Origin: Frigoriglobus tundricola | Lineage (GTDB): Bacteria; Planctomycetota; Planctomycetia; Gemmatales; Gemmataceae | DNA length: 64,000 nt | Assembly: GCF_013128195.2 (NCBI RefSeq) | Contig: NZ_CP053452.2 | Coordinates: 1,550,001-1,614,000, forward strand | Reading direction: 5' to 3' | In this document: positions 1 through 64,000 of the stretch, piece by piece | Position numbering within the stretch: the first letter of the stretch is position 1 | Layout: each line of letters starts with the position of its first letter | The notes under the pieces: generated by a model | What the model saw: the letters and a program-made list of their open reading frames with translations, nothing else | Databases searched by the model: none | What the model was told of the DNA's origin: nothing | Translations under genes and position numbers: made by a program

Positions 1-3000
1 CGAAGTACCCCATCCTGCAAGGCCCGATGACCCGGGTGAGCGACACGGCCGCGTTCGCGGACGCCGTGGCCGCGGGCGGCGCCCTGCCCTTCCTCGCGCT
101 CGCGCTGCTCCGCAAGGCGGAAACCGAAAAGCTCCTGGCCGAAACGAAGGCGAAGGTCGGACCGAAGCCCTGGGGCGTCGGCATCCTCGGTTTCGTCCCG
201 AACGAGATCCGGAGCGAGCAGCTCGAAGCGATCCGCACGCACAAGCCGCCGTTCGCGATCATCGCCGGCGGGCGCCCCGATCAGGCCCGCGAACTCGAAG
301 CGTTAGGCGTCCCGACGTACCTGCACGTACCGTCGCCGGGCCTGCTGAAGATGTTCCTCAAGGACGGCTCCCGGCGGTTCATCTTCGAGGGCCAGGAGTG
401 CGGCGGGCACATCGGCCCGCGCGCGAGCTTCGCGCTCTGGGAGGCGATGGTCGAAGTCCTCGTGGACCACATCGGCGGGAAACCCGCCGACGACCTGCAC
501 GTCGTCTTCGCCGGGGGCATTCACGACGCGCTCTCCGCGGGCATGGTCGCGGCCCTGAGCGCCGTGCTGGCGGAGAAGGGCGTGAAGGTCGGGGTGCTCC
601 TCGGCACGTCGTACCTTTTCACGAAGGAAGCGGTTGCGGGTGGAGCGATCACGGAACGGTTCCAGAAGGAAGCCCTCGCCTGTGCCGAGACGGTGCTGCT
701 CGAAACCGGCCCCGGCCACGCGATCCGCTGCATCCCGACGCCCTACGCCGACGTGTTCGAGGCCGAAAAGCGGAAGCTGCGTGCGGAGGGCAAGTCGCCG
801 CTGGAAGTCGGCATCGCGCTCGAGCGCATGAACCTCGGCCGGCTGCGCGTTGCCAGTAAAGGTGTCGATCGCGCGGCGTCGGCGAACGGCAACGGCAGCG
901 GCCTCTCGGACGTGACGCCGGACGACCAGTTCGCCCGCGGCATGTACATGATCGGCCAGATCGCCGCGCTCCGCGACACGGTCACCACGATTGCGGAACT
1001 GCACGCAGACGTGACCGGCGGCCTTGTGCTGCCGGAGGTGAACGCGGCCCCCCAGAACCCGGAACTGCCGCCGCCGCCGCCCTGCGACGTCGCGATCGTC
1101 GGGCTGTCCTGCTTCTACCCCGGTTCGACCTCCCTGTGGGGCTACTGGGAAAACATCCTCGCGAAGACCAACGCGGTCATCGAGATCCCGCCGAGCCACT
1201 GGGACTGGCGCCTCTACTACGACCCGGACCCGCGGGCCCGCGACAAGATGGTGTCGAAGTGGGGCGGGTTCATGTCGGACGTCACGTTCGACCCGCTGAA
1301 GTACGGCATCACGCCCAAGAGCATCCCGAACATCGAGCCGCTGCAACTCCTGCTGCTCGAAGCGGTGAACCAGGCGCTCGGCGACGCCGGCTACCTCGAT
1401 CGGCCGTTCGCCCGCGAACGCACCTGCGCCATCCTCGGCGTCGGCGGCGGCGGCATGCCGTTGTCCGTCTCGTACGGCTTCCGCGCCTGTATGCCGCTGA
1501 TGGACACCATCCCCGGCGTGCAGACGCGCTCCGACGACGTGATCCGGCTCGGGCAGGGGATTCTGCCCGAGTGGACCGAGGACTCGTTCCCCGGCATCCT
1601 GCTGAACGTCGCGGCCGGGCGGGTGGCGAACCGGTTCAACCTCGGCGGCCCGAACATGGCGATCGACGCCGCGTGCGGGTCGTCGCTCGCGGCCCTCTAC
1701 GCCGGCGTCCGCGAACTCAACGACGGCACGAGCGACGTCGCCATCGTGATGGGCGGCGACGCCGTCCAAACGCCTTACGCCTATGTGGCGTTCTCGAAAA
1801 CGCACGCGCTCAGCCCGAAGGGCCGGTGCCGCCCGTTCGACGCGGACGCCGACGGCATCGCGCTCGCCGAGGGCGTGGGCGTCGCGGTGCTGAAGCGCCT
1901 CGCCGACGCCGAACGCGACGGCGACCGCATTTACGCCGTCATCAAGGGCGTGGGTGCGTCCAGTGACGGCCGCGACAAGGGGCTGACCGCACCGCGGGCC
2001 GAGGGCCAGCTCCGCGCCCTGCACCGCGCCTACGCTCAAGCCCGGGTGAACCCGGCCAACGTGGCGCTCGTGGAGGCCCACGGCACCGGCACCGTCGTCG
2101 GTGACCAGACCGAGGCCCGTGCGATCGGTCAGTTGCTGCGCGATGCCGGCGGCGAAGCGCAGTCCTGCGCCATCGGCTCGGTCAAGTCGATGATCGGGCA
2201 CAGTAAGTGCGCCGCCGGCCTCGCCGGGCTCATCAAAACGGCCTTCGCCCTGCACCACAAGGTGCTCCCGCCGACGCTCGTCGAGACGCCGAACCCGAAG
2301 GCGAACCTGGACGGCGGCCCGCTGTATTTGAACACCGAAGCGAAGCCGTGGGTCCACGGGCACGACCACCCGCGGACGGCCGGCGTGAGCGCCTTCGGCT
2401 TCGGCGGGACGAACTTCCACACGGTGCTGGAAGAGTACACCGGCGACTTCCTGAACCGGCCGAACACCGGCCTGCGCCAGTGGCCGGCGGAACTCCTGGT
2501 CTGGCGCCGCGCGGACACGGCCGCGCTGCTGTCGTCACTCAAGCAGGTGCGCGACGCGATCGCGGCCGGTGCTCAACCGGCACTCGCCGACCTCGCCGCG
2601 AGCGTGTGGCAGTCGAGCAAGGCCGTGCCGGCGACCGCGCCGCTCGTCGCCGTCGTCGCGACCACGCTCGAAGACCTCAAAGACAAGATCGACCTGGCCC
2701 TCGAAGCCGTTCCCAAGGCGAGTGACGCGCACGCGGACCCGCGCGGGGTGTACTTCCGCGCGGCCCCGACCGCCGCCGGGAAGGTCGCGTTCCTGTTCCC
2801 CGGCCAGGGGTCGCAGTACCCCGACATGCTAGCGCAGGTCGCGATGGCGTTCCCCGAAGTGCGGGACGTGCTCGACCGCGCCGAGAAGGCCCTCGCGGGC
2901 GATCTCGAAAAGCCGCTGGGCCGGTTCATCTATCCGCCCTCGCCGTTCACGCCGGACCAGGAGGCCGCGAACCGCAACGAGCTCCGGCGGACCGAGATCG

Positions 3001-6000
3001 CGCAGTCGTCCATCGGGGCGACGAGCCTCGGCATGTTCCGGCTGCTCACCGCCCTGGGCGTCGAGGCCGACTACTTCGCGGGGCACAGTTACGGCGAGTA
3101 CACGGCCCTCACCGCGGCCGGCGCGCTGGCTGAAGACGACCTCATGCGGCTCTCGTACAAGCGGGGCCGTGCGATCCGCGAAGCGGCCGTGACCGCACCG
3201 GGCGGCATGATCGCCGCCGACAACACCGCGGAGGCCATCGCGCCGGTGCTGAAGGGGCTCGCGGACGTGTGGATCGCGAACCACAACTCGCCCACACAAA
3301 CCGTGATCGCCGGGACCGAGGACGGCGTGAAAGCGGCCGCCGAAAAGTTACAGGCCGCCGGCATCCGCTCGCAGCGGATCGCGGTGGCCTGCGGGTTCCA
3401 CTCGCCGCTCATCGCCGGGGCCAAGCCGGCGCTGGCGGCGGCGCTCGCCGCGGCCACGTTCACGGCCCCGGTCAAGCCGGTGTTCTCGAACACGAGTGCC
3501 GTTCCGCACCCGGCGGACGGAGCGGTGATCGCGGCACAGTTGGCCGAACACCTCGTCTCGCCGGTCCGCTTCGCGGACGAAATTCGTGCGATGCACGACG
3601 CGGGCGCGCGGGTGTTCGTGGAAGTCGGCCCGCAGGCGGTGCTGACGGGTCTCGCGTCACAGATCCTCGCCGGCCGGCCGCACGTCGCCCTGGCGACCGA
3701 TACGAAGTCGCGCCCCGGCCTCGTTCAGCTCACGCACCTGCTCGGCCAGTTGTTCGCCGCGGGGGTACCGGCGAACCTCGACCGCCTCTTTGACGGCCGG
3801 GCCACGCAGCCGTTCGAACTGGCGAAGCTGAGCGCGAGCACCGGGAAGCCGACACCGGCCCCGACCACCTGGGTCGTCAACGGCGTGCGCAGCCGCCCGC
3901 TGAACGGTCCCGAACCGCGGTTGCTCGGCCAGACGTTCCCCGCCGCCCCGGCGAGCGGCGGGGGTGCGCCCGCCGCGAAAGCGAACCCCGACCCGGTACC
4001 CGTGCTTCAGACGAAAGCACCTGCTTCTCAGACGGGCGAGAGCATCCCGAGCGATCGCGCTGCTCGGGGGGCTGACGCCCCCCGCTCGCCGAGACCAACC
4101 GCCCCCGCTCCGATCCCGACCACGCCCGCCGTCACCACTCCCTCACGAGCGATGATGCACACCACCGATACGCCGCACCCCGTTCCGGCTCCTTCGACGA
4201 ACGGGCACCCCGTGCCGCACGCGGCCGCGGAGGGCGCTGCCGCAGTGATGATGCGGTTTCAGGACGTTATGGCGCGCTTTCTCGACACACAGAAGAGCGT
4301 GATGCTCGGCTTCCTCGGCGCCTCGAACGGCACCCCGCACACGGCCGCGCCGGCACCCCCGACCAACGGGCGCGCCGCACCCAGCGTCGTGCCCTCGACG
4401 AACGGTCGGCTCGTCCCACCGCCCGTCGCGCACACGAACGGTCATCACGCGCCCGTACCGGTGTCAACACCCGCGCCCGTTAACCGCCTCGCGCCAGAAG
4501 TGGCCGCGCGGCCGGTCGCCGTGCCCGCCACGAACGGCAAGCACGACTCCAACGGCAAGCACGAGACAATAGTCAAGCAAGTCCCGGTCGAAGCCGCGCC
4601 GGTCAAGAAGGCGCCCGGGGCACTCGACCGCGACACGCTCCTCGCGCGGTTGCTCGATCTCGTCAGCGAACGCACCGGCTACCCGAAAGAGGCGCTCAGC
4701 ATCGACCTCGACCTCGAAGCCGACCTAGGTGTCGATTCGATCAAGCGCGTCGAAGTCCTCGGCGCGCTCGCCGAGAGCATCGAGGCCGGTGCGGACGGCA
4801 AGCAGCCGAACCTGGAGATGGAGAAGCTCTCCGTCATCAAGACGCTGCGCGGCATCGCCGATTACGTCATGGGCGCGCTGAACGAAGCCGCCCCGGCCCC
4901 GGCTATCGCGGCCGCACCCACGCCGCCGTCCACGAACGGCAAGCACGCCACCCCCGCGCTCGCGCCCGCCGCAACCGCCGCCGGCGACTTGCACCCCGGC
5001 GCGAGACAGGGCGACGTGCAGCGCCTCGTCGTGCGGTTGATCGACGCCCCGCTGCCGATCCGGCCGCGGTTCTCCCCGCCGACCGGGACCATCGTCATCA
5101 CCGACGACCGGCTCGGCACCGCACGGGAACTGGCCGACCGGCTCGCCGAACTCGACATCAAGACCGTTATCGTTCGTATGGGCGAAGCGAAGGACGGGTT
5201 CGCGGCCGACCTCACGGACCCGGCCGCGGTGACCGCCCTCCTGGGCCGCATCCGTGAGAAGTGCGGCCCGGTGTCCGGGCTCGTCCACCTGCTCCCGCTG
5301 GCCGAGCCCCCGGTCGGCGAAACGGCGGAACAGCGGATGCGCCGCGAGGTGAAATCGCTGTACCTGCTCGCCCGCGGGCTCGAAACCGACGTCCGCGAAG
5401 CGGGCAAGGCCGGCTCCGCGGTGCTGCTCGCGGTCACCGCGATGGGCGGCACGATGGGCTTCGGGGACGACCTACCGGCCGACTTTTTCGCCGGACACGG
5501 GGGCATCGCCGGGTTCACGAAGTGCCTCGGCTACGAGTGGCCCGAGGTGACCGTACGCGTCGTGGACGTGAGCACCGAAACGCCGGCGCCGCGCCTGGTC
5601 GAACAGCTGATGGGCGAGCTCGGCGACCCGGACGGCCCGTTCGAGGTCGGCCGCGCCGGCGAGTTCCGGAAGACCTGGCAGGTCGATCCCGGCCCGCTCA
5701 CGAAAGATGCCCCGGCCGTCGAACTCGACGCGAACGCCACCGTGCTCGTCACCGGGGGCGCCCGCGGGATCACGGCGAAGGTCGCGCGCGAAATCGCGGC
5801 CCGGTACAAGTCGAAGCTGGTGCTGGTCGGCAGCTCGCCCGCGCCGGCGACCGAATCGGCCGATACGGCGGCGCTGGCACTGCCGGCCGAGATCAAGGCG
5901 GCGCTCCTGAAGCAGCTCCCGGACGCGAAGCCGGCCGCCGTCGAGGCCGCGTACAAGCGGCTCCTGAAGGACCGCGAGATCCGCGCCAACCTGGACGCGA

Positions 6001-6605
6001 TCCGGGCCGCCGGCGGGACGGCCGAGTACCGCTGCGTGGACGTCCGCGACGCGGCCGCCTTCGGCGGGCTCATCGACGAACTGGATGCGGCCGGGGGCAT
6101 CGCCGGCGTGATCCACGGCGCCGGCGTGATCGAGGACAAGTTGCTCCGCGACAAGACGCCCGAATCGTTCGACCGCGTGTTCGGCACGAAGGTGGACAGC
6201 GCCCTCACGCTCGCCCGCAAGCTCGACCCGGCGAAGCTCAAGTTCTTCGCGCTGTTCGCGTCGATCACCAGCCGCTACGGCAACCGCGGGCAGTCCGACT
6301 ACGCGGCGGCGAACGAGGTGCTGAGCAAGCTGGCGTGCGACCTGGACCGCAAGTGGCCGGGCCGGGTGGTGTCGGTGGCGTGGGGGCCGTGGGCCGAGGT
6401 GGGGATGGTCGCCGACCTGGCGAAACACCTCGTGGCCCGCGGGTTGAAGCTGATCGAACCCGCCGTGGGCGCCGGCTTCGCGGTGGACGAGGTGATTTTC
6501 GGCGCGAAAGGCGAGCCCGAGGTGATCGTCGCCGGCGGGACCGAGCACGCGCCGAAGCCGAAGCGGCCGAGCGAGCAGCCGGTTACCGTCGGGGCCGGCG
6601 GGTGA
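1..6605 (+). CDS. PUFA-synthase-like type I polyketide synthase: ER-KS-AT-ACP-KR (5'-partial)
   Basis: Iterative multidomain synthase. The reading frame is already open at base 3 (KYPILQGPMTRVSD precedes the first ATG at 27), and this is a typical PfaD/nitronate-monooxygenase N-terminus, so the gene begins left of the window. Numbering from the ATG at 27: PfaD-like FMN enoyl reductase about 1-330; ketosynthase about 350-830 with Cys550 (DAACGSS) and His685 (EAHGTGT); acyltransferase about 920-1240 with Ser1021 (GHSYGEY); a Pro/Ala-rich linker with repeated TNG motifs; one ACP with Ser1571 (LGVDSIKR); ketoreductase from about 1900 with TGGARGIT and Tyr2092. Canonical PfaA has several tandem ACPs and PfaD is separate, so the N-terminal reductase fusion and single ACP are unusual. 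The next gene supplies a second AT and the dehydratase. The product is unknown; a long-chain secondary lipid is inferred. Confidence 0.93.
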   Translation, partial: KYPILQGPMTRVSDTAAFADAVAAGGALPFLALALLRKAETEKLLAETKAKVGPKPWGVGILGFVPNEIRSEQLEAIRTHKPPFAIIAGGRPDQARELEALGVPTYLHVPSPGLLKMFLKDGSRRFIFEGQECGGHIGPRASFALWEAMVEVLVDHIGGKPADDLHVVFAGGIHDALSAGMVAALSAVLAEKGVKVGVLLGTSYLFTKEAVAGGAITERFQKEALACAETVLLETGPGHAIRCIPTPYADVFEAEKRKLRAEGKSPLEVGIALERMNLGRLRVASKGVDRAASANGNGSGLSDVTPDDQFARGMYMIGQIAALRDTVTTIAELHADVTGGLVLPEVNAAPQNPELPPPPPCDVAIVGLSCFYPGSTSLWGYWENILAKTNAVIEIPPSHWDWRLYYDPDPRARDKMVSKWGGFMSDVTFDPLKYGITPKSIPNIEPLQLLLLEAVNQALGDAGYLDRPFARERTCAILGVGGGGMPLSVSYGFRACMPLMDTIPGVQTRSDDVIRLGQGILPEWTEDSFPGILLNVAAGRVANRFNLGGPNMAIDAACGSSLAALYAGVRELNDGTSDVAIVMGGDAVQTPYAYVAFSKTHALSPKGRCRPFDADADGIALAEGVGVAVLKRLADAERDGDRIYAVIKGVGASSDGRDKGLTAPRAEGQLRALHRAYAQARVNPANVALVEAHGTGTVVGDQTEARAIGQLLRDAGGEAQSCAIGSVKSMIGHSKCAAGLAGLIKTAFALHHKVLPPTLVETPNPKANLDGGPLYLNTEAKPWVHGHDHPRTAGVSAFGFGGTNFHTVLEEYTGDFLNRPNTGLRQWPAELLVWRRADTAALLSSLKQVRDAIAAGAQPALADLAASVWQSSKAVPATAPLVAVVATTLEDLKDKIDLALEAVPKASDAHADPRGVYFRAAPTAAGKVAFLFPGQGSQYPDMLAQVAMAFPEVRDVLDRAEKALAGDLEKPLGRFIYPPSPFTPDQEAANRNELRRTEIAQSSIGATSLGMFRLLTALGVEADYFAGHSYGEYTALTAAGALAEDDLMRLSYKRGRAIREAAVTAPGGMIAADNTAEAIAPVLKGLADVWIANHNSPTQTVIAGTEDGVKAAAEKLQAAGIRSQRIAVACGFHSPLIAGAKPALAAALAAATFTAPVKPVFSNTSAVPHPADGAVIAAQLAEHLVSPVRFADEIRAMHDAGARVFVEVGPQAVLTGLASQILAGRPHVALATDTKSRPGLVQLTHLLGQLFAAGVPANLDRLFDGRATQPFELAKLSASTGKPTPAPTTWVVNGVRSRPLNGPEPRLLGQTFPAAPASGGGAPAAKANPDPVPVLQTKAPASQTGESIPSDRAARGADAPRSPRPTAPAPIPTTPAVTTPSRAMMHTTDTPHPVPAPSTNGHPVPHAAAEGAAAVMMRFQDVMARFLDTQKSVMLGFLGASNGTPHTAAPAPPTNGRAAPSVVPSTNGRLVPPPVAHTNGHHAPVPVSTPAPVNRLAPEVAARPVAVPATNGKHDSNGKHETIVKQVPVEAAPVKKAPGALDRDTLLARLLDLVSERTGYPKEALSIDLDLEADLGVDSIKRVEVLGALAESIEAGADGKQPNLEMEKLSVIKTLRGIADYVMGALNEAAPAPAIAAAPTPPSTNGKHATPALAPAATAAGDLHPGARQGDVQRLVVRLIDAPLPIRPRFSPPTGTIVITDDRLGTARELADRLAELDIKTVIVRMGEAKDGFAADLTDPAAVTALLGRIREKCGPVSGLVHLLPLAEPPVGETAEQRMRREVKSLYLLARGLETDVREAGKAGSAVLLAVTAMGGTMGFGDDLPADFFAGHGGIAGFTKCLGYEWPEVTVRVVDVSTETPAPRLVEQLMGELGDPDGPFEVGRAGEFRKTWQVDPGPLTKDAPAVELDANATVLVTGGARGITAKVAREIAARYKSKLVLVGSSPAPATESADTAALALPAEIKAALLKQLPDAKPAAVEAAYKRLLKDREIRANLDAIRAAGGTAEYRCVDVRDAAAFGGLIDELDAAGGIAGVIHGAGVIEDKLLRDKTPESFDRVFGTKVDSALTLARKLDPAKLKFFALFASITSRYGNRGQSDYAAANEVLSKLACDLDRKWPGRVVSVAWGPWAEVGMVADLAKHLVARGLKLIEPAVGAGFAVDEVIFGAKGEPEVIVAGGTEHAPKPKRPSEQPVTVGAGG
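4063..4093. repeat. GC palindrome of a dispersed family, inside PKS coding sequence
   Basis: A 31-nt element with an 8-bp GC stem (4065-4072 and 4077-4084) around a TGAC loop. It matches 32993-33023 at 30 of 31 positions, and that copy overlaps the end of a sugar-kinase gene. Here it is read through in frame as part of the Pro/Ala-rich linker between AT and ACP. A mobile or REP-like palindrome captured by a tolerant linker is inferred. Confidence 0.7.
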
Positions 6606-6628
6606 TTGACGAGCCTTTCTCCCCACCG

Positions 6629-6656
6629 GAGTCACAGGGCTTCCGCCCTGTGACTC
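6629..6656. repeat. Perfect 12-bp palindrome between the two PKS genes
   Basis: Bases 6629-6640 and 6645-6656 are exact reverse complements around a TTCC loop. It lies between the stop of the first synthase gene (6605) and the start of the second (6760). It could act as an mRNA-stabilising hairpin or weak terminator. There is no U-tract, and it resembles the other intergenic palindromes of this window, so a dispersed repeat is the simpler reading. Confidence 0.6.
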
Positions 6657-6759
6657 ACAGGCGAAGAATGGCTGCTCCTCCTCTTCGACTTCGGGCCCGG
6701 AGGGGCCGCCGGTCGTTGTGCCTCTGCTGTGTTCCGTTGCGGGCGTAACCGGACTCCTC

Positions 6760-9700
6760 ATGCCTTCCACCCTGACCGAACCGCCGCCGCGTTCCGCCCC
6801 ACCCGCAATCGGATGGGACACGGAGCTGTTCGTCCTCCGCGGCGACGATCGCGCGATGCTCGGTGCGAGCGCCCGAGCGCTCGCGGCGGCCGTCGAGGAG
6901 CAACCCGGAGCCGGGCTCGCGGACCTGGCCGCCCTGCTCGGGGCGGAGATGAAACCCGGCGGGGCGCGGCTCGCGGTGGTCGCGGGGTCGCGGACCGACC
7001 TCGTCGCCCGACTCAGCCGCGCCGCCGACCGGCTCGCTGACCCCAAGTGCAAGCAGATCCGTGACGCGAACGGCATCTACTACTTCGACTCGCCGCTGAC
7101 ACAGCAAGGCACGGTCGCCCTCCTCTTTCCCGGCGAGGGCGCGCAGTACCTGAACATGCTCGCGGACCTGTGCGGCGTGTTCCCGGAGGTGGAGGAGACC
7201 TTCGCGTGGTGCGACCGGTTGGCGGAAGAGGCCGGGCGGCCCGAATCGTCGCTGCGCCGGGTGCTGCACCTCCCGCCGGACGCGACCGCCGGGGACCGGG
7301 CCGCCGCCGAGGCGGAACTCCGCGGCCTGGGGCCGTCCATCTTCGGCGTGCTGCTCGCGGACCAGGCGATCTTCCGCGTGATCCAGAACCTCCAAGTGCC
7401 CGTGTCCGCGATGGCCGGACACAGCGCCGGCGAACTCGGCGCGCTCCTGGCGAGCGGGGCGATGCGGTCGCAGGACCAGCACGGCTCGCGGCTGCCGGAA
7501 ATCATGGAGATCATGCAGCGGCAGGAAAGTACGGCGGGCGGGCCGGACGTGGCCCTGCTCGCCGTCGGGGCCGGGCGCGTGGCGGTCGAGGAGGCCGCCA
7601 CCGCGGTGGCCGGCGGCGCCGTCGTGGTGGCGATGGACAACTGCCCGCACCAGTGCGTCGCGGTCGGACCGACGCACCTCGTCGCGGCGGTCGAAAGCGC
7701 GCTCACCGAGAAGGGCGTCATTTCCGAGCGCCTGCCGTTCAAGCGGCCCTACCACACGCCGCTGTTCGAGCCGTACATGGGCGCGCTGCGCGAGCTGTTC
7801 GTTGACGTGCCCTTCGTTCCCCCGACCGCGCCGGTTTACAGTTGCTCCACGGGCGCCCTCTTCCCGACGGACCCGGACGCCGTGCGGCAACTCGCGGTGA
7901 ACCACTGGGTCTCGCCGGTCGAGTTCACGCGGATGATCGAGACGATGCACGCGGACGGCGTGCGGGTGTTCGTGGAGTGCGGCCCGCGCGGCAACCTGTC
8001 GGCGTTCGTGGAAGACATTCTCCGCGGCAAACCGTTCGCCGCGGTGCCCGCCAACCTGCCGCGCAAGAGCGGCCCGACGCAGATCAACCACATGGTCGCA
8101 CAACTGGTCGCGCACGGCGTGGATCTGAACCTCGGGCACCTGTACGAAGGCAGGAGACCGGCGCCCCCGGCCCCCCTCCCTTCCCACGGCACTGTCAGCG
8201 GAGCTTCGCGCGGGCCGGAGGAAGGGAGGGGGGAGAAAGACCGTCGGAACACCGTCGCCTTCGCGGAATCGGAGGAAGCGTCACGCGCCGTCACCCCCTT
8301 CCCTTTAGGGAGGGGGGCCGGGGGGGTAGGTCCTTCTGCCGTTGTCCACGCCTACCTCGACGTGATGGAGCAGTTCCTCGACACCCAGCGCGCGGTCATG
8401 ACCGCGTTTCTGAGTGGTCACCCCGCACCGGAGGCCCTGCCGTCGGAGCTGTTCGCGGCGCTCGATTTTGCGCTGCCCGGTTCCGATCAGGCGGACGCAG
8501 CTCCGGTGGCGCAGCTACCGGAAGCCGACAAGCCCCTCTGCCTCCTCGGGGCGATCGTCCGTCACGAGCCGGGCCGTGAAATCGTCTTCCGCCGCGTAAT
8601 GGACGAACACGAAGACCTGTACGTGGACGACCACACGCTCGGCGGCCGGGGGGTGAGCCGCGTCGAACCGAGCCAGAACGGGTTGCCCGTCCTCCCGATG
8701 ACCTTCAGCCTCGAAGCAATGGCGCAGGCCGCACAGCTCCTCGCGCCGGGCAAGGTCGTGGTGGCGATCCGCAACGTCCGCATGCTGCGGTGGCTCCCGT
8801 TCGATCCGGAACCGACCACACTGGAAGTCCGGGCCGCCGTCACCCTGGCCGACCCGGAAACCGGCGTGGTGGAGGTGAAGGCGGACGTCCGCGACCTGGG
8901 CAACATCTTCGTGCGCGACGGCGCGAACAAGGCCGCGTGCGATGCGATCGTCGTCCTCGCCGATCAGTTCCCGGAGCCGCCGGACCCGCTCCCGTTCGCG
9001 CTCACGGCCGAGCAGCCGTGCCGCTCGACCGTCGAAGACCTCCGGCGGAACATGTTCCACGGGCCGCTGTTCCAGATGATCCGCTCGCTCGGGCGCACCG
9101 GGCGCGAGGGGATCGAGGGCACGCTCGAAGTACAGGGGCGCGACCGCTGGTTCCGGTCCGATCCCGACCCGCGCGTCGCGATCGACCCCGTCCTCGTGGA
9201 CGCGGCCATGCACATCCTCGGCGCGTGGCACCTGGAGCAACCGGACTGGTCCGGCCGCATCCTCCTACCGATCGGGGTGAACCGGATCGATTTCTTCGGC
9301 CCGATTCCGCCGGTCGGCGCGCTCCTCAAGCTGCGCGGCCACAACGAAGAAGAAACCGCCCGGCAGGTCCGACACGGCGTGGAACTGTTCGCGCCGGACG
9401 GCCGGCTGTGGTTCCGGATGACCGGTGCGAGCTACTGGCGCTTCTACCTGCCGTTCGGCGACGTGAACTTCTTCGGGCCGAAGGACCAATATTACCTCAG
9501 CACCCGCTGCCCGGCCGCCGAGCCGACGACAGCAGCCCGTTCGCCCCGCTGCTATTTCCTCGACCCGCCGGCGGACCTACAGCAGCCGGTGCTGCGGGCC
9601 TCCGGTGTGCGGGTCACCATGACGCCCCGAGAGATCTCGGAATTCAACGCCTGGACGGGCACCGATTCCGCGCGCTCGAACTGGTTCTTCGGCCGCCTGG

Positions 9701-10143
9701 TGGCGAAGGACACGGTGCGGGCCGCCTGGGGCGACCGGTACGGCAGCGGGATCTTCCCGGCCGACATCGAGACGCACGAGGTGGACGGCCGAATCGTCTG
9801 CACGCCGCGTGGCGAGCCCGGCCCCGAGCCGTTCCCATCGGTGGCTGTCGCGATCTCCGAAGGCAAGGTGGCCGCGTTCGCGGCGTATGCGGAGCGCGTG
9901 GGCTGTGCGCTCCAGGCGATCCCGAAGAACGCCGCTGTGGACGCCGAACGCGCAGTACGGGCGCAGGTCGCGTGCGCGGCTGTGGCCGATGCGCTCCGCG
10001 TGCCGGTGGAAAGCTGTACGATGGAAGCGCTGGACGCCGGCAGCGGGGCCGCGGTGGTGAGCACGAACGGCCAGCGGTTCCGCGTGCAAACCGGCCGACA
10101 GAAGGACGCCGTCGTCGCCACAACGATGTGCGAGGGTGCGTGA
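6760..10143 (+). CDS. PKS partner protein: acyltransferase-dehydratase-PPTase-like
   Basis: Second subunit of the lipid/polyketide synthase. With ATG 6760 it has 1127 residues; an in-frame GTG at 6718 would add 14. Order: acyltransferase fold about 115-460 (LLFPGEGAQYLNML, then GHSAGEL with Ser222); a low-complexity linker about 468-526; a helical segment (YLDVMEQFLDTQRAVM) resembling one in the first synthase; a double hot-dog dehydratase about 595-900 with His625 (DDHTLGG) and Asp814 (VLVDAAMH); and, from about 965, a region like the N-terminal half of Sfp-type phosphopantetheinyl transferases (NWFFGRLVAKDTVR). That tail lacks the Ser-His of the usual SH motif and the GxDxE metal site (it reads GCALQAI), so it is probably not catalytic. 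The stop codon overlaps the start of the downstream ACP by one base. Confidence 0.88.
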   Translation: MPSTLTEPPPRSAPPAIGWDTELFVLRGDDRAMLGASARALAAAVEEQPGAGLADLAALLGAEMKPGGARLAVVAGSRTDLVARLSRAADRLADPKCKQIRDANGIYYFDSPLTQQGTVALLFPGEGAQYLNMLADLCGVFPEVEETFAWCDRLAEEAGRPESSLRRVLHLPPDATAGDRAAAEAELRGLGPSIFGVLLADQAIFRVIQNLQVPVSAMAGHSAGELGALLASGAMRSQDQHGSRLPEIMEIMQRQESTAGGPDVALLAVGAGRVAVEEAATAVAGGAVVVAMDNCPHQCVAVGPTHLVAAVESALTEKGVISERLPFKRPYHTPLFEPYMGALRELFVDVPFVPPTAPVYSCSTGALFPTDPDAVRQLAVNHWVSPVEFTRMIETMHADGVRVFVECGPRGNLSAFVEDILRGKPFAAVPANLPRKSGPTQINHMVAQLVAHGVDLNLGHLYEGRRPAPPAPLPSHGTVSGASRGPEEGRGEKDRRNTVAFAESEEASRAVTPFPLGRGAGGVGPSAVVHAYLDVMEQFLDTQRAVMTAFLSGHPAPEALPSELFAALDFALPGSDQADAAPVAQLPEADKPLCLLGAIVRHEPGREIVFRRVMDEHEDLYVDDHTLGGRGVSRVEPSQNGLPVLPMTFSLEAMAQAAQLLAPGKVVVAIRNVRMLRWLPFDPEPTTLEVRAAVTLADPETGVVEVKADVRDLGNIFVRDGANKAACDAIVVLADQFPEPPDPLPFALTAEQPCRSTVEDLRRNMFHGPLFQMIRSLGRTGREGIEGTLEVQGRDRWFRSDPDPRVAIDPVLVDAAMHILGAWHLEQPDWSGRILLPIGVNRIDFFGPIPPVGALLKLRGHNEEETARQVRHGVELFAPDGRLWFRMTGASYWRFYLPFGDVNFFGPKDQYYLSTRCPAAEPTTAARSPRCYFLDPPADLQQPVLRASGVRVTMTPREISEFNAWTGTDSARSNWFFGRLVAKDTVRAAWGDRYGSGIFPADIETHEVDGRIVCTPRGEPGPEPFPSVAVAISEGKVAAFAAYAERVGCALQAIPKNAAVDAERAVRAQVACAAVADALRVPVESCTMEALDAGSGAAVVSTNGQRFRVQTGRQKDAVVATTMCEGA
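8171..8315. repeat. Dispersed CT/GA-rich palindromes inside PKS partner gene
   Basis: Two C/T-G/A palindromes lie in the linker of the coding sequence. Bases 8171-8184 and 8220-8233 are perfect 14-nt reverse complements. A second imperfect hairpin spans about 8292-8315. The same C5TTCCCT-type motifs occur in the non-coding stretch 18437-18536, so this looks like intergenic repeat material translated as a Pro/Gly/Arg-rich linker. Confidence 0.6.
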
Positions 10144-10418
10144 TGCGAACCGCGAACGATCTCATGGCGGAACTCTCGCTGGTGGTCCACCGGACGTTCC
10201 CCGACCGCGATTTTTCGGACCCCGTTGATCTGCAAACGCGGGTGTTCGCCGATCTCGGGCTCGCGTCGATCGAACTCGTCGTCCTGGCCGAGCACCTCGA
10301 CGCCCACTTCGGCCGTCGGTTACCGTTCGGCACCTTCCTCAAGGGATTGCGCGACCGCGGCGCCGCCGACTTGACCCTCGCCGAATTGGTAGCATTTTTG
10401 CAGCACCACGTGGGGTGA
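10143..10418 (+). CDS. Stand-alone acyl carrier protein
   Basis: A 91-residue carrier protein. The phosphopantetheine site is Ser42 in the motif DLGLASIELVVLAEHL, followed by the usual helix-turn region and a short C-terminal helix. Its ATG overlaps the preceding TGA by one base, so it is translationally coupled to the AT-dehydratase gene. It probably serves as an extra or starter carrier for the synthase, whose large subunit has only one ACP. It is transcribed with the synthase; the palindromic element at 10429 follows its stop. Confidence 0.88.
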   Translation: MRTANDLMAELSLVVHRTFPDRDFSDPVDLQTRVFADLGLASIELVVLAEHLDAHFGRRLPFGTFLKGLRDRGAADLTLAELVAFLQHHVG

Positions 10419-10428
10419 ATGGCGTTCT

Positions 10429-10538
10429 GTTCGTAGTGACCCGCTTCAGCGGGTCGGGGCGCGCAGCGGCCGCGCGTTCCTGGGCGGACCTGATTCGCCG
10501 CTACGTGGCGAGACCCGCTGAAGCGGGTCACTACGAAC
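10429..10538. repeat. MITE-like element with perfect 27-nt terminal inverted repeats
   Basis: Bases 10429-10455 are the exact reverse complement of 10512-10538, separated by 56 nt. Each arm also contains its own short palindrome (GACCCGCT/AGCGGGTC). It fills the gap between the ACP stop and the hydrolase start at 10557. There is no coding capacity. A small non-autonomous mobile element is inferred. Confidence 0.75.
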
Positions 10539-10556
10539 CACAGCCGAGCGGAACTT

Positions 10557-11399
10557 ATGCCCGAAGTCGAGGTCAACGGTACGCGGCTCTACTACCAGCA
10601 GACCGGCGCGGGGCCGGACGTGGTGCTGCTCCACGCGGTCACGAGCAACCAGGCCGTGTGGGTGTTCAGCGGGCTGGTGGAGGCCCTCGCGCCCGACTTC
10701 CGCGTCACCACCTACGACATGCGCGGGCACGGCGCCAGCGGCCGCCCCGCCACCGGCTACACGTCCGCGGTGATGGCCGACGACTTTCGGCACCTGCACG
10801 CCGCGCTCGGCCTCGCACCGGCGGTCCTCATCGGCCACAGCTTCGGCGGCGTGGTGGGCATGCACACCGCCGCTCTTTGGCCCGCGTGTGTCGCCGGGGT
10901 GGTGCTGTCGGACTCGTTCTTCCCCGGCCTGAAGCACGTGGAACCGAATTTTGGCAAAATGAGCATATGGGGGGATCTGCGGGACACGTTCAAAAAAGTG
11001 GGCGTAGAACTGGGCGAAACCGTGGACTTCGCACGCCTGTTTCGCGAAACTGCCTCTCTGACCGCCGACCGGATGAAGGCCCTGGAGGACATCTACGGGG
11101 CGTTCGGCCGCGGGTGGCTGCGGCAGTTGCCGAAGCTCGCGGAAACGACCTGTGGCGCGGACGTGCTGAGCGAGGCCGGGCTGACCGCCGACGTGCTGGC
11201 CGGAACCGACCGGCCGGTGGTCGCACTGTATGACGAATTTTCGCCCTTCCTCGCGACGTGCCGGTGGCTACAACACCACCTCCCCCGCTGCACCGCCGAG
11301 ATCATCCCGGCCGCGAAACACCTGGCGATGCTCGACAACACCGCCGGCTTCACCGACGCCGTTAAGCGGCACCTGAACCGTCTGGTCGACCAGACCTGA
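10557..11399 (+). CDS. Alpha/beta hydrolase, possible releasing enzyme
   Basis: A 280-residue alpha/beta-hydrolase-fold protein. Visible features are the N-terminal strand with LLHAVTSN at the oxyanion region, YDMRGHGASGRP, the nucleophile elbow GHSFGG (Ser about 98), and a C-terminal AKHLAMLDN segment that should hold the catalytic His. No signal peptide is seen. It sits between the ACP and the ABC transporter on the same strand, with 12 bases to the next gene, so a thioesterase or deacylase role in releasing the synthase product is reasonable. The fold alone does not identify the substrate. Confidence 0.8.
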   Translation: MPEVEVNGTRLYYQQTGAGPDVVLLHAVTSNQAVWVFSGLVEALAPDFRVTTYDMRGHGASGRPATGYTSAVMADDFRHLHAALGLAPAVLIGHSFGGVVGMHTAALWPACVAGVVLSDSFFPGLKHVEPNFGKMSIWGDLRDTFKKVGVELGETVDFARLFRETASLTADRMKALEDIYGAFGRGWLRQLPKLAETTCGADVLSEAGLTADVLAGTDRPVVALYDEFSPFLATCRWLQHHLPRCTAEIIPAAKHLAMLDNTAGFTDAVKRHLNRLVDQT

Positions 11400-11411
11400 C
11401 CGGACCCAACG

Positions 11412-12566
11412 ATGCACTTCCTCGCGTTCATCCTGAAGAACCTCACGCGGCGGCCGATCCGCACCGTGCTGACCGTCCTCGGCCTGGCCGTGGCGGTCGG
11501 CAGCATGATCGCGCTGCTCGGCATCAGCGACAAGGTCGAAAGGGCCGTGGCGGCGGCGTTCGACACCCGGAACGTCGATCTGATCGCGATGCAGAAGGAC
11601 AAGCCGATGGGACTCGACAGCGACTTCAGCGAGTACTTCGTCACCGAGACCCGCAAGATCCCGGAAGTCGCCCGGGTCTCGGAGGGCGTCGTCAGCAACG
11701 CGAACGCGGTGGGCCGCGAGGGCATCCAGTTCCTCGTCCAGGGGTGGCGGCCCGACAACTTCGGGTTCGAGGACATGGACGTGCTCGCGGGCCGCCTGCT
11801 CCGCGCCGGCGACGAGCACAAGGTCGTCCTCGGTCACACGCTCGCGGCCAATCTGGACAAGCAGGTGGGCGACACGGTGTACTTCGTGGCCGACCCCCAG
11901 GTGCCCTACGAGGTGATCGGCGTCATCAAGAGCCCGGTCATCTTCGAGAACGGCGGGGCGATCGTGCCCATGAAGGACGGGCAGGCGCTGACCGGCAAGC
12001 GGGTGACCGGGTTCTCGGTCAAGGTGAAGCAGTCGGAGCCCGGCGCCCCGCCGGCGCTCGAGACCGTGCAGGAGAAGATCGCGGCGCTCCGCGACCCCGA
12101 CGACAAGACCGCCAAGCTCGAAGCCAAAACGCCCGAGAACTACATGCAATCGGTGTCCCAGCTCAAGCTGCTGCGGGCCGTCTCGTGGCTCGTGTCGGTG
12201 ATCGCGTTCGTGATCGGCGTGATCACCATGCTGAACACGATGGCCATGTCGGTGATGGAGCGGACCCAGGAGCTCGGCATCCTCCGGGCGGTCGGCTGGC
12301 CCAGCGTCCGGGTGATGCAAATGGTCCTGGGCGAGGCGGTGTTCCTGGCGCTGGCGGCGGCGGCCGCGGGCACCGGCGCGGCCGCCGCCGGGCTGTACGC
12401 CCTGACCCGCTCGCCCCGGGTGAACGGGTTCGTCGAACCGGGGCTGTCGCTCTGGGTGGTCCTGGTCGGAACGGTGATCACCGTGTTCATCGGCGTGGTC
12501 GGCGGCGCGTACCCCGCGTTCCGCGCCGCGCGGCTGCTGCCCACAGAGGCCCTCCGCCATGACTGA
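11412..12566 (+). CDS. ABC transporter permease, MacB/FtsX type
   Basis: A 384-residue membrane subunit. One N-terminal transmembrane helix (about 17-38) is followed by a periplasmic MacB_PCD-like domain (about 40-260) and three C-terminal helices (about 256-280, 310-335, 350-372) forming one FtsX core. It includes the typical MSVMERTQELGILRAVGWP coupling segment. Members of this family dimerise and drive lipids, peptides or antibiotics outward by mechanotransmission. It overlaps the ATPase gene by 8 bases. Position directly after the synthase and hydrolase suggests export of the lipid product, comparable to the Dev exporter of heterocyst glycolipids, though no HlyD-type adaptor is adjacent. 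Confidence 0.88.
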   Translation: MHFLAFILKNLTRRPIRTVLTVLGLAVAVGSMIALLGISDKVERAVAAAFDTRNVDLIAMQKDKPMGLDSDFSEYFVTETRKIPEVARVSEGVVSNANAVGREGIQFLVQGWRPDNFGFEDMDVLAGRLLRAGDEHKVVLGHTLAANLDKQVGDTVYFVADPQVPYEVIGVIKSPVIFENGGAIVPMKDGQALTGKRVTGFSVKVKQSEPGAPPALETVQEKIAALRDPDDKTAKLEAKTPENYMQSVSQLKLLRAVSWLVSVIAFVIGVITMLNTMAMSVMERTQELGILRAVGWPSVRVMQMVLGEAVFLALAAAAAGTGAAAAGLYALTRSPRVNGFVEPGLSLWVVLVGTVITVFIGVVGGAYPAFRAARLLPTEALRHD

Positions 12567-13284
12567 CGGCCCCTCCCACCTGCTGTTCGCCGACCGCGTG
12601 GCCAAGACCTACCCCGACGGCGACGTGCACGCCCTCAACGGCGTCACCCTCGGGGTGCGCGCGGGGCAGTCGGTGGCCATCACCGGGCCGTCGGGGTGCG
12701 GCAAGTCCACCCTGCTGAACCTGCTCGGGATGCTCGACCGGCCGGACAGCGGCCAGGTGCTCTTCCGCGGCCGGGCCGTTACCACGCGGCGCGAGATCGA
12801 CCGGTTCCGCGCCCGGCACATCGGGTTCGTGTTCCAGTCGTTCTTCCTGCTGCCGACGCTGACGGCGCGCGAGAACGTGCAGGTGCCGATGTTCGAGGGG
12901 CCGCCGCGGACCGGCCGCGAGCGCGCCCAGAAGGCGGACGAGCTGCTCGAGCTGGTCGGCATGGCGGGCCGCGCCCGGCACCGGCCGCTGCAACTGTCCG
13001 TCGGCGAGCGCCAGCGCGTGGCCCTCGCCCGCGCGCTGGCCAACGACCCGGTCCTGCTCCTCGCCGACGAGCCGACCGGGAACCTGGACTCGGACAACGC
13101 CGACAAAGTGCTCGACCTGCTCAGCGCCCTCCAGAAGAAGCACAACCTGGCGCTGATCGTCGTGACGCACAGCCAGGAGGTGGCCGACCGGGCCGATCGC
13201 GTCGTCAAGATGCGCGACGGGCGGATCGTCTCCGACTCGGGGTCCGACCTCGTTCCGGCCCCGGACCCCGCGGCCACCGGTTGA
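12559..13284 (+). CDS. ABC transporter ATP-binding protein, MacB/LolD type
   Basis: A 241-residue ATPase partner of the preceding permease. Walker A is GPSGCGKST (43-51), the Q-loop lies in FVFQSFFLL, the signature reads LSVGERQRVALARA (LSVGE in place of LSGGQ), Walker B is LLLADEPTGNLD, and the switch His is in VVTHSQE. It is soluble and cytoplasmic. The ATG lies inside the end of the permease gene, so the pair is translationally coupled. It closes the plus-strand synthase/export group; the next gene is 170 bases away. Confidence 0.92.
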   Translation: MTDGPSHLLFADRVAKTYPDGDVHALNGVTLGVRAGQSVAITGPSGCGKSTLLNLLGMLDRPDSGQVLFRGRAVTTRREIDRFRARHIGFVFQSFFLLPTLTARENVQVPMFEGPPRTGRERAQKADELLELVGMAGRARHRPLQLSVGERQRVALARALANDPVLLLADEPTGNLDSDNADKVLDLLSALQKKHNLALIVVTHSQEVADRADRVVKMRDGRIVSDSGSDLVPAPDPAATG

Positions 13285-13457
13285 ACGTGAGCCCTTCGCC
13301 TTCGGCTTGAAATTCTCGGCCCCGTCAGCCATACGCGGTGCTCTTGAACCCTACACGTTTGCGGCATCGTCCGCCCGCGGGCGCCGCCGCGTCACGCCCT
13401 GCAATCTCTCGTTGTGACCACCGCCGCCCCGAGTGGACCCGGACACGAGCGCTTGCC

Positions 13458-14831
13458 ATGAACTACCGCATCGTCGCGGCACCCGCCCTTCTCGTCACGC
13501 TCACGGTTTGCGCGTGGCAAGGGAAGAACCTGATCACCCGTTCGGAACCGACAGACGCGAGTGCGCCCGAGCTAACAACGCCCCCGGGTGACGACGGGGT
13601 CGCGGCTGACTACAGCGAGGTGGAGCGCCTCTGGCGCGAATACCGGGGTTCGAAAGATTTCATCAAGGAGAACAGTGAGAAGCGCATCGCGGCGTGGAAG
13701 ACCGCGGCCGAAGAGGGCTCCGCCAAGGGCATGGTCCTCTACGCCCGGTGCCTGCAAGACGGCGCGGGCGTAACCAAGGACGCGGTCGATGCAGCGGGCT
13801 GGCTCCGTAAAGCCGCCGAGCTTTCCAACCCGAACGCGATGTTCCTCCTCGCGAAATGTTACTGCGACGGTGAAGGGGTGGCCAAGGACGCAGCCGCGAC
13901 GGTGAGCTGGCTCCGCAAGGCGGCCGAGTTGGGGAACACGGGCGCCATGGTCGATTTGGGGAAGTGCTACCTCGACGGGACGGGCGTACCGCGGGACGTG
14001 AGACAATTGGTGAAGTGTTCGCGCCAAGCCGCCGAGCGGGGCGATCCGATGGGGCTGCACGATCTCGGGGCGTGCTACATCAACGGCGTCGGTGTGGCGA
14101 AGGACGCGGCCAAGGCGGTTCCCTTGTTCCGTCAGGCCGCCGAGCGCGGACTCGCCCTGGGAATGCACGCTCTGGGAGCGTGCTACTTCTACGGCGTGGG
14201 TGTACCGAAGGACGTGGCCGAGGCGGTGAAGTGGTTCCGCAAGGGCGCCGAACTCGGCAACGCGCAAGCGATGGCCGAACTGGGGGCGTGCTACTTCGAA
14301 GGGGACTGTGTGCCGAAGGATGTGGCCGAGGCGGTGAAGTGGTACCGCAAGGGCGCCGAACTCGGAAGCGCGCAAGCGATGAACAATCTGGGCCTGTGTC
14401 ACCGCGATGGAACGGGCGTGGCGAAAGACCTCGGTGAAGCCGCGAAGTGGTACCGCAAGGCCGCCGAGTTCGGATACCCCGAAGCGGTGAACAATTTGGG
14501 TTGGTGTTACCTCACCGGCGATGGCGTGGCGAAAGACGCGGTGGAAGGGGTGAAGTGGTTCCGCAAAGCGGTCGAACTCGGTGACACAAGGGCGATGAAG
14601 AATTTGGGCGGCTGCTACTTCAACGGCTGGGGCGTGGAGCGGAGCGCGGCCGAGGCCGTGAACTGGTACCTCAAGGCCGCGGAGCTGGGGGACACTGACG
14701 CTCAGTTCGTATTACAGCAAATTCGCGAAGCCAACGTCACCGATCCCCGGTCGGGTCCGGCCGGGACCGTCGGCCCTCAGTCCACCGCCACTTCATTCTG
14801 TCCCAGCCCGACGACCAAACTCCGGCCGTAA
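13458..14831 (+). CDS. Secreted Sel1-repeat protein
   Basis: A 457-residue protein starting at MNYRIVAAPALLVTLTVC, a signal-peptide-like segment; an earlier in-frame start at 13338 would put 40 Arg/Pro-rich residues in front and is rejected. From about residue 70 there are nine 36-residue Sel1 (TPR-like) repeats and a partial tenth, each reading roughly KAAELGNxxAMxxLGxCYxxGxGVxKDxxEAV. These solenoids usually scaffold protein complexes at the envelope. The short C-terminal tail is Pro/Thr-rich. Its partner is unknown, and it may be unrelated to the ABC genes upstream. Confidence 0.85.
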   Translation: MNYRIVAAPALLVTLTVCAWQGKNLITRSEPTDASAPELTTPPGDDGVAADYSEVERLWREYRGSKDFIKENSEKRIAAWKTAAEEGSAKGMVLYARCLQDGAGVTKDAVDAAGWLRKAAELSNPNAMFLLAKCYCDGEGVAKDAAATVSWLRKAAELGNTGAMVDLGKCYLDGTGVPRDVRQLVKCSRQAAERGDPMGLHDLGACYINGVGVAKDAAKAVPLFRQAAERGLALGMHALGACYFYGVGVPKDVAEAVKWFRKGAELGNAQAMAELGACYFEGDCVPKDVAEAVKWYRKGAELGSAQAMNNLGLCHRDGTGVAKDLGEAAKWYRKAAEFGYPEAVNNLGWCYLTGDGVAKDAVEGVKWFRKAVELGDTRAMKNLGGCYFNGWGVERSAAEAVNWYLKAAELGDTDAQFVLQQIREANVTDPRSGPAGTVGPQSTATSFCPSPTTKLRP

Positions 14832-15140
14832 GAGGGCACGTGTGCGGTTGCGAAGGCCCCACACTTCTCGTTACCCGTCGGCAAGACAACCTCCCGTTCG
14901 GTGGGCTCCGCGTTCGTGAGTTGGCCGCTCTGGTACCGGGACGTTGAAGCGCGCCGACCCGTTCGCGCCGGAACGAGAATCGCTCCCGCCTGGCGCATTT
15001 TCGGGCCGCGTTTCACCGTTACGCTCAATTCTTGGCTCCAATGCGCACGATTTCCCGACTCCGGTTCAGCGATCTTCTCCCGGCGCAGCTAGGATTCGCT
15101 TGACAAGCGGAATACGCCCTCTTTCGCCGGATGCGATCCT
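14832..15140. other. Intergenic, nothing recognised
   Basis: About 309 bases between the Sel1 gene and the LOV kinase. I see no convincing frame, hairpin or promoter. It presumably carries the kinase promoter. Confidence 0.5.
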
Positions 15141-16730
15141 GTGACCCCTACGCTTCACCTTCGGCCGCCGCAAACCCCGCCGCTCACGCCCCCGCCCTCG
15201 CGCGTGTTGCGACTGGCCGCGGCGCAGTTCGCGCTGCTGCCGCAAGCGGCGGAAGCGATGGCCCTCGGGATGATCGTCACCGACGCCACGCGCCCGGAAA
15301 ACCCGATCGTCTACTGCAACCCCGGTTTCGAGCGGCTCACCGGGTACACGTCCGAGGAGACCCTCGGCCGCAACTGCCGGTTCCTCCAGGGGCCGGACAC
15401 CGACCCGAACGAACTCGCCCGGCTCCGCCTGGCCGTGCGCGAGAAGTGCGCCTGTTCGGTGGTGCTGCGGAACTACCGGAAGGACCGCACGTCGTTCTGG
15501 AACGCCCTGAGCGTCACGCCGCTCGCAGACGCGGACGGGGTGGTGACGCACTTCGTTGGTGTGCTGCACGACATCACCCCCATGAAGGAACTCGAGGCGC
15601 AGTTCCTCCAGGCGCAGAAGATGGAGGTGGTCGGCCGGCTGACCGGGGGCGTGGCGCACGACTTCAACAACCTGTTGACCGTCATCAACGGGTTCACCGA
15701 AGCGGCGCTCGACACCCTCGCCGCGGACCACCCGGCGGCGGCCATGCTGGCGGAGGTCGCGGCCGCCGGCGAGCGCGCCGCCGGACTGACGCGCCAGTTG
15801 CTGGCGTTCAGCCGAAAGGGGACCGGGCGGCGCACCCGCGCGGACCTGAGCGCCACGACGAGCGGGTGCGAGGGGATGATCCGCCGGCTGATCGGGGCCG
15901 GGGTCGCGCTGGTGGTCCGGGTCGGCACCTCAATGGGATCGGTCGCGGTGGATCCCGGCCGCGTCGAACAGATCGTGATGAACCTCGCGATCAACGCCCG
16001 CGACGCGATGCCCGCCGGCGGCACGCTCACCATATCCACGCTGTCCGCGGACGTGCCGAACGGCGCGCCCCATCACGCCGACGTACCGCCGGGCCGCTAC
16101 GCGGTGCTGCGCGTCACCGACACCGGGCACGGAATGGACGCGGCCACCCGCGCCCGCATCTTCGAACCGTTCTTCACCACGAAACCGGCCGGCCGGGGCA
16201 CGGGACTGGGGCTCTCGACCGTTGTCGAAATCGTGCGCGGCGCGGGGGGGCACGTCCGGGTCGAGTCCGAACCGGGGCGCGGGACCGCGTTCACCGTGTA
16301 CCTGCCCCAGGCGATCGCCGCCCCGACGGACCCGGTGCCCGACAGTTCCGGCGAATACCGGATGCGCGGCTGGGAGGTCGTGCTGGTCGTGGACGACGAC
16401 GCCCCGGTACGGGCGGTGATGTGCCTCGCCCTCCGCGCCCGCGGGTACACGGTGCTGGAGGCCGCCGACGCGACCGAGGCGCTGGTGCTGGCCCGCACGC
16501 ACGACGGGCCGATTCACCTCGCGATCAGCGACGTCCTCGTGCCGACCGCGTCCGGAGCGGCGCTCGCCGGCGAACTCCGGGCGGCGCGGCCCGGTCTGCG
16601 GGTGCTACTGGTGTCGGGGTACAGCGGCGAAACGGAGATCGACGAGGGACCGGACGCGGCGTTCCTGGCGAAACCGTTCACGCCCGCGGCCCTCGCCACC
16701 AAGGTCCGCGCGGTTCTCGACCGGACCTGA
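15141..16730 (+). CDS. LOV-domain hybrid histidine kinase with C-terminal receiver
   Basis: A 529-residue predicted blue-light sensor kinase. A PAS domain of LOV type (about 35-148) carries the flavin-adduct motif GRNCRFLQG with Cys79. It is followed by a HisKA helix with the phospho-His173 in GGVAHDFNNLL, a HATPase domain (N-box NLAINARDAM about 281-290, DTGHGMD, GTGLGLS), and a receiver domain (about 412-529) with the DDD acidic pocket and phospho-acceptor Asp464. No transmembrane segment is seen, so it is cytoplasmic. Start is GTG 15141; conserved sequence begins near residue 24. No dedicated response regulator with an output domain lies next to it, so its target is unknown. Confidence 0.9.
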   Translation: MTPTLHLRPPQTPPLTPPPSRVLRLAAAQFALLPQAAEAMALGMIVTDATRPENPIVYCNPGFERLTGYTSEETLGRNCRFLQGPDTDPNELARLRLAVREKCACSVVLRNYRKDRTSFWNALSVTPLADADGVVTHFVGVLHDITPMKELEAQFLQAQKMEVVGRLTGGVAHDFNNLLTVINGFTEAALDTLAADHPAAAMLAEVAAAGERAAGLTRQLLAFSRKGTGRRTRADLSATTSGCEGMIRRLIGAGVALVVRVGTSMGSVAVDPGRVEQIVMNLAINARDAMPAGGTLTISTLSADVPNGAPHHADVPPGRYAVLRVTDTGHGMDAATRARIFEPFFTTKPAGRGTGLGLSTVVEIVRGAGGHVRVESEPGRGTAFTVYLPQAIAAPTDPVPDSSGEYRMRGWEVVLVVDDDAPVRAVMCLALRARGYTVLEAADATEALVLARTHDGPIHLAISDVLVPTASGAALAGELRAARPGLRVLLVSGYSGETEIDEGPDAAFLAKPFTPAALATKVRAVLDRT

Positions 16731-16762
16731 GATGGTCACGACGGGCCGCGGCGAAAAGCCAA

Positions 16763-17410
16763 TTACTCCTTTGCCGGCGTGAACGATTGCAATTCCCTCA
16801 CTTCGTCATCCGTTCCGCGTTTGTGTTTCAATTTGACGAGGCCGATACCGGGAGCGTACCACTCCGTTCTCGTGATCGGCTCTGGAGCCTTTTGCTGCGC
16901 CGGGCCAAATTTCACCGACACTGTGATTTCACTCACAACCGGGAACGCTTTGAATTTGCCGGCCGGCACTTCGACCCATTCGGCTTCCAACACCTTGCAC
17001 TTCTGGCACAACTCGAAGAGGCCGTCTACAAGTCCCGTCCTCGTTTCCCATTTGTCTCCTGCTTTCGGCGGGGATTTGAGCAGGCAAATTGGCGGGTTCA
17101 ATTCCTTACCCGCAAAATCCTTCGAAAATAAGCCCTTATCAGTAACCAAAAACGTTCCGAAATTAGAATGCTCCCCATCGGCTTCCCAACACACCGTGAC
17201 GGTGAGCGCCCCGGCGTCCTTCTTATTAACCTCCGTGACGACCAGCGTCTCCTTCGGATCGTTCGTCTTCCATACCCATTTCGCGCCGGTACGCGTCGGA
17301 AAATAGGGGATCGGAGCGGGCTCTTTTGGAATAGGCGCGGCCGGTGCGAACGTGAAACTGAGTACGGCGAGAGCAAACGCGAGAGCAAACGCGACAACGA
17401 CCCGGCGCAT
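16763..17410 (-). CDS. Secreted protein of unknown function
   Basis: A 215-residue protein with a clear signal peptide (MRRVVVAFALAFALAVLSFT, then APAAPIPKE). The start at 17410 is supported by GGAGAG seven bases upstream; longer in-frame starts at 17437 and 17476 would bury the signal peptide. The mature part is beta-rich, with a Cys pair in CQKCK, and contains GAKWVWK and TEWYAPGIGLVK motifs of a kind I associate with planctomycete lipoprotein-like secreted proteins. I do not recognise the family. The gene converges with the LOV kinase, leaving 32 bases between them. Confidence 0.6.
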   Translation of the reverse strand: MRRVVVAFALAFALAVLSFTFAPAAPIPKEPAPIPYFPTRTGAKWVWKTNDPKETLVVTEVNKKDAGALTVTVCWEADGEHSNFGTFLVTDKGLFSKDFAGKELNPPICLLKSPPKAGDKWETRTGLVDGLFELCQKCKVLEAEWVEVPAGKFKAFPVVSEITVSVKFGPAQQKAPEPITRTEWYAPGIGLVKLKHKRGTDDEVRELQSFTPAKE

Positions 17411-17530
17411 AGCTGTGCTCTCCGCTTGGTTCGACATCACTATCCTAACTCGAGATAATCCGCTCAAGAAATGCAAAAACCTTCGTCCGGCGCCGCGGCA
17501 CCGGATGAAGGCTTCTCGGATCTACTGCTC

Positions 17531-18400
17531 TCACTTCTTCTGGAACTCGCGGCGCATCGTGCGGACGTTGTCCTGCACCGCGATCGACAGTTTCGAGCGC
17601 AAGAGGTTGGCCCCGTCGAACCAGCCGGTCGGTTCGGCGAAGACGACGTGCTGCTCGACGAACAGGGCGCCCTCCGGCGCCGCCAGCTTGGTGATCTTGA
17701 AGTACATGCCGGCCCCGCTCCACGGGTTCGGGTCGCCCACTTTCGTTTGACCGCCGGTCTTGGTGATCGACCGCCACTGGTTCGGGAACTCCTTGTCGTC
17801 CAAGAAGCGCGGGTCGATCTCCGCCGCCGCGACTACAGACTCGCTCGTGCGGCTCCACATCGCGTGGCCGGCCGCGTTGAGCCGCACCTTCTCGAGAAAA
17901 TCGAACTCCACGTGCCCGTAGCCCTCGCGCTTTTGGTTCCCCTTGGGGAGTTCGATTTTCCGCTTGGCGAGGTCCGGATTTGTCAAGGGGCCGCCCTTCC
18001 CGCCGCCCCGGTTCGTGCTGGTGACACGATCGAGGAACTTTTCGTCCTCCAGGCGCTTGAAGTCGCCGTACGCGACGAACCACACGTCCACGCCGCGGGC
18101 CGGCGCCTTCGGGTCGGACGGGGCGATGTCGCGGATCTTCAGCAACTGCGGGGCGACGTTGGAATTGCGGACGAACTCGTCGTAACTGTACTGGGCGCCG
18201 ATCAGTTCTTTGATGATGGCGGTCTGTTTGGTCCCGTCCAGGCCGTCGGGCATGCTCGGCGCCGGGAACTTGACCTTCACCCCGCCGCCCACGTCGAGGC
18301 CGGATTCGAGCAAGTTCTTGTACAGCGGGTTCTGGTCCTCGTGCTTGGCCGGCGGCTGCGCCGGGGCGGTCGCGAGCAAGGCGAGCGCGAGCGTGTACAT
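17531..18400 (-). CDS. Secreted protein of unknown function
   Basis: A 289-residue protein starting MYTLALALLATAPAQPP, which is a short signal peptide. AGGA eight bases upstream supports the start. Only the general features are visible: soluble, charged, with a Gly-rich stretch (NRGGGKGGPLTNP), a central FDFLEKVRLNAAGHAMW segment and a basic C-terminus (RREFQKK). There are no cysteines in obvious motifs and no membrane helix after the leader. It is probably extracytoplasmic. A dispersed repeat region lies just upstream (18437-18536). Confidence 0.6.
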   Translation of the reverse strand: MYTLALALLATAPAQPPAKHEDQNPLYKNLLESGLDVGGGVKVKFPAPSMPDGLDGTKQTAIIKELIGAQYSYDEFVRNSNVAPQLLKIRDIAPSDPKAPARGVDVWFVAYGDFKRLEDEKFLDRVTSTNRGGGKGGPLTNPDLAKRKIELPKGNQKREGYGHVEFDFLEKVRLNAAGHAMWSRTSESVVAAAEIDPRFLDDKEFPNQWRSITKTGGQTKVGDPNPWSGAGMYFKITKLAAPEGALFVEQHVVFAEPTGWFDGANLLRSKLSIAVQDNVRTMRREFQKK

Positions 18401-18436
18401 GAAAATTGTCCTGGTAGGTTAAGGACCAGCAGACAG

Positions 18437-18536
18437 AACCTAACCCCCCGCCCCCCTTCCCTAAGAGGGAAGGGGGAGAAACCCGGCATTCTGAAGCCCT
18501 TCTCCCCTTGGGGGAGGGGGGTTGGGGAGGGGTTCT
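18437..18536. repeat. Intergenic CT/GA-rich palindromic repeat
   Basis: Two hairpin-forming runs (C5-6TTCCCT facing AGGGAAG4-5, then CTTCTCCCC facing a G-run) lie between two minus-strand genes. The same motif family appears inside the PKS partner gene at 8171-8315. It could serve as a termination or RNA-stability signal for the gene ending at 18599. Confidence 0.5.
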
Positions 18537-18598
18537 GTCCGATCGTCCTAAGGAGTTCACGCCGGCCGGGCCGACGTGTCGCGCGCTCCGGACGCGGC

Positions 18599-19534
18599 CT
18601 ATTGAGGCAGCAACAGTTTGCGCAGGTCGTCTTCGAGGGTCCGGGCGGCATCGGGCGTGAATTTAGTCCCCCCCACCAGGGGCGAGAGGTCCGGCGGGAG
18701 CGCCACTTCTAACCGGTTCGGGGGGAGGTCGTCCACCCCGAAGGCCAGTTCGTTGGGGATGTTGAGCCGGTCGAACTCGGCCAGATCCGGAATCAGCTCC
18801 GCCTCATCGATCGTGTCCGGGCGGAGCAGCACCGCACGGGAGAGATCGGCACACCCGCCGCTCTCGGCGCCGAGCCGCCACGCCAGCACGTCGAGGCGAC
18901 CGGTCGGCTGGTCCACCAATAGTGCGTACCGGAACCGCACCATGCGGTTCTTCTTCCCACAACGGAAGGTAACGGGCGTATCAACCAGAGCAAAAGACGG
19001 ACCATGGATCACGACCCGGGCCTGCTGTTGGATGCGGTACCCGATGTCGAGGGTCGTCTTCTGGACGCCGAAGAAATCGGGTTTCAAACCGAACGACTCG
19101 GCTGTGCTGCTGGTGAGGATGGTGTCCCGGCCGTTCACGTTTGCGCCCAACCCCAGCCCGATGGCACGAATCCGATAGCGCGTGTGGTGGCCGTGCCGCT
19201 CCGGCACCACGTCGGCCGTGAACGCCGTGAACATCCACGCCACTTGACGGGCCAGGTCGTCGCGACTCATGAGCCGGTTACTCGGCAGCCGGACCACCTC
19301 GTTCGCCCGCACCCGCGGCAGGCTCTTGATGACGAGGTGCGACCAGCCCGCCGGCGGACCGCGTTCAATGACGGTGCCCGGGGCAATCTCCTCGGGCGGT
19401 TGGGCGGTCACATCGTAGTCATCGGTCCATGCCGGCTCCGCGGGCGGGCGGAGCCAGCGCACGGCCAGGGCCGAAACAGCCAACCCCGCCAGCACCGCGA
19501 TCAGGACCGCCAAAACGATACGAGCGCGTCGCAT
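18599..19534 (-). CDS. Membrane-anchored protein of unknown function
   Basis: A 311-residue protein. The start at 19534 is fixed by GGAGGA four bases upstream. One N-terminal helix (RIVLAVLIAVLAGLAVSALA) anchors it, with the remainder probably outside the membrane. That part holds conserved-looking charged stretches (RANEVVRLPSNRLMSRDDLARQ) and a Cys in FRCGKKNRMVRF. I do not recognise the family. It has no operon partner: the upstream region is a 547-base gap and the downstream gene is separated by the repeat at 18437. Confidence 0.6.
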   Translation of the reverse strand: MRRARIVLAVLIAVLAGLAVSALAVRWLRPPAEPAWTDDYDVTAQPPEEIAPGTVIERGPPAGWSHLVIKSLPRVRANEVVRLPSNRLMSRDDLARQVAWMFTAFTADVVPERHGHHTRYRIRAIGLGLGANVNGRDTILTSSTAESFGLKPDFFGVQKTTLDIGYRIQQQARVVIHGPSFALVDTPVTFRCGKKNRMVRFRYALLVDQPTGRLDVLAWRLGAESGGCADLSRAVLLRPDTIDEAELIPDLAEFDRLNIPNELAFGVDDLPPNRLEVALPPDLSPLVGGTKFTPDAARTLEDDLRKLLLPQ

Positions 19535-20081
19535 GTATCCTCCGTACTGGACGGAGGTTGAGAATACTCGACCGCCGACGGTAAGGGAAGCCAATCGCAG
19601 CAGGAGATGGATCCGAAAGCGGACACGTTGGGGGACCTTTCCGCGGCACCGTGTGGCTGCACCAGCGGACTCATTCGACCGAATTTCACCGCTCCCACAC
19701 GATTTCGTTCACGCCAACCGAACATCTCCCGAGTGCCTATTTTTTTCCTTGTTTTTGTAGGTATTTCATCGAGAATTATCACTCCTTCAATCCGAAATGA
19801 AACGCAGGGACGCAAACAAGGGAATCGATTTTGGGAAAAGTTCTTGCGTCGGCAAACGGGTTCTGAGTATATTCTCCCCAACTCGCAGAATTCATGCCTC
19901 AACAAGACGTGTTACACTTATCGAGTGAAACTTCAGGCTCAACCTGAAGTTTCCTTGACGAAAAGTGCGTCAGGGATTCAAAGTCCTGTAGACGATGAAT
20001 TGAGGCGACGAGAAACTATCGGTGGCCCTGATTCCCGTCAGCGCCGAACTGCGGTTCCCCCTCAAACCCGCGAGGCTTTCC
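19535..20081. other. AT-richer intergenic region with one hairpin
   Basis: This 547-base stretch is visibly richer in A/T than its surroundings. An 11-bp hairpin (19927-19937 with 19943-19953, loop CTCAA) lies about 130 bases before the Thr-rich gene. No coding frame on either strand resembles a protein I know. The local composition shift could mark an old insertion. Confidence 0.4.
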
Positions 20082-20339
20082 ATGAACTTCCGCGCCCGTC
20101 TGTCCCTGTTCGCGCTCGAAACGCGCGAGAACCCGAGCGTCCCGGGCATCGACCCGACCGGCGGCACCGCGCCCGCGCCGGTCACCACGACCACGACCAC
20201 GACCGCCACCACGACGACCGATCCGACGAGCATCGCCCTGGCCGCCGCGACCGCCGGCGCCACCGTGCCGACGACGAACGTGCTCACCGCGACCAACTCG
20301 ATCTACAACACCCCCGTCGTCGGCCCCACCGGCCCGTGA
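20082..20339 (+). CDS. Thr-rich small protein with planctomycete N-terminal motif
   Basis: An 85-residue protein whose N-terminus, MNFRARLSLFALETRENPS, fits the LxxLExRxxP pattern often found at the start of exported planctomycete proteins. A tract of about twelve threonines and alanines (TTTTTTTATTTTDP) follows, then a short hydrophobic part. Start ATG 20082 is chosen because the motif begins there. The strong hairpin at 20364 follows its stop. Function is unknown; it is either a secreted small protein or the N-terminal remnant of a larger one. Confidence 0.5.
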   Translation: MNFRARLSLFALETRENPSVPGIDPTGGTAPAPVTTTTTTTATTTTDPTSIALAAATAGATVPTTNVLTATNSIYNTPVVGPTGP

Positions 20340-20363
20340 GTTGTGACGGACGGCGTTTGAAAA

Positions 20364-20409
20364 AACGCAAGCGACCCCGGCCAGAAAACTGGCCGGGGTC
20401 GCTTGCGTT
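20364..20409. terminator. Bidirectional terminator hairpin
   Basis: A perfect 21-bp stem (20364-20384 with 20389-20409) and an AAAA loop lie between the convergent Thr-rich gene and the kinase gene. An A-run precedes the stem (20360-20365), which serves as the U-tract for the minus-strand transcript. Confidence 0.8.
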
Positions 20410-20428
20410 CGGGAGAAGTGTTAACGCG

Positions 20429-23349
20429 TTAGCGGTACAGGCTCTTGGCGGCCTGCATGATATTCTGGTATTCCTGCACGGCGCGGAGCGGGTTCATGTC
20501 GGCGTCGTGCGCCATCGTGGCCAGGTCGCCGTACCCGTCGCGAATCGCTTGCCGGAGCAAGTCGAGCGCCTTCGTCTGATCGGCGGCGTGTGTCACCGAG
20601 GTGATCGAGTAGACGCTGGCGGCCACGTACGTGGTCTCCGCGTCTTCGGAGAGCTGCCGCGCCCGTTCGATCTCCTCGTGCGCGTCGCCGCGCCGACCGA
20701 GTCGGGCCAGAATGACGGCCCGGCCGGAACGGGCCGGAGCGAATTCGGGGTAGAGGTCGGCCACTTTCGTGGCCACAACGAGCGCCCCTTCTGTGTCCTT
20801 CAACTTATCGGCCAGCACGTGCGCCTGGTTCTGGAGCGCGACGAGCGACCGCGGGTTGAGTTCGGCGGCTTTCCGGAAGTCGGCGAGCGCGCCGTTCGGA
20901 TCGGTGTCGAGGCGGCCCCAGCCGCGGACCAGGTAGTCCGCTTCCGTCTTGAGGACGGCGTCCTTGGTGGCCGCGCGATCGGCGCCCGCGCCCGCCCGGT
21001 CGCCCCGCGCGTCACGCACGTGCGCCCGGAGGAGGCGGACGGCCAGAACCGGCGCGCCCCGCTCGAGAGCGGCCGCCAGATCGGACTCGGCCCCGGCCAG
21101 TGCCGCGGCCCGGTCCTTCTCGCCGTCCTTCCGCCACGATTTCAGCACGGCGAGCCGGTAACGGGCCAGCGCCCGGAAGCGGTACGCGTCGGCGTGGTTC
21201 GGATCGAGCGCGATCGCCTTCGTGAACTCCGCCTCGGCCCGCTCCGGCTTCTTGGCCGTGGCGTACATGAGGCCGCGCTGGTACGCCGGCCGCGGATCGG
21301 ATTTCATGAGGACGCGGGCCGTGTCGAAGCTGCTCCAGGGCCTGCTGGTACTGCCCCACTTGCTGCCGGCAGTACGCCAGACAGAACTGCGCCGCCGCGT
21401 GGTCGGGTTCCGCTTCGATGACGCGGTCGAGGAGCGGGATCGCGCCGACGTACCGCCCCTGCCCGAGCGCCGCGGCCGCGTCGAGGAACAGGGCGCGCGG
21501 GGCCGGCGCGGGGTCCTCGGGGCCGCCCACGGGCGCGACAAACGTTTCGCCGGCCGCCGGCGCCAGAACCGCGGCCTGCCGGTCCGCCGCCGCCGGCACC
21601 GTGTCGCCGAAGCAGGCCCGCGCCGCCGCGTTGAGTTTCCACGCCTCCGCGATCAGCTCCCGCCGGTCCGATTCCGGCCGGGTCACGGCCTGCCGCCACT
21701 TCGTCTCGGCGAGCAGGACCATCAGTTCCCCGAGGTCGCCGGCCAGGCCGACGCGCTCCTCGGCGGTCAGCCGGCGCACGTCCGGGCGCGCCCGCCAGTC
21801 CGCGTCGGCCGGCAGCCCGTACCCGGCGAGCAGTTGAGCGGCGCGCTCCGCCCCCCCGCGCGCTGGGCGCGGGCGTCGTCGAGGAGCACGAGATCGAGCC
21901 GCGTCGAATGGAGGGCCTCGCGCGCGGCCCGGGCGCGGCCGACGGCCTCGGTCCGCGCGAGCGCCTCCGTCCGACTGTAGACGGCCCCGCCGAGCCCGAC
22001 CGCCAGGCCGACGACGCACGCGGCGGCCAGCCGGGCGCGACGCCCGGGTTGCGCCGCCGCCACTTGCCGAACCGCTCCCGGACCGACCGCTCGCGGGCGT
22101 ACCACAGCGGCAGGTCGGCCAGGTGGCGCTCGACGTCGGTGCGCACCTCGTCCGCCGATTGGTAGCGGTCGACCGGTTCGGGCGCCAGCAGCTTGCGCAC
22201 GATCGCCTCGACCGCCGGCGTGACACCGGGGTTCAGCGGGCGGAGCGCGGGCGGCCCCTGGCGCCGCGCGGCCGTCTGCCGGTCGAGGTCGCGCAACTGC
22301 TCGCGCGTCGCCGGGAACGGCACGGTCCCGGTCAACAGCTCGAACGCGAGGACGCCGAGCGAGTACAGGTCGGTGCGCCGGTCGATCGCGCCCTTGCCGC
22401 GGGCGCGCATGTCGAGCAACTGCTCGACCGCCATGTAGGGCATCGTGCCGCCGACCATTTCCCGGTCGGGCCGCGCGGCGTCGAACGACAGGTTGAAGTC
22501 GAGCAGCATCGGCTCGCCGGTGTCGGCAAGGAGCACGTTGGCCGGTTTGATGTCGAGGTGGAGGATGCCGCGGTCGTGGGCGTGGCCCAGCCCGGCGGCG
22601 AGTTGCGCGAGCACTTGCAACACGGCACGCGGGTCACCGACAATGGGCGGCTCCGCCGCCGCCGCCCACGTCCAGACCGGCGCGCGGGCCGGTCCCGGGG
22701 GGGCCTTCGGGTCCGTCGCAGACTTCGAAGCGGATTTGCTGTCCACGGCCGTCGCGCGTGCGGCGCGGGCCGACGTGCTCTTCCGGCCGCTCAACCGCGA
22801 CGGGTGTTCGACCCGGTACGCGCGGATCAGATCGGCGAGGGTGACCCGGCCCAGGTACGGCATGCAGATGAGCTGCGCGGGGGCGGCGTCGTGGACGGAG
22901 TACACCGGGACGACGTTGGTGTGCTGGAGCCGGGCCAGGCGCTCGGCCTCGCGGGTCGGGCGGAGCGTCACCTTGAGGGCGACCGGGCGGTCGGCCAGCG
23001 CCTCCTGGTGCGCGAGGAACACCCGCGCGAACGCTCCTCGGCCGAGTTCGCCCACGAGCCGGAAGCCCTGGATTGTTTCTCCGACGCGCGGCGCGCGGGT
23101 CGCCGCGGGGAAATCGTCGCCGTCGTCGGCGCTCCAGGCCGACGCCGACAGTTTCAGATCGTCCTTCGGGGGCGGGGTCGTGGTGAGCGGATCGGGCGCA
23201 CCGGTTCCCGTGGCGCTCGACGCGGCGCGGGCCGGCAGCCGGAACGTGGGCAGGTCTTCGCCCGGCGGCACGTTCGGGGGCCACCCCGTTGCCGGCAGCG
23301 GGGTCCGCGTGAGCGTGTCGAAGCCCGGAGTGGAAGATTTTCTTGACAC
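20429..23349 (-). pseudogene. Ser/Thr protein kinase with TPR repeats, broken by three frameshifts
   Basis: Read across three shifts, this is one protein of about 970 residues. Frame A (23349 to about 22040) is the kinase: GELGRGAFARVF glycine loop, VALKV lysine, HLDIKPANVLL catalytic loop, DFNLSFD in place of DFG, GTMPYMAVEQ. Frame B (to about 21855) gives a transmembrane helix (LAAACVVGLAVGLGGAVY) and a coiled segment. Frame C (to about 21333) and a fourth segment in frame B (to 20429) give TPR-like repeats. A base seems missing near 22040 and in the C7 run at 21849-21855, and one base is extra near 21332. Coding quality is good on both sides of every shift, so sequencing error or very recent decay are both possible. 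The GTG start at 23349 is the least certain boundary. Confidence 0.75.
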
Positions 23350-23679
23350 GATTCCCACGGTCAGCGCGATGTCGGCATCATCCCGAGCAGCGCGAATGAG
23401 GACTATCACCCGTCCAGTGGGCGATAGCAACTGTAACGCGAGGGCAAAGAGGGTACTCGTGAACCCTCTAGGACAAGATCGTGAGTGTTTGCGAGAACCC
23501 GCGCGCAAAATCTGCGCGACATCTTCGACGGATGTACAAACCGACCGCGATCTTCAGCCACGGCTGAATTCGGGTCCGAATTGAGGCGGTACCTTTGAGG
23601 CTCACAGGAAGGTCCGCCGCGCCGCGTGAGCCGCTCACGGTACAATGCAGGTCGAGCCACGGACCGCAAGGGGATCCGG
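23350..23679. other. Intergenic upstream of kinase gene
   Basis: Between the divergent kinase gene and the small remnant at 23680. It contains a short palindrome at about 23564-23579 (TTCAGCC-AC-GGCTGAA) and a TACAAT hexamer at 23641-23646 suited as a -10 box for the plus-strand remnant. Nothing else is recognised. Confidence 0.35.
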
Positions 23680-23909
23680 ATGCCGTTACACGATTGGACC
23701 GACCGCTCGGGCTGAGAAGGGGCGCATGGCCTCTGGATGACGGAGATCGCACGCGGGCTTCGCGGCGGCCTTCCGCCGGGCGGCCGCGCGGTGATCGGGT
23801 CGAGCCCGCTGGTCGCGGGCCGCATCGCACCCGTCAAACCGGCGGCGCACTGCTGGTCGATCTGGAAGCCAGGTACGCCCGCGCCGCGGCCGACAGTTAC
23901 CTGGCGTGA
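23680..23909 (+). pseudogene. Remnant of a planctomycete MPLHDWT-type family
   Basis: The frame starts MPLHDWTDRSG, then meets TGA at 23713 where the family normally has Trp. It continues in the same frame as EGAHGLWMTEIARGLRGG, PPGGRAVIGSSPLVAG. Near 23835-23850 the frame changes and closes as LLVDLEARYARAAADSYLA at 23909. The start, central and end pieces resemble an abundant planctomycete family of unknown function, with most of the middle missing. A nonsense mutation plus an internal deletion is inferred. It has a plausible -10 box (23641) and a GGGGAT run before the ATG. Confidence 0.5.
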
Positions 23910-23999
23910 GAGCGCGACCTCTGTGGAGTCTCAAGTCGAAAAGTCGAGAACCGAACGCGATCGGCTCTCAGGCTTTATGACTTGTGACTCCACAACGGA

Positions 24000-25109
24000 T
24001 CACTCCGGGGTGGGAAGCGCGAGCATCCAGACGGCGAACGACGCGAGCCAGTGCTCGCCGGCGTAGTCGCCGCTGGCGACGTGCTTCAAGCCGGCCTCGG
24101 CGTGCTTCGCGGCCGACGCGACCAGCACCGCCCGCGCGGGGTCGTCCTTCGGTAGAGACGTGAGGATTCCGCGAAGGCACCACGCGCGACTCAGGTTCAG
24201 GCCGTCGAGGTGGACCAGTTGCGGGTCGGTGCGATCGGTGACGGTCGCGGGGGCGAACAGGGTCGCCGGTTCGCCCTTCACCGCGCCGGGCAGGTACTTG
24301 TGGAACCAGTCGCGGAACTCGGCCGGCGGCAGCACGCGGCGCATCAGATCGGCTTCACAGAGGCTCGGTGAGAGGAAATCGGCCCCGTCCGGCTCCCAGC
24401 GCGCGGGCGCGTCCGCGTCCTTCGCATAGTACGCTCGCGCGCGATCCTCAATGGCCGCGCGCAGCTTCTTGTTGCCGGTGGTCACAGCGTAGTCGTGGGC
24501 GAACGTCAGCCCGAACGCGGTGTTCGAGTGGACGCCGGCGCGGATCGGGTACGTCTGCTTCGGGAAGAACTCGACGTACCGGTTCGCGATCAGGCCCGCG
24601 AGCGGCTTCAGGTTGGCCGCCCACTTTTTCGCGTCCGGGTCGTCCCAGGTGTGCAACTCTTCGGCGAGCTTCAGCAGCCACGCCCACCCGTAGGGCCGCT
24701 CGAACGACTTCGCCTCGCCCCGGTTGAAGTAGTCGGTTTCCGCCTTCAGGTTCTCGGCGGTAAGGTGCTCGGCGAGGACGGCGCGGACCCCTTTTGCGTC
24801 CGGCAGATCGGGGTGCGCGCGCAGGACGCGGACGAGCATCCAGTGCCCGTGAACGGCCGAGTGCCAGTCGTAGCAGCCGTAGAACGCCGGGTGCAGCCCC
24901 TTGGGGGTCTTCATATCGGCGGCATCGAGTTGCACGTGCCCCGTCTTGTTCGGGAACTCCTTCCGCGCGCCTTTGAGTGCGAGTTTGGCGAACGCCGAGG
25001 CCCGCTCGCGTGTGAGCGTCTCACCCCTCGGCGCCGGTGCGGGCGGTTCGGCGGCTGGCACGGCGGCAAGACCCATAAAAGGAAGGAGCATGACGCAGAG
25101 ACGGTGCAT
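24000..25109 (-). CDS. DUF2891 family protein, secreted
   Basis: A 369-residue protein with an N-terminal signal peptide (MHRLCVMLLPFMGLAAVPAAE). The rest matches the DUF2891 pattern: FYGCYDWHSAVHGHWMLVR near residue 80, ERPYGWAWLLKLAEEL, HSNTAFGLTFAHDYA, and DGLNLSRAWCLRGI toward the end. The fold is an alpha/alpha toroid like those of glycan-active enzymes; the substrate is unknown. With the leader it should act in the periplasm. Alternative start Met7 would shorten the leader slightly. It is a single gene flanked by a remnant and by a cluster of palindromic repeats. Confidence 0.82.
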   Translation of the reverse strand: MHRLCVMLLPFMGLAAVPAAEPPAPAPRGETLTRERASAFAKLALKGARKEFPNKTGHVQLDAADMKTPKGLHPAFYGCYDWHSAVHGHWMLVRVLRAHPDLPDAKGVRAVLAEHLTAENLKAETDYFNRGEAKSFERPYGWAWLLKLAEELHTWDDPDAKKWAANLKPLAGLIANRYVEFFPKQTYPIRAGVHSNTAFGLTFAHDYAVTTGNKKLRAAIEDRARAYYAKDADAPARWEPDGADFLSPSLCEADLMRRVLPPAEFRDWFHKYLPGAVKGEPATLFAPATVTDRTDPQLVHLDGLNLSRAWCLRGILTSLPKDDPARAVLVASAAKHAEAGLKHVASGDYAGEHWLASFAVWMLALPTPE

Positions 25110-25117
25110 GGAACTTT

Positions 25118-25340
25118 CTTTCTGTTGCGAGCGGCGCGGCGTGAGCCCGCCGGTGCTAGGAGAACCCGATGACCGACACCGGTCTCTTTCTGTCGCGAGC
25201 GGCGCGGCGTGAGTCCGCCGGTGCTACGGAAGCCATTCGCCGATTCGAGCCCCGGTCGTCCCGCCCGCGACGTTCTTGGCCACGCACCGGCGGGCCGCTC
25301 GCCGGACACGCACCGGCGGGCTCACGCCGCGCAGCTCGCC
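25118..25340. repeat. Cluster of dispersed GC palindromes
   Basis: A roughly 41-nt unit occurs directly at 25118-25158 and 25186-25226 with only a few differences. Its second half recurs inverted at about 25311-25332, with another partial inverted copy at 25284-25303. Core: GCGGCGTGAGYCCGCCGGTG. No coding content. The cluster separates the DUF2891 gene from the beta-lactamase-like gene. Confidence 0.65.
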
Positions 25341-25348
25341 GAAACGTT

Positions 25349-26533
25349 TCACTTCCCGTACATCTTCGCGGCCGCCTGCTCGAACACGTCGCGTGCCCGC
25401 CCGCCTTCACCCGGGAACCCCGCGTGCTGCACCATGTACACTGTGACGAGTTTGTTGTCCGGGTTGATCCAGAGGTGGGTCGCGTAGGCCCCGCCGTGGC
25501 CGCACGGCCCGGCGACGGCCGGACCACCGACCTTGGCCCGGCGGCTCGTGGAGAAGCCCAGACCGTACCCGCCCTCGCCCTTGCCCAGAACGCCGTAGGT
25601 CTGCGTGCCGGTCAGCTCACGAACAGCGGCCTCCGAGAGCAGGCGCTTGTCGCCGTGGGTGCCGCCGCGGAGGATCATCTGGCCGAACGCGGCCGTGTCC
25701 TTCGCCGTCGAGAACAGCCCGCCGGCCGGAACCGGTTGCCGGTGCGGGTCGGTCAGCGGTTGCGCCAACTGGGTGACCGGGATGACCTCCAGATTCGTGC
25801 CGTCCTTGGTCGGCTTGTAACTCTTCGCCAGCCGCTTCATCTGCTCGGCCGTGGGGCGCCAGACGGTGTCCGTCATCCCGAGCGGAACGAACAGCCGCTT
25901 CGCCATGAAGTCCTCGTAGTTCGTCCCGCCGACGACCTCGATGATGCGCCCGGCGGTGTTGATGCCCGCGTTCGAGTACACGTGCTTCGTGCCCGGTTCG
26001 TACTGGAGCGGCGTCAGGGCGTAGCCGCGGACGGCGTCGCGGAGCAGGAACCGGTCGAGCGTCGGCTCTTCGAGCGCGGAGCGGAACGGCATCCCGCTCG
26101 TGTGCCGGAGGCAGTCGCGGACGGTGGGGGCGCGGGCCGGTTTCTTGAGTAGCGTGGTGTCCTTGTCCTGGTACGCCAGCACCGTCGCCGCTTTGAACTC
26201 GGGCAGGTACTTCTCGATCGGGTCGTCCAGCGCCACCTTCTTCTCGTCCACGAGCATCATCAGCGCCGCCGCGGTCATCGGCTTGGTCATCGACGCGATC
26301 CAGAACAGGTCGTCGGTCGTCATCGCGACCCGGGCCTCACGATCCGCGAAGCCCACCGCTTCCGTGGCGAGCACCTTATCGGCACTGGCAACCAGTACCA
26401 CGGCACCGGCGAGTTGATTCTTCTCCACGAACGGTAGGAGCCCGTCGGACACGTTCGGCTCGGCCGCCGGTGCGACGGGGGGACCGACGAGTGCGAGAAG
26501 CGTGGAGCCGAGCAGCGTGAGACGGAGGCGCAT
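25349..26533 (-). CDS. Serine beta-lactamase-like hydrolase (class C fold)
   Basis: A 394-residue exported hydrolase. The start at 26533 has AAGGA seven bases upstream; an ATG six bases earlier is possible. A signal peptide spans about 1-24 (ending PAAEP). Catalytic motifs are SMTK (Ser81, Lys84), YSNAG as the YxN motif, and HGGAYATHLW near the C-terminus as the KTG-equivalent. Such proteins include esterases, peptidases and carboxypeptidases, and true beta-lactamase activity cannot be assumed. It stands alone, diverging from the propeller gene at 26788. Confidence 0.88.
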   Translation of the reverse strand: MRLRLTLLGSTLLALVGPPVAPAAEPNVSDGLLPFVEKNQLAGAVVLVASADKVLATEAVGFADREARVAMTTDDLFWIASMTKPMTAAALMMLVDEKKVALDDPIEKYLPEFKAATVLAYQDKDTTLLKKPARAPTVRDCLRHTSGMPFRSALEEPTLDRFLLRDAVRGYALTPLQYEPGTKHVYSNAGINTAGRIIEVVGGTNYEDFMAKRLFVPLGMTDTVWRPTAEQMKRLAKSYKPTKDGTNLEVIPVTQLAQPLTDPHRQPVPAGGLFSTAKDTAAFGQMILRGGTHGDKRLLSEAAVRELTGTQTYGVLGKGEGGYGLGFSTSRRAKVGGPAVAGPCGHGGAYATHLWINPDNKLVTVYMVQHAGFPGEGGRARDVFEQAAAKMYGK

Positions 26534-26773
26534 TGGCATGTCCTTGGTGGAGGTGGCGACGCGGAACATCGTACCAACGGCTCGGGCCGCGGGAAACGGG
26601 GTCGGCCGCCGTGTTGCGTGCGGCTGTGGCTCGACGGGCTAAACGCCGGATCAGAGAGCGAACCCGCACCCACGTCCGGGGGACCCGACGCGTGTCCGGT
26701 TCCTTTCACCCTTCTTTCATGTCTCCGACGTTACTATCTGCGGGTTTAATGTTCGGAGCTAGTGACCTCGCTC

Positions 26774-26782
26774 AAAGGAGGG
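26774..26782 (+). promoter_or_regulatory. Strong ribosome binding site deciding a GTG start
   Basis: AAAGGAGGG lies five bases before GTG 26788. It selects that codon over upstream in-frame starts (26533, 26719), which would place non-conserved residues ahead of the signal peptide. Confidence 0.75.
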
Positions 26783-26787
26783 TTCCG

Positions 26788-28260
26788 GTGCGCCGTTTCC
26801 GACCCGTGTTCGCCCTGACCGTACTCGCCCCACTGTTCGTCTCGGACACCCGGGCCGATGACTGGCCGTCGTTCCGCGGGCCGCAGGGCACCGGCGTGAT
26901 CACCGACACAAAGCCGCCGAGCGATTGGGGCGCGGACAAGAACGTCGCCTGGAAAGTCGCAGTGCCGGGTGTCGCGTGGTCGTGCCCCATCGTCATCGGC
27001 GACAAGGTGATCCTCACCACCGCGTTCTCGGAGGGCCAGCCCAAGCCGAAGGCCGGATTCGGCGGCGGCAAGGGCGGTCCCGGCGGCCCCGGTGGCGGCA
27101 AGGGTGGACCCGGTGGCCCTGGTGAGGGCAAGGGCGGCCCTGGCGGTCCCGGTGGCGGGTTCGGCAAGGGCGGGGCTCCGCCGAAGGAGACCTACCAGTT
27201 CAAGGTCATCTGCCTCAACCGCACCACCGGCAAGCTCATGTGGGAGAAGCTGGCCAAGGAGGCCCGGCCCACGATCCCGACCCACGGCAGTAACACCTAC
27301 GCCACCGAAACGCCGGTCAGCGACGGCGAGCGCGTGTACGCGTACTTCGGCATGACCGGCCTGTTCTGCTACGACCTGGCCGGAACAGAAATCTGGAAGA
27401 AGGATCTCGGCAGCTACTCCATGATGTTCGGGTTCGGAACCGCCAGCTCCCCGGTCCTCGCGGGCGACAAGCTCATCGTGCAGTGCGACAACGACGAGAA
27501 GTCGTTCCTCGTCGCGCTCGACAAGAAGACCGGCGAGCAAAAGTGGAAAATCGACCGCCCCGAGAAGTCCGGGTGGAGCACGCCGCTCGTGTGGGCGACC
27601 AAGGACCGCACCGACCTCGTCGTCATCGGCGGGCAGAAGATCCGCGGGTACGACCCCGAGAGCGGTCAAGAGGTCTGGGCACTTGAAGTCGGCGGCGGGC
27701 AGTGTTCCGCCTCGCCCGCGGCGGACAGCGAGCGGCTGTACGTCGGGGTCGGCCAGGGCGGGGGCGGCCCCGGTGGGCCGAAAGGCGGCGGTGGGGCCGG
27801 TGGCGGGCGGGCGGGCACGCTGTTCGCAGTGAAGGCCGGCGCGAAGGGCGACATCACCCCGAAGGCCGGCGCGGCATCGAGCGACGGCGTGGCGTGGACC
27901 GCGGCGAAGGCGTGGCCCGCCGCCGCGTCGCCGCTCGTGTACGAGGGGTTCGTCTACGTCCTCGACCGCAACGGCGGGACGATCAGTTGCTTCGATGCGA
28001 AAACCGGTAAGGCGGAGTACACCAAGGAGCGCATCCCGAACGCGGGCGCGTTCTGGGCGTCGCCGTGGGCCGCCGACGGCCAGATCTTCTGCCTCGACGA
28101 GACCGGGGCCACGCACGTGTTGAAGGCCGGCGCCGAGTTCGACCTGGTCCGCGTGAACAAGCTCGGCCGCGACATGTACTGGGCCACGCCGGCCGCGTCC
28201 GGCGGCGCGCTGTTCATCCGGAGCGTCGATTCCCTCTACTGCATCGGCGCGAAGCCGTAA
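26788..28260 (+). CDS. PQQ-type beta-propeller protein with Gly/Pro-rich inserts
   Basis: A 490-residue secreted propeller. A signal peptide (VRRFRPVFALTVLAPLFVSD, then TRADDW) precedes the family hallmark DDWPSFRGPQGTGV. At least six blades with the PQQ/WD-like pattern follow (for example LNRTTGKLMWEKL, LDKKTGEQKWKI, YDPESGQEVWALE). Two low-complexity loops are inserted: about residues 90-132 (repeating GGKGGPGGPGG) and about 330-352. Related proteins bind substrates rather than PQQ and are very common in planctomycetes; enzymatic activity is not implied. It is a single gene downstream of its own ribosome binding site. Confidence 0.85.
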   Translation: MRRFRPVFALTVLAPLFVSDTRADDWPSFRGPQGTGVITDTKPPSDWGADKNVAWKVAVPGVAWSCPIVIGDKVILTTAFSEGQPKPKAGFGGGKGGPGGPGGGKGGPGGPGEGKGGPGGPGGGFGKGGAPPKETYQFKVICLNRTTGKLMWEKLAKEARPTIPTHGSNTYATETPVSDGERVYAYFGMTGLFCYDLAGTEIWKKDLGSYSMMFGFGTASSPVLAGDKLIVQCDNDEKSFLVALDKKTGEQKWKIDRPEKSGWSTPLVWATKDRTDLVVIGGQKIRGYDPESGQEVWALEVGGGQCSASPAADSERLYVGVGQGGGGPGGPKGGGGAGGGRAGTLFAVKAGAKGDITPKAGAASSDGVAWTAAKAWPAAASPLVYEGFVYVLDRNGGTISCFDAKTGKAEYTKERIPNAGAFWASPWAADGQIFCLDETGATHVLKAGAEFDLVRVNKLGRDMYWATPAASGGALFIRSVDSLYCIGAKP

Positions 28261-28283
28261 GAAGCGGTGGCGAAACCGAGCGG

Positions 28284-28465
28284 GCCACAGATTGCGCAGG
28301 CAACGCAGATCCGAAGAACAGAATTCTTCTTGTCTTCATCTGCGTCGCCTGCGTCATCTGTGGCTCTTCGCACTTGCAGAATGAGCCGCAGATGACGCAG
28401 GCAACGCAGATCCGAAGAACAGATTTCTTCTTGTCTTCATCCGCGTCGCCTGCGTCATCTGTGGC
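28284..28465. repeat. Two direct copies of an 81-nt element with inverted termini
   Basis: Copies at 28284-28364 and 28385-28465 differ at five positions. The ends of each copy are near-perfect inverted repeats (GCAGATGACGCAGGC facing GCCTGCGTCATCTGTGGC), so each can fold into a long hairpin. It lies in the 357-base gap between the propeller and the RND gene, whose remaining part shows nothing else but a TACACT box. Confidence 0.8.
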
Positions 28466-28605
28466 CCTTTTGCCCTTCTGGCCCTCCGGGGTGCGGCCCG
28501 CGCACGCGAGCGGACCGCGTACGCAATCCCCGGCTCCGTGAGTGGCACGAGCGGATTCCTCCCGCCTCTCACGCGTGTGCCCTCTTCCGGCGGCCCCCGC
28601 CGCGT

Positions 28606-28611
28606 TACACT
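28606..28611 (+). promoter_or_regulatory. Candidate -10 box of the RND gene
   Basis: TACACT seven bases before ATG 28618, with no Shine-Dalgarno between. If used, the transcript would be nearly leaderless. No good -35 box is seen. Confidence 0.22.
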
Positions 28612-28617
28612 GGTGGC

Positions 28618-31600
28618 ATGAACCCGATCGTCTTCGCGATGCGCTACCCCTACGCCGTCATGGTCGGGGTGGTCGCGGTCCTCATCGGCAGCGGGCTCGC
28701 GGCCACGCGCCTCCACGCCGACGTGTTCCCGCCCCTCAACCAGCCGGTCGTGTACATCTGCCAGCCCTACGGCGGCATGTCGCCCGACCAGATGGAGGGG
28801 CTGCTCACCAACTACTACGAGTTCCACCTCCTGTACGTGAACGCGGTCCACCACGTCGAGAGCCGGAACGTCACCGGCATGACGCTCATCAAGGTGTTCT
28901 TCCACCCCGGCACCGATATGGGCCAGGCGACGGCCGAACTGGTCGCCGCGGTGAACCGGGCGCGGTTCATGATGCCGCCGGGCACCGTGCCGCCGTTCGT
29001 GGCCCGCACCGACACCGGGACCGCACCGGTCGGGTTCCTCGTGCTCAAGAGCGACACCCGATCGATCAAGGACATTCAGGACATCGCGACCCTCCGCGTG
29101 CGCCCGCAGTTCGCCAACATCCCGGGCGTGTCCAGCCCGCCGGCGTTCGGCGGCAACCAGCGGGCGATCGTCGTGAACGTGAACCCGGACGCGGTCACGA
29201 AGCAGGGGCTCACGCTCTGGCAGGTCACCGAGGCGGTGTCCGCGGGCAACCCGGTCACGCCGTCCGGCACCCTGAAGGTCGGCGACCGGCAGTTTCTCGT
29301 CACCTCGAACGCGATGGTGGGCGCGAAGCCGGCACAGGAACTGGCCCAGGTGCCGGTGAAGCCCGGCCCGCACCCGGTGCTCCTGGGCGACGTCGCCACC
29401 ATCGAGGACTCGGCCGACCTCACCGCCGGCTACGCGCTGGTGAACGGGCGCCGGTCCGTGTACATGCTCATCACCAAGCGGGCGGACGCCTCCACCGTGA
29501 CCGTCGTCAACGACCTCAAGGCCGCGCTCCCGCGGATGCGGACCAGCGTGCCCGAGGACGTGGACATCACGTTCGAGTTCGACCAGTCGCCGATCGTGAC
29601 GGAGGCGATGTGGGGCGTGGGCACCGAGGGGCTGATCGGCGCGCTGCTCACCGGCCTCATGGTGCTGCTGTTCCTCCGCGACTGGCGGTCGGTGATCGTC
29701 GTCGTGCTGAACATCCCGCTCGCGCTGGCCGCCGCCGCGTTCGCGCTGTGGGCCAGCGGCCAGACGCTCAACCTGATGACGCTCGGCGGGCTGGCGCTGG
29801 CGGTCGGCATCCTCGTCGACGAGGCGACGGTGGAGGTCGAGAACATCCACACGCAGCTCCTCAAGTTCGACAACGTCGCGCGGGCCGTGCGGACGGGCAA
29901 CTCGGAGACGGCCGTGCCGCGGCTGCTGGCGATGCTGTGCATCCTCGCCGTGTTCGTCCCGTCGTTCTTCATGGAGGGCGCGGCGCGCGAGCTGTTCGTG
30001 CCGCTGTCGCTGGCCGTCGGCTATTCGATGATCGCGTCGTACGTCCTGTCGAGCACGTTCGTCCCGGTGCTGTCGGTGTGGCTGCTCAGGCCCGGCCACC
30101 CGCACGCGGACGCGAAGGGCGGGCTGTTCGGCAAACTCATGGACGCCTACGAGGCCGTGGTCGCGCGGATCGTGTACCGCAAGGGGCTCGTGGCGCCGGG
30201 CTACCTGATTGCGGCGCTCGCGCTGGCCGCCCTGCTCTACCTCAACCTCGGCACCGCGATCTTCCCGCCGACGGACAAGGGCCAGTTCCTGCTCCGGCTG
30301 AAAGCACCGACCGGGACGCGCATCGAGCGGACCGAGGAACTCGCCCAGGAGGCCACGCGGCTCATCAAGGAGGAGGCCGGCGCGGGGAACGTCGAGGCCA
30401 CGGTGGGGTACATCGGCATGTTCCCGACGAACTACCCGATCCAGGCGATCCACCAGTGGACGAGCGGGCCGGGCGAGTGCCTGTTGAAAGTCGCGCTGAG
30501 AGAGAGTTCCGGTTTGCGCGTCGAGGAGCAGAAGGAGAAGCTCCGCACGAAACTCGACACGGGGCTGAAAGCGTGGCTCGCGGCGCGGTGGAAGGAAGAC
30601 GGCCTCCCGCGAGTCGAGATCGACGCCCGCCTCCCCGGCCTGCGCCTGTCGTTCGAGCCGGGCGACCTCGTGAGCGACGTGATGAGCTTCGGCGCCCCGA
30701 CGCCGGTGGAAGTGCAGGTGAGCGGGTCGGACATGGCGGCGAACCTCGCGTTCGCCACCGCCCTGCGGGACCGCCTCGTCACGATCCCGGACCTCCGCGA
30801 CGTGCAGCTCAACCCCGCGCAGGACTACCCGACCATCAGCCTGACCATCGACCGGGCGCGGGCCGCGACCATGAACGTCACGGCGCGGGACGTCGGCCTG
30901 TCGCTCGTTCCGGCCACCGCGTCGAGCCGGTACATGCAACCGATCTACTGGCGCGACCCCAAGAACGGGCAGGCGTACATCGTCCAGGTGCAGGTGCCGC
31001 CGCCGCAGATCGGCTCGATTATGGCGCTGGGCAACATCCCGGTCGGCCAGAAAGTGGTGGCCGAGGCCGGGGCCAGCGGCGGCAGCGGCAACGGGACCGG
31101 GAGCGGGGGCGAACCGCCGGGCGTGGTGCTCCTCCGGGACACGCTCGCGCCGAGCGGCGGGGCGATGCCCGGCACCACCGCGGAGGAGATCTACCGGTAC
31201 AACATGCGCCGCGCGGTGAGCATCACCGCGAACGTCGCGACGCAGGACCTGGGGAAGGTGCGGGCGGCGGTACAACGGGCCATCGCCGATAGTGGCGAGC
31301 CGGCCCGCGGCGTGCAGGTGGACGTGCGCGGGCAGTTGAACACGCTCAACCTGGTGCAAACGAGCCTCGGCCGCGGGCTGCTCCTCGCGATCCTCGCGAT
31401 CGCCCTGTTGCTGACGGCGTACTTCCAGTCAATCCGCCTCGCGCTCGTGTCGGTTGCGGCGGTGCCGGCGACGCTGTGCGGCGTCGGGCTGACGCTGTGG
31501 GCGACCGGGACCACGCTCAACCTCCAGTCGTTCATGGGCGCGATCATGGCGCTGGGCGTGTCGGTCGCGAACGCGATCCTGCTCGTCACGTTCGCGGAAC

Positions 31601-31929
31601 GCGCGCGGCTGCTCCACGGCGGCGCGGTCCGCGCCGCCGTAGAGGGCGGGCGCTCGCGGCTGCGCCCGATCCTCATGACGAGTTGTGCGATGGTCGCGGG
31701 GATGCTGCCGATGGCGATCGGCGCCTCGGCCGGGGGCGACCAGACGGCCCCGCTCGGTCGGGCGGTGGTGGGCGGGCTGACCGCGTCCACGCTCACGACG
31801 CTCTTCATCCTGCCGGCCGTGTTCGCGGTGGTGCAACGAAGGGCGAGCGTCGCCGGCGCCTCGCTGGATCCCGACGACCCGAACAGTGGGCGCTACGACG
31901 AGAACCGCGTGAAGCTGTTCGACGAGTGA
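28618..31929 (+). CDS. RND efflux transporter permease
   Basis: A 1103-residue inner-membrane antiporter with the two-fold RND plan: twelve predicted helices, two large periplasmic loops (about 35-325 and 545-865). The helix-4 proton-relay motif reads GILVDEATVEVEN, so the second Asp of the usual DD pair is Glu. A Gly/Ser-rich insert (SGGSGNGTGSGGEPPG) lies in the second periplasmic loop. No adaptor or outer-membrane partner is adjacent, unlike the second RND system at 57.5-62.1 kb, with which it shares the fold but little sequence. The substrate is unknown. An origin separate from that second system is inferred. Confidence 0.9.
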   Translation: MNPIVFAMRYPYAVMVGVVAVLIGSGLAATRLHADVFPPLNQPVVYICQPYGGMSPDQMEGLLTNYYEFHLLYVNAVHHVESRNVTGMTLIKVFFHPGTDMGQATAELVAAVNRARFMMPPGTVPPFVARTDTGTAPVGFLVLKSDTRSIKDIQDIATLRVRPQFANIPGVSSPPAFGGNQRAIVVNVNPDAVTKQGLTLWQVTEAVSAGNPVTPSGTLKVGDRQFLVTSNAMVGAKPAQELAQVPVKPGPHPVLLGDVATIEDSADLTAGYALVNGRRSVYMLITKRADASTVTVVNDLKAALPRMRTSVPEDVDITFEFDQSPIVTEAMWGVGTEGLIGALLTGLMVLLFLRDWRSVIVVVLNIPLALAAAAFALWASGQTLNLMTLGGLALAVGILVDEATVEVENIHTQLLKFDNVARAVRTGNSETAVPRLLAMLCILAVFVPSFFMEGAARELFVPLSLAVGYSMIASYVLSSTFVPVLSVWLLRPGHPHADAKGGLFGKLMDAYEAVVARIVYRKGLVAPGYLIAALALAALLYLNLGTAIFPPTDKGQFLLRLKAPTGTRIERTEELAQEATRLIKEEAGAGNVEATVGYIGMFPTNYPIQAIHQWTSGPGECLLKVALRESSGLRVEEQKEKLRTKLDTGLKAWLAARWKEDGLPRVEIDARLPGLRLSFEPGDLVSDVMSFGAPTPVEVQVSGSDMAANLAFATALRDRLVTIPDLRDVQLNPAQDYPTISLTIDRARAATMNVTARDVGLSLVPATASSRYMQPIYWRDPKNGQAYIVQVQVPPPQIGSIMALGNIPVGQKVVAEAGASGGSGNGTGSGGEPPGVVLLRDTLAPSGGAMPGTTAEEIYRYNMRRAVSITANVATQDLGKVRAAVQRAIADSGEPARGVQVDVRGQLNTLNLVQTSLGRGLLLAILAIALLLTAYFQSIRLALVSVAAVPATLCGVGLTLWATGTTLNLQSFMGAIMALGVSVANAILLVTFAERARLLHGGAVRAAVEGGRSRLRPILMTSCAMVAGMLPMAIGASAGGDQTAPLGRAVVGGLTASTLTTLFILPAVFAVVQRRASVAGASLDPDDPNSGRYDENRVKLFDE

Positions 31930-32279
31930 CCGATTTCGAGTGCGCGTCCGGTCTCGGGGCGCACGTGCAGGGCGCGCCACGATCGGGGCTGTCACCCACG
32001 AGGATGGCCCCCGATGCCGAACCGCTGAACGCGAAAGGACGTACCCGAGGGTAGAAGACCGCGGCGACCGGATACGGGGTTCTCGTAACAGTGCGACAAC
32101 CGCGCGGCCCGCTCCGCACGCTTACTATTCGATGGGCGGTCACGACCCTGCGATTGCGACAGCAGACATGTCCGTCACGACCTTCTTGATCGAATCCCAG
32201 CTCGGACGATGGTCCGGCTCGGGAACCTCCATCCTCTCGCCGGCTTTAAATTGTGCCTTGGCGTCGGCCGTTCCTCGTA
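31930..32279. other. Intergenic, no gene recognised
   Basis: About 350 bases after the RND gene without a frame that resembles a protein. It may hold eroded sequence associated with the transposase remnant that follows. Confidence 0.4.
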
Positions 32280-32540
32280 AATTGCGTCGCCCACTCCGCG
32301 CCCCGCCAGCACTGGGTTATCGAGAACTCGTGCCATTGGAACTTGGATCTCACATTCGGTGAGGACGCGCGACGCCAGCAGGATCGGAAGGCGCGGCAAA
32401 CTTGGCGGCGGTTCGACGCCTGGCGCCGACTCTGCACCGACAGGAGAGGACCAATAAACGCGGGCTGAAGAACAAACGCTTGGCCTGCGCGCCCGACCCG
32501 AATCATCTGCTAAACGTGCTGGCACATGCTCAGTTTTGAT
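32280..32540 (+). pseudogene. C-terminal fragment of an ISAs1-type transposase
   Basis: One frame reads RQHWVIENSCHWNLDLTFGEDARRQQ (from about 32304), the conserved end of the ISAs1 DDE transposase, where the Glu of IENS is catalytic. At about 32395 the frame changes and continues as NLAAVRRLAPTLHRQE, then KRGLKNKRLACA, and LLNVLAHAQF before the stop near 32538, as intact members do. The N-terminal two-thirds and the terminal inverted repeats are missing. It is therefore a dead, frameshifted relic. Confidence 0.62.
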
Positions 32541-32992
32541 GCGCCGGCTCTGGCAATGGTCCGAACCGGTCGGGCCGTAAGAGACGCTCGGATCGCGTCG
32601 GCGTGAGCGGCCCGGTCGCTGACGGGTCCGCCACTCTTGTACGCCTGGGCGTATCGTCGCCGTCCGTTCCCGCGTGTCGCCGCGGTGGAGCAGACAGTGG
32701 ACCAACATCGTGCGCCGAGCATGGGCCGCGGGGTGGATGTCCCGCGCGGTGTTCACGACCCGTTGTTCGTCGTCGGCCCGCGCGACCGGGAACCCGGCTA
32801 TCGGGGTGACGCACTCGTGTGGGCACACCCCGGTATACCGATCCAAGCCCGAAGTGGATCATTCACCTGCGGACCGAGTATAATACCGCTCTCACCGAAC
32901 GAGCCTCCTCCACACTTACCACCTTGCGAGCTCTCCTCGCCCGATTTAGCCCCCGGGGTCAACCGATAACTCCCCGGCGCGTTTGGCGCTGA
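32541..32992. other. Intergenic, nothing recognised
   Basis: About 450 bases between the transposase relic and the palindrome at 32993. Frames on both strands are Arg/Pro-rich and look non-coding. Confidence 0.45.
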
Positions 32993-33023
32993 CTCGGGGG
33001 GCTCACGCCCCCCGCTCGCCGAG
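32993..33023. repeat. GC palindrome overlapping a stop codon
   Basis: A 31-nt copy of the element found inside the PKS at 4063-4093. It contains the stop codon and last residues (GERGA) of the minus-strand sugar-kinase gene, so it acts as the end of that gene and probably as its transcript-end hairpin. Confidence 0.7.
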
Positions 33024-34535
33024 GTGATTTTCAAACGCTTCCATTCCGCGCGCGTAGTCCGGCACCCACGCCGCCACCGGCTCGACGCGGTCGCGGAACT
33101 TCACCATCGCCGCGACCGCGTCCGCCGCGGTGTACGGCTCCGCAATCCCCTGTTGCTTCCGCAAATAGCTTTCCAGCCCGGCCAGCGCCGCGACGGCGGC
33201 CCCCAGCGCCGGCCCCTCGTCGGACACGAGCCGTTCCAGGGGGCGGTTGAGTACGCTTGCGAGGATCGCGCACATGAGCTGGCTGCGCGCCATCCCGCCG
33301 GAGACGGTGATCCGGGTGACCGACTGACCGGCGGCCTCGTGCTCGCGCACGGCCCGCGCCAACAGGAACGCCAGTGCTTCCAGGCACGCCCGGACCCGGA
33401 CCGGGCGCTCCGCGGGTTCCGCGGGCGCCCACTTCACTTGCGGCTTCTCGACCCCGACCGACGGCTCGGACAACAGGAACGGAAGCACGCTCACGCCGTT
33501 GCACCGCGGCGGCACCTGCGCCGCGTCGTCCTCGACCTTGTACCAGTCCTTGCCCGCGACCACGTCCACGAACTGCGCGCCGTTGGAATAGCACCGCATC
33601 CACAGGTACGGCCCCCAGTTCAGTTTCATCGCGTCGAGCGTGCCGGAGTGCGGCAACTGCGCCGACGACGAGTTCACGACCGCGGAATTGCCGAGGATGA
33701 TCGCCACCTGCCCGGCATCGACGGCCCCGCCGCCGATCAGCCCCGCGGCCTGATCGTCGAGCGTGGGGAAGATCCACGGGAGCGTGTCGGCGGTGTGTCG
33801 GTTCGGGAGGAGGTCGGGTACGAGTTTCCCGATGGGGGAGTTCATGTCCAGAATGGCCGGCAGGGCGTCCCAGGCGAGCTTCCGGTGTTCGGGGCCGGCG
33901 AGCGCGTCCAGCATCTTCCGGTTCCACTGGTTGGTCCGCAGATCCATGATCCCGGTGGACGCCGCCGACGAAACGCTCGTGAACTCGAACCGGCCGGTCA
34001 GATACCCGGCCGCCAGCGGCCCGTGGGGCAGGATCCACTCCGTTCGCTCCCAGTCCGCCGCGCTCAGCGTGTGCTCGTCCTTTACCAGGTGCGAGAGCGA
34101 GTAGCGCACGGCCCACGGGCCGCCGGTCAGTTCCTTCGCGCGGTCCTGGCCGCCGAGCCGCTTCAGCCCTTCGGCGTGGTACCCCGCGAGCGTCTGATCG
34201 TTCCAGCAGATCGCCCGCCGCACCTGGTTCAGCGTCTCATCGATCCGCCCGGCGCTGTGGTGCGTCGCGGAAACGCCGGCCGCGAGCCAGTATTCGAGTT
34301 TGGCGTGCCGGATGAGGGCGGCGTTGAGCGCCCGCGTGGCGGCGCGGGCCTGCCCTTCGAGCTGCATCAGGTTGAGTTCGGACACGCCGCCCTCGGTCCA
34401 CAGGTCTGTGGGCAATCGGACCTGGGCGACGGTTCGCCCCGTCAGGTCGAACGCGAGGGCCTTGACCCCGCCCGTACTGAAGTCGTACCCGACGATGATG
34501 GCATTGGGGCTGACGCAGCGCAGGGGCTGGGACAT
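33003..34535 (-). CDS. FGGY-family carbohydrate kinase
   Basis: A 510-residue cytoplasmic sugar kinase of the xylulokinase/gluconokinase type. Visible are the N-terminal phosphate-binding GYDFSTGGVKALAFD, a substrate-domain segment GVSATHHSAGRID, ICWNDQT, the catalytic Asp region FPTLDDQAAGLIGGG, and the adenosine motif ISVSGGMARSQLMCA (read as TVSGGMARSQ). Length is normal for the family. The sugar cannot be assigned from motifs; there is no neighbouring isomerase or transporter. The C-terminal residues are encoded by a dispersed palindrome (32993-33023), suggesting the original end was altered. Confidence 0.9.
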   Translation of the reverse strand: MSQPLRCVSPNAIIVGYDFSTGGVKALAFDLTGRTVAQVRLPTDLWTEGGVSELNLMQLEGQARAATRALNAALIRHAKLEYWLAAGVSATHHSAGRIDETLNQVRRAICWNDQTLAGYHAEGLKRLGGQDRAKELTGGPWAVRYSLSHLVKDEHTLSAADWERTEWILPHGPLAAGYLTGRFEFTSVSSAASTGIMDLRTNQWNRKMLDALAGPEHRKLAWDALPAILDMNSPIGKLVPDLLPNRHTADTLPWIFPTLDDQAAGLIGGGAVDAGQVAIILGNSAVVNSSSAQLPHSGTLDAMKLNWGPYLWMRCYSNGAQFVDVVAGKDWYKVEDDAAQVPPRCNGVSVLPFLLSEPSVGVEKPQVKWAPAEPAERPVRVRACLEALAFLLARAVREHEAAGQSVTRITVSGGMARSQLMCAILASVLNRPLERLVSDEGPALGAAVAALAGLESYLRKQQGIAEPYTAADAVAAMVKFRDRVEPVAAWVPDYARGMEAFENHLGERGA

Positions 34536-34646
34536 CGCGAGGGCTCCTCAAAGTTGTCGATGGTGAGAGTTTCGGTAGCGCGGGCGCGTTCTTCAAGTCC
34601 CCGCCTCTGCTGGTGCGTTCCGTTGGCGTCGCTCCAATCGGCAGCG

Positions 34647-34652
34647 TAGAAT
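34647..34652 (+). promoter_or_regulatory. Candidate -10 box of the protease gene
   Basis: TAGAAT, 51 bases before ATG 34704, with TTGGCG at 34622-34627 as a weak -35 (19-base spacing). Confidence 0.28.
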
Positions 34653-34703
34653 CAGGAGAGTCACGCACCCGTGGGCGCACGCCCCGGTTTTGAGGGAGCC
34701 CGT

Positions 34704-35966
34704 ATGCCCCGCGCACGCTTTTGGACGACCGCGCTCGCCGCGCTGGTCCTCGCACCCGGGCTCGCGCCCGCTCAGGAGAAGGCCGACCCGCCGAGGGCGG
34801 AACCGGTCGATGCCGGCGCGTCGGTGTACCAGAAGGTCGTGCGCTCGAGCGCGTGGGTCCTTTCGGACCGCGGCGGCGGGCGGCTGGCCACCGGCTCCGG
34901 CACGCTCATTGATAAGGGCCGGCGGCTCGTTCTCACCAACTATCACGTCGTCGGCGAGGTGAAGACCGCAACCGTCTTCTTCCCCGTTTTTGAAGGCAAA
35001 AAACCCGTCTCCGACCGAAAATACTACCTCGACCGCAAGGGCAAACTCGGCATCCCCGGGGAGGTGATCGAAATCGACAAGCAAGCCGACCTCGTGCTGA
35101 TCCGACTCGACCGCGTGCCCGAGGGCGTGCCGGACCTGGCCCTCGCGGCGGAAAGTCCGGACCCCGGCCAGGCGGTGCATTCGATCGGCAACCCGGGCAA
35201 GAGCGGCGCGCTGTGGGTGTACACGCCGGGCAAGGTGCGGCAGGTCTACAGCAAGAAGTGGAAGGCCAAGCTCGACGAGCGGACAACGGTTTCGTTCGAC
35301 GCCAAGGTGATCGAGACGGACTCGCCCACCAACCCCGGCGACAGCGGCGGCCCGCTCGTCAACGACAGGGGCGAACTGGTCGGCGTCACGCAGGGCGGGG
35401 CGCTCGACGCGCAGGCGATCAGCATCTTCGTGGACCTGTCCGAGGTCAAACGGCTCGTCAACCGCCGGGCCGTACAGGCGCTCCGCTCCGACGCGCGGAC
35501 GAGCGCGGACGTAAAGGACCCGCCCAAGCCCGCCCGCGAGAAGCCGCTGGAGAGCAAGGACGACGGCAAGTTCTTCGGCGAAGAGGCGTGGAAGAAGGTC
35601 GCCCCGGCCGCGGAAAAGCTGCTGAAGCAGAAGAACATCGATTTCGTGGTCGAGACGATGATGGCCCCGAAAGGCGACGCCGAGAAGCTCAAGGCGATGA
35701 CGGGAACCGAGCGCGAGAAGTTCTTCAAAGAGCTCGCGGAAGAGCGGACCAAAGAACTCAAATTGAACGGCATCCTGATTCTGGTGAGCAAGGCGCCGGC
35801 CACCCTTTACGTGTACGATCCGCACCCGGCCGACTTCCCCGACGGGTTCGCCTCGAAGCTCAAGTCCGCGCTCATCGCCAGCTTCCGGGAGAAGAAGTTC
35901 GACGAGGGGCTTCAGAAGGCCATCGACATGACGCTCGAAGCGAAGGGGCTGGGGGAGAAGAAGTGA
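34704..35966 (+). CDS. Secreted trypsin-like serine protease with TPM-like C-terminus
   Basis: A 420-residue protein; the ATG follows a GGGAG eight bases upstream. A signal peptide spans 1-23. The protease domain (about 38-255) shows the triad His81 (TNYHVV), Asp129 (QADLVLI) and Ser214 (NPGDSGGPLVN). No PDZ domain follows; instead a second domain (about 290-420) with FVVETMMAPKGD, LNGILILVSKAPATLYVY and SFREKKFDEGLQKAID resembles the TPM fold. An HtrA-like quality-control role outside the cytoplasm is inferred. The stop overlaps the next gene in a GTGA arrangement, so both are made together. Confidence 0.85.
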   Translation: MPRARFWTTALAALVLAPGLAPAQEKADPPRAEPVDAGASVYQKVVRSSAWVLSDRGGGRLATGSGTLIDKGRRLVLTNYHVVGEVKTATVFFPVFEGKKPVSDRKYYLDRKGKLGIPGEVIEIDKQADLVLIRLDRVPEGVPDLALAAESPDPGQAVHSIGNPGKSGALWVYTPGKVRQVYSKKWKAKLDERTTVSFDAKVIETDSPTNPGDSGGPLVNDRGELVGVTQGGALDAQAISIFVDLSEVKRLVNRRAVQALRSDARTSADVKDPPKPAREKPLESKDDGKFFGEEAWKKVAPAAEKLLKQKNIDFVVETMMAPKGDAEKLKAMTGTEREKFFKELAEERTKELKLNGILILVSKAPATLYVYDPHPADFPDGFASKLKSALIASFREKKFDEGLQKAIDMTLEAKGLGEKK

Positions 35967-36337
35967 CCGAGGCCACCTGTCACGGGCTGATGCTCTGCGA
36001 CGACCTGATTTTCTTCAGCCGCGTGTCCGGCGCGGCCCGTGCGGCGGGGCTGACGGTCCGCATGGTCCGTTCGGCCGCGGACCTGCTCACCGCGGCCCGC
36101 GCCGCACAGCCGGGCGGCGTCATCGTCGACGTTCACAACCCCGGCCTGGATCTCCCCGCGCTCCTCGCGGTGCTAAAAGACGCATGCCCCGAAATGCCCC
36201 GCGTGACCGCATACGGCTCACACGTCGAGGCCGCCGTCCTGCGCGCCGCCCGGCAGGCCGGGTGCGACCGCGTGCTGCCGCGGAGTCAGTTCGTCGAGGA
36301 GCTGGAGGGGCAGATTCGCGAGTGGCTCGCAAAGTAG
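35963..36337 (+). CDS. Response-regulator-receiver-like protein
   Basis: A 124-residue single-domain protein. GTG 35963 overlaps the protease stop by four bases, and a G-rich Shine-Dalgarno lies at the end of the protease gene. The pattern is CheY-like: N-terminal LMLCDDLIFFSR with an acidic pair, a candidate phospho-Asp in GVIVDVHNPG, VTAYGSH at the position of the conserved Thr/Ser strand, and a poor match to the Lys (CDRVLPRSQF has Arg). It may be a degenerate or non-phosphorylated receiver. It is unusual to find one coupled to an exported protease. Confidence 0.65.
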   Translation: MTEATCHGLMLCDDLIFFSRVSGAARAAGLTVRMVRSAADLLTAARAAQPGGVIVDVHNPGLDLPALLAVLKDACPEMPRVTAYGSHVEAAVLRAARQAGCDRVLPRSQFVEELEGQIREWLAK

Positions 36338-36364
36338 GTCGTCGCGATCTCGTGGGCGCCGTCT

Positions 36365-36430
36365 CCCTGGGACCGCGGCCGTCTCGGCCGCTCTTCGCGA
36401 AGATCGGCCGAGACGGCCGTGCTCCCAGGG
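36365..36430. repeat. Imperfect 25-nt inverted repeat
   Basis: Arms 36365-36389 and 36406-36430 match at 23 of 25 positions around a 16-nt loop. The element lies downstream of the receiver-like gene and converges on the SWIM gene; it is similar in layout to the elements at 10429 and 36860 but has a different sequence. Confidence 0.65.
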
Positions 36431-36517
36431 AATGAAGTGTAATCATGCGAGTCGGTATCGCGCCGCGAGTGGGCGTCAGCCGCCGACCCAAAACGGGAAG
36501 TGATCGATTCACCGGCC

Positions 36518-36817
36518 CTACACTTCCCCCTGACGAATCAGCGCCGCCAGAGCCGAGACGTGCTTGCAGTGGCCCCAGCGCAGGAACCCCATGCACTCGC
36601 ACGACACGTCCTCGGGCGCGCCGACGCGGACGTGGTACAAATCCCCCTGCCCCAGCCGGTGAACCGCGAAGCCGCGCCCGCCGATCTCGCAGCGGAGCTC
36701 CAGAAACGTGTAGAACTGGCACGTCCCGTCGGTCTCGATGCACAGCACGCCGACGCCATCGGCGTCCGGCGGGCGCACGATCCGGACCGTCCGCGTCTTC
36801 GGCTTCGCCGTACCCAT
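36518..36817 (-). CDS. Small SWIM-type zinc-finger protein
   Basis: A 99-residue protein starting [14 protein letters not shown] at 36817; upstream in-frame codons belong to a palindromic repeat and are excluded. The C-terminal part reads [22 protein letters not shown], the CxC...CxH pattern of a SWIM zinc finger with short spacing. The N-terminal half is a small beta-rich domain. SWIM fingers bind nucleic acid or protein. A role is not assignable. It faces the receiver-like gene and diverges from dapF. Confidence 0.6.
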
Positions 36818-36859
36818 GCCGCAATTCTCATTCACGATCCGGTTGCGGCTGTCTGATTT

Positions 36860-36923
36860 TTTGTGGCACAGGCTTTCCAGCCTGTGTGCCCGGAAGCACA
36901 GGCTGGAAAGCCTGTGCCACAAA
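36860..36923. repeat. Perfect 27-nt inverted repeat with 10-nt loop
   Basis: Bases 36860-36886 are the exact reverse complement of 36897-36923, with loop 36887-36896. Each arm contains a smaller palindrome (CACAGGCTTTCCAGCCTGTG). It lies between the divergent SWIM and dapF genes. A small mobile palindrome is inferred. Confidence 0.8.
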
Positions 36924-36995
36924 CACAGAACACAAACCGCACCAACCGAACCGTGCATCAGGGCGCTCGGGCCTGTTCGGCGCGGAGCGCCACGT

Positions 36996-37001
36996 TACAA
37001 T
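36996..37001 (+). promoter_or_regulatory. Candidate -10 box of dapF
   Basis: TACAAT 31 bases before the dapF ATG, in the remaining space between the 36860 palindrome and the gene. The -35 region is not convincing. Confidence 0.3.
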
Positions 37002-37032
37002 CACCCCTAACACTTTAGTGAGGTGTGCCGCC

Positions 37033-37887
37033 ATGCGGTTCACGAAGATGCACGGCCTCGGCAACGACTACGTGTACGTCGATTGCGTCCGCACCCGGCC
37101 CCCGGCCAACCCGGCGCAACTCAGCCAGGCCGTCAGCGACCGGCACTTCGGCATCGGGGCCGACGGCCTCATCCTCATCTGCCCGAGCGAGCGCGCCGAC
37201 GCCCGGATGCGGATGTTCAACGCCGACGGCTCCGAATCCGAGATGTGCGGCAACGGCATCCGCTGCGTGGCGAAGTTCGTCCACGACCACGGCATCGCGA
37301 CCAAGTCGCGGCTCACCATCGAGACCGGCCGCGGGGTGCTGGGCCTCGACCTCGAGGTGCGGGACGGCAAGGCCGTTCGCGTCCGCGTCAACATGGGCGA
37401 GCCGATCCTCGAAAGCGCGAAGATCCCGACCACGCTGCCGGGCGACCCGCCCGTGAACGCGAAACTCGTCGCGGGCGGCACGACCTTCGAAGTGACCTGC
37501 GTGTCGATGGGCAACCCGCACGCGGTGGTGTACGCGGGCGACGAGTTCTTCCGCACCGATACCCGCGATCTTGTCGCCGAGCTGGGGCCGAAACTCGAGT
37601 ACCACGAGGCGTTCCCGCGGCGGATCAACGCCCACTTCGTGAGGGTCCATTCCCCGTCAGAAGTTACGATGCGCACCTGGGAGCGCGGCAGCGGCATCAC
37701 GCTGGCGTGTGGCACCGGCGCGTGTTCCGTGTGCGTCGCGGGCGTGCTCACCGGCCGCACCGGGCGGAAGCTGCTCGCCCACCTGCCGGGCGGCGACCTC
37801 GAACTGGAGTGGGCCGAAGCCGACAACTGCGTGTACATGACCGGCCCGGCCACCGAAGTGTTCACCGGCGAGTGGCCGACCGCGTGA
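37033..37887 (+). CDS. dapF: Diaminopimelate epimerase
   Basis: Interconverts LL- and meso-diaminopimelate in lysine and peptidoglycan-precursor synthesis. The 284 residues match the family in length, with N-terminal [17 protein letters not shown] and two symmetrical halves. The two catalytic cysteines are Cys72 in [10 protein letters not shown] and Cys226 in [10 protein letters not shown] conserved NPHAVV segment lies between them. A GAGGTG sequence precedes the ATG. It overlaps the downstream membrane protein gene by four bases (GTGA). Its presence fits a cell that makes meso-DAP. Confidence 0.96.
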
Positions 37888-39683
37888 CCGCCCCCCCCTC
37901 ACCGCCCGATCACGGGTACGTCTTCCCGCCGCGGTACTGGGCGTGGCTCGGCGCGCCGCGAACCCTTGCGGTGCTGCTCTGGGTCGCCGCCATCGGGTGC
38001 GGCGTCGCGTTCACGTACCGCTCGTTCCACTGGTTCGACAGCCCGGCGACCGAGGCACCGGACCGCCGGCGCGCCGACGGCAACGCCGGGCACGCCCAGA
38101 TCGACTTCGGCGGTCAGTGGCTGATGGGCCGGATGCTCGTCACCGGCCACGGCCGCGAGCTGTACCACCGCCAGCGGCAGCGGCGGGTGCTCCAGGACGG
38201 GTTCCTGATCGAGCACGAGGCGCCGATCCAGCGCGGCGACGTCCTCCCGCAGGGAGCGACCCAGTCGCCCGCGCGACCGGGCGAGGACTGGCAGCACGAC
38301 TCCGCGAACCTGATGAACTGGTTCATGGGCTCCGACCCGACGACCGAATGGAAGGTCGTCGGCGGGTCCGCGGTCGCGCCGCTGGCCCGCTCACCGGGCA
38401 ACCCGCTCTTCGGGATCGCGCTGGAAGAGGCCGCCGCGGCTCGGGTCACCCGGGACATCGTGGAAACGGTGAACAAACCGGCCGTGGGCGGGCCGCTGTA
38501 CCCGCCCGTTCACGTCCTCTTCTACGCCCCGCTCGGGGCGATCGACAGCCCGCAGCGGGCCTACCACGTCTTCCAGGTGTTCTGCGCGCTTTTGATACCG
38601 GTTGCCGGGCTGGGCGTGAACGTCCTGACCCGCGGCCGCATCTGGTGGTCGGTGGCGACGCTCGGCCTGTTCCTGTTCCCCGGCACGCGCGGCGCGCTCG
38701 ACCTGGGCCAGAACCCGACCCTCTCGCTGTGCATCGTGATCTGGGGCTGGGCGCTGGCCAGCCGGGGCCGCAACGTGGGCGGCGGGATGGTGTGGGGGCT
38801 GCTCGCGTTCAAGCCGGTGTGGGCCGCGGCGTTCTTCCTCGTACCGCTCCTCATGCGCCGGTGGCGGTTCTGCCTCGCGATGGTGCTGACCGGCGCGGCC
38901 CTCGGCCTGCTCACGCTGCCGTTCGTGGGCGTCGACAGTTGGTTCCACTGGTTGCAGATCGGGAGCGAAGCGTCCGACCTCTACAAGGTGAACAACAACT
39001 GGATCCACCTCAGCCGCGACCTCCAGGGCCTGCCCCGGCGCGTGCTGCTGGACTTCGACACCCCCGACGAGGCGGAGCGCAAATCGGGGCTCGCGGACGC
39101 CCTGGCGCTGGGCCTGTTGGGCGCGGTCTTCGCCGCGACGGTCGTCGTGTACGCCCTCCGCGGCGACCGCACGCGGCCGACCGGCCTGAGCGCCGGCTTC
39201 CTGTTCCTGGGCGCGTACCTGACGTGCTTCCACTTCATGTACTACGACGTCCTGCTCGCGTCCGTGGGCTGTGCCGTGCTGTTCGCCGACCCGAAGCGGT
39301 ACTTGCGCACCGAGGCGTTCGCGGTGACCCCGGCGCCGGTCGAACCGGCGGTGCCCGCCGACCGGGCGCTCCCCGCGCCGGCCGCACCGGCGAAGCCGCT
39401 CGGCGCCCGGATGCTCGGGTACGTCAACTCGTTCCCGCTGACCGTGGTGGTCGCGCTGTTCGTGCTGGAGAACTCGCTCAGCGGGATGGAACTGGAGGCC
39501 ACCGTCGGCATCCGCTACTACGCGACGCCCGCGACCGACGGGAGCACGAACGTGCGCGTGCCGCGGCTAAAGGGCGACACCGGCCCGCGCTACCCGACCG
39601 ACACGTTCCTCGTCCTGGCGCTGTGGGCGTGGTGCGGGTGGCGCCTGGTCCGAGGCGACGAGACGCGGGCCGCGGAGAAGTAG
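37884..39683 (+). CDS. GT87-type polytopic glycosyltransferase-like membrane protein
   Basis: A 599-residue integral membrane protein. The GTG start overlaps the dapF stop, and hydrophobic sequence begins 28 residues later ([16 protein letters not shown]). About nine to eleven helices are seen, with the DUF2029/GT87 signatures [26 protein letters not shown] (a GQxN-like loop), and [15 protein letters not shown]. Members transfer mannose or other sugars from polyprenyl phosphate outside the membrane. A Pro/Ala-rich cytoplasmic linker (about 480-510) precedes the last helices. Coupling to dapF may be only positional, or may reflect envelope synthesis. Confidence 0.75.
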
Positions 39684-39696
39684 GCCGCGGTCCGAC

Positions 39697-40479
39697 CTAC
39701 CGCCCCCGGAGCGCGTCCAGCGCCGCGCCGATGTCGCCGGCGCGCATCAGGGACTCGCCCACCAGGACCGCCCGCGCGCCGGCCTCGCCGAGCGTCCGCA
39801 AATCGGCGTGCGTCTTGATCCCGCTCTCGCTCACGACCGTTCGGTCGGCGGGGATCTGCGCCAGCAGCTCCAGCGTGTGTTCGAGGCGCGTCGTGAAGGT
39901 GCGCAGGTCGCGGTTGTTGATCCCGATCACCGGTGCGCCGCAGCCCAGCACGCGGGGCAACTGGTCCGCGTCGTGCAACTCGACCAGCGTGTGGAGCCCG
40001 AGCGCGACCGCCTCGCTCTGGAGCGCGGCCAGCCGCTCGCCCGGCAGGCACTCGGCGATGAGCAGCACCGCGTCCGCGCCCGCGGCCCGCGCTTCGAGCA
40101 ACTGGTAGCGGTCGAGGATGAAGTCCTTGCGCAGCACGGGAACGCCGACCGCGGCCTTCACCGCCGTGAGGTATTTCAAACTGCCCTGGAAGTATTCGAC
40201 GTCGGTCAGCACACTGATCGCCGCCGCACCGTGCGCCTCATAGGTCGTAGCGATCGCCACCGGGTCGAAGTCCGGGCGGATGACGCCCGCCGACGGCGAC
40301 GCCTTCTTCACCTCCGCAATGAGCGTGATCTGGTTGAACCGACGAATGGCGGCGTGAAAGTCGCGTGCCGGCGGCAGGTCCGCGACCGCCCGTTCCAGTT
40401 CGGCCTCAGAAACGGTTGCCTTCGCCCGGGCGATCTCGCCCCGTTTCGTCTCAACGATGCGATCGAGGATGGTCGTCAT
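39697..40479 (-). CDS. trpC: Indole-3-glycerol-phosphate synthase
   Basis: Fourth step of tryptophan synthesis, closing the indole ring on CdRP. A 260-residue TIM barrel starting MTTILDRIVETKRGEIA; AAGGAAAAA upstream of this ATG supports it over a start at 40659. Motifs are AEVKKASPSAGVI (catalytic Lys), LRKDFILDRYQ, LLIAECL, VELHD, GINNRDL and SESGI. Other trp genes are not adjacent, a common scattered arrangement. It converges with the GT87-like gene, 13 bases away. Confidence 0.96.
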   Translation of the reverse strand: MTTILDRIVETKRGEIARAKATVSEAELERAVADLPPARDFHAAIRRFNQITLIAEVKKASPSAGVIRPDFDPVAIATTYEAHGAAAISVLTDVEYFQGSLKYLTAVKAAVGVPVLRKDFILDRYQLLEARAAGADAVLLIAECLPGERLAALQSEAVALGLHTLVELHDADQLPRVLGCGAPVIGINNRDLRTFTTRLEHTLELLAQIPADRTVVSESGIKTHADLRTLGEAGARAVLVGESLMRAGDIGAALDALRGR

Positions 40480-40560
40480 GCTGCCACTTTTTCCTTGTTT
40501 TTCTGGCACCCTTGCCGGGTACAGATCGGAAATCGGCACTGCGGCAACCGAGGTCCGAGC

Positions 40561-40957
40561 ATGAGCCGCGAAAGCTCCATGTGGGTCCGCTCGCAGACCG
40601 GGTGGCGGACGCATCAGCGGAATCCAGCACGAACGCGATCCGAACGGGGCCGCCGCCAAGAAGGCATTTTACAAGCTGGTGGCGAAGGGCGCCGCTCGCC
40701 CCGCCGAGCGGCATTCCGTCCGATGGCGTTGCGACAAGCTCCTCGACCGCACCAAGGCCGCCAAGACCGACGAGACGTTCCGCATCCAGTGCGACCACCT
40801 CACGGCCTTCTGCAAAACCTTTGGCGCTCGATCGACGGATGCGTTGAAGGCCCACGAAGTCAACGACCGGCTGGACCAGGGGGACCGGACCAGCTCAGCC
40901 AAAGCGCTCGGCGTCACCATTATCAAAGTCACGCACATCTCCGATACGATCGCGTAG
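40561..40957 (+). pseudogene. N-terminal fragment of a phage-type integrase
   Basis: A start MSRESSMWVRSQTG at 40561 shifts frame near 40600 and continues GGRISGIQHERDPNGAAAKK, AFYKLVAKGAARPAERHS and WRCDKLLDRTKAAKTDETF to HEVNDRLDQ before ending at 40957. This follows the SAM-like core-binding domain of planctomycete tyrosine recombinases (start MxRKxSxW, then CDxxLxWT and HVxxWLD). The catalytic domain with the R-H-R-Y residues is absent. It is a frameshifted, truncated relic. Confidence 0.5.
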
Positions 40958-41015
40958 CCAACACGAGCCACGCAACCGAGCCGATCTTCGCCGCACGTCG
41001 TAACCAACCACGCGT

Positions 41016-41783
41016 TTAATGTCCGTGCGTTGACCCGGTCGGGTTCAGTGCCGAGAACACGGCACCGAACGAACCGTTCTCGGCGGCGAACCGGAGCGGC
41101 TTGCACCGCTCGACGACCACTTCCGTCGCGTCCGGCCGGGTCGTGAAGATCCGCATCACTTCGGCGATGAAATCAACCAGCGGCATCGCGCGGGGGTCGG
41201 ACGCCTGCCCCGGCGTCAAATCGGTCTGCACGTAGGGCGGGATCAGCTCGATCACCTCGGTCGTCGTTCCCCGGAGCTGGTGCCGGAGAGACACCGTGTA
41301 CGAGTGGACGGCCGCCTTGGTCGCGGAGTACGTCGGCGTGGCGGCCAGCGGGACGAACGCCAGCCCCGAGGTCACGTTCACGACCGCCGACCGGGGCTGC
41401 GCCCGCAGGTGCGGCAGCAGCGCCGCCGTCAGGCGGATCGGCCCGAGCAGATTGGTCGCCACGATCGCCTCCGCGTCCGCGGGGTCGTACCGCCCGGACA
41501 CCAGATCCTCCGGGCGCATGATGCCGGCGTTGTTGATCAGCACGTTGAGCGCCGGGTGTTCCGCCGTGACCCGCGCCGCAAACGCCCGGACCGCGGCCGG
41601 GTCGTCGATGTCCAGCTCCGCGTAGGCCATACCCGGGTTGGCCGCCGCGACCTCGGCGAGAGTTGACCGCCGGCGCCCGGCGATCACCACCCGATTGCCG
41701 AGCGCGTGGAACGCTTCGGCCAGTGCGCGACCGATGCCCGATCCGCCACCCGTAATCAGAATCGTGTTACCCGTGGGATTCAT
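41016..41783 (-). CDS. Short-chain dehydrogenase/reductase (DltE-like)
   Basis: A 255-residue NAD(P)-dependent oxidoreductase. The Rossmann motif is TGGGSGIG (about 11-18), with NNAG near 85, a catalytic Ser in VNVTSGLAF and the YSATK Tyr-Lys pair (about 155-159). The Arg-rich stretch AGRRRSTL after the second strand suggests NADPH preference. No membrane segment. The substrate is unknown. It diverges from an HxlR regulator, the usual arrangement for a regulator and its redox-controlled target. Confidence 0.9.
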   Translation of the reverse strand: MNPTGNTILITGGGSGIGRALAEAFHALGNRVVIAGRRRSTLAEVAAANPGMAYAELDIDDPAAVRAFAARVTAEHPALNVLINNAGIMRPEDLVSGRYDPADAEAIVATNLLGPIRLTAALLPHLRAQPRSAVVNVTSGLAFVPLAATPTYSATKAAVHSYTVSLRHQLRGTTTEVIELIPPYVQTDLTPGQASDPRAMPLVDFIAEVMRIFTTRPDATEVVVERCKPLRFAAENGSFGAVFSALNPTGSTHGH

Positions 41784-41890
41784 GGTTTGCCTCCATCATG
41801 GGAACGACAGCGATCAGGCTGCCGAGCCAGAAGTTTTTGGTGCGATGTCGTCCTGGCTTTTCCACTGTAGACCCGCTACTATCTGACGGG

Positions 41891-41920
41891 AAGTAAGCAC
41901 CCGAAAGTGCCATACTTACC
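41891..41920. promoter_or_regulatory. Possible HxlR operator between divergent SDR and regulator genes
   Basis: An interrupted inverted repeat, AAGTAAGCAC then GTGCCATACTTAC with a five-base bulge, lies just upstream of the regulator start. Position and symmetry suit autoregulation plus control of the SDR. Not verified by comparison. Confidence 0.3.
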
Positions 41921-41940
41921 CAACGGAGAGTGAAGCGAAC

Positions 41941-42381
41941 ATGGAGAGGGTCAAACCCACGCCACTCGCGCCGGAGGGCGTGTGCGCTCCCCCGCCACCG
42001 ACGCCGGACCCGCGAACGGCCGCCCTGGTCCGTCAGATCATCGAACGGGTGGCCGATAAGTGGACGATGCTCGTGCTGGAGACGCTCGAAGAACACGGCG
42101 TCGTGAGGTTCACCCGTTTGGGAGAGTTGGTTGGGGGCATCAGCCAGAAGATGCTTACCAAGACCGTTCGCCAGATGGAATGCGACGGTCTGGTCACTCG
42201 AACCGTCTATCCGGTCATCCCGCCGCGCGTGGAGTACCAACTGACCCCGCTCGGCCGGAGCCTCAGTGCCGCGTTCTGCGGGGTCTGGGTGTGGGCCGAA
42301 ACGTACCACGACGAAATCGAGCGCGCACGAGAGGTTTTCCACCGCAACCAACGCGGCGGGAGACAAGACGTGACCGAATAA
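41941..42381 (+). CDS. HxlR-family transcriptional regulator
   Basis: A 146-residue winged-helix regulator. The HxlR core spans about 28-130: VADKWTMLVLETLEEHG, VVRFTRLGELVGGISQKML (recognition helix with TKTVRQMECDGLV) and the wing RTVYPVIPPRVEYQLTPLG. A Pro-rich extension of about 25 residues precedes it, lacking the usual N-terminal Cys. GGAGAG precedes the ATG. HxlR proteins act as dimers and often sense aldehydes or oxidants; the divergent SDR gene is its likely target. Confidence 0.92.
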   Translation: MERVKPTPLAPEGVCAPPPPTPDPRTAALVRQIIERVADKWTMLVLETLEEHGVVRFTRLGELVGGISQKMLTKTVRQMECDGLVTRTVYPVIPPRVEYQLTPLGRSLSAAFCGVWVWAETYHDEIERAREVFHRNQRGGRQDVTE

Positions 42382-42427
42382 CCCTCGCGCGACGCGCACG
42401 GAAGCGGCGGCGCAGTCCAAGCGAAAA

Positions 42428-42482
42428 AGGCACTCGCCGCACACCGTCGCCGACCTTCTGCGACGGTGTGCGGCGAGTGCCT
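42428..42482. terminator. Bidirectional terminator hairpin
   Basis: A perfect 23-bp stem (42428-42450 with 42460-42482) and a 9-nt loop between the convergent regulator and EF-hand genes. It is preceded by AAAAA on the plus strand, useful as a U-tract for the minus-strand transcript. Confidence 0.75.
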
Positions 42483-42525
42483 ACCTTAACGCGTTACGAC
42501 CCGATCCTCGCGCACCGCCTGCGGG

Positions 42526-43353
42526 TCAGCGTCGTAACTGACGCCGCAACTCGTCCAGTTCCTTCTGAAGTTTCTCGAGCTTCCTTTCCGCTTCTCCCGG
42601 TCCGACGGTGTCCGGCCTCGCGCCGATTAACACGTTGTCCCCGCCCCCGGGACGGTCCAGGGCCGCCTGGAAGTCCTTGAACTCCTCGGCGCTCAGGACC
42701 TTCTTCATCTTCTGGAGCATGTCCGCGCGGGCCTGTTCCATCAGTTTGCGGACGTTCTCCTGGTGCTCCTTGGCAACCGCCCTCGCTTCTTCCTTCTTCG
42801 GGCCCGAGAGTTTCAGATCGTCCACGACTCCTTCGACGCCGCCCCGACCCGGACTTTCGCCGATAAGGAACGGCCCGCCGGGAGCGCCCGGAGCCCTTGT
42901 CCCATCGGCCCGGAACCCGCCGACCGCACCCGGCCCCGGGCCGGGACCGGCCCCCCCGATTGGGACATCGCGGCCGCCACCGGGCCGGCCGGGGGCACCG
43001 GTCCCGGGGGCCTGAGCGGCTACCAGTTTCTGAATCTCGTCCCGGTCGAGGGCGCCGTCCTTGTTGGTATCGCCCCTGGCGATCAGGTCGTGCATCCGTT
43101 CGGGCAACTCGTCCTTGGTGACCTTGCCGTCCTTGTTCTTGTCGAACGCCATGATCCGCGTGACGACATCGTCCGCACCCAGACGCCCGGGACCGATGTC
43201 ATCCCGGACGACGATGCCCGGTCCCGGGCGCCCGGGCCCGCCGTCCCGCTGAAACCCTCCGTCCTTTGGCACGGGCGGTTGCGATACGGCCGCGCCGCCG
43301 GAGACGAGCGCCGCCATCAGGGCGGACGTCAGCCACAGTACAACGTTTCGCAC
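42526..43353 (-). CDS. Secreted EF-hand protein
   Basis: A 275-residue protein starting at GTG 43353, with AAAGGAG seven bases upstream. A signal peptide (about 1-24, ending GAAVSQP) precedes a Gly/Pro-rich stretch, then two calcium loops DKNKDGKVTKDE and DTNKDGALDRDE, another Gly/Pro-rich linker (PGRPGGGRD) and a charged helical C-terminus (KKEEARAVAKEHQENVRKLM) predicted as coiled coil. Only 31 bases separate it from the sigma/cytochrome gene upstream on the same strand, so they are probably co-transcribed. Calcium is needed by many di-haem peroxidases, which makes the pairing suggestive. Confidence 0.8.
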   Translation of the reverse strand: MRNVVLWLTSALMAALVSGGAAVSQPPVPKDGGFQRDGGPGRPGPGIVVRDDIGPGRLGADDVVTRIMAFDKNKDGKVTKDELPERMHDLIARGDTNKDGALDRDEIQKLVAAQAPGTGAPGRPGGGRDVPIGGAGPGPGPGAVGGFRADGTRAPGAPGGPFLIGESPGRGGVEGVVDDLKLSGPKKEEARAVAKEHQENVRKLMEQARADMLQKMKKVLSAEEFKDFQAALDRPGGGDNVLIGARPDTVGPGEAERKLEKLQKELDELRRQLRR

Positions 43354-43384
43354 GAGTGAACTCCTTTGCTCTTTGAGATGTTGG

Positions 43385-45270
43385 CTACCGGAACGGGTCC
43401 GAGAACTTCGGATCGGAGAGGAACGTCTGGTCGGTCAGCGTCTTCAAGAAGGCGACGAGCGCGGCCTTCTCGGAATCCGTGAAGTTCAGCCGGCGCACCC
43501 GGGGGTGAAGGTTGGGGTGCGGCTTGACCTCCTTGCTGTAGTGGTCGATCACCTGTTCAAGAGTGTCGAACCGCCCGTCGTGCATGTAGGGGGCGGTGCG
43601 TTCAACGTTGCGCAAGGACGGCGACTTGAACAGACCGAGCTGACGGGCGTTGAGGGTGACGTCGCCGACGCCGCCGTCGGAGGTCTTGTGGTCCTCGTCC
43701 AGCCCGTTGTTCGTCGACGCGGCCGTGCCGAAGTGCGCGTCCTGGCCCGGCAGGTGACAGGACGCGCAGTTCCGCACGAACAGGGCCTTTCCGCGGTTCT
43801 CCTGGACCGTGTAGTTCGGGAAGTCGTCGCGCCCCGAAGCCGCTTGGGCCAGGCCCTCGTCGTACTTCGACCGGTACGACACCATCGCACGCAGGAACTG
43901 CGCCAGCGCCGCGGCGACCCGCTCTCGGGTGACCTTGCCGTCTCCGAACGCTTTCTTGAACAGTTCGGGGTACTTGTCGTCTTTGGCGAGAATCTCGACC
44001 AACCTGGTCAGATCCTGGCCCATCTCGACCGTGCTCTGGATCGGCACGAGAACGGCTTCTTCCAGGCTCCCGGCCCGCGCGTCCCAGAAGAACCGGCCCC
44101 CGAGATGGTAGCGCAGGTTGACCAGGCTCATGGCGTGGCGGTCGGTCCGCTTACCCCCGAACCCCTTGCTGAAGCGGTTCGGATCGACGAAGGCGTTCTT
44201 CTGCACGTGGCACGACCCGCAGGAGACCGTGTTGTTCGCTGACAGCCGGGTGTCGTAGAAGAGGACCCGTCCGAGCGTGGCCCCCGCATCGGTCACCGGA
44301 TTATCAGCGGGAGTGTTGTCGAACCGCCGTGCGGTCGGCGTCTTGAAGTGGGCCGGCAGGTCGATGTCGGCGTACCGATCGGGCACATCGGGCAGATGAA
44401 GCACCCGAACGGGCGGCTCGGCTCTACTGCTTCCCGGGGCGGGTTCCGGCCCCGCTGCGGTGCGGTTAACAAGCGCGCCACCCGCGGCTACTGCGGTAGC
44501 GAACAGCACGACCGCACCGGTCGCCACCGCCTTGAGCTTCTGCACGAACATCGCAGCCACCACCCTTTCGGAAAGCGCGGCGGCAGCGGGCGAGGCGGAC
44601 ACGCCGGCGCCCAGCCCTTGCGCCACGCGGACACAGGCTTCGCCCGACACCGCAGTAGCGGAACGAGTGACCCCCGCCCCCAGGAGAACGCTCCCGAGTT
44701 CGAGCCCGCGGTGGGCGAGCCGCTGGCGCAGGAGTTCCCGCCCGCGCTCGAGGAGCCCCTTCACCCGGCCCTCGGAACAGCCGAGGTGCCGGGCGGCCTC
44801 GTCCCGCGAGCGGCCGTCGAGGCAGCACACGATCAGCACCGCGCGGTAGGGGGCCGGCAACCGGGCCAGTTCCTCGTCGAGGATCGCCAGTCCTTCGCGC
44901 CAGCTCACGTCGGCGCACCGACCCTCGGGCACGCGGGCGGCTTCTTCGCTCTCGGCCCGTCGGGCGCGCCCCGGCGCAGGTTCGCCGCGGCCCGCCGCGC
45001 GACGCCGTGCAGCCACGCCGGCAGGCCGTCACCGACCGATCCAGCCTTCCGGGCCAACGTGAGGAACACGGCCTGGAACGCGTCCTCGGCGTCCTGCTCG
45101 CGATCGAGGAACCGGCGGCACGCGGCCCACACGGCGCCGCCGTGTCGGGCGACGAGGGCGGCGAACGCCGCGCCGTCCCGCTCCCGCGCGAACCGCGCGA
45201 GCAGTTCCCGGTCCGGCGCTTCGGCCTTCGCCGGTGCCGCCGCGCGGAGGTAGCGGAGTAACTGGTTCAC
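43385..45270 (-). CDS. ECF sigma factor fused through a TM helix to a di-haem cytochrome c peroxidase (frameshifted)
   Basis: Start GTG 45270 (VNQLLRYLRAAA) with GAGGGA upstream. The cytoplasmic part has sigma region 2 (LLARFARERDGAAFAALVAR, then DAEDAFQAVFLTLARKAG) and region 4 (LPAPYRAVLIVCCLDGRS, HLGCSEGRVKGLLERG). A helix (LKAVATGAVVLFATAVAAGG) follows, then a MauG/CcpA-type domain with haem motifs CGSCH and CASCH. The frame shifts once between about 44973 and 44953, just after region 2, where one base seems missing next to a G4 run. The paralogue at 45488-47173 is intact there. Topology (N in, C out) is consistent with haem attachment outside. A redox-sensing transmembrane sigma factor is inferred. 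Confidence 0.8.
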
Positions 45271-45366
45271 GATGATCCCTCGGGCGGTCCTTCGCGTTGA
45301 TACGTGTCCGCGGCCGGCGGATCGGCACGCACAATTATCGCTGCCGTCACGGCCCGCCAGAACGCA

Positions 45367-45394
45367 GAAAGCCCCGGCTCGCGCCGGGGCTTTC
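45367..45394 (-). terminator. Terminator hairpin after the LCCL sigma factor
   Basis: Perfect 12-bp stem (45367-45378 with 45383-45394) and a TCGC loop, downstream of the minus-strand gene ending at 45488. The surrounding 36 nt (45361-45396) are identical to 47293-47328. Confidence 0.65.
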
Positions 45395-45487
45395 GCTTTC
45401 TGCCTTCGACCACCACTCGGGATCACTCGCAGCAGGTGGGGCCGCCGCAGGGGGGTGCCCGGTCCCGGACACCAGCCGCCGTGAGGG

Positions 45488-47173
45488 CTACTTGACCACC
45501 ACCAGGTCATCCGGGTCGACGATCACGAGGTGGTAGTCCATTCGTTTCATTTTCGGATTCTCGATCGGTTCGACCTTACCGGTCACACGGATCGTCTTGC
45601 CCCGAAAGAACTCGCTCCCGCCTCCCCGGGCGTCCATCAAACCGAGGTTGTACAGCGGGGTGACGGCCTTGTCGCTCAAGATCACGTGGAACTCGCCGCC
45701 GGCCATCGGCCCGTGCTTCGGAGTGAACCGCAGGGCCCGCGACTCCGAGGCCCCGAAGCGGGGGCGCCGCGTGGTCTGTACCGCCGCAACTTCAAAAATC
45801 ACCGCGACCTTCTCGCCCCGCGCCGCGAGGAGCGCCTGATCGATTGTCAGCCCCTCCGGTTCCTTCACCGCCGGCCGGTCCTCTTTCGGAATCCGCTGCA
45901 ACACGAGCGCGGTGTCGGAGGGGCGTGCCGCGTCCCACGGGGCCGATTTCACGCCGTTTCGCGTGCTCCCCTCGCCGCTCCTGGGGCACCTGACGACCGT
46001 CACCGTGATGACCGCTCTCTCGCCGACCTTCACCAAGCCCGCGTGAACGGCTGCGGTGCCCAGGTCCGAATCGTAGAAGTAGAGTTCCGTTCCCGAACAC
46101 CCGCCGTCAGTACGACCGGTCACTTCGACATCGAACCGATTACCCGGGTCGCGAAGCGCCTTCGGATCGGGGTCGGCGGTAACGGGGCGTTTCGGTTGCG
46201 CTCCGTCGGCCGGCTTCCCCGGCGCGTTTAACGGGTCGGCGGCGGGCCGAAACTGTGTGACCGGACCACCCGCATCCGCCCGCGGATCGAACGCGGTTAC
46301 CGGGTTCCGTTGGGCATTCTGACCGGTTTCCCCCGACCCCGGCTCGGTTCCCTCGGCCGAGCCGGGCACGAGCGTCCCGCCCACGGCCAGGCACGTTGCG
46401 AGCACCACGACCGCCACCACCTTCAGTTTCTGCACGAGCATGGCACACACCACCTTCTCGGATAGAGCAAAGGCCGCGGATGAAACACCGGCTGTGGTCG
46501 GCCCCGTCGCGAGCCGTACTGCAACGTCGAGCAGAGCGTCCGGCACCGCGGCGGCCCCGCGGGCAACGGTCGCAGCGAGCAGCACCGCACCGAGGTCGAT
46601 GCCGCGGCGGGCCAGGCGCGACCGGAGGAGCTCGCGCCCGCGCTCGAGCCGGTCTTTCACCTGACCCTCGGAGCAGCCGAGGTGTCGGGCGGCCTCGTCC
46701 CGCGAGCGGCCGTCGAGACAGCACACGTTCAGCACCGCACGGTAGCGGTCCGGCAAACGGGCCAGTTCCTCGTCGAGAATCGCCAGTCCTTCGCGCCAGC
46801 TCACGTCGGTGGTGCGACTCTCGGGTATCCGAGCCGCAGACTCGGTTCGGGTGCGGCGGCGCTGGTTCCTTCGCACATTCGCTGCGATCCGCCGCGCGAC
46901 CCCGTGTAACCACGCGGGGAGACTGTTGCCCACGGACGCGGCCTTCCGCGCGAGTGTGAGGAACACGGCCTGGAAGGCGTCCTCGGCGTCCTCGTCGCGG
47001 TCGAGCATGCGCCGGCACGCGGCCCACACCGCGGTGCCGTGCCGGGCGACGAGCGCGGCGAACGCGTCCGTGTCGCGCTGGCGGGCAAACCGCGCGAGCA
47101 GTTCCCGGTCTGGCGCTTCGCTGAGAGTCGGCGCCGATGAAGCCGCCTGGAGGTAGCGAAGTAACTGGTTCAC
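45488..47173 (-). CDS. ECF sigma factor with TM helix and external LCCL-like and OB-like domains
   Basis: A 561-residue intact paralogue of the preceding entry, also starting GTG-NQLLRYL. Sigma region 2 (about 25-90) and region 4 (about 135-195, with LGCSEGQVKDRLERG) are cytoplasmic. A helix (VVAVVVLATCLAVGGTLV, about 255-275) is followed by a Pro-rich spacer. Then comes an LCCL-like domain (about 345-430: LYFYDSDLGTAAVHAGLVKVG and GSTRNGVKSAPW) and a C-terminal beta-rich domain resembling an OB fold (FRGKTIRVTGKVEP). No anti-sigma factor is adjacent. I infer that an extracytoplasmic ligand regulates the sigma domain, by proteolysis or conformational change. Confidence 0.85.
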   Translation of the reverse strand: MNQLLRYLQAASSAPTLSEAPDRELLARFARQRDTDAFAALVARHGTAVWAACRRMLDRDEDAEDAFQAVFLTLARKAASVGNSLPAWLHGVARRIAANVRRNQRRRTRTESAARIPESRTTDVSWREGLAILDEELARLPDRYRAVLNVCCLDGRSRDEAARHLGCSEGQVKDRLERGRELLRSRLARRGIDLGAVLLAATVARGAAAVPDALLDVAVRLATGPTTAGVSSAAFALSEKVVCAMLVQKLKVVAVVVLATCLAVGGTLVPGSAEGTEPGSGETGQNAQRNPVTAFDPRADAGGPVTQFRPAADPLNAPGKPADGAQPKRPVTADPDPKALRDPGNRFDVEVTGRTDGGCSGTELYFYDSDLGTAAVHAGLVKVGERAVITVTVVRCPRSGEGSTRNGVKSAPWDAARPSDTALVLQRIPKEDRPAVKEPEGLTIDQALLAARGEKVAVIFEVAAVQTTRRPRFGASESRALRFTPKHGPMAGGEFHVILSDKAVTPLYNLGLMDARGGGSEFFRGKTIRVTGKVEPIENPKMKRMDYHLVIVDPDDLVVVK

Positions 47174-47298
47174 AATCCCGTCCCGTGTGGCCTGTCGTGT
47201 TGGTACGTGTCCGCTCGCCCCGAGTCGGCAGAAGGTTTTTTTCTCCCCGCAGAAGCAGCACCATTCACCGAGCGTACCGCAGCGGGGGCCGGAACGCA

Positions 47299-47326
47299 GA
47301 AAGCCCCGGCTCGCGCCGGGGCTTTC
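47299..47326 (-). terminator. Terminator hairpin after nrdJ
   Basis: Perfect 12-bp stem (47299-47310 with 47315-47326) and TCGC loop downstream of the nrdJ stop at 47367. It shares 36 identical bases with the hairpin at 45361-45396. Confidence 0.65.
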
Positions 47327-47366
47327 GCACTACCTCCGTCGGGGACTCTTGCCCCCGTCTCGGTTG

Positions 47367-50300
47367 TCACCCGCAGCCGGTGGTTTCACCGCAGGTGTCG
47401 CACTTCATACACGCGCCGCTGCGCACGAGCGTCATCTGCTGGCAGTTGGGGCACGGGTCGCCCTCGTAGCCCTTCTGCCGGGCCTGCCGGATCTTCTCCG
47501 ACTGCGTGCCGGCCACCGGCGTGTAGTTGGTCCGGGGCGGTAGCACGGTCGCAGCTCCGTTTGTCGCTTTCGCGTGCCCGTTGCCGTTGCCGTTGGCCTC
47601 ACGCGGCGGGGGCGTCGGCACAGGGGTGCTACCGGCCCCGTTGCCGTTCGGCTTCAGGTGGCTGGAGCGCGGGTGATCGACCCCGACCTTCGGCGCCGCC
47701 TTCGGATCGACGGTGCGGGTGCTCACCACCTCTTCCGTGTCGAAGTCCGGCCCCTCCTCGTCGTCGTGCATCGCGTCGCCGCGCAGGTCCTCGGGCAGCA
47801 CGTGCGCGAGGTCCTTCCGGTCCAGGTACGTGATCGCCAGTTCCCGGAAGATGTAGTCGATGATCGACGTGGACATCTTGATGTACGGGTTCCCCTGGAC
47901 GATCCCGTTCGGCTCGAAGCGGGTGAACAGGAACGCGTCCACGTACTCTTCGAGCGGCACCCCGTGCTGGAGCCCGAGCGACACCGCGATGGCGAAGCAG
48001 TTCGTCATGCTGCGGAACGCGGCCCCCTCCTTGTGCATGTCGATGAAGATCTCGCCGAGCGTGCCGTCCTCGTACTCGCCCGTGCGGATGTACATCTTGT
48101 GGCTGCCGATGCGGGCCTTCTGAGTGTAGCCCGCCCGGCGGTCCGGCAGCCGGCGCCGCTTGGCGATGTACCGGTGGACGATCCGCTCGGTGATCCGCTC
48201 GGCCACCTGCACCGCCGCCGGCTTCGGCTCCTCTTTCTTCTCCGGCTCGGCGGTCACCGACGACAGCAGCGCGGCCTCCGGCGAGTCGGCCACCGAGTTG
48301 AGCGGCTGGCTCAGCTTCGACCCGTCGCGGTACAGCGCGTTGGCCTTGGTCATCAGTTGCCACGACAACTGGTACGCCTTCTTCACGTCCTCGACGGTCG
48401 CGTCGTAGGGCATGTTGACGGTCTTCGAGATGGCCCCGCTGATGTACGGCTGCGCCGCGGCCATCATGCGGATGTGCGACTCCCACGAGAGGAACCGCTT
48501 GCCGATCTTGCCGCACTTGTTGGCGCAGTCGAACACCGGGTAGTGCTCGGCCTTCAGGTGCGGTGCCCCCTCGATGGTCATCGTGCCGCAGACGTAGGCG
48601 TTGGCCTCCGTGACCTGCTGCTTGCTGAACCCGAGGTGCGTGAGGAGATCGAAGCCCGGGGCGTTGAGCGCCTCGGCCGGAACCTTCAGCGTGTTCTTGA
48701 CGAACTCCTCGCCGAGGGTCCACAGGTTGAACACGAACGGGAGTTCGAAGGTGCCGGGCAGTTGGGCCTCGACCTTCTTCAGGGCCTCGTCCGTGAACCC
48801 CTTGGCCTTGAGGGCCGCCGGGTTAATGTGCGGGCACCCGTTGAGCGTGGCCGCCCCGCGGCTGTACCGGACGATGTCTTCCACTTGCCACGGTGCGTAG
48901 CCCATCTTGGCGAGCGCCGGCGGTACGGACTGGTTGATGATCTTGAAGTACCCGCCGCCGGCGAGCTTCTTGAACTTCACGAGCGCGAAGTCCGGTTCGA
49001 TACCGGTGGTGTCGCAGTCCATCACGAGGCCGATGGTGCCCGTCGGCGCGATGACCGTGACCTGTGCGTTACGGAAGCCGTAGCGCTCGCCGAGTTCGAG
49101 CATCCGGTCGGACTCGCGCCGGGCCGCGGCGAGCAGCTCCGGCGGGCAGTAGCGGGCGTCGATGCCCACCGGGGTGACGGTGAGCCCCTCGTACTCCGCG
49201 GGGGCGGCGTTGTACGCGGCGCGGCGGTGGTTGCGGATGACCCGCAGCATGTGGTCGCGGTTCGCGTGGTAGCGGGCGAAGGGTCCCACTTCGCCGGCCA
49301 TCTCGGCGCTGGCCGCATAGGCGCCGGCGTGCATGAGCGCGGTGAGTGCCCCGCACTGCGCCCGGCCCTCGGCCGAGTCGTAGGAGATGCCCTGCACCAT
49401 GAGCAGCGCGCCGAGGTTGGCGTACCCGAGGCCGAGGGTGCGGAAGTCGAACGACTTCTGCGCGACCGACGGGCTCGGGAACTGCGCCATGTACACGCTG
49501 GTCTCGAGGATCACCGTCCAGATGCGGACCGCGTGCCGGTACGCCTCGACGTCGAACTTGTTCGACCGCACGTCGAAGAACGTGGTCAGGTTCAGCGACG
49601 CCAGGTTGCACGCCGTGTCGTCGAGGAACAGGTACTCCGAGCACGGGTTGCTCGCGCGGATCTCGCCGTCGAGCGGGCAGGTGTGCCACTCGTTGATGGT
49701 GGTGTGGAACTGCACGCCGGGGTCGGCGCAGCTCCACGCGGCGTAGGAGATCTGGTCCCAGAGGTCGCGGGCCGGGATGGTCTTCTTGGCCTTCGGCGCG
49801 CGGGCCTCGCGCTTCGCCTTCTCCAGCTCGGTGCGCCAGTACAGGTGCCACGGGCCGTTGGTTTCGACGGCCCTCATGAACTCGTTGGGGATGCGGACCG
49901 AGTTGTTGCTGTTCTGCCCGCTGACCGTGTAGTACGCCTTGGAGTTCCAGTCGGTGTCGTACTCGTCCACCTCGATGCTCGTCCACCCCTGGCGGGCGAG
50001 CTGGAGCACGCGGGCGATGTAGTTCTCCGGGATGAGCGAGGCGCGGGCGTCCAGCACCGCCTTCCGCAGCCCCGCGTTCCGGGTCGGGTCGTACCGCTCG
50101 TCGGCGCTCGGGTGCGCGTGCAGCGCGCGCATGATCGCGTTCAGGTGCGTGTTCATCAGCCGCGAGCCGGTGACGATGTCCGCGACCTTCTGCTCCTCGG
50201 TCACCTTCCAGTTCACGAATTCTTCGATGTCCGGGTGATCCAGATCGAGAACGACCATCTTCGCGGCGCGGCGCGTGGTCCCCCCACTCTTGATGGCCCC

Positions 50301-51074
50301 GGCCGCGCGGTCGCCGATTTTTAAGAAACTCATCAGCCCGGACGACTTGCCGCCGCCGGACAGCGGTTCGCCCTCGCCGCGCAGCGCAGAGAAATTCGAG
50401 CCCGTGCCGCTGCCGTACTTGAAGATGCGCGCCTCGCGGACCCACAGGTCCATGATGCCGCCGTCGTTCACCAGATCGTCCGATACGTGCTGGATAAAAC
50501 ACGCGTGCGGGGCTGGCCGCTCGTAAGCGGACGTGGAGCGCTCGAGCTGCTGCGTGTGCGGGTTGACGAAGTAGTGCCCCTGGGGCGGCCCTTCGATGCC
50601 GTAGGCCCAGTGGAGGCCGGTGTTGAACCACTGCGGGCTGTTCGGAGCCGCCATCTGCATGGCGAGCATGAAGCACGTTTCGTCGTAGAAGGCGCGGGCG
50701 TCGCGCTCGGACGAGAAGTAGCCGCCCTTCCAGCCCCAGTACGTCCAGCAGCCGGCCAGCCGGTGAAACACCTGCCGCGAGTCGGTCTCGCCGCCGGTCT
50801 GCGTGTCGGCCGCTTCGGGCGCGCTGCGCTGGATCCACGCCGGCACGTTCTCTTCGTGAACGCGCGCGAGCCGCACGGGTACGCCGGCCCGGCGGAAGTA
50901 CTTTTGCGCGAGGATGTCCACCGCCACCTGCGACCACTTCGCGGGCACCATCACGTCGGTCATCTCGAACACGACGGAGCCGTTCGGATTGCGGATGGTG
51001 GATGACCGCGGGGCGAACTCGATACCCGCGAACGGGTCTTGCCCCTCGCGGGTGAAGCGGCGGTTGATCTGCAT
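47367..51074 (-). CDS. nrdJ: Adenosylcobalamin-dependent (class II) ribonucleotide reductase
   Basis: Reduces ribonucleotides to deoxyribonucleotides with a B12 radical, without oxygen or a second subunit. A 1235-residue protein of the long class II type. Seen are [21 protein letters not shown], the active-site region [51 protein letters not shown], and [20 protein letters not shown]. The C-terminal part holds a Pro/Asn/Gly-rich linker and a zinc-ribbon-like CPNCQQMTL, then [14 protein letters not shown], the swinging redox cysteines. The start at 51074 has no strong Shine-Dalgarno. dcd is upstream on the same strand, so both genes serve dNTP supply, though a terminator hairpin lies between. 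Confidence 0.96.
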
Positions 51075-51373
51075 GGGATGATCCGGCGGTGTAGCGGCGA
51101 ATGAAAGTCGGCCGTCCGTGAACCGATCTTCATATTGCCTCGGCTAGCGTTCATCGGCATTGCGAGTCTGTCGGTCACCACCCAAGATTCCCTCCCCCGG
51201 CGCGTGCGCCGAAGCGCCTCGGGCGCCTCCACTACAACCCGCACAAGCCGCAATCTTCGGCCCAGCAAGCAGTGAACAAGATTTCATACCTCACGCCCGC
51301 TTGTCAAGCCTTAACTTACACCTGTATAGTATAAAGAAAACGGCCCGATCCCCGAGCCAGCCACAAAACACAA
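51075..51373. other. nrdJ upstream region
   Basis: About 300 bases. An A/T-rich stretch at 51300-51345 contains TTGACA on the minus strand (near 51298-51304) and TATACTATAC motifs, so the nrdJ promoter probably lies here. I do not see a cobalamin riboswitch or a clear NrdR box pair. Confidence 0.35.
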
Positions 51374-51409
51374 GCGGCGGATGTCCTCCTCATGAGGGAC
51401 ACCCGCCGC
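51374..51409 (-). terminator. Terminator hairpin after dcd
   Basis: Stem 51374-51386 with 51397-51409, 12 of 13 pairs, 10-nt loop, 30 bases beyond the dcd stop. Confidence 0.6.
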
Positions 51410-51439
51410 GAGCATTTCATGTACCAAAAATCGGCCGAC

Positions 51440-51997
51440 TCATCCGCCCGTGCCGGGAACAAACGGCAGCGTGAGGCCGGTCTGATCCTGGTACTTGCCC
51501 TTCTTGTCGGCGTAGCTCGTTTTGCACACCGCTTCGCCCTTCAAAAAGAGGATCTGTGCGATCCCCTCGCCGGAGTAAATTTTTGCGGGAAGCGGAGTTG
51601 TGTTGCTGATTTCGATGGTAATTCGCCCGCGCCACTCCGGTTCCAGCGGCGTGACATTCACGATGATGCCGCAACGAGCGTAAGTGCTTTTCCCAACGCA
51701 GACGCACAAGATATCGCGGGGGATTTCGAGGTATTCCACCGTCTCCGCGAGGGCGAAGCTGTTCGGCGGGATGATGCAGTAGTCGCTGTCCACGTCCACG
51801 AACGACTTCGGATCGAAGTTCTTCGGATCGACGGTGCTGCCCCAGACGTTCGTGAACACCTTGAAGTGCCGGTCCACGCGCACGTCGTAGCCGTAACTGG
51901 TTACCCCATAGGAGATAACTCCCGGCCGGTGCTGTTGCGGGGCGAACGGTTCGATCTTCACGTCGCGTTCGATCATCCAATCCGGTAAAACGCCCAT
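51440..51997 (-). CDS. dcd: dCTP deaminase
   Basis: Deaminates dCTP to dUTP on the path to dTTP. A 185-residue trimeric dUTPase-fold enzyme: [18 protein letters not shown] start, [13 protein letters not shown], the [21 protein letters not shown] active-site stretch (catalytic Glu within it), and a C-terminal [10 protein letters not shown] lid. GGAGG five bases before the ATG fixes the start. It is followed by its own hairpin and then nrdJ on the same strand. The combination covers reduction and pyrimidine dNTP balancing. Confidence 0.95.
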
Positions 51998-52143
51998 GCC
52001 GGCCTCCAGCGAGAGTCTCAGGGATTCATCGACCGCGCCGACCGGCCGACTTCATGAAAGCCGCGGGAACCGCAGTGGTAGCGTAGTCTGACTGTCCGAT
52101 ATAACGGTCACGGATCGTGCCCGGCTCGTACCGAGGGAACGGT

Positions 52144-53007
52144 ATGATCTTGTCTCTCACTACCGTGATGGTCGCCTGCGTGGCCCCGTGCGACGAGGTG
52201 GCCACGGAAATGTGGCAGGTCGCGCCGGGCACGAGCGAGAAACCGTGGGTCGTCCCCGCACAGCCGAGTGAGAAGACGGCGGCGGTCGTCCTGATTCACG
52301 GTCTGTACGTTCACCCGATCGCCCCGGCGAAGGCCAAGCAGCCCTGGCTGCGCTGGTGGCAGAAGCCGAAAACCGAAATCGTGACGGCACTCGCGAAGGA
52401 CTTCGACGTCTTCTCGTTCGCGTACTCTCAAACCTTGCCCGTTGAAGAGGTCGCCCGGTCGGCTGGATTGCGTGACGCGGTCGCCAATTTGCGGAAAGCG
52501 GGTTACAAGGACGTGATCCTCGTCGGTCATTCGGCCGGCGGTGTCGTCTCCCGGCTGTTCGTGGAGCAGTTTCCGGACGCCGGCGTAACGAAAGTGATCG
52601 CCGTCGCGGCGCCGTTCGCGGGGGTGAAAATCGCGACGGTCAAGGTCGGGTACCCAAAAGTGCAAGCGCCGTTCGTGGAATCGCTCGCGCCCGGCGCGCG
52701 TGTCGAAGCGACACGCGCGAACAAGACGCCACTCGGCAGGGACGTGCAGTTCGTGAGCGTGGTGTGCAAACTGAAGCACGCCGATACGGACGGGCTCGTC
52801 CGCACCCACAGTCAGTGGCCGGAGGACCTTCAGCAACTCGGCGTGCCCGCGGTCCTGGTGGACACCAATCACTTCACAGCGATGGAACACCCGACGGCCG
52901 TCAAAAGGATCAGCGAACTCGCCCGTGAGAAGCTCACCCGTTGGGGACCCGACGAGACCGAGAAGGCGCGAAAAGAGCTGTTCGGCGAGCCCAAGCCGAT
53001 GAAGTAG
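52144..53007 (+). CDS. Lipase-like alpha/beta hydrolase, probably exported
   Basis: A 287-residue hydrolase; start ATG 52144 has GAGGGA upstream. The N-terminus (MILSLTTVMVACVAPCDE) looks like a short signal or lipoprotein leader. Strand LIHGLYVH gives the oxyanion hole and GHSAGGVVSRLF the nucleophile Ser; Asp is likely in HADTDGL and His in DTNHFTAMEHP. The pattern is that of PGAP1/lipase-type esterases. The substrate is unknown. It diverges from dcd and is followed by the EVE gene. Confidence 0.78.
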   Translation: MILSLTTVMVACVAPCDEVATEMWQVAPGTSEKPWVVPAQPSEKTAAVVLIHGLYVHPIAPAKAKQPWLRWWQKPKTEIVTALAKDFDVFSFAYSQTLPVEEVARSAGLRDAVANLRKAGYKDVILVGHSAGGVVSRLFVEQFPDAGVTKVIAVAAPFAGVKIATVKVGYPKVQAPFVESLAPGARVEATRANKTPLGRDVQFVSVVCKLKHADTDGLVRTHSQWPEDLQQLGVPAVLVDTNHFTAMEHPTAVKRISELAREKLTRWGPDETEKARKELFGEPKPMK

Positions 53008-53137
53008 ACTCGCCTTGGGGCCGCAGCCCCGCGGGGATTGACGTGGTCCCGGCGCTCTCAGGTGCAAAACACGTGTTGTCAACCGCCGGGACCACGCCGG
53101 CCCATTCTACGCGCCCCCAATCCCGGAGTACGCCCCA

Positions 53138-53545
53138 ATGGCACACTGGCTGTTCAAGGAAGAACCGGGCTCGTACAGTTTCGCGGACCTTCAACGCGAC
53201 GGAACGGCGACCTGGAGCGGCGTGGCGAACGCGCTGGCCCAGAAGCACTTGCGCGCGGTCAAGAAGGGCGACCGGGTGTTCTTCTACCACACCGGCGACG
53301 AGAAGGCGGTCGTGGGCGTGATGGAGGTGACCGCCGACCCGACGCCCGACCCCGAGGACGAAGCCGGAAAGCGCGTGGTGGTGACGGTCAAGCCGGTCCG
53401 GGCGCTGAAATCGCCCGTGACGCTCGCTGCGATCAAAGCGGACAAGGCGTTCGCGGCGTGGGAGCTGGTCCGGGTGGCGCGGCTGTCCGTCATGCCCGTC
53501 CCCGACGAGATATGGGCGAAAGTCGAAAAGATGGGTGCCGCGTAG
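53138..53545 (+). CDS. EVE-domain protein
   Basis: A 135-residue single EVE domain, a PUA-like fold that binds modified bases in DNA or RNA. MAHWLFKEEPGSYSFADLQRDG and TWSGVANALAQKHLRAVKKGD at the N-terminus are typical, followed by RVFFYHTGDEKAVVGVMEV. The C-terminal ARLSVMPVPDEIW is also conserved. Length is standard. There is no adjacent restriction component, so a housekeeping role is more likely than defence. A GGAG lies nine bases upstream. Confidence 0.93.
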   Translation: MAHWLFKEEPGSYSFADLQRDGTATWSGVANALAQKHLRAVKKGDRVFFYHTGDEKAVVGVMEVTADPTPDPEDEAGKRVVVTVKPVRALKSPVTLAAIKADKAFAAWELVRVARLSVMPVPDEIWAKVEKMGAA

Positions 53546-53721
53546 GACCGTTCGGGGCGCCCGTGCCGCGCCTGACGCGGCGCCCATTCTTCCGAACCCG
53601 CTCCGCTCACCAAGGTGCCCTTTTTTGCGCGGCGGCGCTTCGCTATCAATCACTCGCCGGCATTAGTGTACACGCTATCAAGACGCCGGCTCCGTGATAG
53701 CCGCTCGCTCCGCACTGCCCC

Positions 53722-55104
53722 ATGTCAGACCCACTTACGGACCGCCTCCCGCCGCAGAACCGCGACGCCGAACGCGGCGTGCTGGGCGGCATCCTCCGCG
53801 ACCCGGACACGCTGCCGGTCGTGCAGCAACACATTGTCGCGGACAACTTCTACTTCGACGCGCACCAGAAGATCTACCAGGCGCTGTGCGAACTGAGCAC
53901 CGAGAACCAGCCGATCGACCTCGTGCTGCTCTACGACAAGCTGCGCAAGAACAAGCACCTCGAGGACGTGGGCGGACAGGCGTACCTCGTCGACCTCTGG
54001 GAGTCGGTCCCGACCGGGGCGAACGCGGAGTACCACGCCAAGCTGGTCAAAGACACGGCGATGGTCCGCGGGCTGATCCACGCGAGCAACGAGATCCTGC
54101 GCGACGCGTACGAGCGCACGGAGTCGGGCGACACGCTCGTCTCGCAGGCCGAACGCAAGATCATGGAGATCGCGAAGCTGGGCATGGTCGGCGAAACGAA
54201 GTCGCTGGCCGAAGTGGTCAAGGACGCGTTCGACCGCCTCGACTCGCGCATCGGCAAGGACAACCTGGCCATCAGCGGGATGCCGACCGGCTACGTGGAC
54301 CTGGACAACATCACCGCCGGCCTACAGAACTCGGAACTGGTGATCATCGCCGCCCGGCCGAGCGTGGGTAAAACGGCCTTCGCGCTGAACATGGTGCGGA
54401 ACATCGTCACCGAAACGACCGACCGGAACGGCCACTCGCCGGTGGTGCTGTTCTTCAGCCTCGAAATGGCCCGCATCGAACTCGCCGAGCGGCTCCTGTG
54501 CTGCCAGTCGCGTGTGGACAGCCACAAGGTGCGCAAGGGGCAGTTGAACTCCGACGACATTCAGCGGCTGATGGACGCCGGGGACATTCTCCGCCGGGCG
54601 CGGCTGTACATCGACGACACGCCGAGCCGGACGATGATCCAGATCGCGGCGAGCGCCCGGCGCTTGCAGAAGAAGCACGAGAAGGACGGCGGGCTGAAGC
54701 TGATCGTGATCGACTACTTGCAGCTCATCGAACCCGAGAACCGGCGCGACCCGCGTCAGGAGCAGGTGGCCCAGATCAGCCGCCGGCTGAAGTTCCTCGC
54801 CCGCGAGCTGCTGATCCCGGTGATCGCGCTGGCCCAGGTGAACCGGGCGTCCGAGGACCGGCAGGACCACAAGCCGCGGCTCTCCGACTTGCGCGAATCG
54901 GGCTCGATCGAGCAGGACGCGGACACCTGTATGATGTTGCACCGGCCGGGCAAGTTCGACGGCACGCAGGACGACAACATCCTGGAAATCATCATCGCCA
55001 AGCAGCGCAACGGCCCGACCGGCGAGATCACGCTGACGTGGCAGAAGGGGTACAACCGGTACGAGAACTACATCGCCGACGTGGGCATGGGCGGGGGCGT
55101 GTGA
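53722..55104 (+). CDS. dnaB: Replicative DNA helicase
   Basis: Hexameric ATPase that unwinds DNA at the fork. 460 residues: N-terminal helical domain (about 10-115, LPPQNRDAERGVLGGILRD), linker helix, and RecA-like domain with Walker A ARPSVGKTAF (211-220), Walker B-type LKLIVIDYLQLI, and the SLEMARIELAERLL motif. SDLRESGSIEQDAD and IIAKQRNGPTGEITLTW complete the family pattern. No intein or insertion is seen. The tRNA-Gln gene follows 185 bases downstream. Confidence 0.97.
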   Translation: MSDPLTDRLPPQNRDAERGVLGGILRDPDTLPVVQQHIVADNFYFDAHQKIYQALCELSTENQPIDLVLLYDKLRKNKHLEDVGGQAYLVDLWESVPTGANAEYHAKLVKDTAMVRGLIHASNEILRDAYERTESGDTLVSQAERKIMEIAKLGMVGETKSLAEVVKDAFDRLDSRIGKDNLAISGMPTGYVDLDNITAGLQNSELVIIAARPSVGKTAFALNMVRNIVTETTDRNGHSPVVLFFSLEMARIELAERLLCCQSRVDSHKVRKGQLNSDDIQRLMDAGDILRRARLYIDDTPSRTMIQIAASARRLQKKHEKDGGLKLIVIDYLQLIEPENRRDPRQEQVAQISRRLKFLARELLIPVIALAQVNRASEDRQDHKPRLSDLRESGSIEQDADTCMMLHRPGKFDGTQDDNILEIIIAKQRNGPTGEITLTWQKGYNRYENYIADVGMGGGV

Positions 55105-55289
55105 CGACCGGCGGGGGCAACGCCCCACCGTGCCGTCAGGAACTCCTCGCGCGGCGCCCTTGACCCCACCCGCCGCGCTCGCGAGAATAACCGCGTTCAG
55201 GAGCGCACCAATTGCCGCGCCGGCTCTCCGAGGGCCACAGAAGCGAACAGTGCCACGACGGCTCGCAGAACGCGACGACGAAAAATCAT

Positions 55290-55360
55290 TACCCGGTAGT
55301 GTAACGGTAGCACAAGAGATTTTGGTTCTCTTTGTCCTGGTTCGAATCCAGGCCGGGTAA
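55290..55360 (+). tRNA. tRNA-Gln (anticodon UUG)
   Basis: 71 nt fold into a cloverleaf: acceptor TACCCGG/CCGGGTA, D-arm GTGT/GCAC, anticodon stem AGAGA/TCTCT with loop TTTTGGT (anticodon TTG), short variable loop, T-arm CCTGG-TTCGAAT-CCAGG, discriminator A. CCA is not encoded. Confidence 0.93.
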
Positions 55361-55377
55361 CTCGAAAGCCTTGTTTT

Positions 55378-55734
55378 TCAGGTGGTTGTAGCGATCTTTC
55401 GTGTAGAATCCTGTTCTCTTGAGTTACGGTTTGGAGTCCGAGTCGGCTTTAACACTCGGGAATCAAGCCCTTGATTCCCGGGCATTTCGTAACTTCCGGT
55501 AGCTGAATTCACGGCGACGCATGACTCGGTCGCGATAGGGTCGCAAATCGTCATGTCAAACTCCATAGATTTGGCCTGATCCTCAACCCATGATCGGACG
55601 GTTGGAAAAAGCTCAAGGAGGGTTGTGTTGCATGTCGGTTCCGAGCGTACGCTCGTTCCGGGCAGCACGAGGAACGTCACCCCGGCCGCGACCCAGGCGT
55701 AATGGAGCCGGCGGCGCGGGTCCTGGCTCAACAT
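55378..55734 (-). pseudogene. N-terminal remnant of an MFS transporter
   Basis: The frame starts MLSQDPRRRLHYAWVAAGVT, then FLVLPGTSVRSEPT, close to the first helix of planctomycete MFS transporters (RRLHYAWVVAGVTFLVLL). After about 35 residues the resemblance ends and the sequence becomes polar up to the stop at 55378, without any further helix. Only a promoter-proximal scrap seems to survive, perhaps after a deletion next to the tRNA. A small unrelated protein is the alternative. Confidence 0.4.
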
Positions 55735-55774
55735 GGCGCGGGGTCTCCTCGACTGAAGCGCAATGAAACGGTGC

Positions 55775-56449
55775 TCACGTCTGTTTCGCTCGCTTGTTCG
55801 CGGCCGGATCGAACGGCTGACCGGCGCCCAACTCTTGGGTGGTGACCACGTATCCGAGGGCGTCGGGTATCGGGGCGGCGATGGTCAGTTCCACCGGCGC
55901 GTGACCGCGGCTCCGCTCGGGGATGCCGAGCGCGGCGGCCTCGCTCGCCCATGCGGACCCGAGCCACGTCGGGTACGGGATGAACGTCGCCGCGCCGCGC
56001 ATGGCCGGCTTGCGGCGGGCGTTGCCCGTGTTAATCGGCGTCACGGCCGCGGACTCCCGGTACGCCTCGGCCAGGGCAACGGCGTCGAGCGTGAGCACGA
56101 CCTGGGGCCGCGGGCCACACGCCGCGCGCTGCCGGTTCAGCCGCTCCGGGTCGAGCCAGAAGAACACTCGGGCGTTCACGAGCGCGTACCACTCGGCTGG
56201 CGTCACTCCCACGAGACAGACCCGGAGCGCGTCCGCGGGCATGGGCTTCTGGTCCCGGATGCGGACGCCGTTCGGCAGCGCCGTGTGCTCGGGCCGCTGC
56301 TCCCGCTCCAGGCGCCTGCGCTCCTCGCCCGTCACGCCCGCGATCTCGATGAGGCGGCTCGCGGGTAGGAGGCCGGTCGCCTGGATGGAAGCCCAGTTAG
56401 TCGCCTCGGCCATGTGGTACACGTGCCGGGGGAGTTTCCGGTCCGCCAT
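55775..56449 (-). CDS. DUF7002-like protein
   Basis: A 224-residue cytoplasmic protein, starting MADRKLPRHVYHMAEATNW at 56449; a start seven residues earlier is possible. The pattern VYHMAEATNWASIQATGLLP, RIRDQKPM, LVGVTPAEWYALVNARVFFWLDPERL, and VTPINTGNA is that of a family I know as DUF7002, whose HxT/GLL features recall ADP-ribosyltransferase-like folds. A toxin partner gene is not obvious. It lies 34 bases after the AlkA-type gene on the same strand and may be in its transcript. Confidence 0.65.
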   Translation of the reverse strand: MADRKLPRHVYHMAEATNWASIQATGLLPASRLIEIAGVTGEERRRLEREQRPEHTALPNGVRIRDQKPMPADALRVCLVGVTPAEWYALVNARVFFWLDPERLNRQRAACGPRPQVVLTLDAVALAEAYRESAAVTPINTGNARRKPAMRGAATFIPYPTWLGSAWASEAAALGIPERSRGHAPVELTIAAPIPDALGYVVTTQELGAGQPFDPAANKRAKQT

Positions 56450-56483
56450 GATAACTATTGCCTCAGTCAAACGGTAACGCCGA

Positions 56484-57206
56484 TCAGCCCCGCGGCCGGG
56501 GCCGTTTGGGGGGTTGGCGGCCGGGCGCCGCTTGCTCGACTGCCGGCACCACGATCTCGCCCGACTTCACATCGCGGTAGTACGACCACAATAAATTGGC
56601 GGCCACGCCGCGGTACGGGCGCCACCGCTCGGCCCGCGCGTAGAGGTCTTTTTCCGAGGGGCGAGCGCGGGCACGGGCCGCGAGCCGGAAGCCCTCCTGC
56701 AGGGCCAGGTCCCCGGCCGGGAACAGGTCCGTGCGGCCCTCGCAGAACATCAGGTACACCTCGGCCGTCCAGCGCCCCACGCCTTTGAGCGCCGTCAGTT
56801 GCGCGATCGCCTCCTCGTCGCTCAGTTCCGGCAGCCGGGTGAAGTCGATCGCCCCCGCCGCCTCGGCGTCCGCGACCGCCCGGACGTACACCGCTTTCGG
56901 CCGCGACAGCCCGAACGTCTTCAACGTGTCCACGTCGAACGCCTTCAGGTTGTTCGCGGTGACCGAGCCGACGCCGGCCGCGAAGCGCTTCCAGATGGCG
57001 GCGGCCGACGCGGTGGAAACCTGCTGCTCGGTGATGAGCCGGACGAGTCCGGCGAACCCGCTTTCCCGGACGTGCCACTCGAACGGCCCGGCCGCGGCGT
57101 GCGCGACCGCGAGGGCCGGGTCCCGTCCGCTCAGCTCGACTCGCACCGCTTCGATGTCCCGGGCCGATTGCACGTGCGCCGTTCGATCCGTCGTTGCAGC
57201 GTTCAT
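56484..57206 (-). CDS. DNA-3-methyladenine glycosylase II (AlkA-type, HhH-GPD)
   Basis: Excises alkylated bases in base-excision repair. 240 residues with the helix-hairpin-helix LTALKGVGRWTAEVYLMF and the catalytic Asp in LFPAGDLALQEG. FAGLVRLITEQQVSTASAAAIW is the conserved N-terminal helix region. The long N-terminal domain of E. coli AlkA is absent. GAGGAG six bases before the ATG supports the start. The C-terminal tail is basic (GRQPPKRPRPRG). Upstream on the same strand is the DUF1272 gene; ogt and mug lie further on, giving a repair-rich neighbourhood. Confidence 0.92.
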   Translation of the reverse strand: MNAATTDRTAHVQSARDIEAVRVELSGRDPALAVAHAAAGPFEWHVRESGFAGLVRLITEQQVSTASAAAIWKRFAAGVGSVTANNLKAFDVDTLKTFGLSRPKAVYVRAVADAEAAGAIDFTRLPELSDEEAIAQLTALKGVGRWTAEVYLMFCEGRTDLFPAGDLALQEGFRLAARARARPSEKDLYARAERWRPYRGVAANLLWSYYRDVKSGEIVVPAVEQAAPGRQPPKRPRPRG

Positions 57207-57238
57207 TGTGACTCCTCGGTACGGAATACCGGCCCCTT

Positions 57239-57469
57239 CTAGTGGGGCTTAAGGACGCGCGTCGTCGACGCCGGGTACTTCGCCAGGGCGGCCGCGGGGC
57301 GCCGGGGGCGGGGGGCGAGTTCGCCGCCGCAGTTCGGGCACGCGCCGCGGAACCGCTCCCCGGCGCAGGCCGAACAGAAAGTGCATTCGAACGAGCAGAA
57401 CCGGGCCTCCGGCGACTCCGGCGGGAGATCCCGGTCACAGCACTCGCAGTTCGGTCGCAGGTCGAGCAT
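57239..57469 (-). CDS. DUF1272 small zinc-binding protein
   Basis: A 76-residue protein beginning MLDLRPNCECCDRDLPPES at 57469. Eight cysteines in CxCC, CSFECTFCSAC and CPNC patterns should bind two zinc ions. This is the DUF1272/COG3813 family, of unknown function. Residues upstream of this Met are Arg/Pro-rich and not conserved. The C-terminus AALAKYPASTTRVLKPH is also typical. It lies between the RND operon and the AlkA-type gene, all on the minus strand. Confidence 0.85.
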   Translation of the reverse strand: MLDLRPNCECCDRDLPPESPEARFCSFECTFCSACAGERFRGACPNCGGELAPRPRRPAAALAKYPASTTRVLKPH

Positions 57470-57541
57470 TTGGACCCCGCTTCTCGTGATGTGCGGTCGC
57501 GTCGGCCGTCGCTTCGTCGGTCGCCGAACACTCACAGGCCC

Positions 57542-60500
57542 TCATCCCGCGACGGTCGTCTCGTGGGACGCCGTCGGGGCCGGGGCCGCTCGTTTCTTCC
57601 CGCCGAACCGGCTGACGATCGTGTAGAAGGCGGGGGTGAACAGGAGGCCGAAGGCGGTCACCCCGAGCATCCCCGCGAACACCGCGGTCCCGAGCGACTG
57701 CCGCATTTCCGACCCGGCCCCGGTCGCCACGACGAGCGGGGCCACGCCGGCGATAAAGGCGAGGGAGGTCATCAGGATCGGGCGGAGCCGCATCCGCGCG
57801 GCGTGGACCGCCGCCTCACCCGCCTCGACGCCGTCCTCGTCCTGCCGCTGCTTCGCGAACTCCACGATTAGGATTGCGTTCTTGGCCGCCAGCCCGAGCA
57901 GTACCACGAACCCGATCTGGGCCAGGATGTCGATTGGCATGCCCCGGATGTTGAGCCCGGTCATCGCCGCGAGCAGGCACATGGGCACGATCAGCACGAT
58001 CGCCAGCGGGGTCGTCCAGCTCTCGTACTGGGCCGCGAGCACGAGGAACACGAACAGGGCGGACGCCGCGAAGATCGCGATCGTCGGGATGCCCTGCTGC
58101 TCCTGCTGGTGCGAGAGCTCGGTCCACTCGAACGCGACCCCGGGCGGGAGCGTCTCCTTGGCCAGCGCCTCCAAGCGCTTCATGGCCGTGCCCGAAGAGA
58201 CCCCGGGGGCCGCCGCGCCCAGGACCTCGGCCGCCGGGTACAGGTTGTACCGGGGCACCCGGTACGGCGAGGTCTTGTCCTTGAAGGCGGCCACCGTGCC
58301 GAGCGGCACCATCTCGCCGGTCGCGTTGCGGACCTTGAGCCGGGCGATGTCCGCCGGGGTCCGGCGGAACGTCTCGTCCCCCTGCGCGATGACTTGGTAC
58401 GTGCGGCCCAGGTAGTTGAAGTCGTTCACGTACTGCGACCCGAGGTAGAGCTGGAGCGTGGAGAACACGTCGGGCGGGGTCAGGCCCACCTTCTCGGCCT
58501 TCAGCCGGTCGATGTCGGCGTACACGGCCGGCGCGCCCGCGTTGTAGAGGGTGAAGACGCCGGCAAAGGCCGGGTCCTGGTTGGCCGCCGCTACGAGGTC
58601 GTTGGTCGCCTTGGCGAGGGCCTGCGGCCCCAACTCGCCCCGATCCTCGAGCATCAGCTTGAACCCGCCGGCCGCCCCCAGCCCCTGCACCGCGGGCGGG
58701 TTGACCACGATGATGTAAGCGTCCTTGATGCCGGCCAGCCGCTCGCGTAGCCGGGGCAGCATCTCCGCGGCGCTGGTCCCGGGGATGTGCTCGCCGTACA
58801 GCGACGGCAGGGAGGTGAACACCGTGCCCACGTTGGGCGCGACGGTGGAGGTCGTCACGTCGAACCCGACCGCCGGTGACGTGTGCTTGACGCCCGGGGT
58901 GTTCAGGGCGATCTCGTTCACCTCGCGAACCACCTTGTCGGTGCGGTCGAGGCTCGAGCCCGGGGGCAGCATGACGATGATGGCCTGGTACCCGATGTCC
59001 TGTTCCGGGATGAACCCGGTGCTCATCCGCGACATCTGGTACCCGGTCAGCCCGATCAGCCCGAGGTACAGCACCAGCATGACGCCGGTCGCACGGACGA
59101 ACCGGCCGGTCAGGTTGCCGTACCGCGTCGACAGCCACTCGAAGCTCGTGTTGAAGAGACCGAACGCGAACCGCGGGATCCGAGCGAGGCCGCGGGGCTT
59201 CTCGTGCCCCGCGTGGTGCGGCTTCAACAGGACCGCGCAGAGGGCCGGGCTGAGCGTGAGGGAGACGAAACACGAGATCACGGTGGACGCGGCGATGGTG
59301 ATCGCAAATTGTTTAAAGAACAGCCCCGAGATGCCAGAGATGAAAGCCGTCGGGCCGAACACGGCACACAGCGTCAGGGCGATGGCGATGAGCGCCCCGG
59401 ACACCTCGTCCATCGAGCGGTGCGCCGCCTCTTTGGGCGACATGCCGAGGGCCATGTTGCGCTCGACGTTCTCGACCACGACGATAGCGTCGTCCACCAC
59501 GATGCCCACGGCCAGCACCAGGCCGAACAGCGACAGGTTGTTGATCGACGCGCCGAACAGGGCGAGGATCGTGAAGGTGCCGACGAGCGAGATCGGGATC
59601 GCGACCACCGGGATGATCGTCGCCCGCCAGTTCTGGAGGAACACGTACACCACGACCACCACGAGGAGGATCGCCTCGAAGATGGTGCGGATCACGGCCT
59701 CGATCGACTGGCTCACGAACGTGGTCGGGTCGTAGATGTTGATGTAATCCATGCCGGGCGGGAAGTTCTTCTTGAGCTCCGCCATCTTGTTCCAGACCGC
59801 GTGCTCCACCTCGACCACGTTCGCCTCGGGCGTGGCGATGACCCACCACGGGGCGGACACGTGGCGGTCCGCGTAGGCGATGGACCCGTAGTCCACCGAG
59901 CCCAGTTCGACGCGGCCGATGTCGCGGATGCGGGTGACGCGCCCCTGGGCGTCCGATTTCACGATGATGTCGGCGAACTGGTCGGGGGTGGCGAGCCGGC
60001 CGAGCACCTCGACGTTGATCTGCCAGGCCGCGTTGCTCGAGACCGGCGGCTGGTTCAGCACGCCCGCCGACACCTGGGCGTTCTGGGCGCGGAGCGCGGC
60101 CAGGATCTCGCTCGCGCTGATGTTGGAGATGGCGGCCTTGTCCGGGTCGATCCAGACCCGCATGGCGTACTGGCGCTCGCCCAGCATCCAGAAGTCCGAC
60201 ACCCCCGGGAGCCGCGCGATCTCCTCCCGGACGCGGAGCATGTAGTTGGACATGTACTCGGCGCTCCGGGACCCGTCCGGCGAGTACACGTGGACGCCGA
60301 GCAACAAAGCCTGGATGGTCTTCTTCACCTGCACGCCCTGGAGCTGGACCTCCTGGGGCAGCCGGGACAGCGCGTCCTGGACCCGGTTCCGCGTCAGCAT
60401 GAGGGCCGTGTTCGGGTCGGTGCCGATCTTGAAGATGACCGTGATGGTGAGCCGCCCGTCGCTCGTCGACTGGCTGATGATGTAGTCCATGTTCTCGACG

Positions 60501-60718
60501 CCGTTGACCGCCTGTTCGAGCGGGGTGGCCACGGTGCGGGCGATGGTCTCGGCAGAGGCACCCGGGTACGAGGTCGTGATCTGGACCGTCGGCGGGACGA
60601 TGTTCGGATACTGGGCCACCGGCAGGGCCGTCATCGTCGCCAGCCCGAACAGCATGACGAAGACGTTGAGCACGGTCGCGAAGCGCGGGCGGTCGATGAA
60701 GAAGTGCGTCAGTTTCAT
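57542..60718 (-). CDS. RND multidrug efflux permease, AcrB/MexB type
   Basis: A 1058-residue proton-driven exporter of the HAE1 family. Start MKLTHFFIDRPRFATVLNVF at 60718; 23 upstream in-frame residues are not family-like. Helix-4 relay motif is VGIVVDDAIVVVENVERNM with both Asp, and the second half repeats the helix and pore-domain plan. NMDYIISQSTSDGRLTITVIF and the PAFYTIV C-terminus are typical. It is the second gene of the operon with the adaptor (62090-60849). No outer-membrane channel follows. Control by the divergent TetR gene is expected. Confidence 0.95.
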   Translation of the reverse strand: MKLTHFFIDRPRFATVLNVFVMLFGLATMTALPVAQYPNIVPPTVQITTSYPGASAETIARTVATPLEQAVNGVENMDYIISQSTSDGRLTITVIFKIGTDPNTALMLTRNRVQDALSRLPQEVQLQGVQVKKTIQALLLGVHVYSPDGSRSAEYMSNYMLRVREEIARLPGVSDFWMLGERQYAMRVWIDPDKAAISNISASEILAALRAQNAQVSAGVLNQPPVSSNAAWQINVEVLGRLATPDQFADIIVKSDAQGRVTRIRDIGRVELGSVDYGSIAYADRHVSAPWWVIATPEANVVEVEHAVWNKMAELKKNFPPGMDYINIYDPTTFVSQSIEAVIRTIFEAILLVVVVVYVFLQNWRATIIPVVAIPISLVGTFTILALFGASINNLSLFGLVLAVGIVVDDAIVVVENVERNMALGMSPKEAAHRSMDEVSGALIAIALTLCAVFGPTAFISGISGLFFKQFAITIAASTVISCFVSLTLSPALCAVLLKPHHAGHEKPRGLARIPRFAFGLFNTSFEWLSTRYGNLTGRFVRATGVMLVLYLGLIGLTGYQMSRMSTGFIPEQDIGYQAIIVMLPPGSSLDRTDKVVREVNEIALNTPGVKHTSPAVGFDVTTSTVAPNVGTVFTSLPSLYGEHIPGTSAAEMLPRLRERLAGIKDAYIIVVNPPAVQGLGAAGGFKLMLEDRGELGPQALAKATNDLVAAANQDPAFAGVFTLYNAGAPAVYADIDRLKAEKVGLTPPDVFSTLQLYLGSQYVNDFNYLGRTYQVIAQGDETFRRTPADIARLKVRNATGEMVPLGTVAAFKDKTSPYRVPRYNLYPAAEVLGAAAPGVSSGTAMKRLEALAKETLPPGVAFEWTELSHQQEQQGIPTIAIFAASALFVFLVLAAQYESWTTPLAIVLIVPMCLLAAMTGLNIRGMPIDILAQIGFVVLLGLAAKNAILIVEFAKQRQDEDGVEAGEAAVHAARMRLRPILMTSLAFIAGVAPLVVATGAGSEMRQSLGTAVFAGMLGVTAFGLLFTPAFYTIVSRFGGKKRAAPAPTASHETTVAG

Positions 60719-60848
60719 AGCTCGTGGTGCTTTCAAAAGGCCGCGTCGCGATCGGGCATCTTCGGCGCCCGGGGGCGCTCCGCTCACGCTTCGTCGGCGG
60801 GGAATCGGCCCCCCTGTTGGGCGGCCGGGGGCACGGAACCGCCTCGCC

Positions 60849-62090
60849 TTAGTCCCGACCCGGGTTCAACCGGATCGCCCCGGCGGTCGTCGCAACCTTC
60901 TGCCCCGGCCGGACGGTGGGAATGCCCTCGACGACCACGCGGTCGGTGGGGTCCAGCCCGGACCGGACGACCCGCAGTCCGCCCCGGAGGTCGCCCACCT
61001 TGACGACCTTGGGCGCCACCGTCCCGTCCGTCCCGACCGTCATCACGACGTGCTGCGACTGGTCGGGCAGCACCGCGGAGTCGGGCACGAGCAGGCCGGG
61101 CGCGGCCGGCCCCAGCGCCACGCGGACGCGGGCGAAGCCGCCCGGCCGCAGGAGCAGGTCGGAGTTGGGCACGGTGGCCCGGGCGCGGATCGTGCCGCTC
61201 GACCGGTTGAGGGCGTTGTCGAGGAAGTCCAGCGTCCCCGTGCGACTGAAGGTGGTCTCGTCGCTGAGGGAGATCTCCACGGTGTCGGCGAGCGGCGACG
61301 GCTGGCTCCCGCGGGCGCGGAGGAAGGCCATGTAGTCGGCCTCGCTCATGTCGAAGTTCAGGTAGACCGACTCCAGAGACACGAGCGTGGCGAGGAGGGT
61401 GGTGGGGCTGCCCGCCGCGCGGCTGCCGGCGATCAGGTTGCCGACCGAGACGAGGTGGGTGCCGATGCGACCCGAGAACGGGGCGGTGATGCGGGTGCGG
61501 CCCAGGTCGAACCGGGCGTCCCGGATCAGTGCCTCGGCGGCGGCCACCGCGGCGACCGCCACGTGGCGCTCCGCGACCCGCTGGTCGTAGGTCTGGCGGG
61601 AGTCGACGCCGGCGCGGATGGACGTCTCGGCCCGTTCCATCTCGCGTTCCGCGAGCTCGACCCGCGCCTTCGCGCTCTCGAGCTGGGCCTTGGCCTGGCT
61701 CAACCGGATCTCGTAGGGCTCCGGGTCGATGACGAACAGCAGGTCGCCCTTCTTCACGACGTCGCCGTCCTTGAAGCTGATCTGGGCGAGCGTGCCGCCG
61801 ACCTGGGCGCGGATCTCCAGGTGTTCCACGCCCGAGAACTGACCCAGGAACTGCAGTTTCGCCTCGACGTCGTGCTGGAGGGGCGGGCTGACGGCGACGG
61901 ACACCAGCGGGGGTGCGGGCGGGGCGGGCTTTTCGGTCGCGGCCGCGAACGCCTCCTTGTTCCAGACGGCGGCGGCCGCACTCCCGGCGACCACGACCCC
62001 CACGCCGAGCCACGTTTTGATGACCCGCCAGCCCGAGTTCGGGGCCGCGTTCGGCGACCCGGATTCTCGCGTGTTGATTGTGTTTTCCAT
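60849..62090 (-). CDS. RND efflux periplasmic adaptor, AcrA/MexA type
   Basis: A 413-residue membrane fusion protein, with GAGGA five bases before the ATG. One N-terminal anchor helix (TWLGVGVVVAGSAAAAVW); no lipobox Cys. Then a lipoyl half-motif (IRAQVGGTLAQISFKDGDVVKKGD), a coiled-coil hairpin about 125-185 (LSQAKAQLESAKARVELAER), the second lipoyl half (ITAPFSGRIGTHLVSVGNLI) and beta-barrel/membrane-proximal domains. It bridges the permease to an outer channel. Co-transcribed with the permease, 130 bases apart. Confidence 0.93.
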   Translation of the reverse strand: MENTINTRESGSPNAAPNSGWRVIKTWLGVGVVVAGSAAAAVWNKEAFAAATEKPAPPAPPLVSVAVSPPLQHDVEAKLQFLGQFSGVEHLEIRAQVGGTLAQISFKDGDVVKKGDLLFVIDPEPYEIRLSQAKAQLESAKARVELAEREMERAETSIRAGVDSRQTYDQRVAERHVAVAAVAAAEALIRDARFDLGRTRITAPFSGRIGTHLVSVGNLIAGSRAAGSPTTLLATLVSLESVYLNFDMSEADYMAFLRARGSQPSPLADTVEISLSDETTFSRTGTLDFLDNALNRSSGTIRARATVPNSDLLLRPGGFARVRVALGPAAPGLLVPDSAVLPDQSQHVVMTVGTDGTVAPKVVKVGDLRGGLRVVRSGLDPTDRVVVEGIPTVRPGQKVATTAGAIRLNPGRD

Positions 62091-62194
62091 GACATTCCTC
62101 GCTTGGGGCCTGCCGCTGACCGCATCGCTCGCATCGGCGATGTCTCGCGGCCGACGAAACCCTCTACTGGGCCGCGCAGGGATAGATTACAGCA

Positions 62195-62236
62195 GACCGC
62201 TATATTTCCCAAAATTTAGATAATCGGTGACCGCTA
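62195..62236. promoter_or_regulatory. Candidate TetR operator/promoter region
   Basis: GACCGCTA occurs directly at 62195-62202 and 62229-62236, 34 bases apart, flanking an A/T-rich promoter-like stretch (TATATTT, TAGATAAT). CGGTGACCG forms a short palindrome at 62225-62233. It sits in the 372-base gap between the divergent adaptor and tetR genes; the rest of the gap shows nothing clear. Confidence 0.35.
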
Positions 62237-62462
62237 AAAAAGTCCGGGCGTACAATGGGACCGTGTCGGGAGTGGGCCGCAGCGGCTGACAGAATCGCGG
62301 GAATGAAAAGCCGGGGAGCCGTTCGTCTCTCAAAATCAGGCCCTTCCGCACACCGCCGAGAATTGTCTCCGAGGGCGGCAGAACGGCACTCAATCGGGTA
62401 CGCCACCAGGTCGCACGGGCCGGGCGACTGGCGCGGGCCGGCGGATCGAAGGGGAGGACGCG

Positions 62463-63071
62463 ATGAAGAAGTCGAAGGTCGAAACGGCGAAGACCCGGGA
62501 GCGGATCGTGCAGGCCGCGGCCCAGGAGTTCCGCCGCAACGGGATCCAGCAGACCGGCGTGGCGGAGATCATGGCCGCCGCCGGCCTCACACAGGGCGGC
62601 TTCTACCGCCACTTCGACTCGAAAGATCAGCTCGTCGCCGAGGCGTGTGCCGCGAGTATGAGCGACCGCGCGCGGGCGGCCAACACGGCCGCACAACTGG
62701 GCGACGACGCGTTCCTGAAGCACCTCGAAGAGTTCCTGTCGTGCGAGAACCGCGACAACTGGTCGAGGGGGTGCAGCCTCGTCTTCCTCGGGAGCGAGCT
62801 GGCCCGGGCCGACCCGGACACGCGGCGCGCGGCCGCACAGGGCTACACCGCGATCGTGGACGTCATGGCCAAACAGAGCCACGCCAAGGACCCGGCGGCG
62901 GCAAAGGCCGAGGCCATGTTCGCGCTGTCGGCCATGATCGGTGCGGTCACCCTGTCGCGGATCGTGGACGACCCGGAGCTGTCGGTCCAGATCCTCGAAG
63001 TGGCCAAGAAAATCTTGGCAACAATTCGAACCAAGGCGGGTCCGGCGAAGCGCCCGGCCGCGCCGAAATAG
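62463..63071 (+). CDS. TetR/AcrR-family repressor
   Basis: A 202-residue regulator, with GGGGAGG six bases before ATG. The N-terminal HTH (about 10-55) reads RERIVQAAAQEFRRNGIQQ, TGVAEIMAAAGLTQGGFYRHF. The ligand domain has a C-terminal helix pair and a Cys pair (SCENRDNWSRGC) at a position where some TetR proteins of this subgroup sense thiol-reactive compounds. Divergent from the RND efflux operon, which it should repress. The C-terminus is Lys/Pro/Ala-rich. Confidence 0.93.
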   Translation: MKKSKVETAKTRERIVQAAAQEFRRNGIQQTGVAEIMAAAGLTQGGFYRHFDSKDQLVAEACAASMSDRARAANTAAQLGDDAFLKHLEEFLSCENRDNWSRGCSLVFLGSELARADPDTRRAAAQGYTAIVDVMAKQSHAKDPAAAKAEAMFALSAMIGAVTLSRIVDDPELSVQILEVAKKILATIRTKAGPAKRPAAPK

Positions 63072-63157
63072 GACGCCGTCCGTCCGGTCCCGGCGGAGAA
63101 ACGAACGTCCGCTTCGGGCGCCCCCGGCGGACGCCCGCGACCGTTGCTCGGATGTGT

Positions 63158-63766
63158 TCACGAGATCCATTTCGCTATGTCGGGATTCGCGGTTAGGGGT
63201 GCTTGGGTGAGGTCCGGACCTCCCTCCGCTCCCCGGCACGCCGGATGACGGGGCGTGCGAAGCTGCTGCCGCAGCTCCGAATAAGCCCTCACAAGGGCTT
63301 CGAGCGGGAACCCCCTGTTGAGCCCGCTCGGGTTGGGAAGAACCCACGCGACCGCCCCCGCGAACGCCGGCTGCAACCCCCAATCGACGTCGGGCCGCCC
63401 GATCATGGCGCAGTACGCGCGTTTCCCGAGGAAGGCGACCGAACGCGGGGCGTAACGCCGCACCTTGGCCTCGAACCCGCGCCGCGCCCGTCTAAACTCG
63501 TCCGGCGTCACCTCGCCGGCCCGCTTGGCCGGTCGGCGCACGACGGCGGTGATGCCGCACCCGAACTCGAGCAGCCGGCGCTCGTCCCGCGGGTCGAGGC
63601 GCTCGTCGGTGAACCCGCTGAGGTGCAGCACCGGCCAGAAGCGGTTGCTCGGGTCAGAAAAGTTGTGGCCCGCCGCCGCGGCGGTCGCGGCCGGGTTGAT
63701 GCCGCAGAAAATCACGTCGAGGTTCGGGGCAAGGACGTCCGGCTCGTACCCGATCGCACCGTCCAT
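63158..63766 (-). CDS. mug: G/U mismatch-specific DNA glycosylase
   Basis: Removes uracil or thymine opposite guanine. 202 residues with the MUG/TDG signatures VIFCGINPAATAAAAGHNF (the GINPA motif, Asn catalytic), SNRFWPVLHLSGF and the DNA-intercalating NPSGLNR. Start ATG 63766 has GAGGA immediately after the upstream ogt stop (63774), so translation is coupled to ogt. A start at 63805 inside ogt is less likely. The C-terminal 20 residues (GGPDLTQAPLTANPD) are not conserved in the family. Confidence 0.93.
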   Translation of the reverse strand: MDGAIGYEPDVLAPNLDVIFCGINPAATAAAAGHNFSDPSNRFWPVLHLSGFTDERLDPRDERRLLEFGCGITAVVRRPAKRAGEVTPDEFRRARRGFEAKVRRYAPRSVAFLGKRAYCAMIGRPDVDWGLQPAFAGAVAWVLPNPSGLNRGFPLEALVRAYSELRQQLRTPRHPACRGAEGGPDLTQAPLTANPDIAKWIS

Positions 63767-63773
63767 GTTGTCC

Positions 63774-64000
63774 TCACGCCACGTACCGGGTGTTGAGGGC
63801 GTCACCGGCCACGCCCTCCAGTCGGAGCAGAAGCGCCTTCGCGGCGAGCCCGCCCGCGTACCCCGTCAGCTTGCCGGACGTGCCGATCACCCGGTGGCAC
63901 GGGCCGATGATCGCGATGGGGTTCTTCCCGTTGGCCGCGCCCACCGCGCGGACGGCCTTGGGCCGCCCGAGCTGCCGCGCGAGGTCGGCGTAACTGCGGG
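63774..64000 (-). CDS. ogt: Methylated-DNA--protein-cysteine methyltransferase (3' part only)
   Basis: The 3' 75 or so codons of an O6-alkylguanine methyltransferase, running off the right edge. Visible are [38 protein letters not shown] (alkyl-acceptor Cys in PCHRV) and [17 protein letters not shown]. The 5' part lies beyond the window. It is directly upstream of mug, seven bases between stop and start, forming a DNA repair pair. Confidence 0.93.

Follow-up and report, generated by a model that had tools for sequence, protein, structure and literature searches.

A putative membrane-tethered ECF sigma factor joined to an MbnH-like di-haem domain in a planctomycete genome

Planctomycete ECF sigma factors with WD40 repeats have been described, and such proteins were recovered in detergent fractions (PMC8567305). 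In other bacteria, a tethered sigma factor is reported to be released proteolytically in the case of IutY (Pseudomonas putida, ECF243), and the same has been proposed for SCO4117 (ECF52) (PMC8999054, PMC5826349). Di-haem enzymes related to cytochrome c peroxidases differ in how their haems are held: the classical enzymes use Met-His ligation and MauG uses Tyr-His ligation, and the Tyr-ligated haem of MauG reaches a bis-Fe(IV) state (PMC6405878). MbnH and its partner MbnP form a conserved pair, the role of which is described as unclear (PMC3621798).

Here we describe a locus of Frigoriglobus tundricola (G000; 9.86 Mb in two contigs, same genus as G010) that would bring these two kinds of protein together. 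It occupies positions 43385-45270 on the minus strand of the window, the whole 64,000-nucleotide stretch of DNA that was analysed, and comprises, in this order, sigma region 2, sigma region 4, a single hydrophobic helix and then a CCP_MauG domain. Judging from the sequence, we put at about 60% the probability that it encodes one protein, a young chimera in which a membrane-tethered sigma factor bears a di-haem enzyme on the outer side. The original prediction had placed the gene at these same coordinates and had listed these parts in this order, including the motifs CGSCH and CASCH; both points were borne out (PF04542, PF08281, a helix and PF03150).

Domains and layout of the locus

The locus starts with a GTG at 45270, with GAGG upstream. 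Its N-terminal part (44971-45270, minus strand, like the other parts of the fusion) lies in a first reading frame and carries sigma region 2, matched by PF04542 at about 44971-45156 with 42.2 bits (cut-off 24). Sigma region 4 (44729-44884; residues 27-78 of the query protein P0001) lies in a second reading frame and is matched by PF08281 with 41.5 bits (cut-off 25.7), and by both regions the protein belongs with the ECF sigma factors. Region 4, the helix and the CCP_MauG domain share one open frame (43385-45016), and region 2 is in another; the frame breaks in the linker between regions 2 and 4 (about 44930-44971), where the fusion has one base fewer than its tandem paralogue. The earlier claim that everything occurs in one gene is thus right as to the domains, but these are assembled in two frames, and for the claim to be true the break must be an assembly error.

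The hydrophobic helix, AVATGAVVLFATAVAAGGALV (44468-44530), lies about 67 residues past region 4 and is followed by a tail of about 360 residues, which is the ECF-TM-tail layout of Gemmata. Just before it stands MFVQKLK, the ATG of which is a possible internal start. Lysines ahead of a helix favour that side remaining inside, and the attachment of c-type haem takes place outside the cytoplasmic membrane. With lysines before its helix, the protein would have its sigma part in the cell and its haem part on the outer side, which, as far as can be judged from sequence, supports the topology that had been proposed. Between the sigma part and the outer part, no Pfam match to an anti-sigma domain was found at E <= 0.01.

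The membrane helix after the sigma domain is ordinary in this genome; the haem tail is not. In a survey of G000 (L163-L222), 56 of 71 ECF frames have a hydrophobic 19-mer no more than 90 residues from the sigma domain; the 71 frames include L173 and fragments from two split genes, but not the fusion. Since an ECF domain with a hydrophobic helix is such a common form, the anchor is not the surprise. A tail of at least 100 residues follows the helix in 54 of the 71 frames, and these tails are varied, with 17 matching PD40 and 16 matching WD40, both of them beta-propeller models. Only one of the 71 frames has a CxxCH in its tail, as a single motif, and two such motifs occur in none of the 54 other tails examined.

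The di-haem domain (43385-44326) is assigned to the CCP_MauG family by its match to PF03150 (173.1 bits, cut-off 25.6) and by two CxxCH motifs, CGSCH at 44207-44221 and CASCH at 43754-43768. The best NCBIfam model is MbnH (TIGR04039), with 238.6 bits below its cut-off of 362.85, and the second is MauG (TIGR03791), with 156.6 bits far below its cut-off of 443.85. The best match to a solved structure is 6e1c (152 bits; listed as 'Di-heme enzyme'), which we take to be MbnH, followed by 1iqc (119 bits) and the MauG set (78-84 bits). Judged on the alignment, Tyr475 of P0001 (in DHYSK; 43538-43540) aligns with the Met in ETMGR of 1iqc, presumably the sixth ligand of the second haem. This Tyr is present in at least 90% of an alignment (A1) made up of the fusion protein, 32 related enzymes and a haem-less paralogue. 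Where a classical cytochrome c peroxidase has Met as the sixth ligand of the second haem, the fusion thus has Tyr instead. The description 'MauG/CcpA-like' in the original prediction agrees with the CCP_MauG family and the two CxxCH motifs, but 'CcpA-like' is not the best label, because MbnH and 6e1c score best and Tyr replaces the Met of 1iqc; MbnH is the closest type. For the partner MbnP, a search of the same genome gave no match, and this search was also silent on its controls.

Directly upstream of the fusion lies its tandem paralogue (45488-47173, minus strand), a single frame with an ECF part, a hydrophobic helix and a tail with a match to LCCL (27.3 bits, cut-off 22.6), a domain known mainly from eukaryotes. 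Among the matches listed, the ECF part of this paralogue is the best match to that of the fusion, with 84% identity in the region-2 half and 72% from region 4 to the TM helix. Between the two genes a G+C-rich hairpin followed by T-rich sequence (45368-45393, not assigned to a strand) resembles a terminator; the terminator scan found 1 site versus 3.9 expected by chance, and a consensus scan found no sigma-70-type promoter.

On the other side, 31 bases downstream of the fusion, is the gene for an EF-hand protein (42526-43353, minus strand), which has AAAGGAG before its GTG and a leader that resembles a signal peptide. This gene and the fusion are probably in one operon. The EF-hand protein has a single Trp, located in the leader, and so it is not an obvious substrate for Trp modification. 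A reading in terms of metal resistance was also set aside, its one basis being a weak match of a G112 protein to PF13801 (E 0.0044; 17.6 bits, under the cut-off of 29.2).

The break in the reading frame

At the break, the fusion has 32 bases where the tandem paralogue has 33 (counted by eye), and the 71 bases around the break (44930-45000) are 85% G+C. ECF genes are split in 12 of 80 cases in this genome versus 0 of 65 in three congeners (Fisher p = 0.0006). The survey covered 581,060 bases of G000, comprising the window plus 60 stretches taken from a list of up to 150 region-4 matches, for the most part sites where open frames reach at least about 420 residues. In these, 68 ECF genes are intact and 12 are split over two or three frames (one each in the window, L163, L166, L168, L179, L187, L198, L208, L210 and L213, and two in L204), with L173, where region 4 alone matched, set aside from the count. 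Most of the 12 breaks fall in the linker that joins sigma region 2 to region 4 and is rich in G+C, and at those breaks that were printed the G+C content is 72-89%. The congener genes, all intact, come from G008 (55/55), G013 (9/9) and G002 (1/1), where G008 was sampled at its ECF match places and in 20 further stretches, most of them evenly spread, and L296, cut by the end of a stretch, was set aside. Three further intact ECF genes were seen in other relatives.

A codon-usage Viterbi scan for frameshifts found no excess in this genome relative to G008 at either of two settings, with 107 calls in 483 kb versus 76 in 313 kb (22 versus 24 per 100 kb) and 164 in 491 kb versus 127 in 317 kb (33 versus 40 per 100 kb); the scan is unspecific, and an initial setting missed the known break of the fusion. 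Elsewhere in the window, a gene for a Ser/Thr kinase with TPR (20429-23508, minus strand) is, by eye, spread over three reading frames.

The sequences on both sides of the break look constrained. Compared with the tandem paralogue, dN/dS (Nei-Gojobori) is 0.18 in the region-2 half, 0.25 in the region-4 core and 0.29 from region 4 to the TM helix; for the haem domain it is 0.20 versus G112 and 0.31 versus G008 and G010. The fused sigma copy has evolved no faster than the paralogue, as the differences of the two to 11 outgroup ECFs of the same genome are similar (for example 92/100, 147/140 and 142/144). The terminal branch of the haem domain is 0.26 in the fusion versus 0.28 in G112, and there is no further break inside either sigma half. 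Low dN/dS and paralogue-like divergence argue that the sigma part is not long dead. Given these constraints, the even pace of evolution and the counts of split genes (12/80 versus 0/65), we consider it quite probable that the break is an assembly indel. The suspicion of a frameshift error voiced in the original prediction is thereby strengthened, as likely though unproven.

A real and recent frameshift would lead to a different product. The sigma part would then be dead or dying, the enzyme would be translated from the internal ATG with the helix as a new signal anchor, and the product would be a di-haem enzyme exported in the ordinary way, its leader borrowed. In favour of this, the frame is broken in the assembled sequence, the internal ATG directly precedes a lysine-rich stretch and the hydrophobic core and has AAAGGG 11 bases before it, and the close relatives resemble ordinary secreted enzymes. 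We nevertheless think this course of events unlikely, since the sigma halves are constrained and have no further break, the same type of break is found in 11 other ECF genes of the assembly and in 0 of 65 in congeners, and the ATG with the motif that follows it is also present in the intact paralogue.

Programmed frameshifting was considered too and rejected. By eye there is no classic slippery heptamer at the break, and because none of the 65 congener ECF genes is broken, an assembly error in extreme G+C is the simpler explanation. The split ECF genes in general may be such assembly errors. Automated annotation may therefore miss or split ECF genes of this genome, as 12 of the 80 surveyed are split, mostly in the G+C-rich linker.

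Origin of the haem half and the search for a second fusion

The haem half shares 57-66% identity with enzymes from G008, G010 and G112. Its haem domain forms a group (support 98/99) with the enzymes of these three genomes and of G263, which belongs to a different family of the same class. By eye, the enzymes of the closest relatives start with signal-peptide-like leaders. In G112 (L050) the enzyme carries a leader of its own, the EF-hand protein is encoded by a separate gene after it, and no ECF gene was matched nearby in the 10 kb read. In G008 the enzyme and the EF-hand part form one polypeptide according to Pfam, and the same is seen by eye in G010 and G263 (L005, L006, L143). The pairing of the enzyme with an EF-hand protein seems to be the older arrangement. 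The EF-hand protein and the MbnH-like enzyme are connected by a gene-fusion link, being fused in G008, G010 and G263 and encoded by adjacent genes in G112 and here.

The similarity of the fusion to its relatives starts about where their leaders end, which argues that the ECF-TM head stands in for the signal peptide. The position of this joint also bears on whether a misassembly brought an ECF fragment next to a neighbouring enzyme gene. The assembly does seem prone to indels, but the joint falls where the leaders of the relatives end, the helix and the part preceding it match the paralogue, and the EF-hand gene comes next, as in G112. We hold an artefact of this kind to be very improbable.

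With P0001 as the query, no second fusion was found among the listed matches in 58 relatives (up to 25 candidates per genome), nor in 18 other genomes of the genus. The same holds for 94 other genomes of the family (up to 15 candidates per genome, E <= 1e-35) and for 391 other genomes of the phylum sample (3 candidates per genome, E <= 1e-38). Matches to CCP_MauG were listed at E <= 0.001 for the genus and E <= 1e-15 for the family. All 20 other family CCP_MauG loci with a frame of at least 560 residues were scanned, as were 20 of the 21 long-frame loci in the phylum sample (G273 was left out); from the genus list, G016:C173, a weak sub-cut-off match with a long frame, was likewise left out. 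A fusion that is split by a frameshift elsewhere, and thus has a shorter frame, could escape these searches.

Profiles of the haem domain and of the ECF domains were also run over 176 sources (175 loci and the window). The haem domain turned up in 180 frames, spread over 174 sources; a frame with both domains occurs in the window and in L002-L004 alone, all of which are the same locus. ECF genes lie close to haem-enzyme genes in some loci, but as separate genes. At L038 (G001; 2630-6359), for example, a gene of ECF type is arranged divergently, head to head, with a CCP_MauG gene whose frame has 771 residues.

Absence of the fusion from all relatives had been named in the original prediction as a result that would speak against it, and here the outcome went against it, as no relative searched has the fusion. 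The fusion is therefore lineage-specific, which does not imply that it is absent in this genome. With no orthologue in any genome searched, the joined state has no support from conservation. The ECF-TM-tail layout as such belongs to a known kind; no tail made of a di-haem enzyme, and no c-type haem enzyme in one polypeptide with a sigma factor, was found in the open-licence literature searched.

These results have to be weighed against another possibility, in which one protein is made and its haem domain is merely an enzyme, with the sigma part controlled by something else or the fusion neutral. Consistent with this, the enzyme occurs in relatives without a sigma part, the fusion is lineage-specific, and ECF-TM heads bear varied tails in this genome, 17 of 54 with PD40/WD40-type matches. 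Both halves look constrained, which argues against it, though they may have been joined for only part of that time. Overall, we give this possibility a small chance.

Proposed mechanism and known counterparts

If the locus encodes a single tethered protein, as we favour, a secreted di-haem enzyme of the MbnH-like type would have exchanged its signal peptide for an ECF-TM head like that of the neighbouring membrane sigma factor. Both sigma regions would be cytoplasmic, one helix would run through the membrane, and the haem enzyme would lie outside, where the EF-hand protein encoded alongside may work with it. We infer a continuous frame in the living cell and loading of haem outside. A change of oxidation or ligand state at the di-haem domain might then free or activate the tethered sigma part, and release could occur via proteolysis, as in IutY, or via a conformation change. 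We tentatively suggest that the protein could act as a redox switch, in which peroxide or electron flow at the outer Tyr-ligated MbnH-like centre alters or cuts the tether and so frees the sigma factor. On this speculative scheme, one protein would run from redox chemistry to transcription.

Should the frame be continuous, one polypeptide combines a sigma factor with a c-type haem enzyme. An origin by signal-peptide replacement suggests that Gemmata can build new one-piece receptors in this way, and the large ECF repertoire of planctomycetes could gain inputs whenever an ECF-TM module comes to lie ahead of a secreted enzyme and replaces its signal peptide. A similar ECF-TM head occurs with dozens of tails in one genome, which makes the switching of tethered sigma factors testable by tail swaps.

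Among described systems, the Gemmataceae and other planctomycete ECFs with C-terminal tails are alike in that an extra C-terminal part comes after regions 2 and 4, and unlike in that the tails named there are WD40 repeats, not di-haem domains (PMC8567305). IutY and SCO4117 likewise have a sigma factor, a transmembrane part and a further module in one polypeptide; they carry an anti-sigma part or a zinc finger and other modules, whereas the fusion has no such Pfam match (PMC8999054, PMC5826349). On this Pfam scan, it does not have the anti-sigma domain that marks the IutY type. With MauG and the classical cytochrome c peroxidases the haem half shares PF03150, but it scores far under the MauG cut-off and has Tyr in place of the Met of 1iqc. 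The closest counterpart of the haem half is the MbnH family (TIGR04039, 6e1c), which gives both the best family and the best structure match and shares the two CxxCH motifs, the aligned Tyr and a similar end (FSDPFR against FSDPWR). From this family the fusion differs in scoring under the cut-off and in starting with a sigma factor, not a signal peptide.
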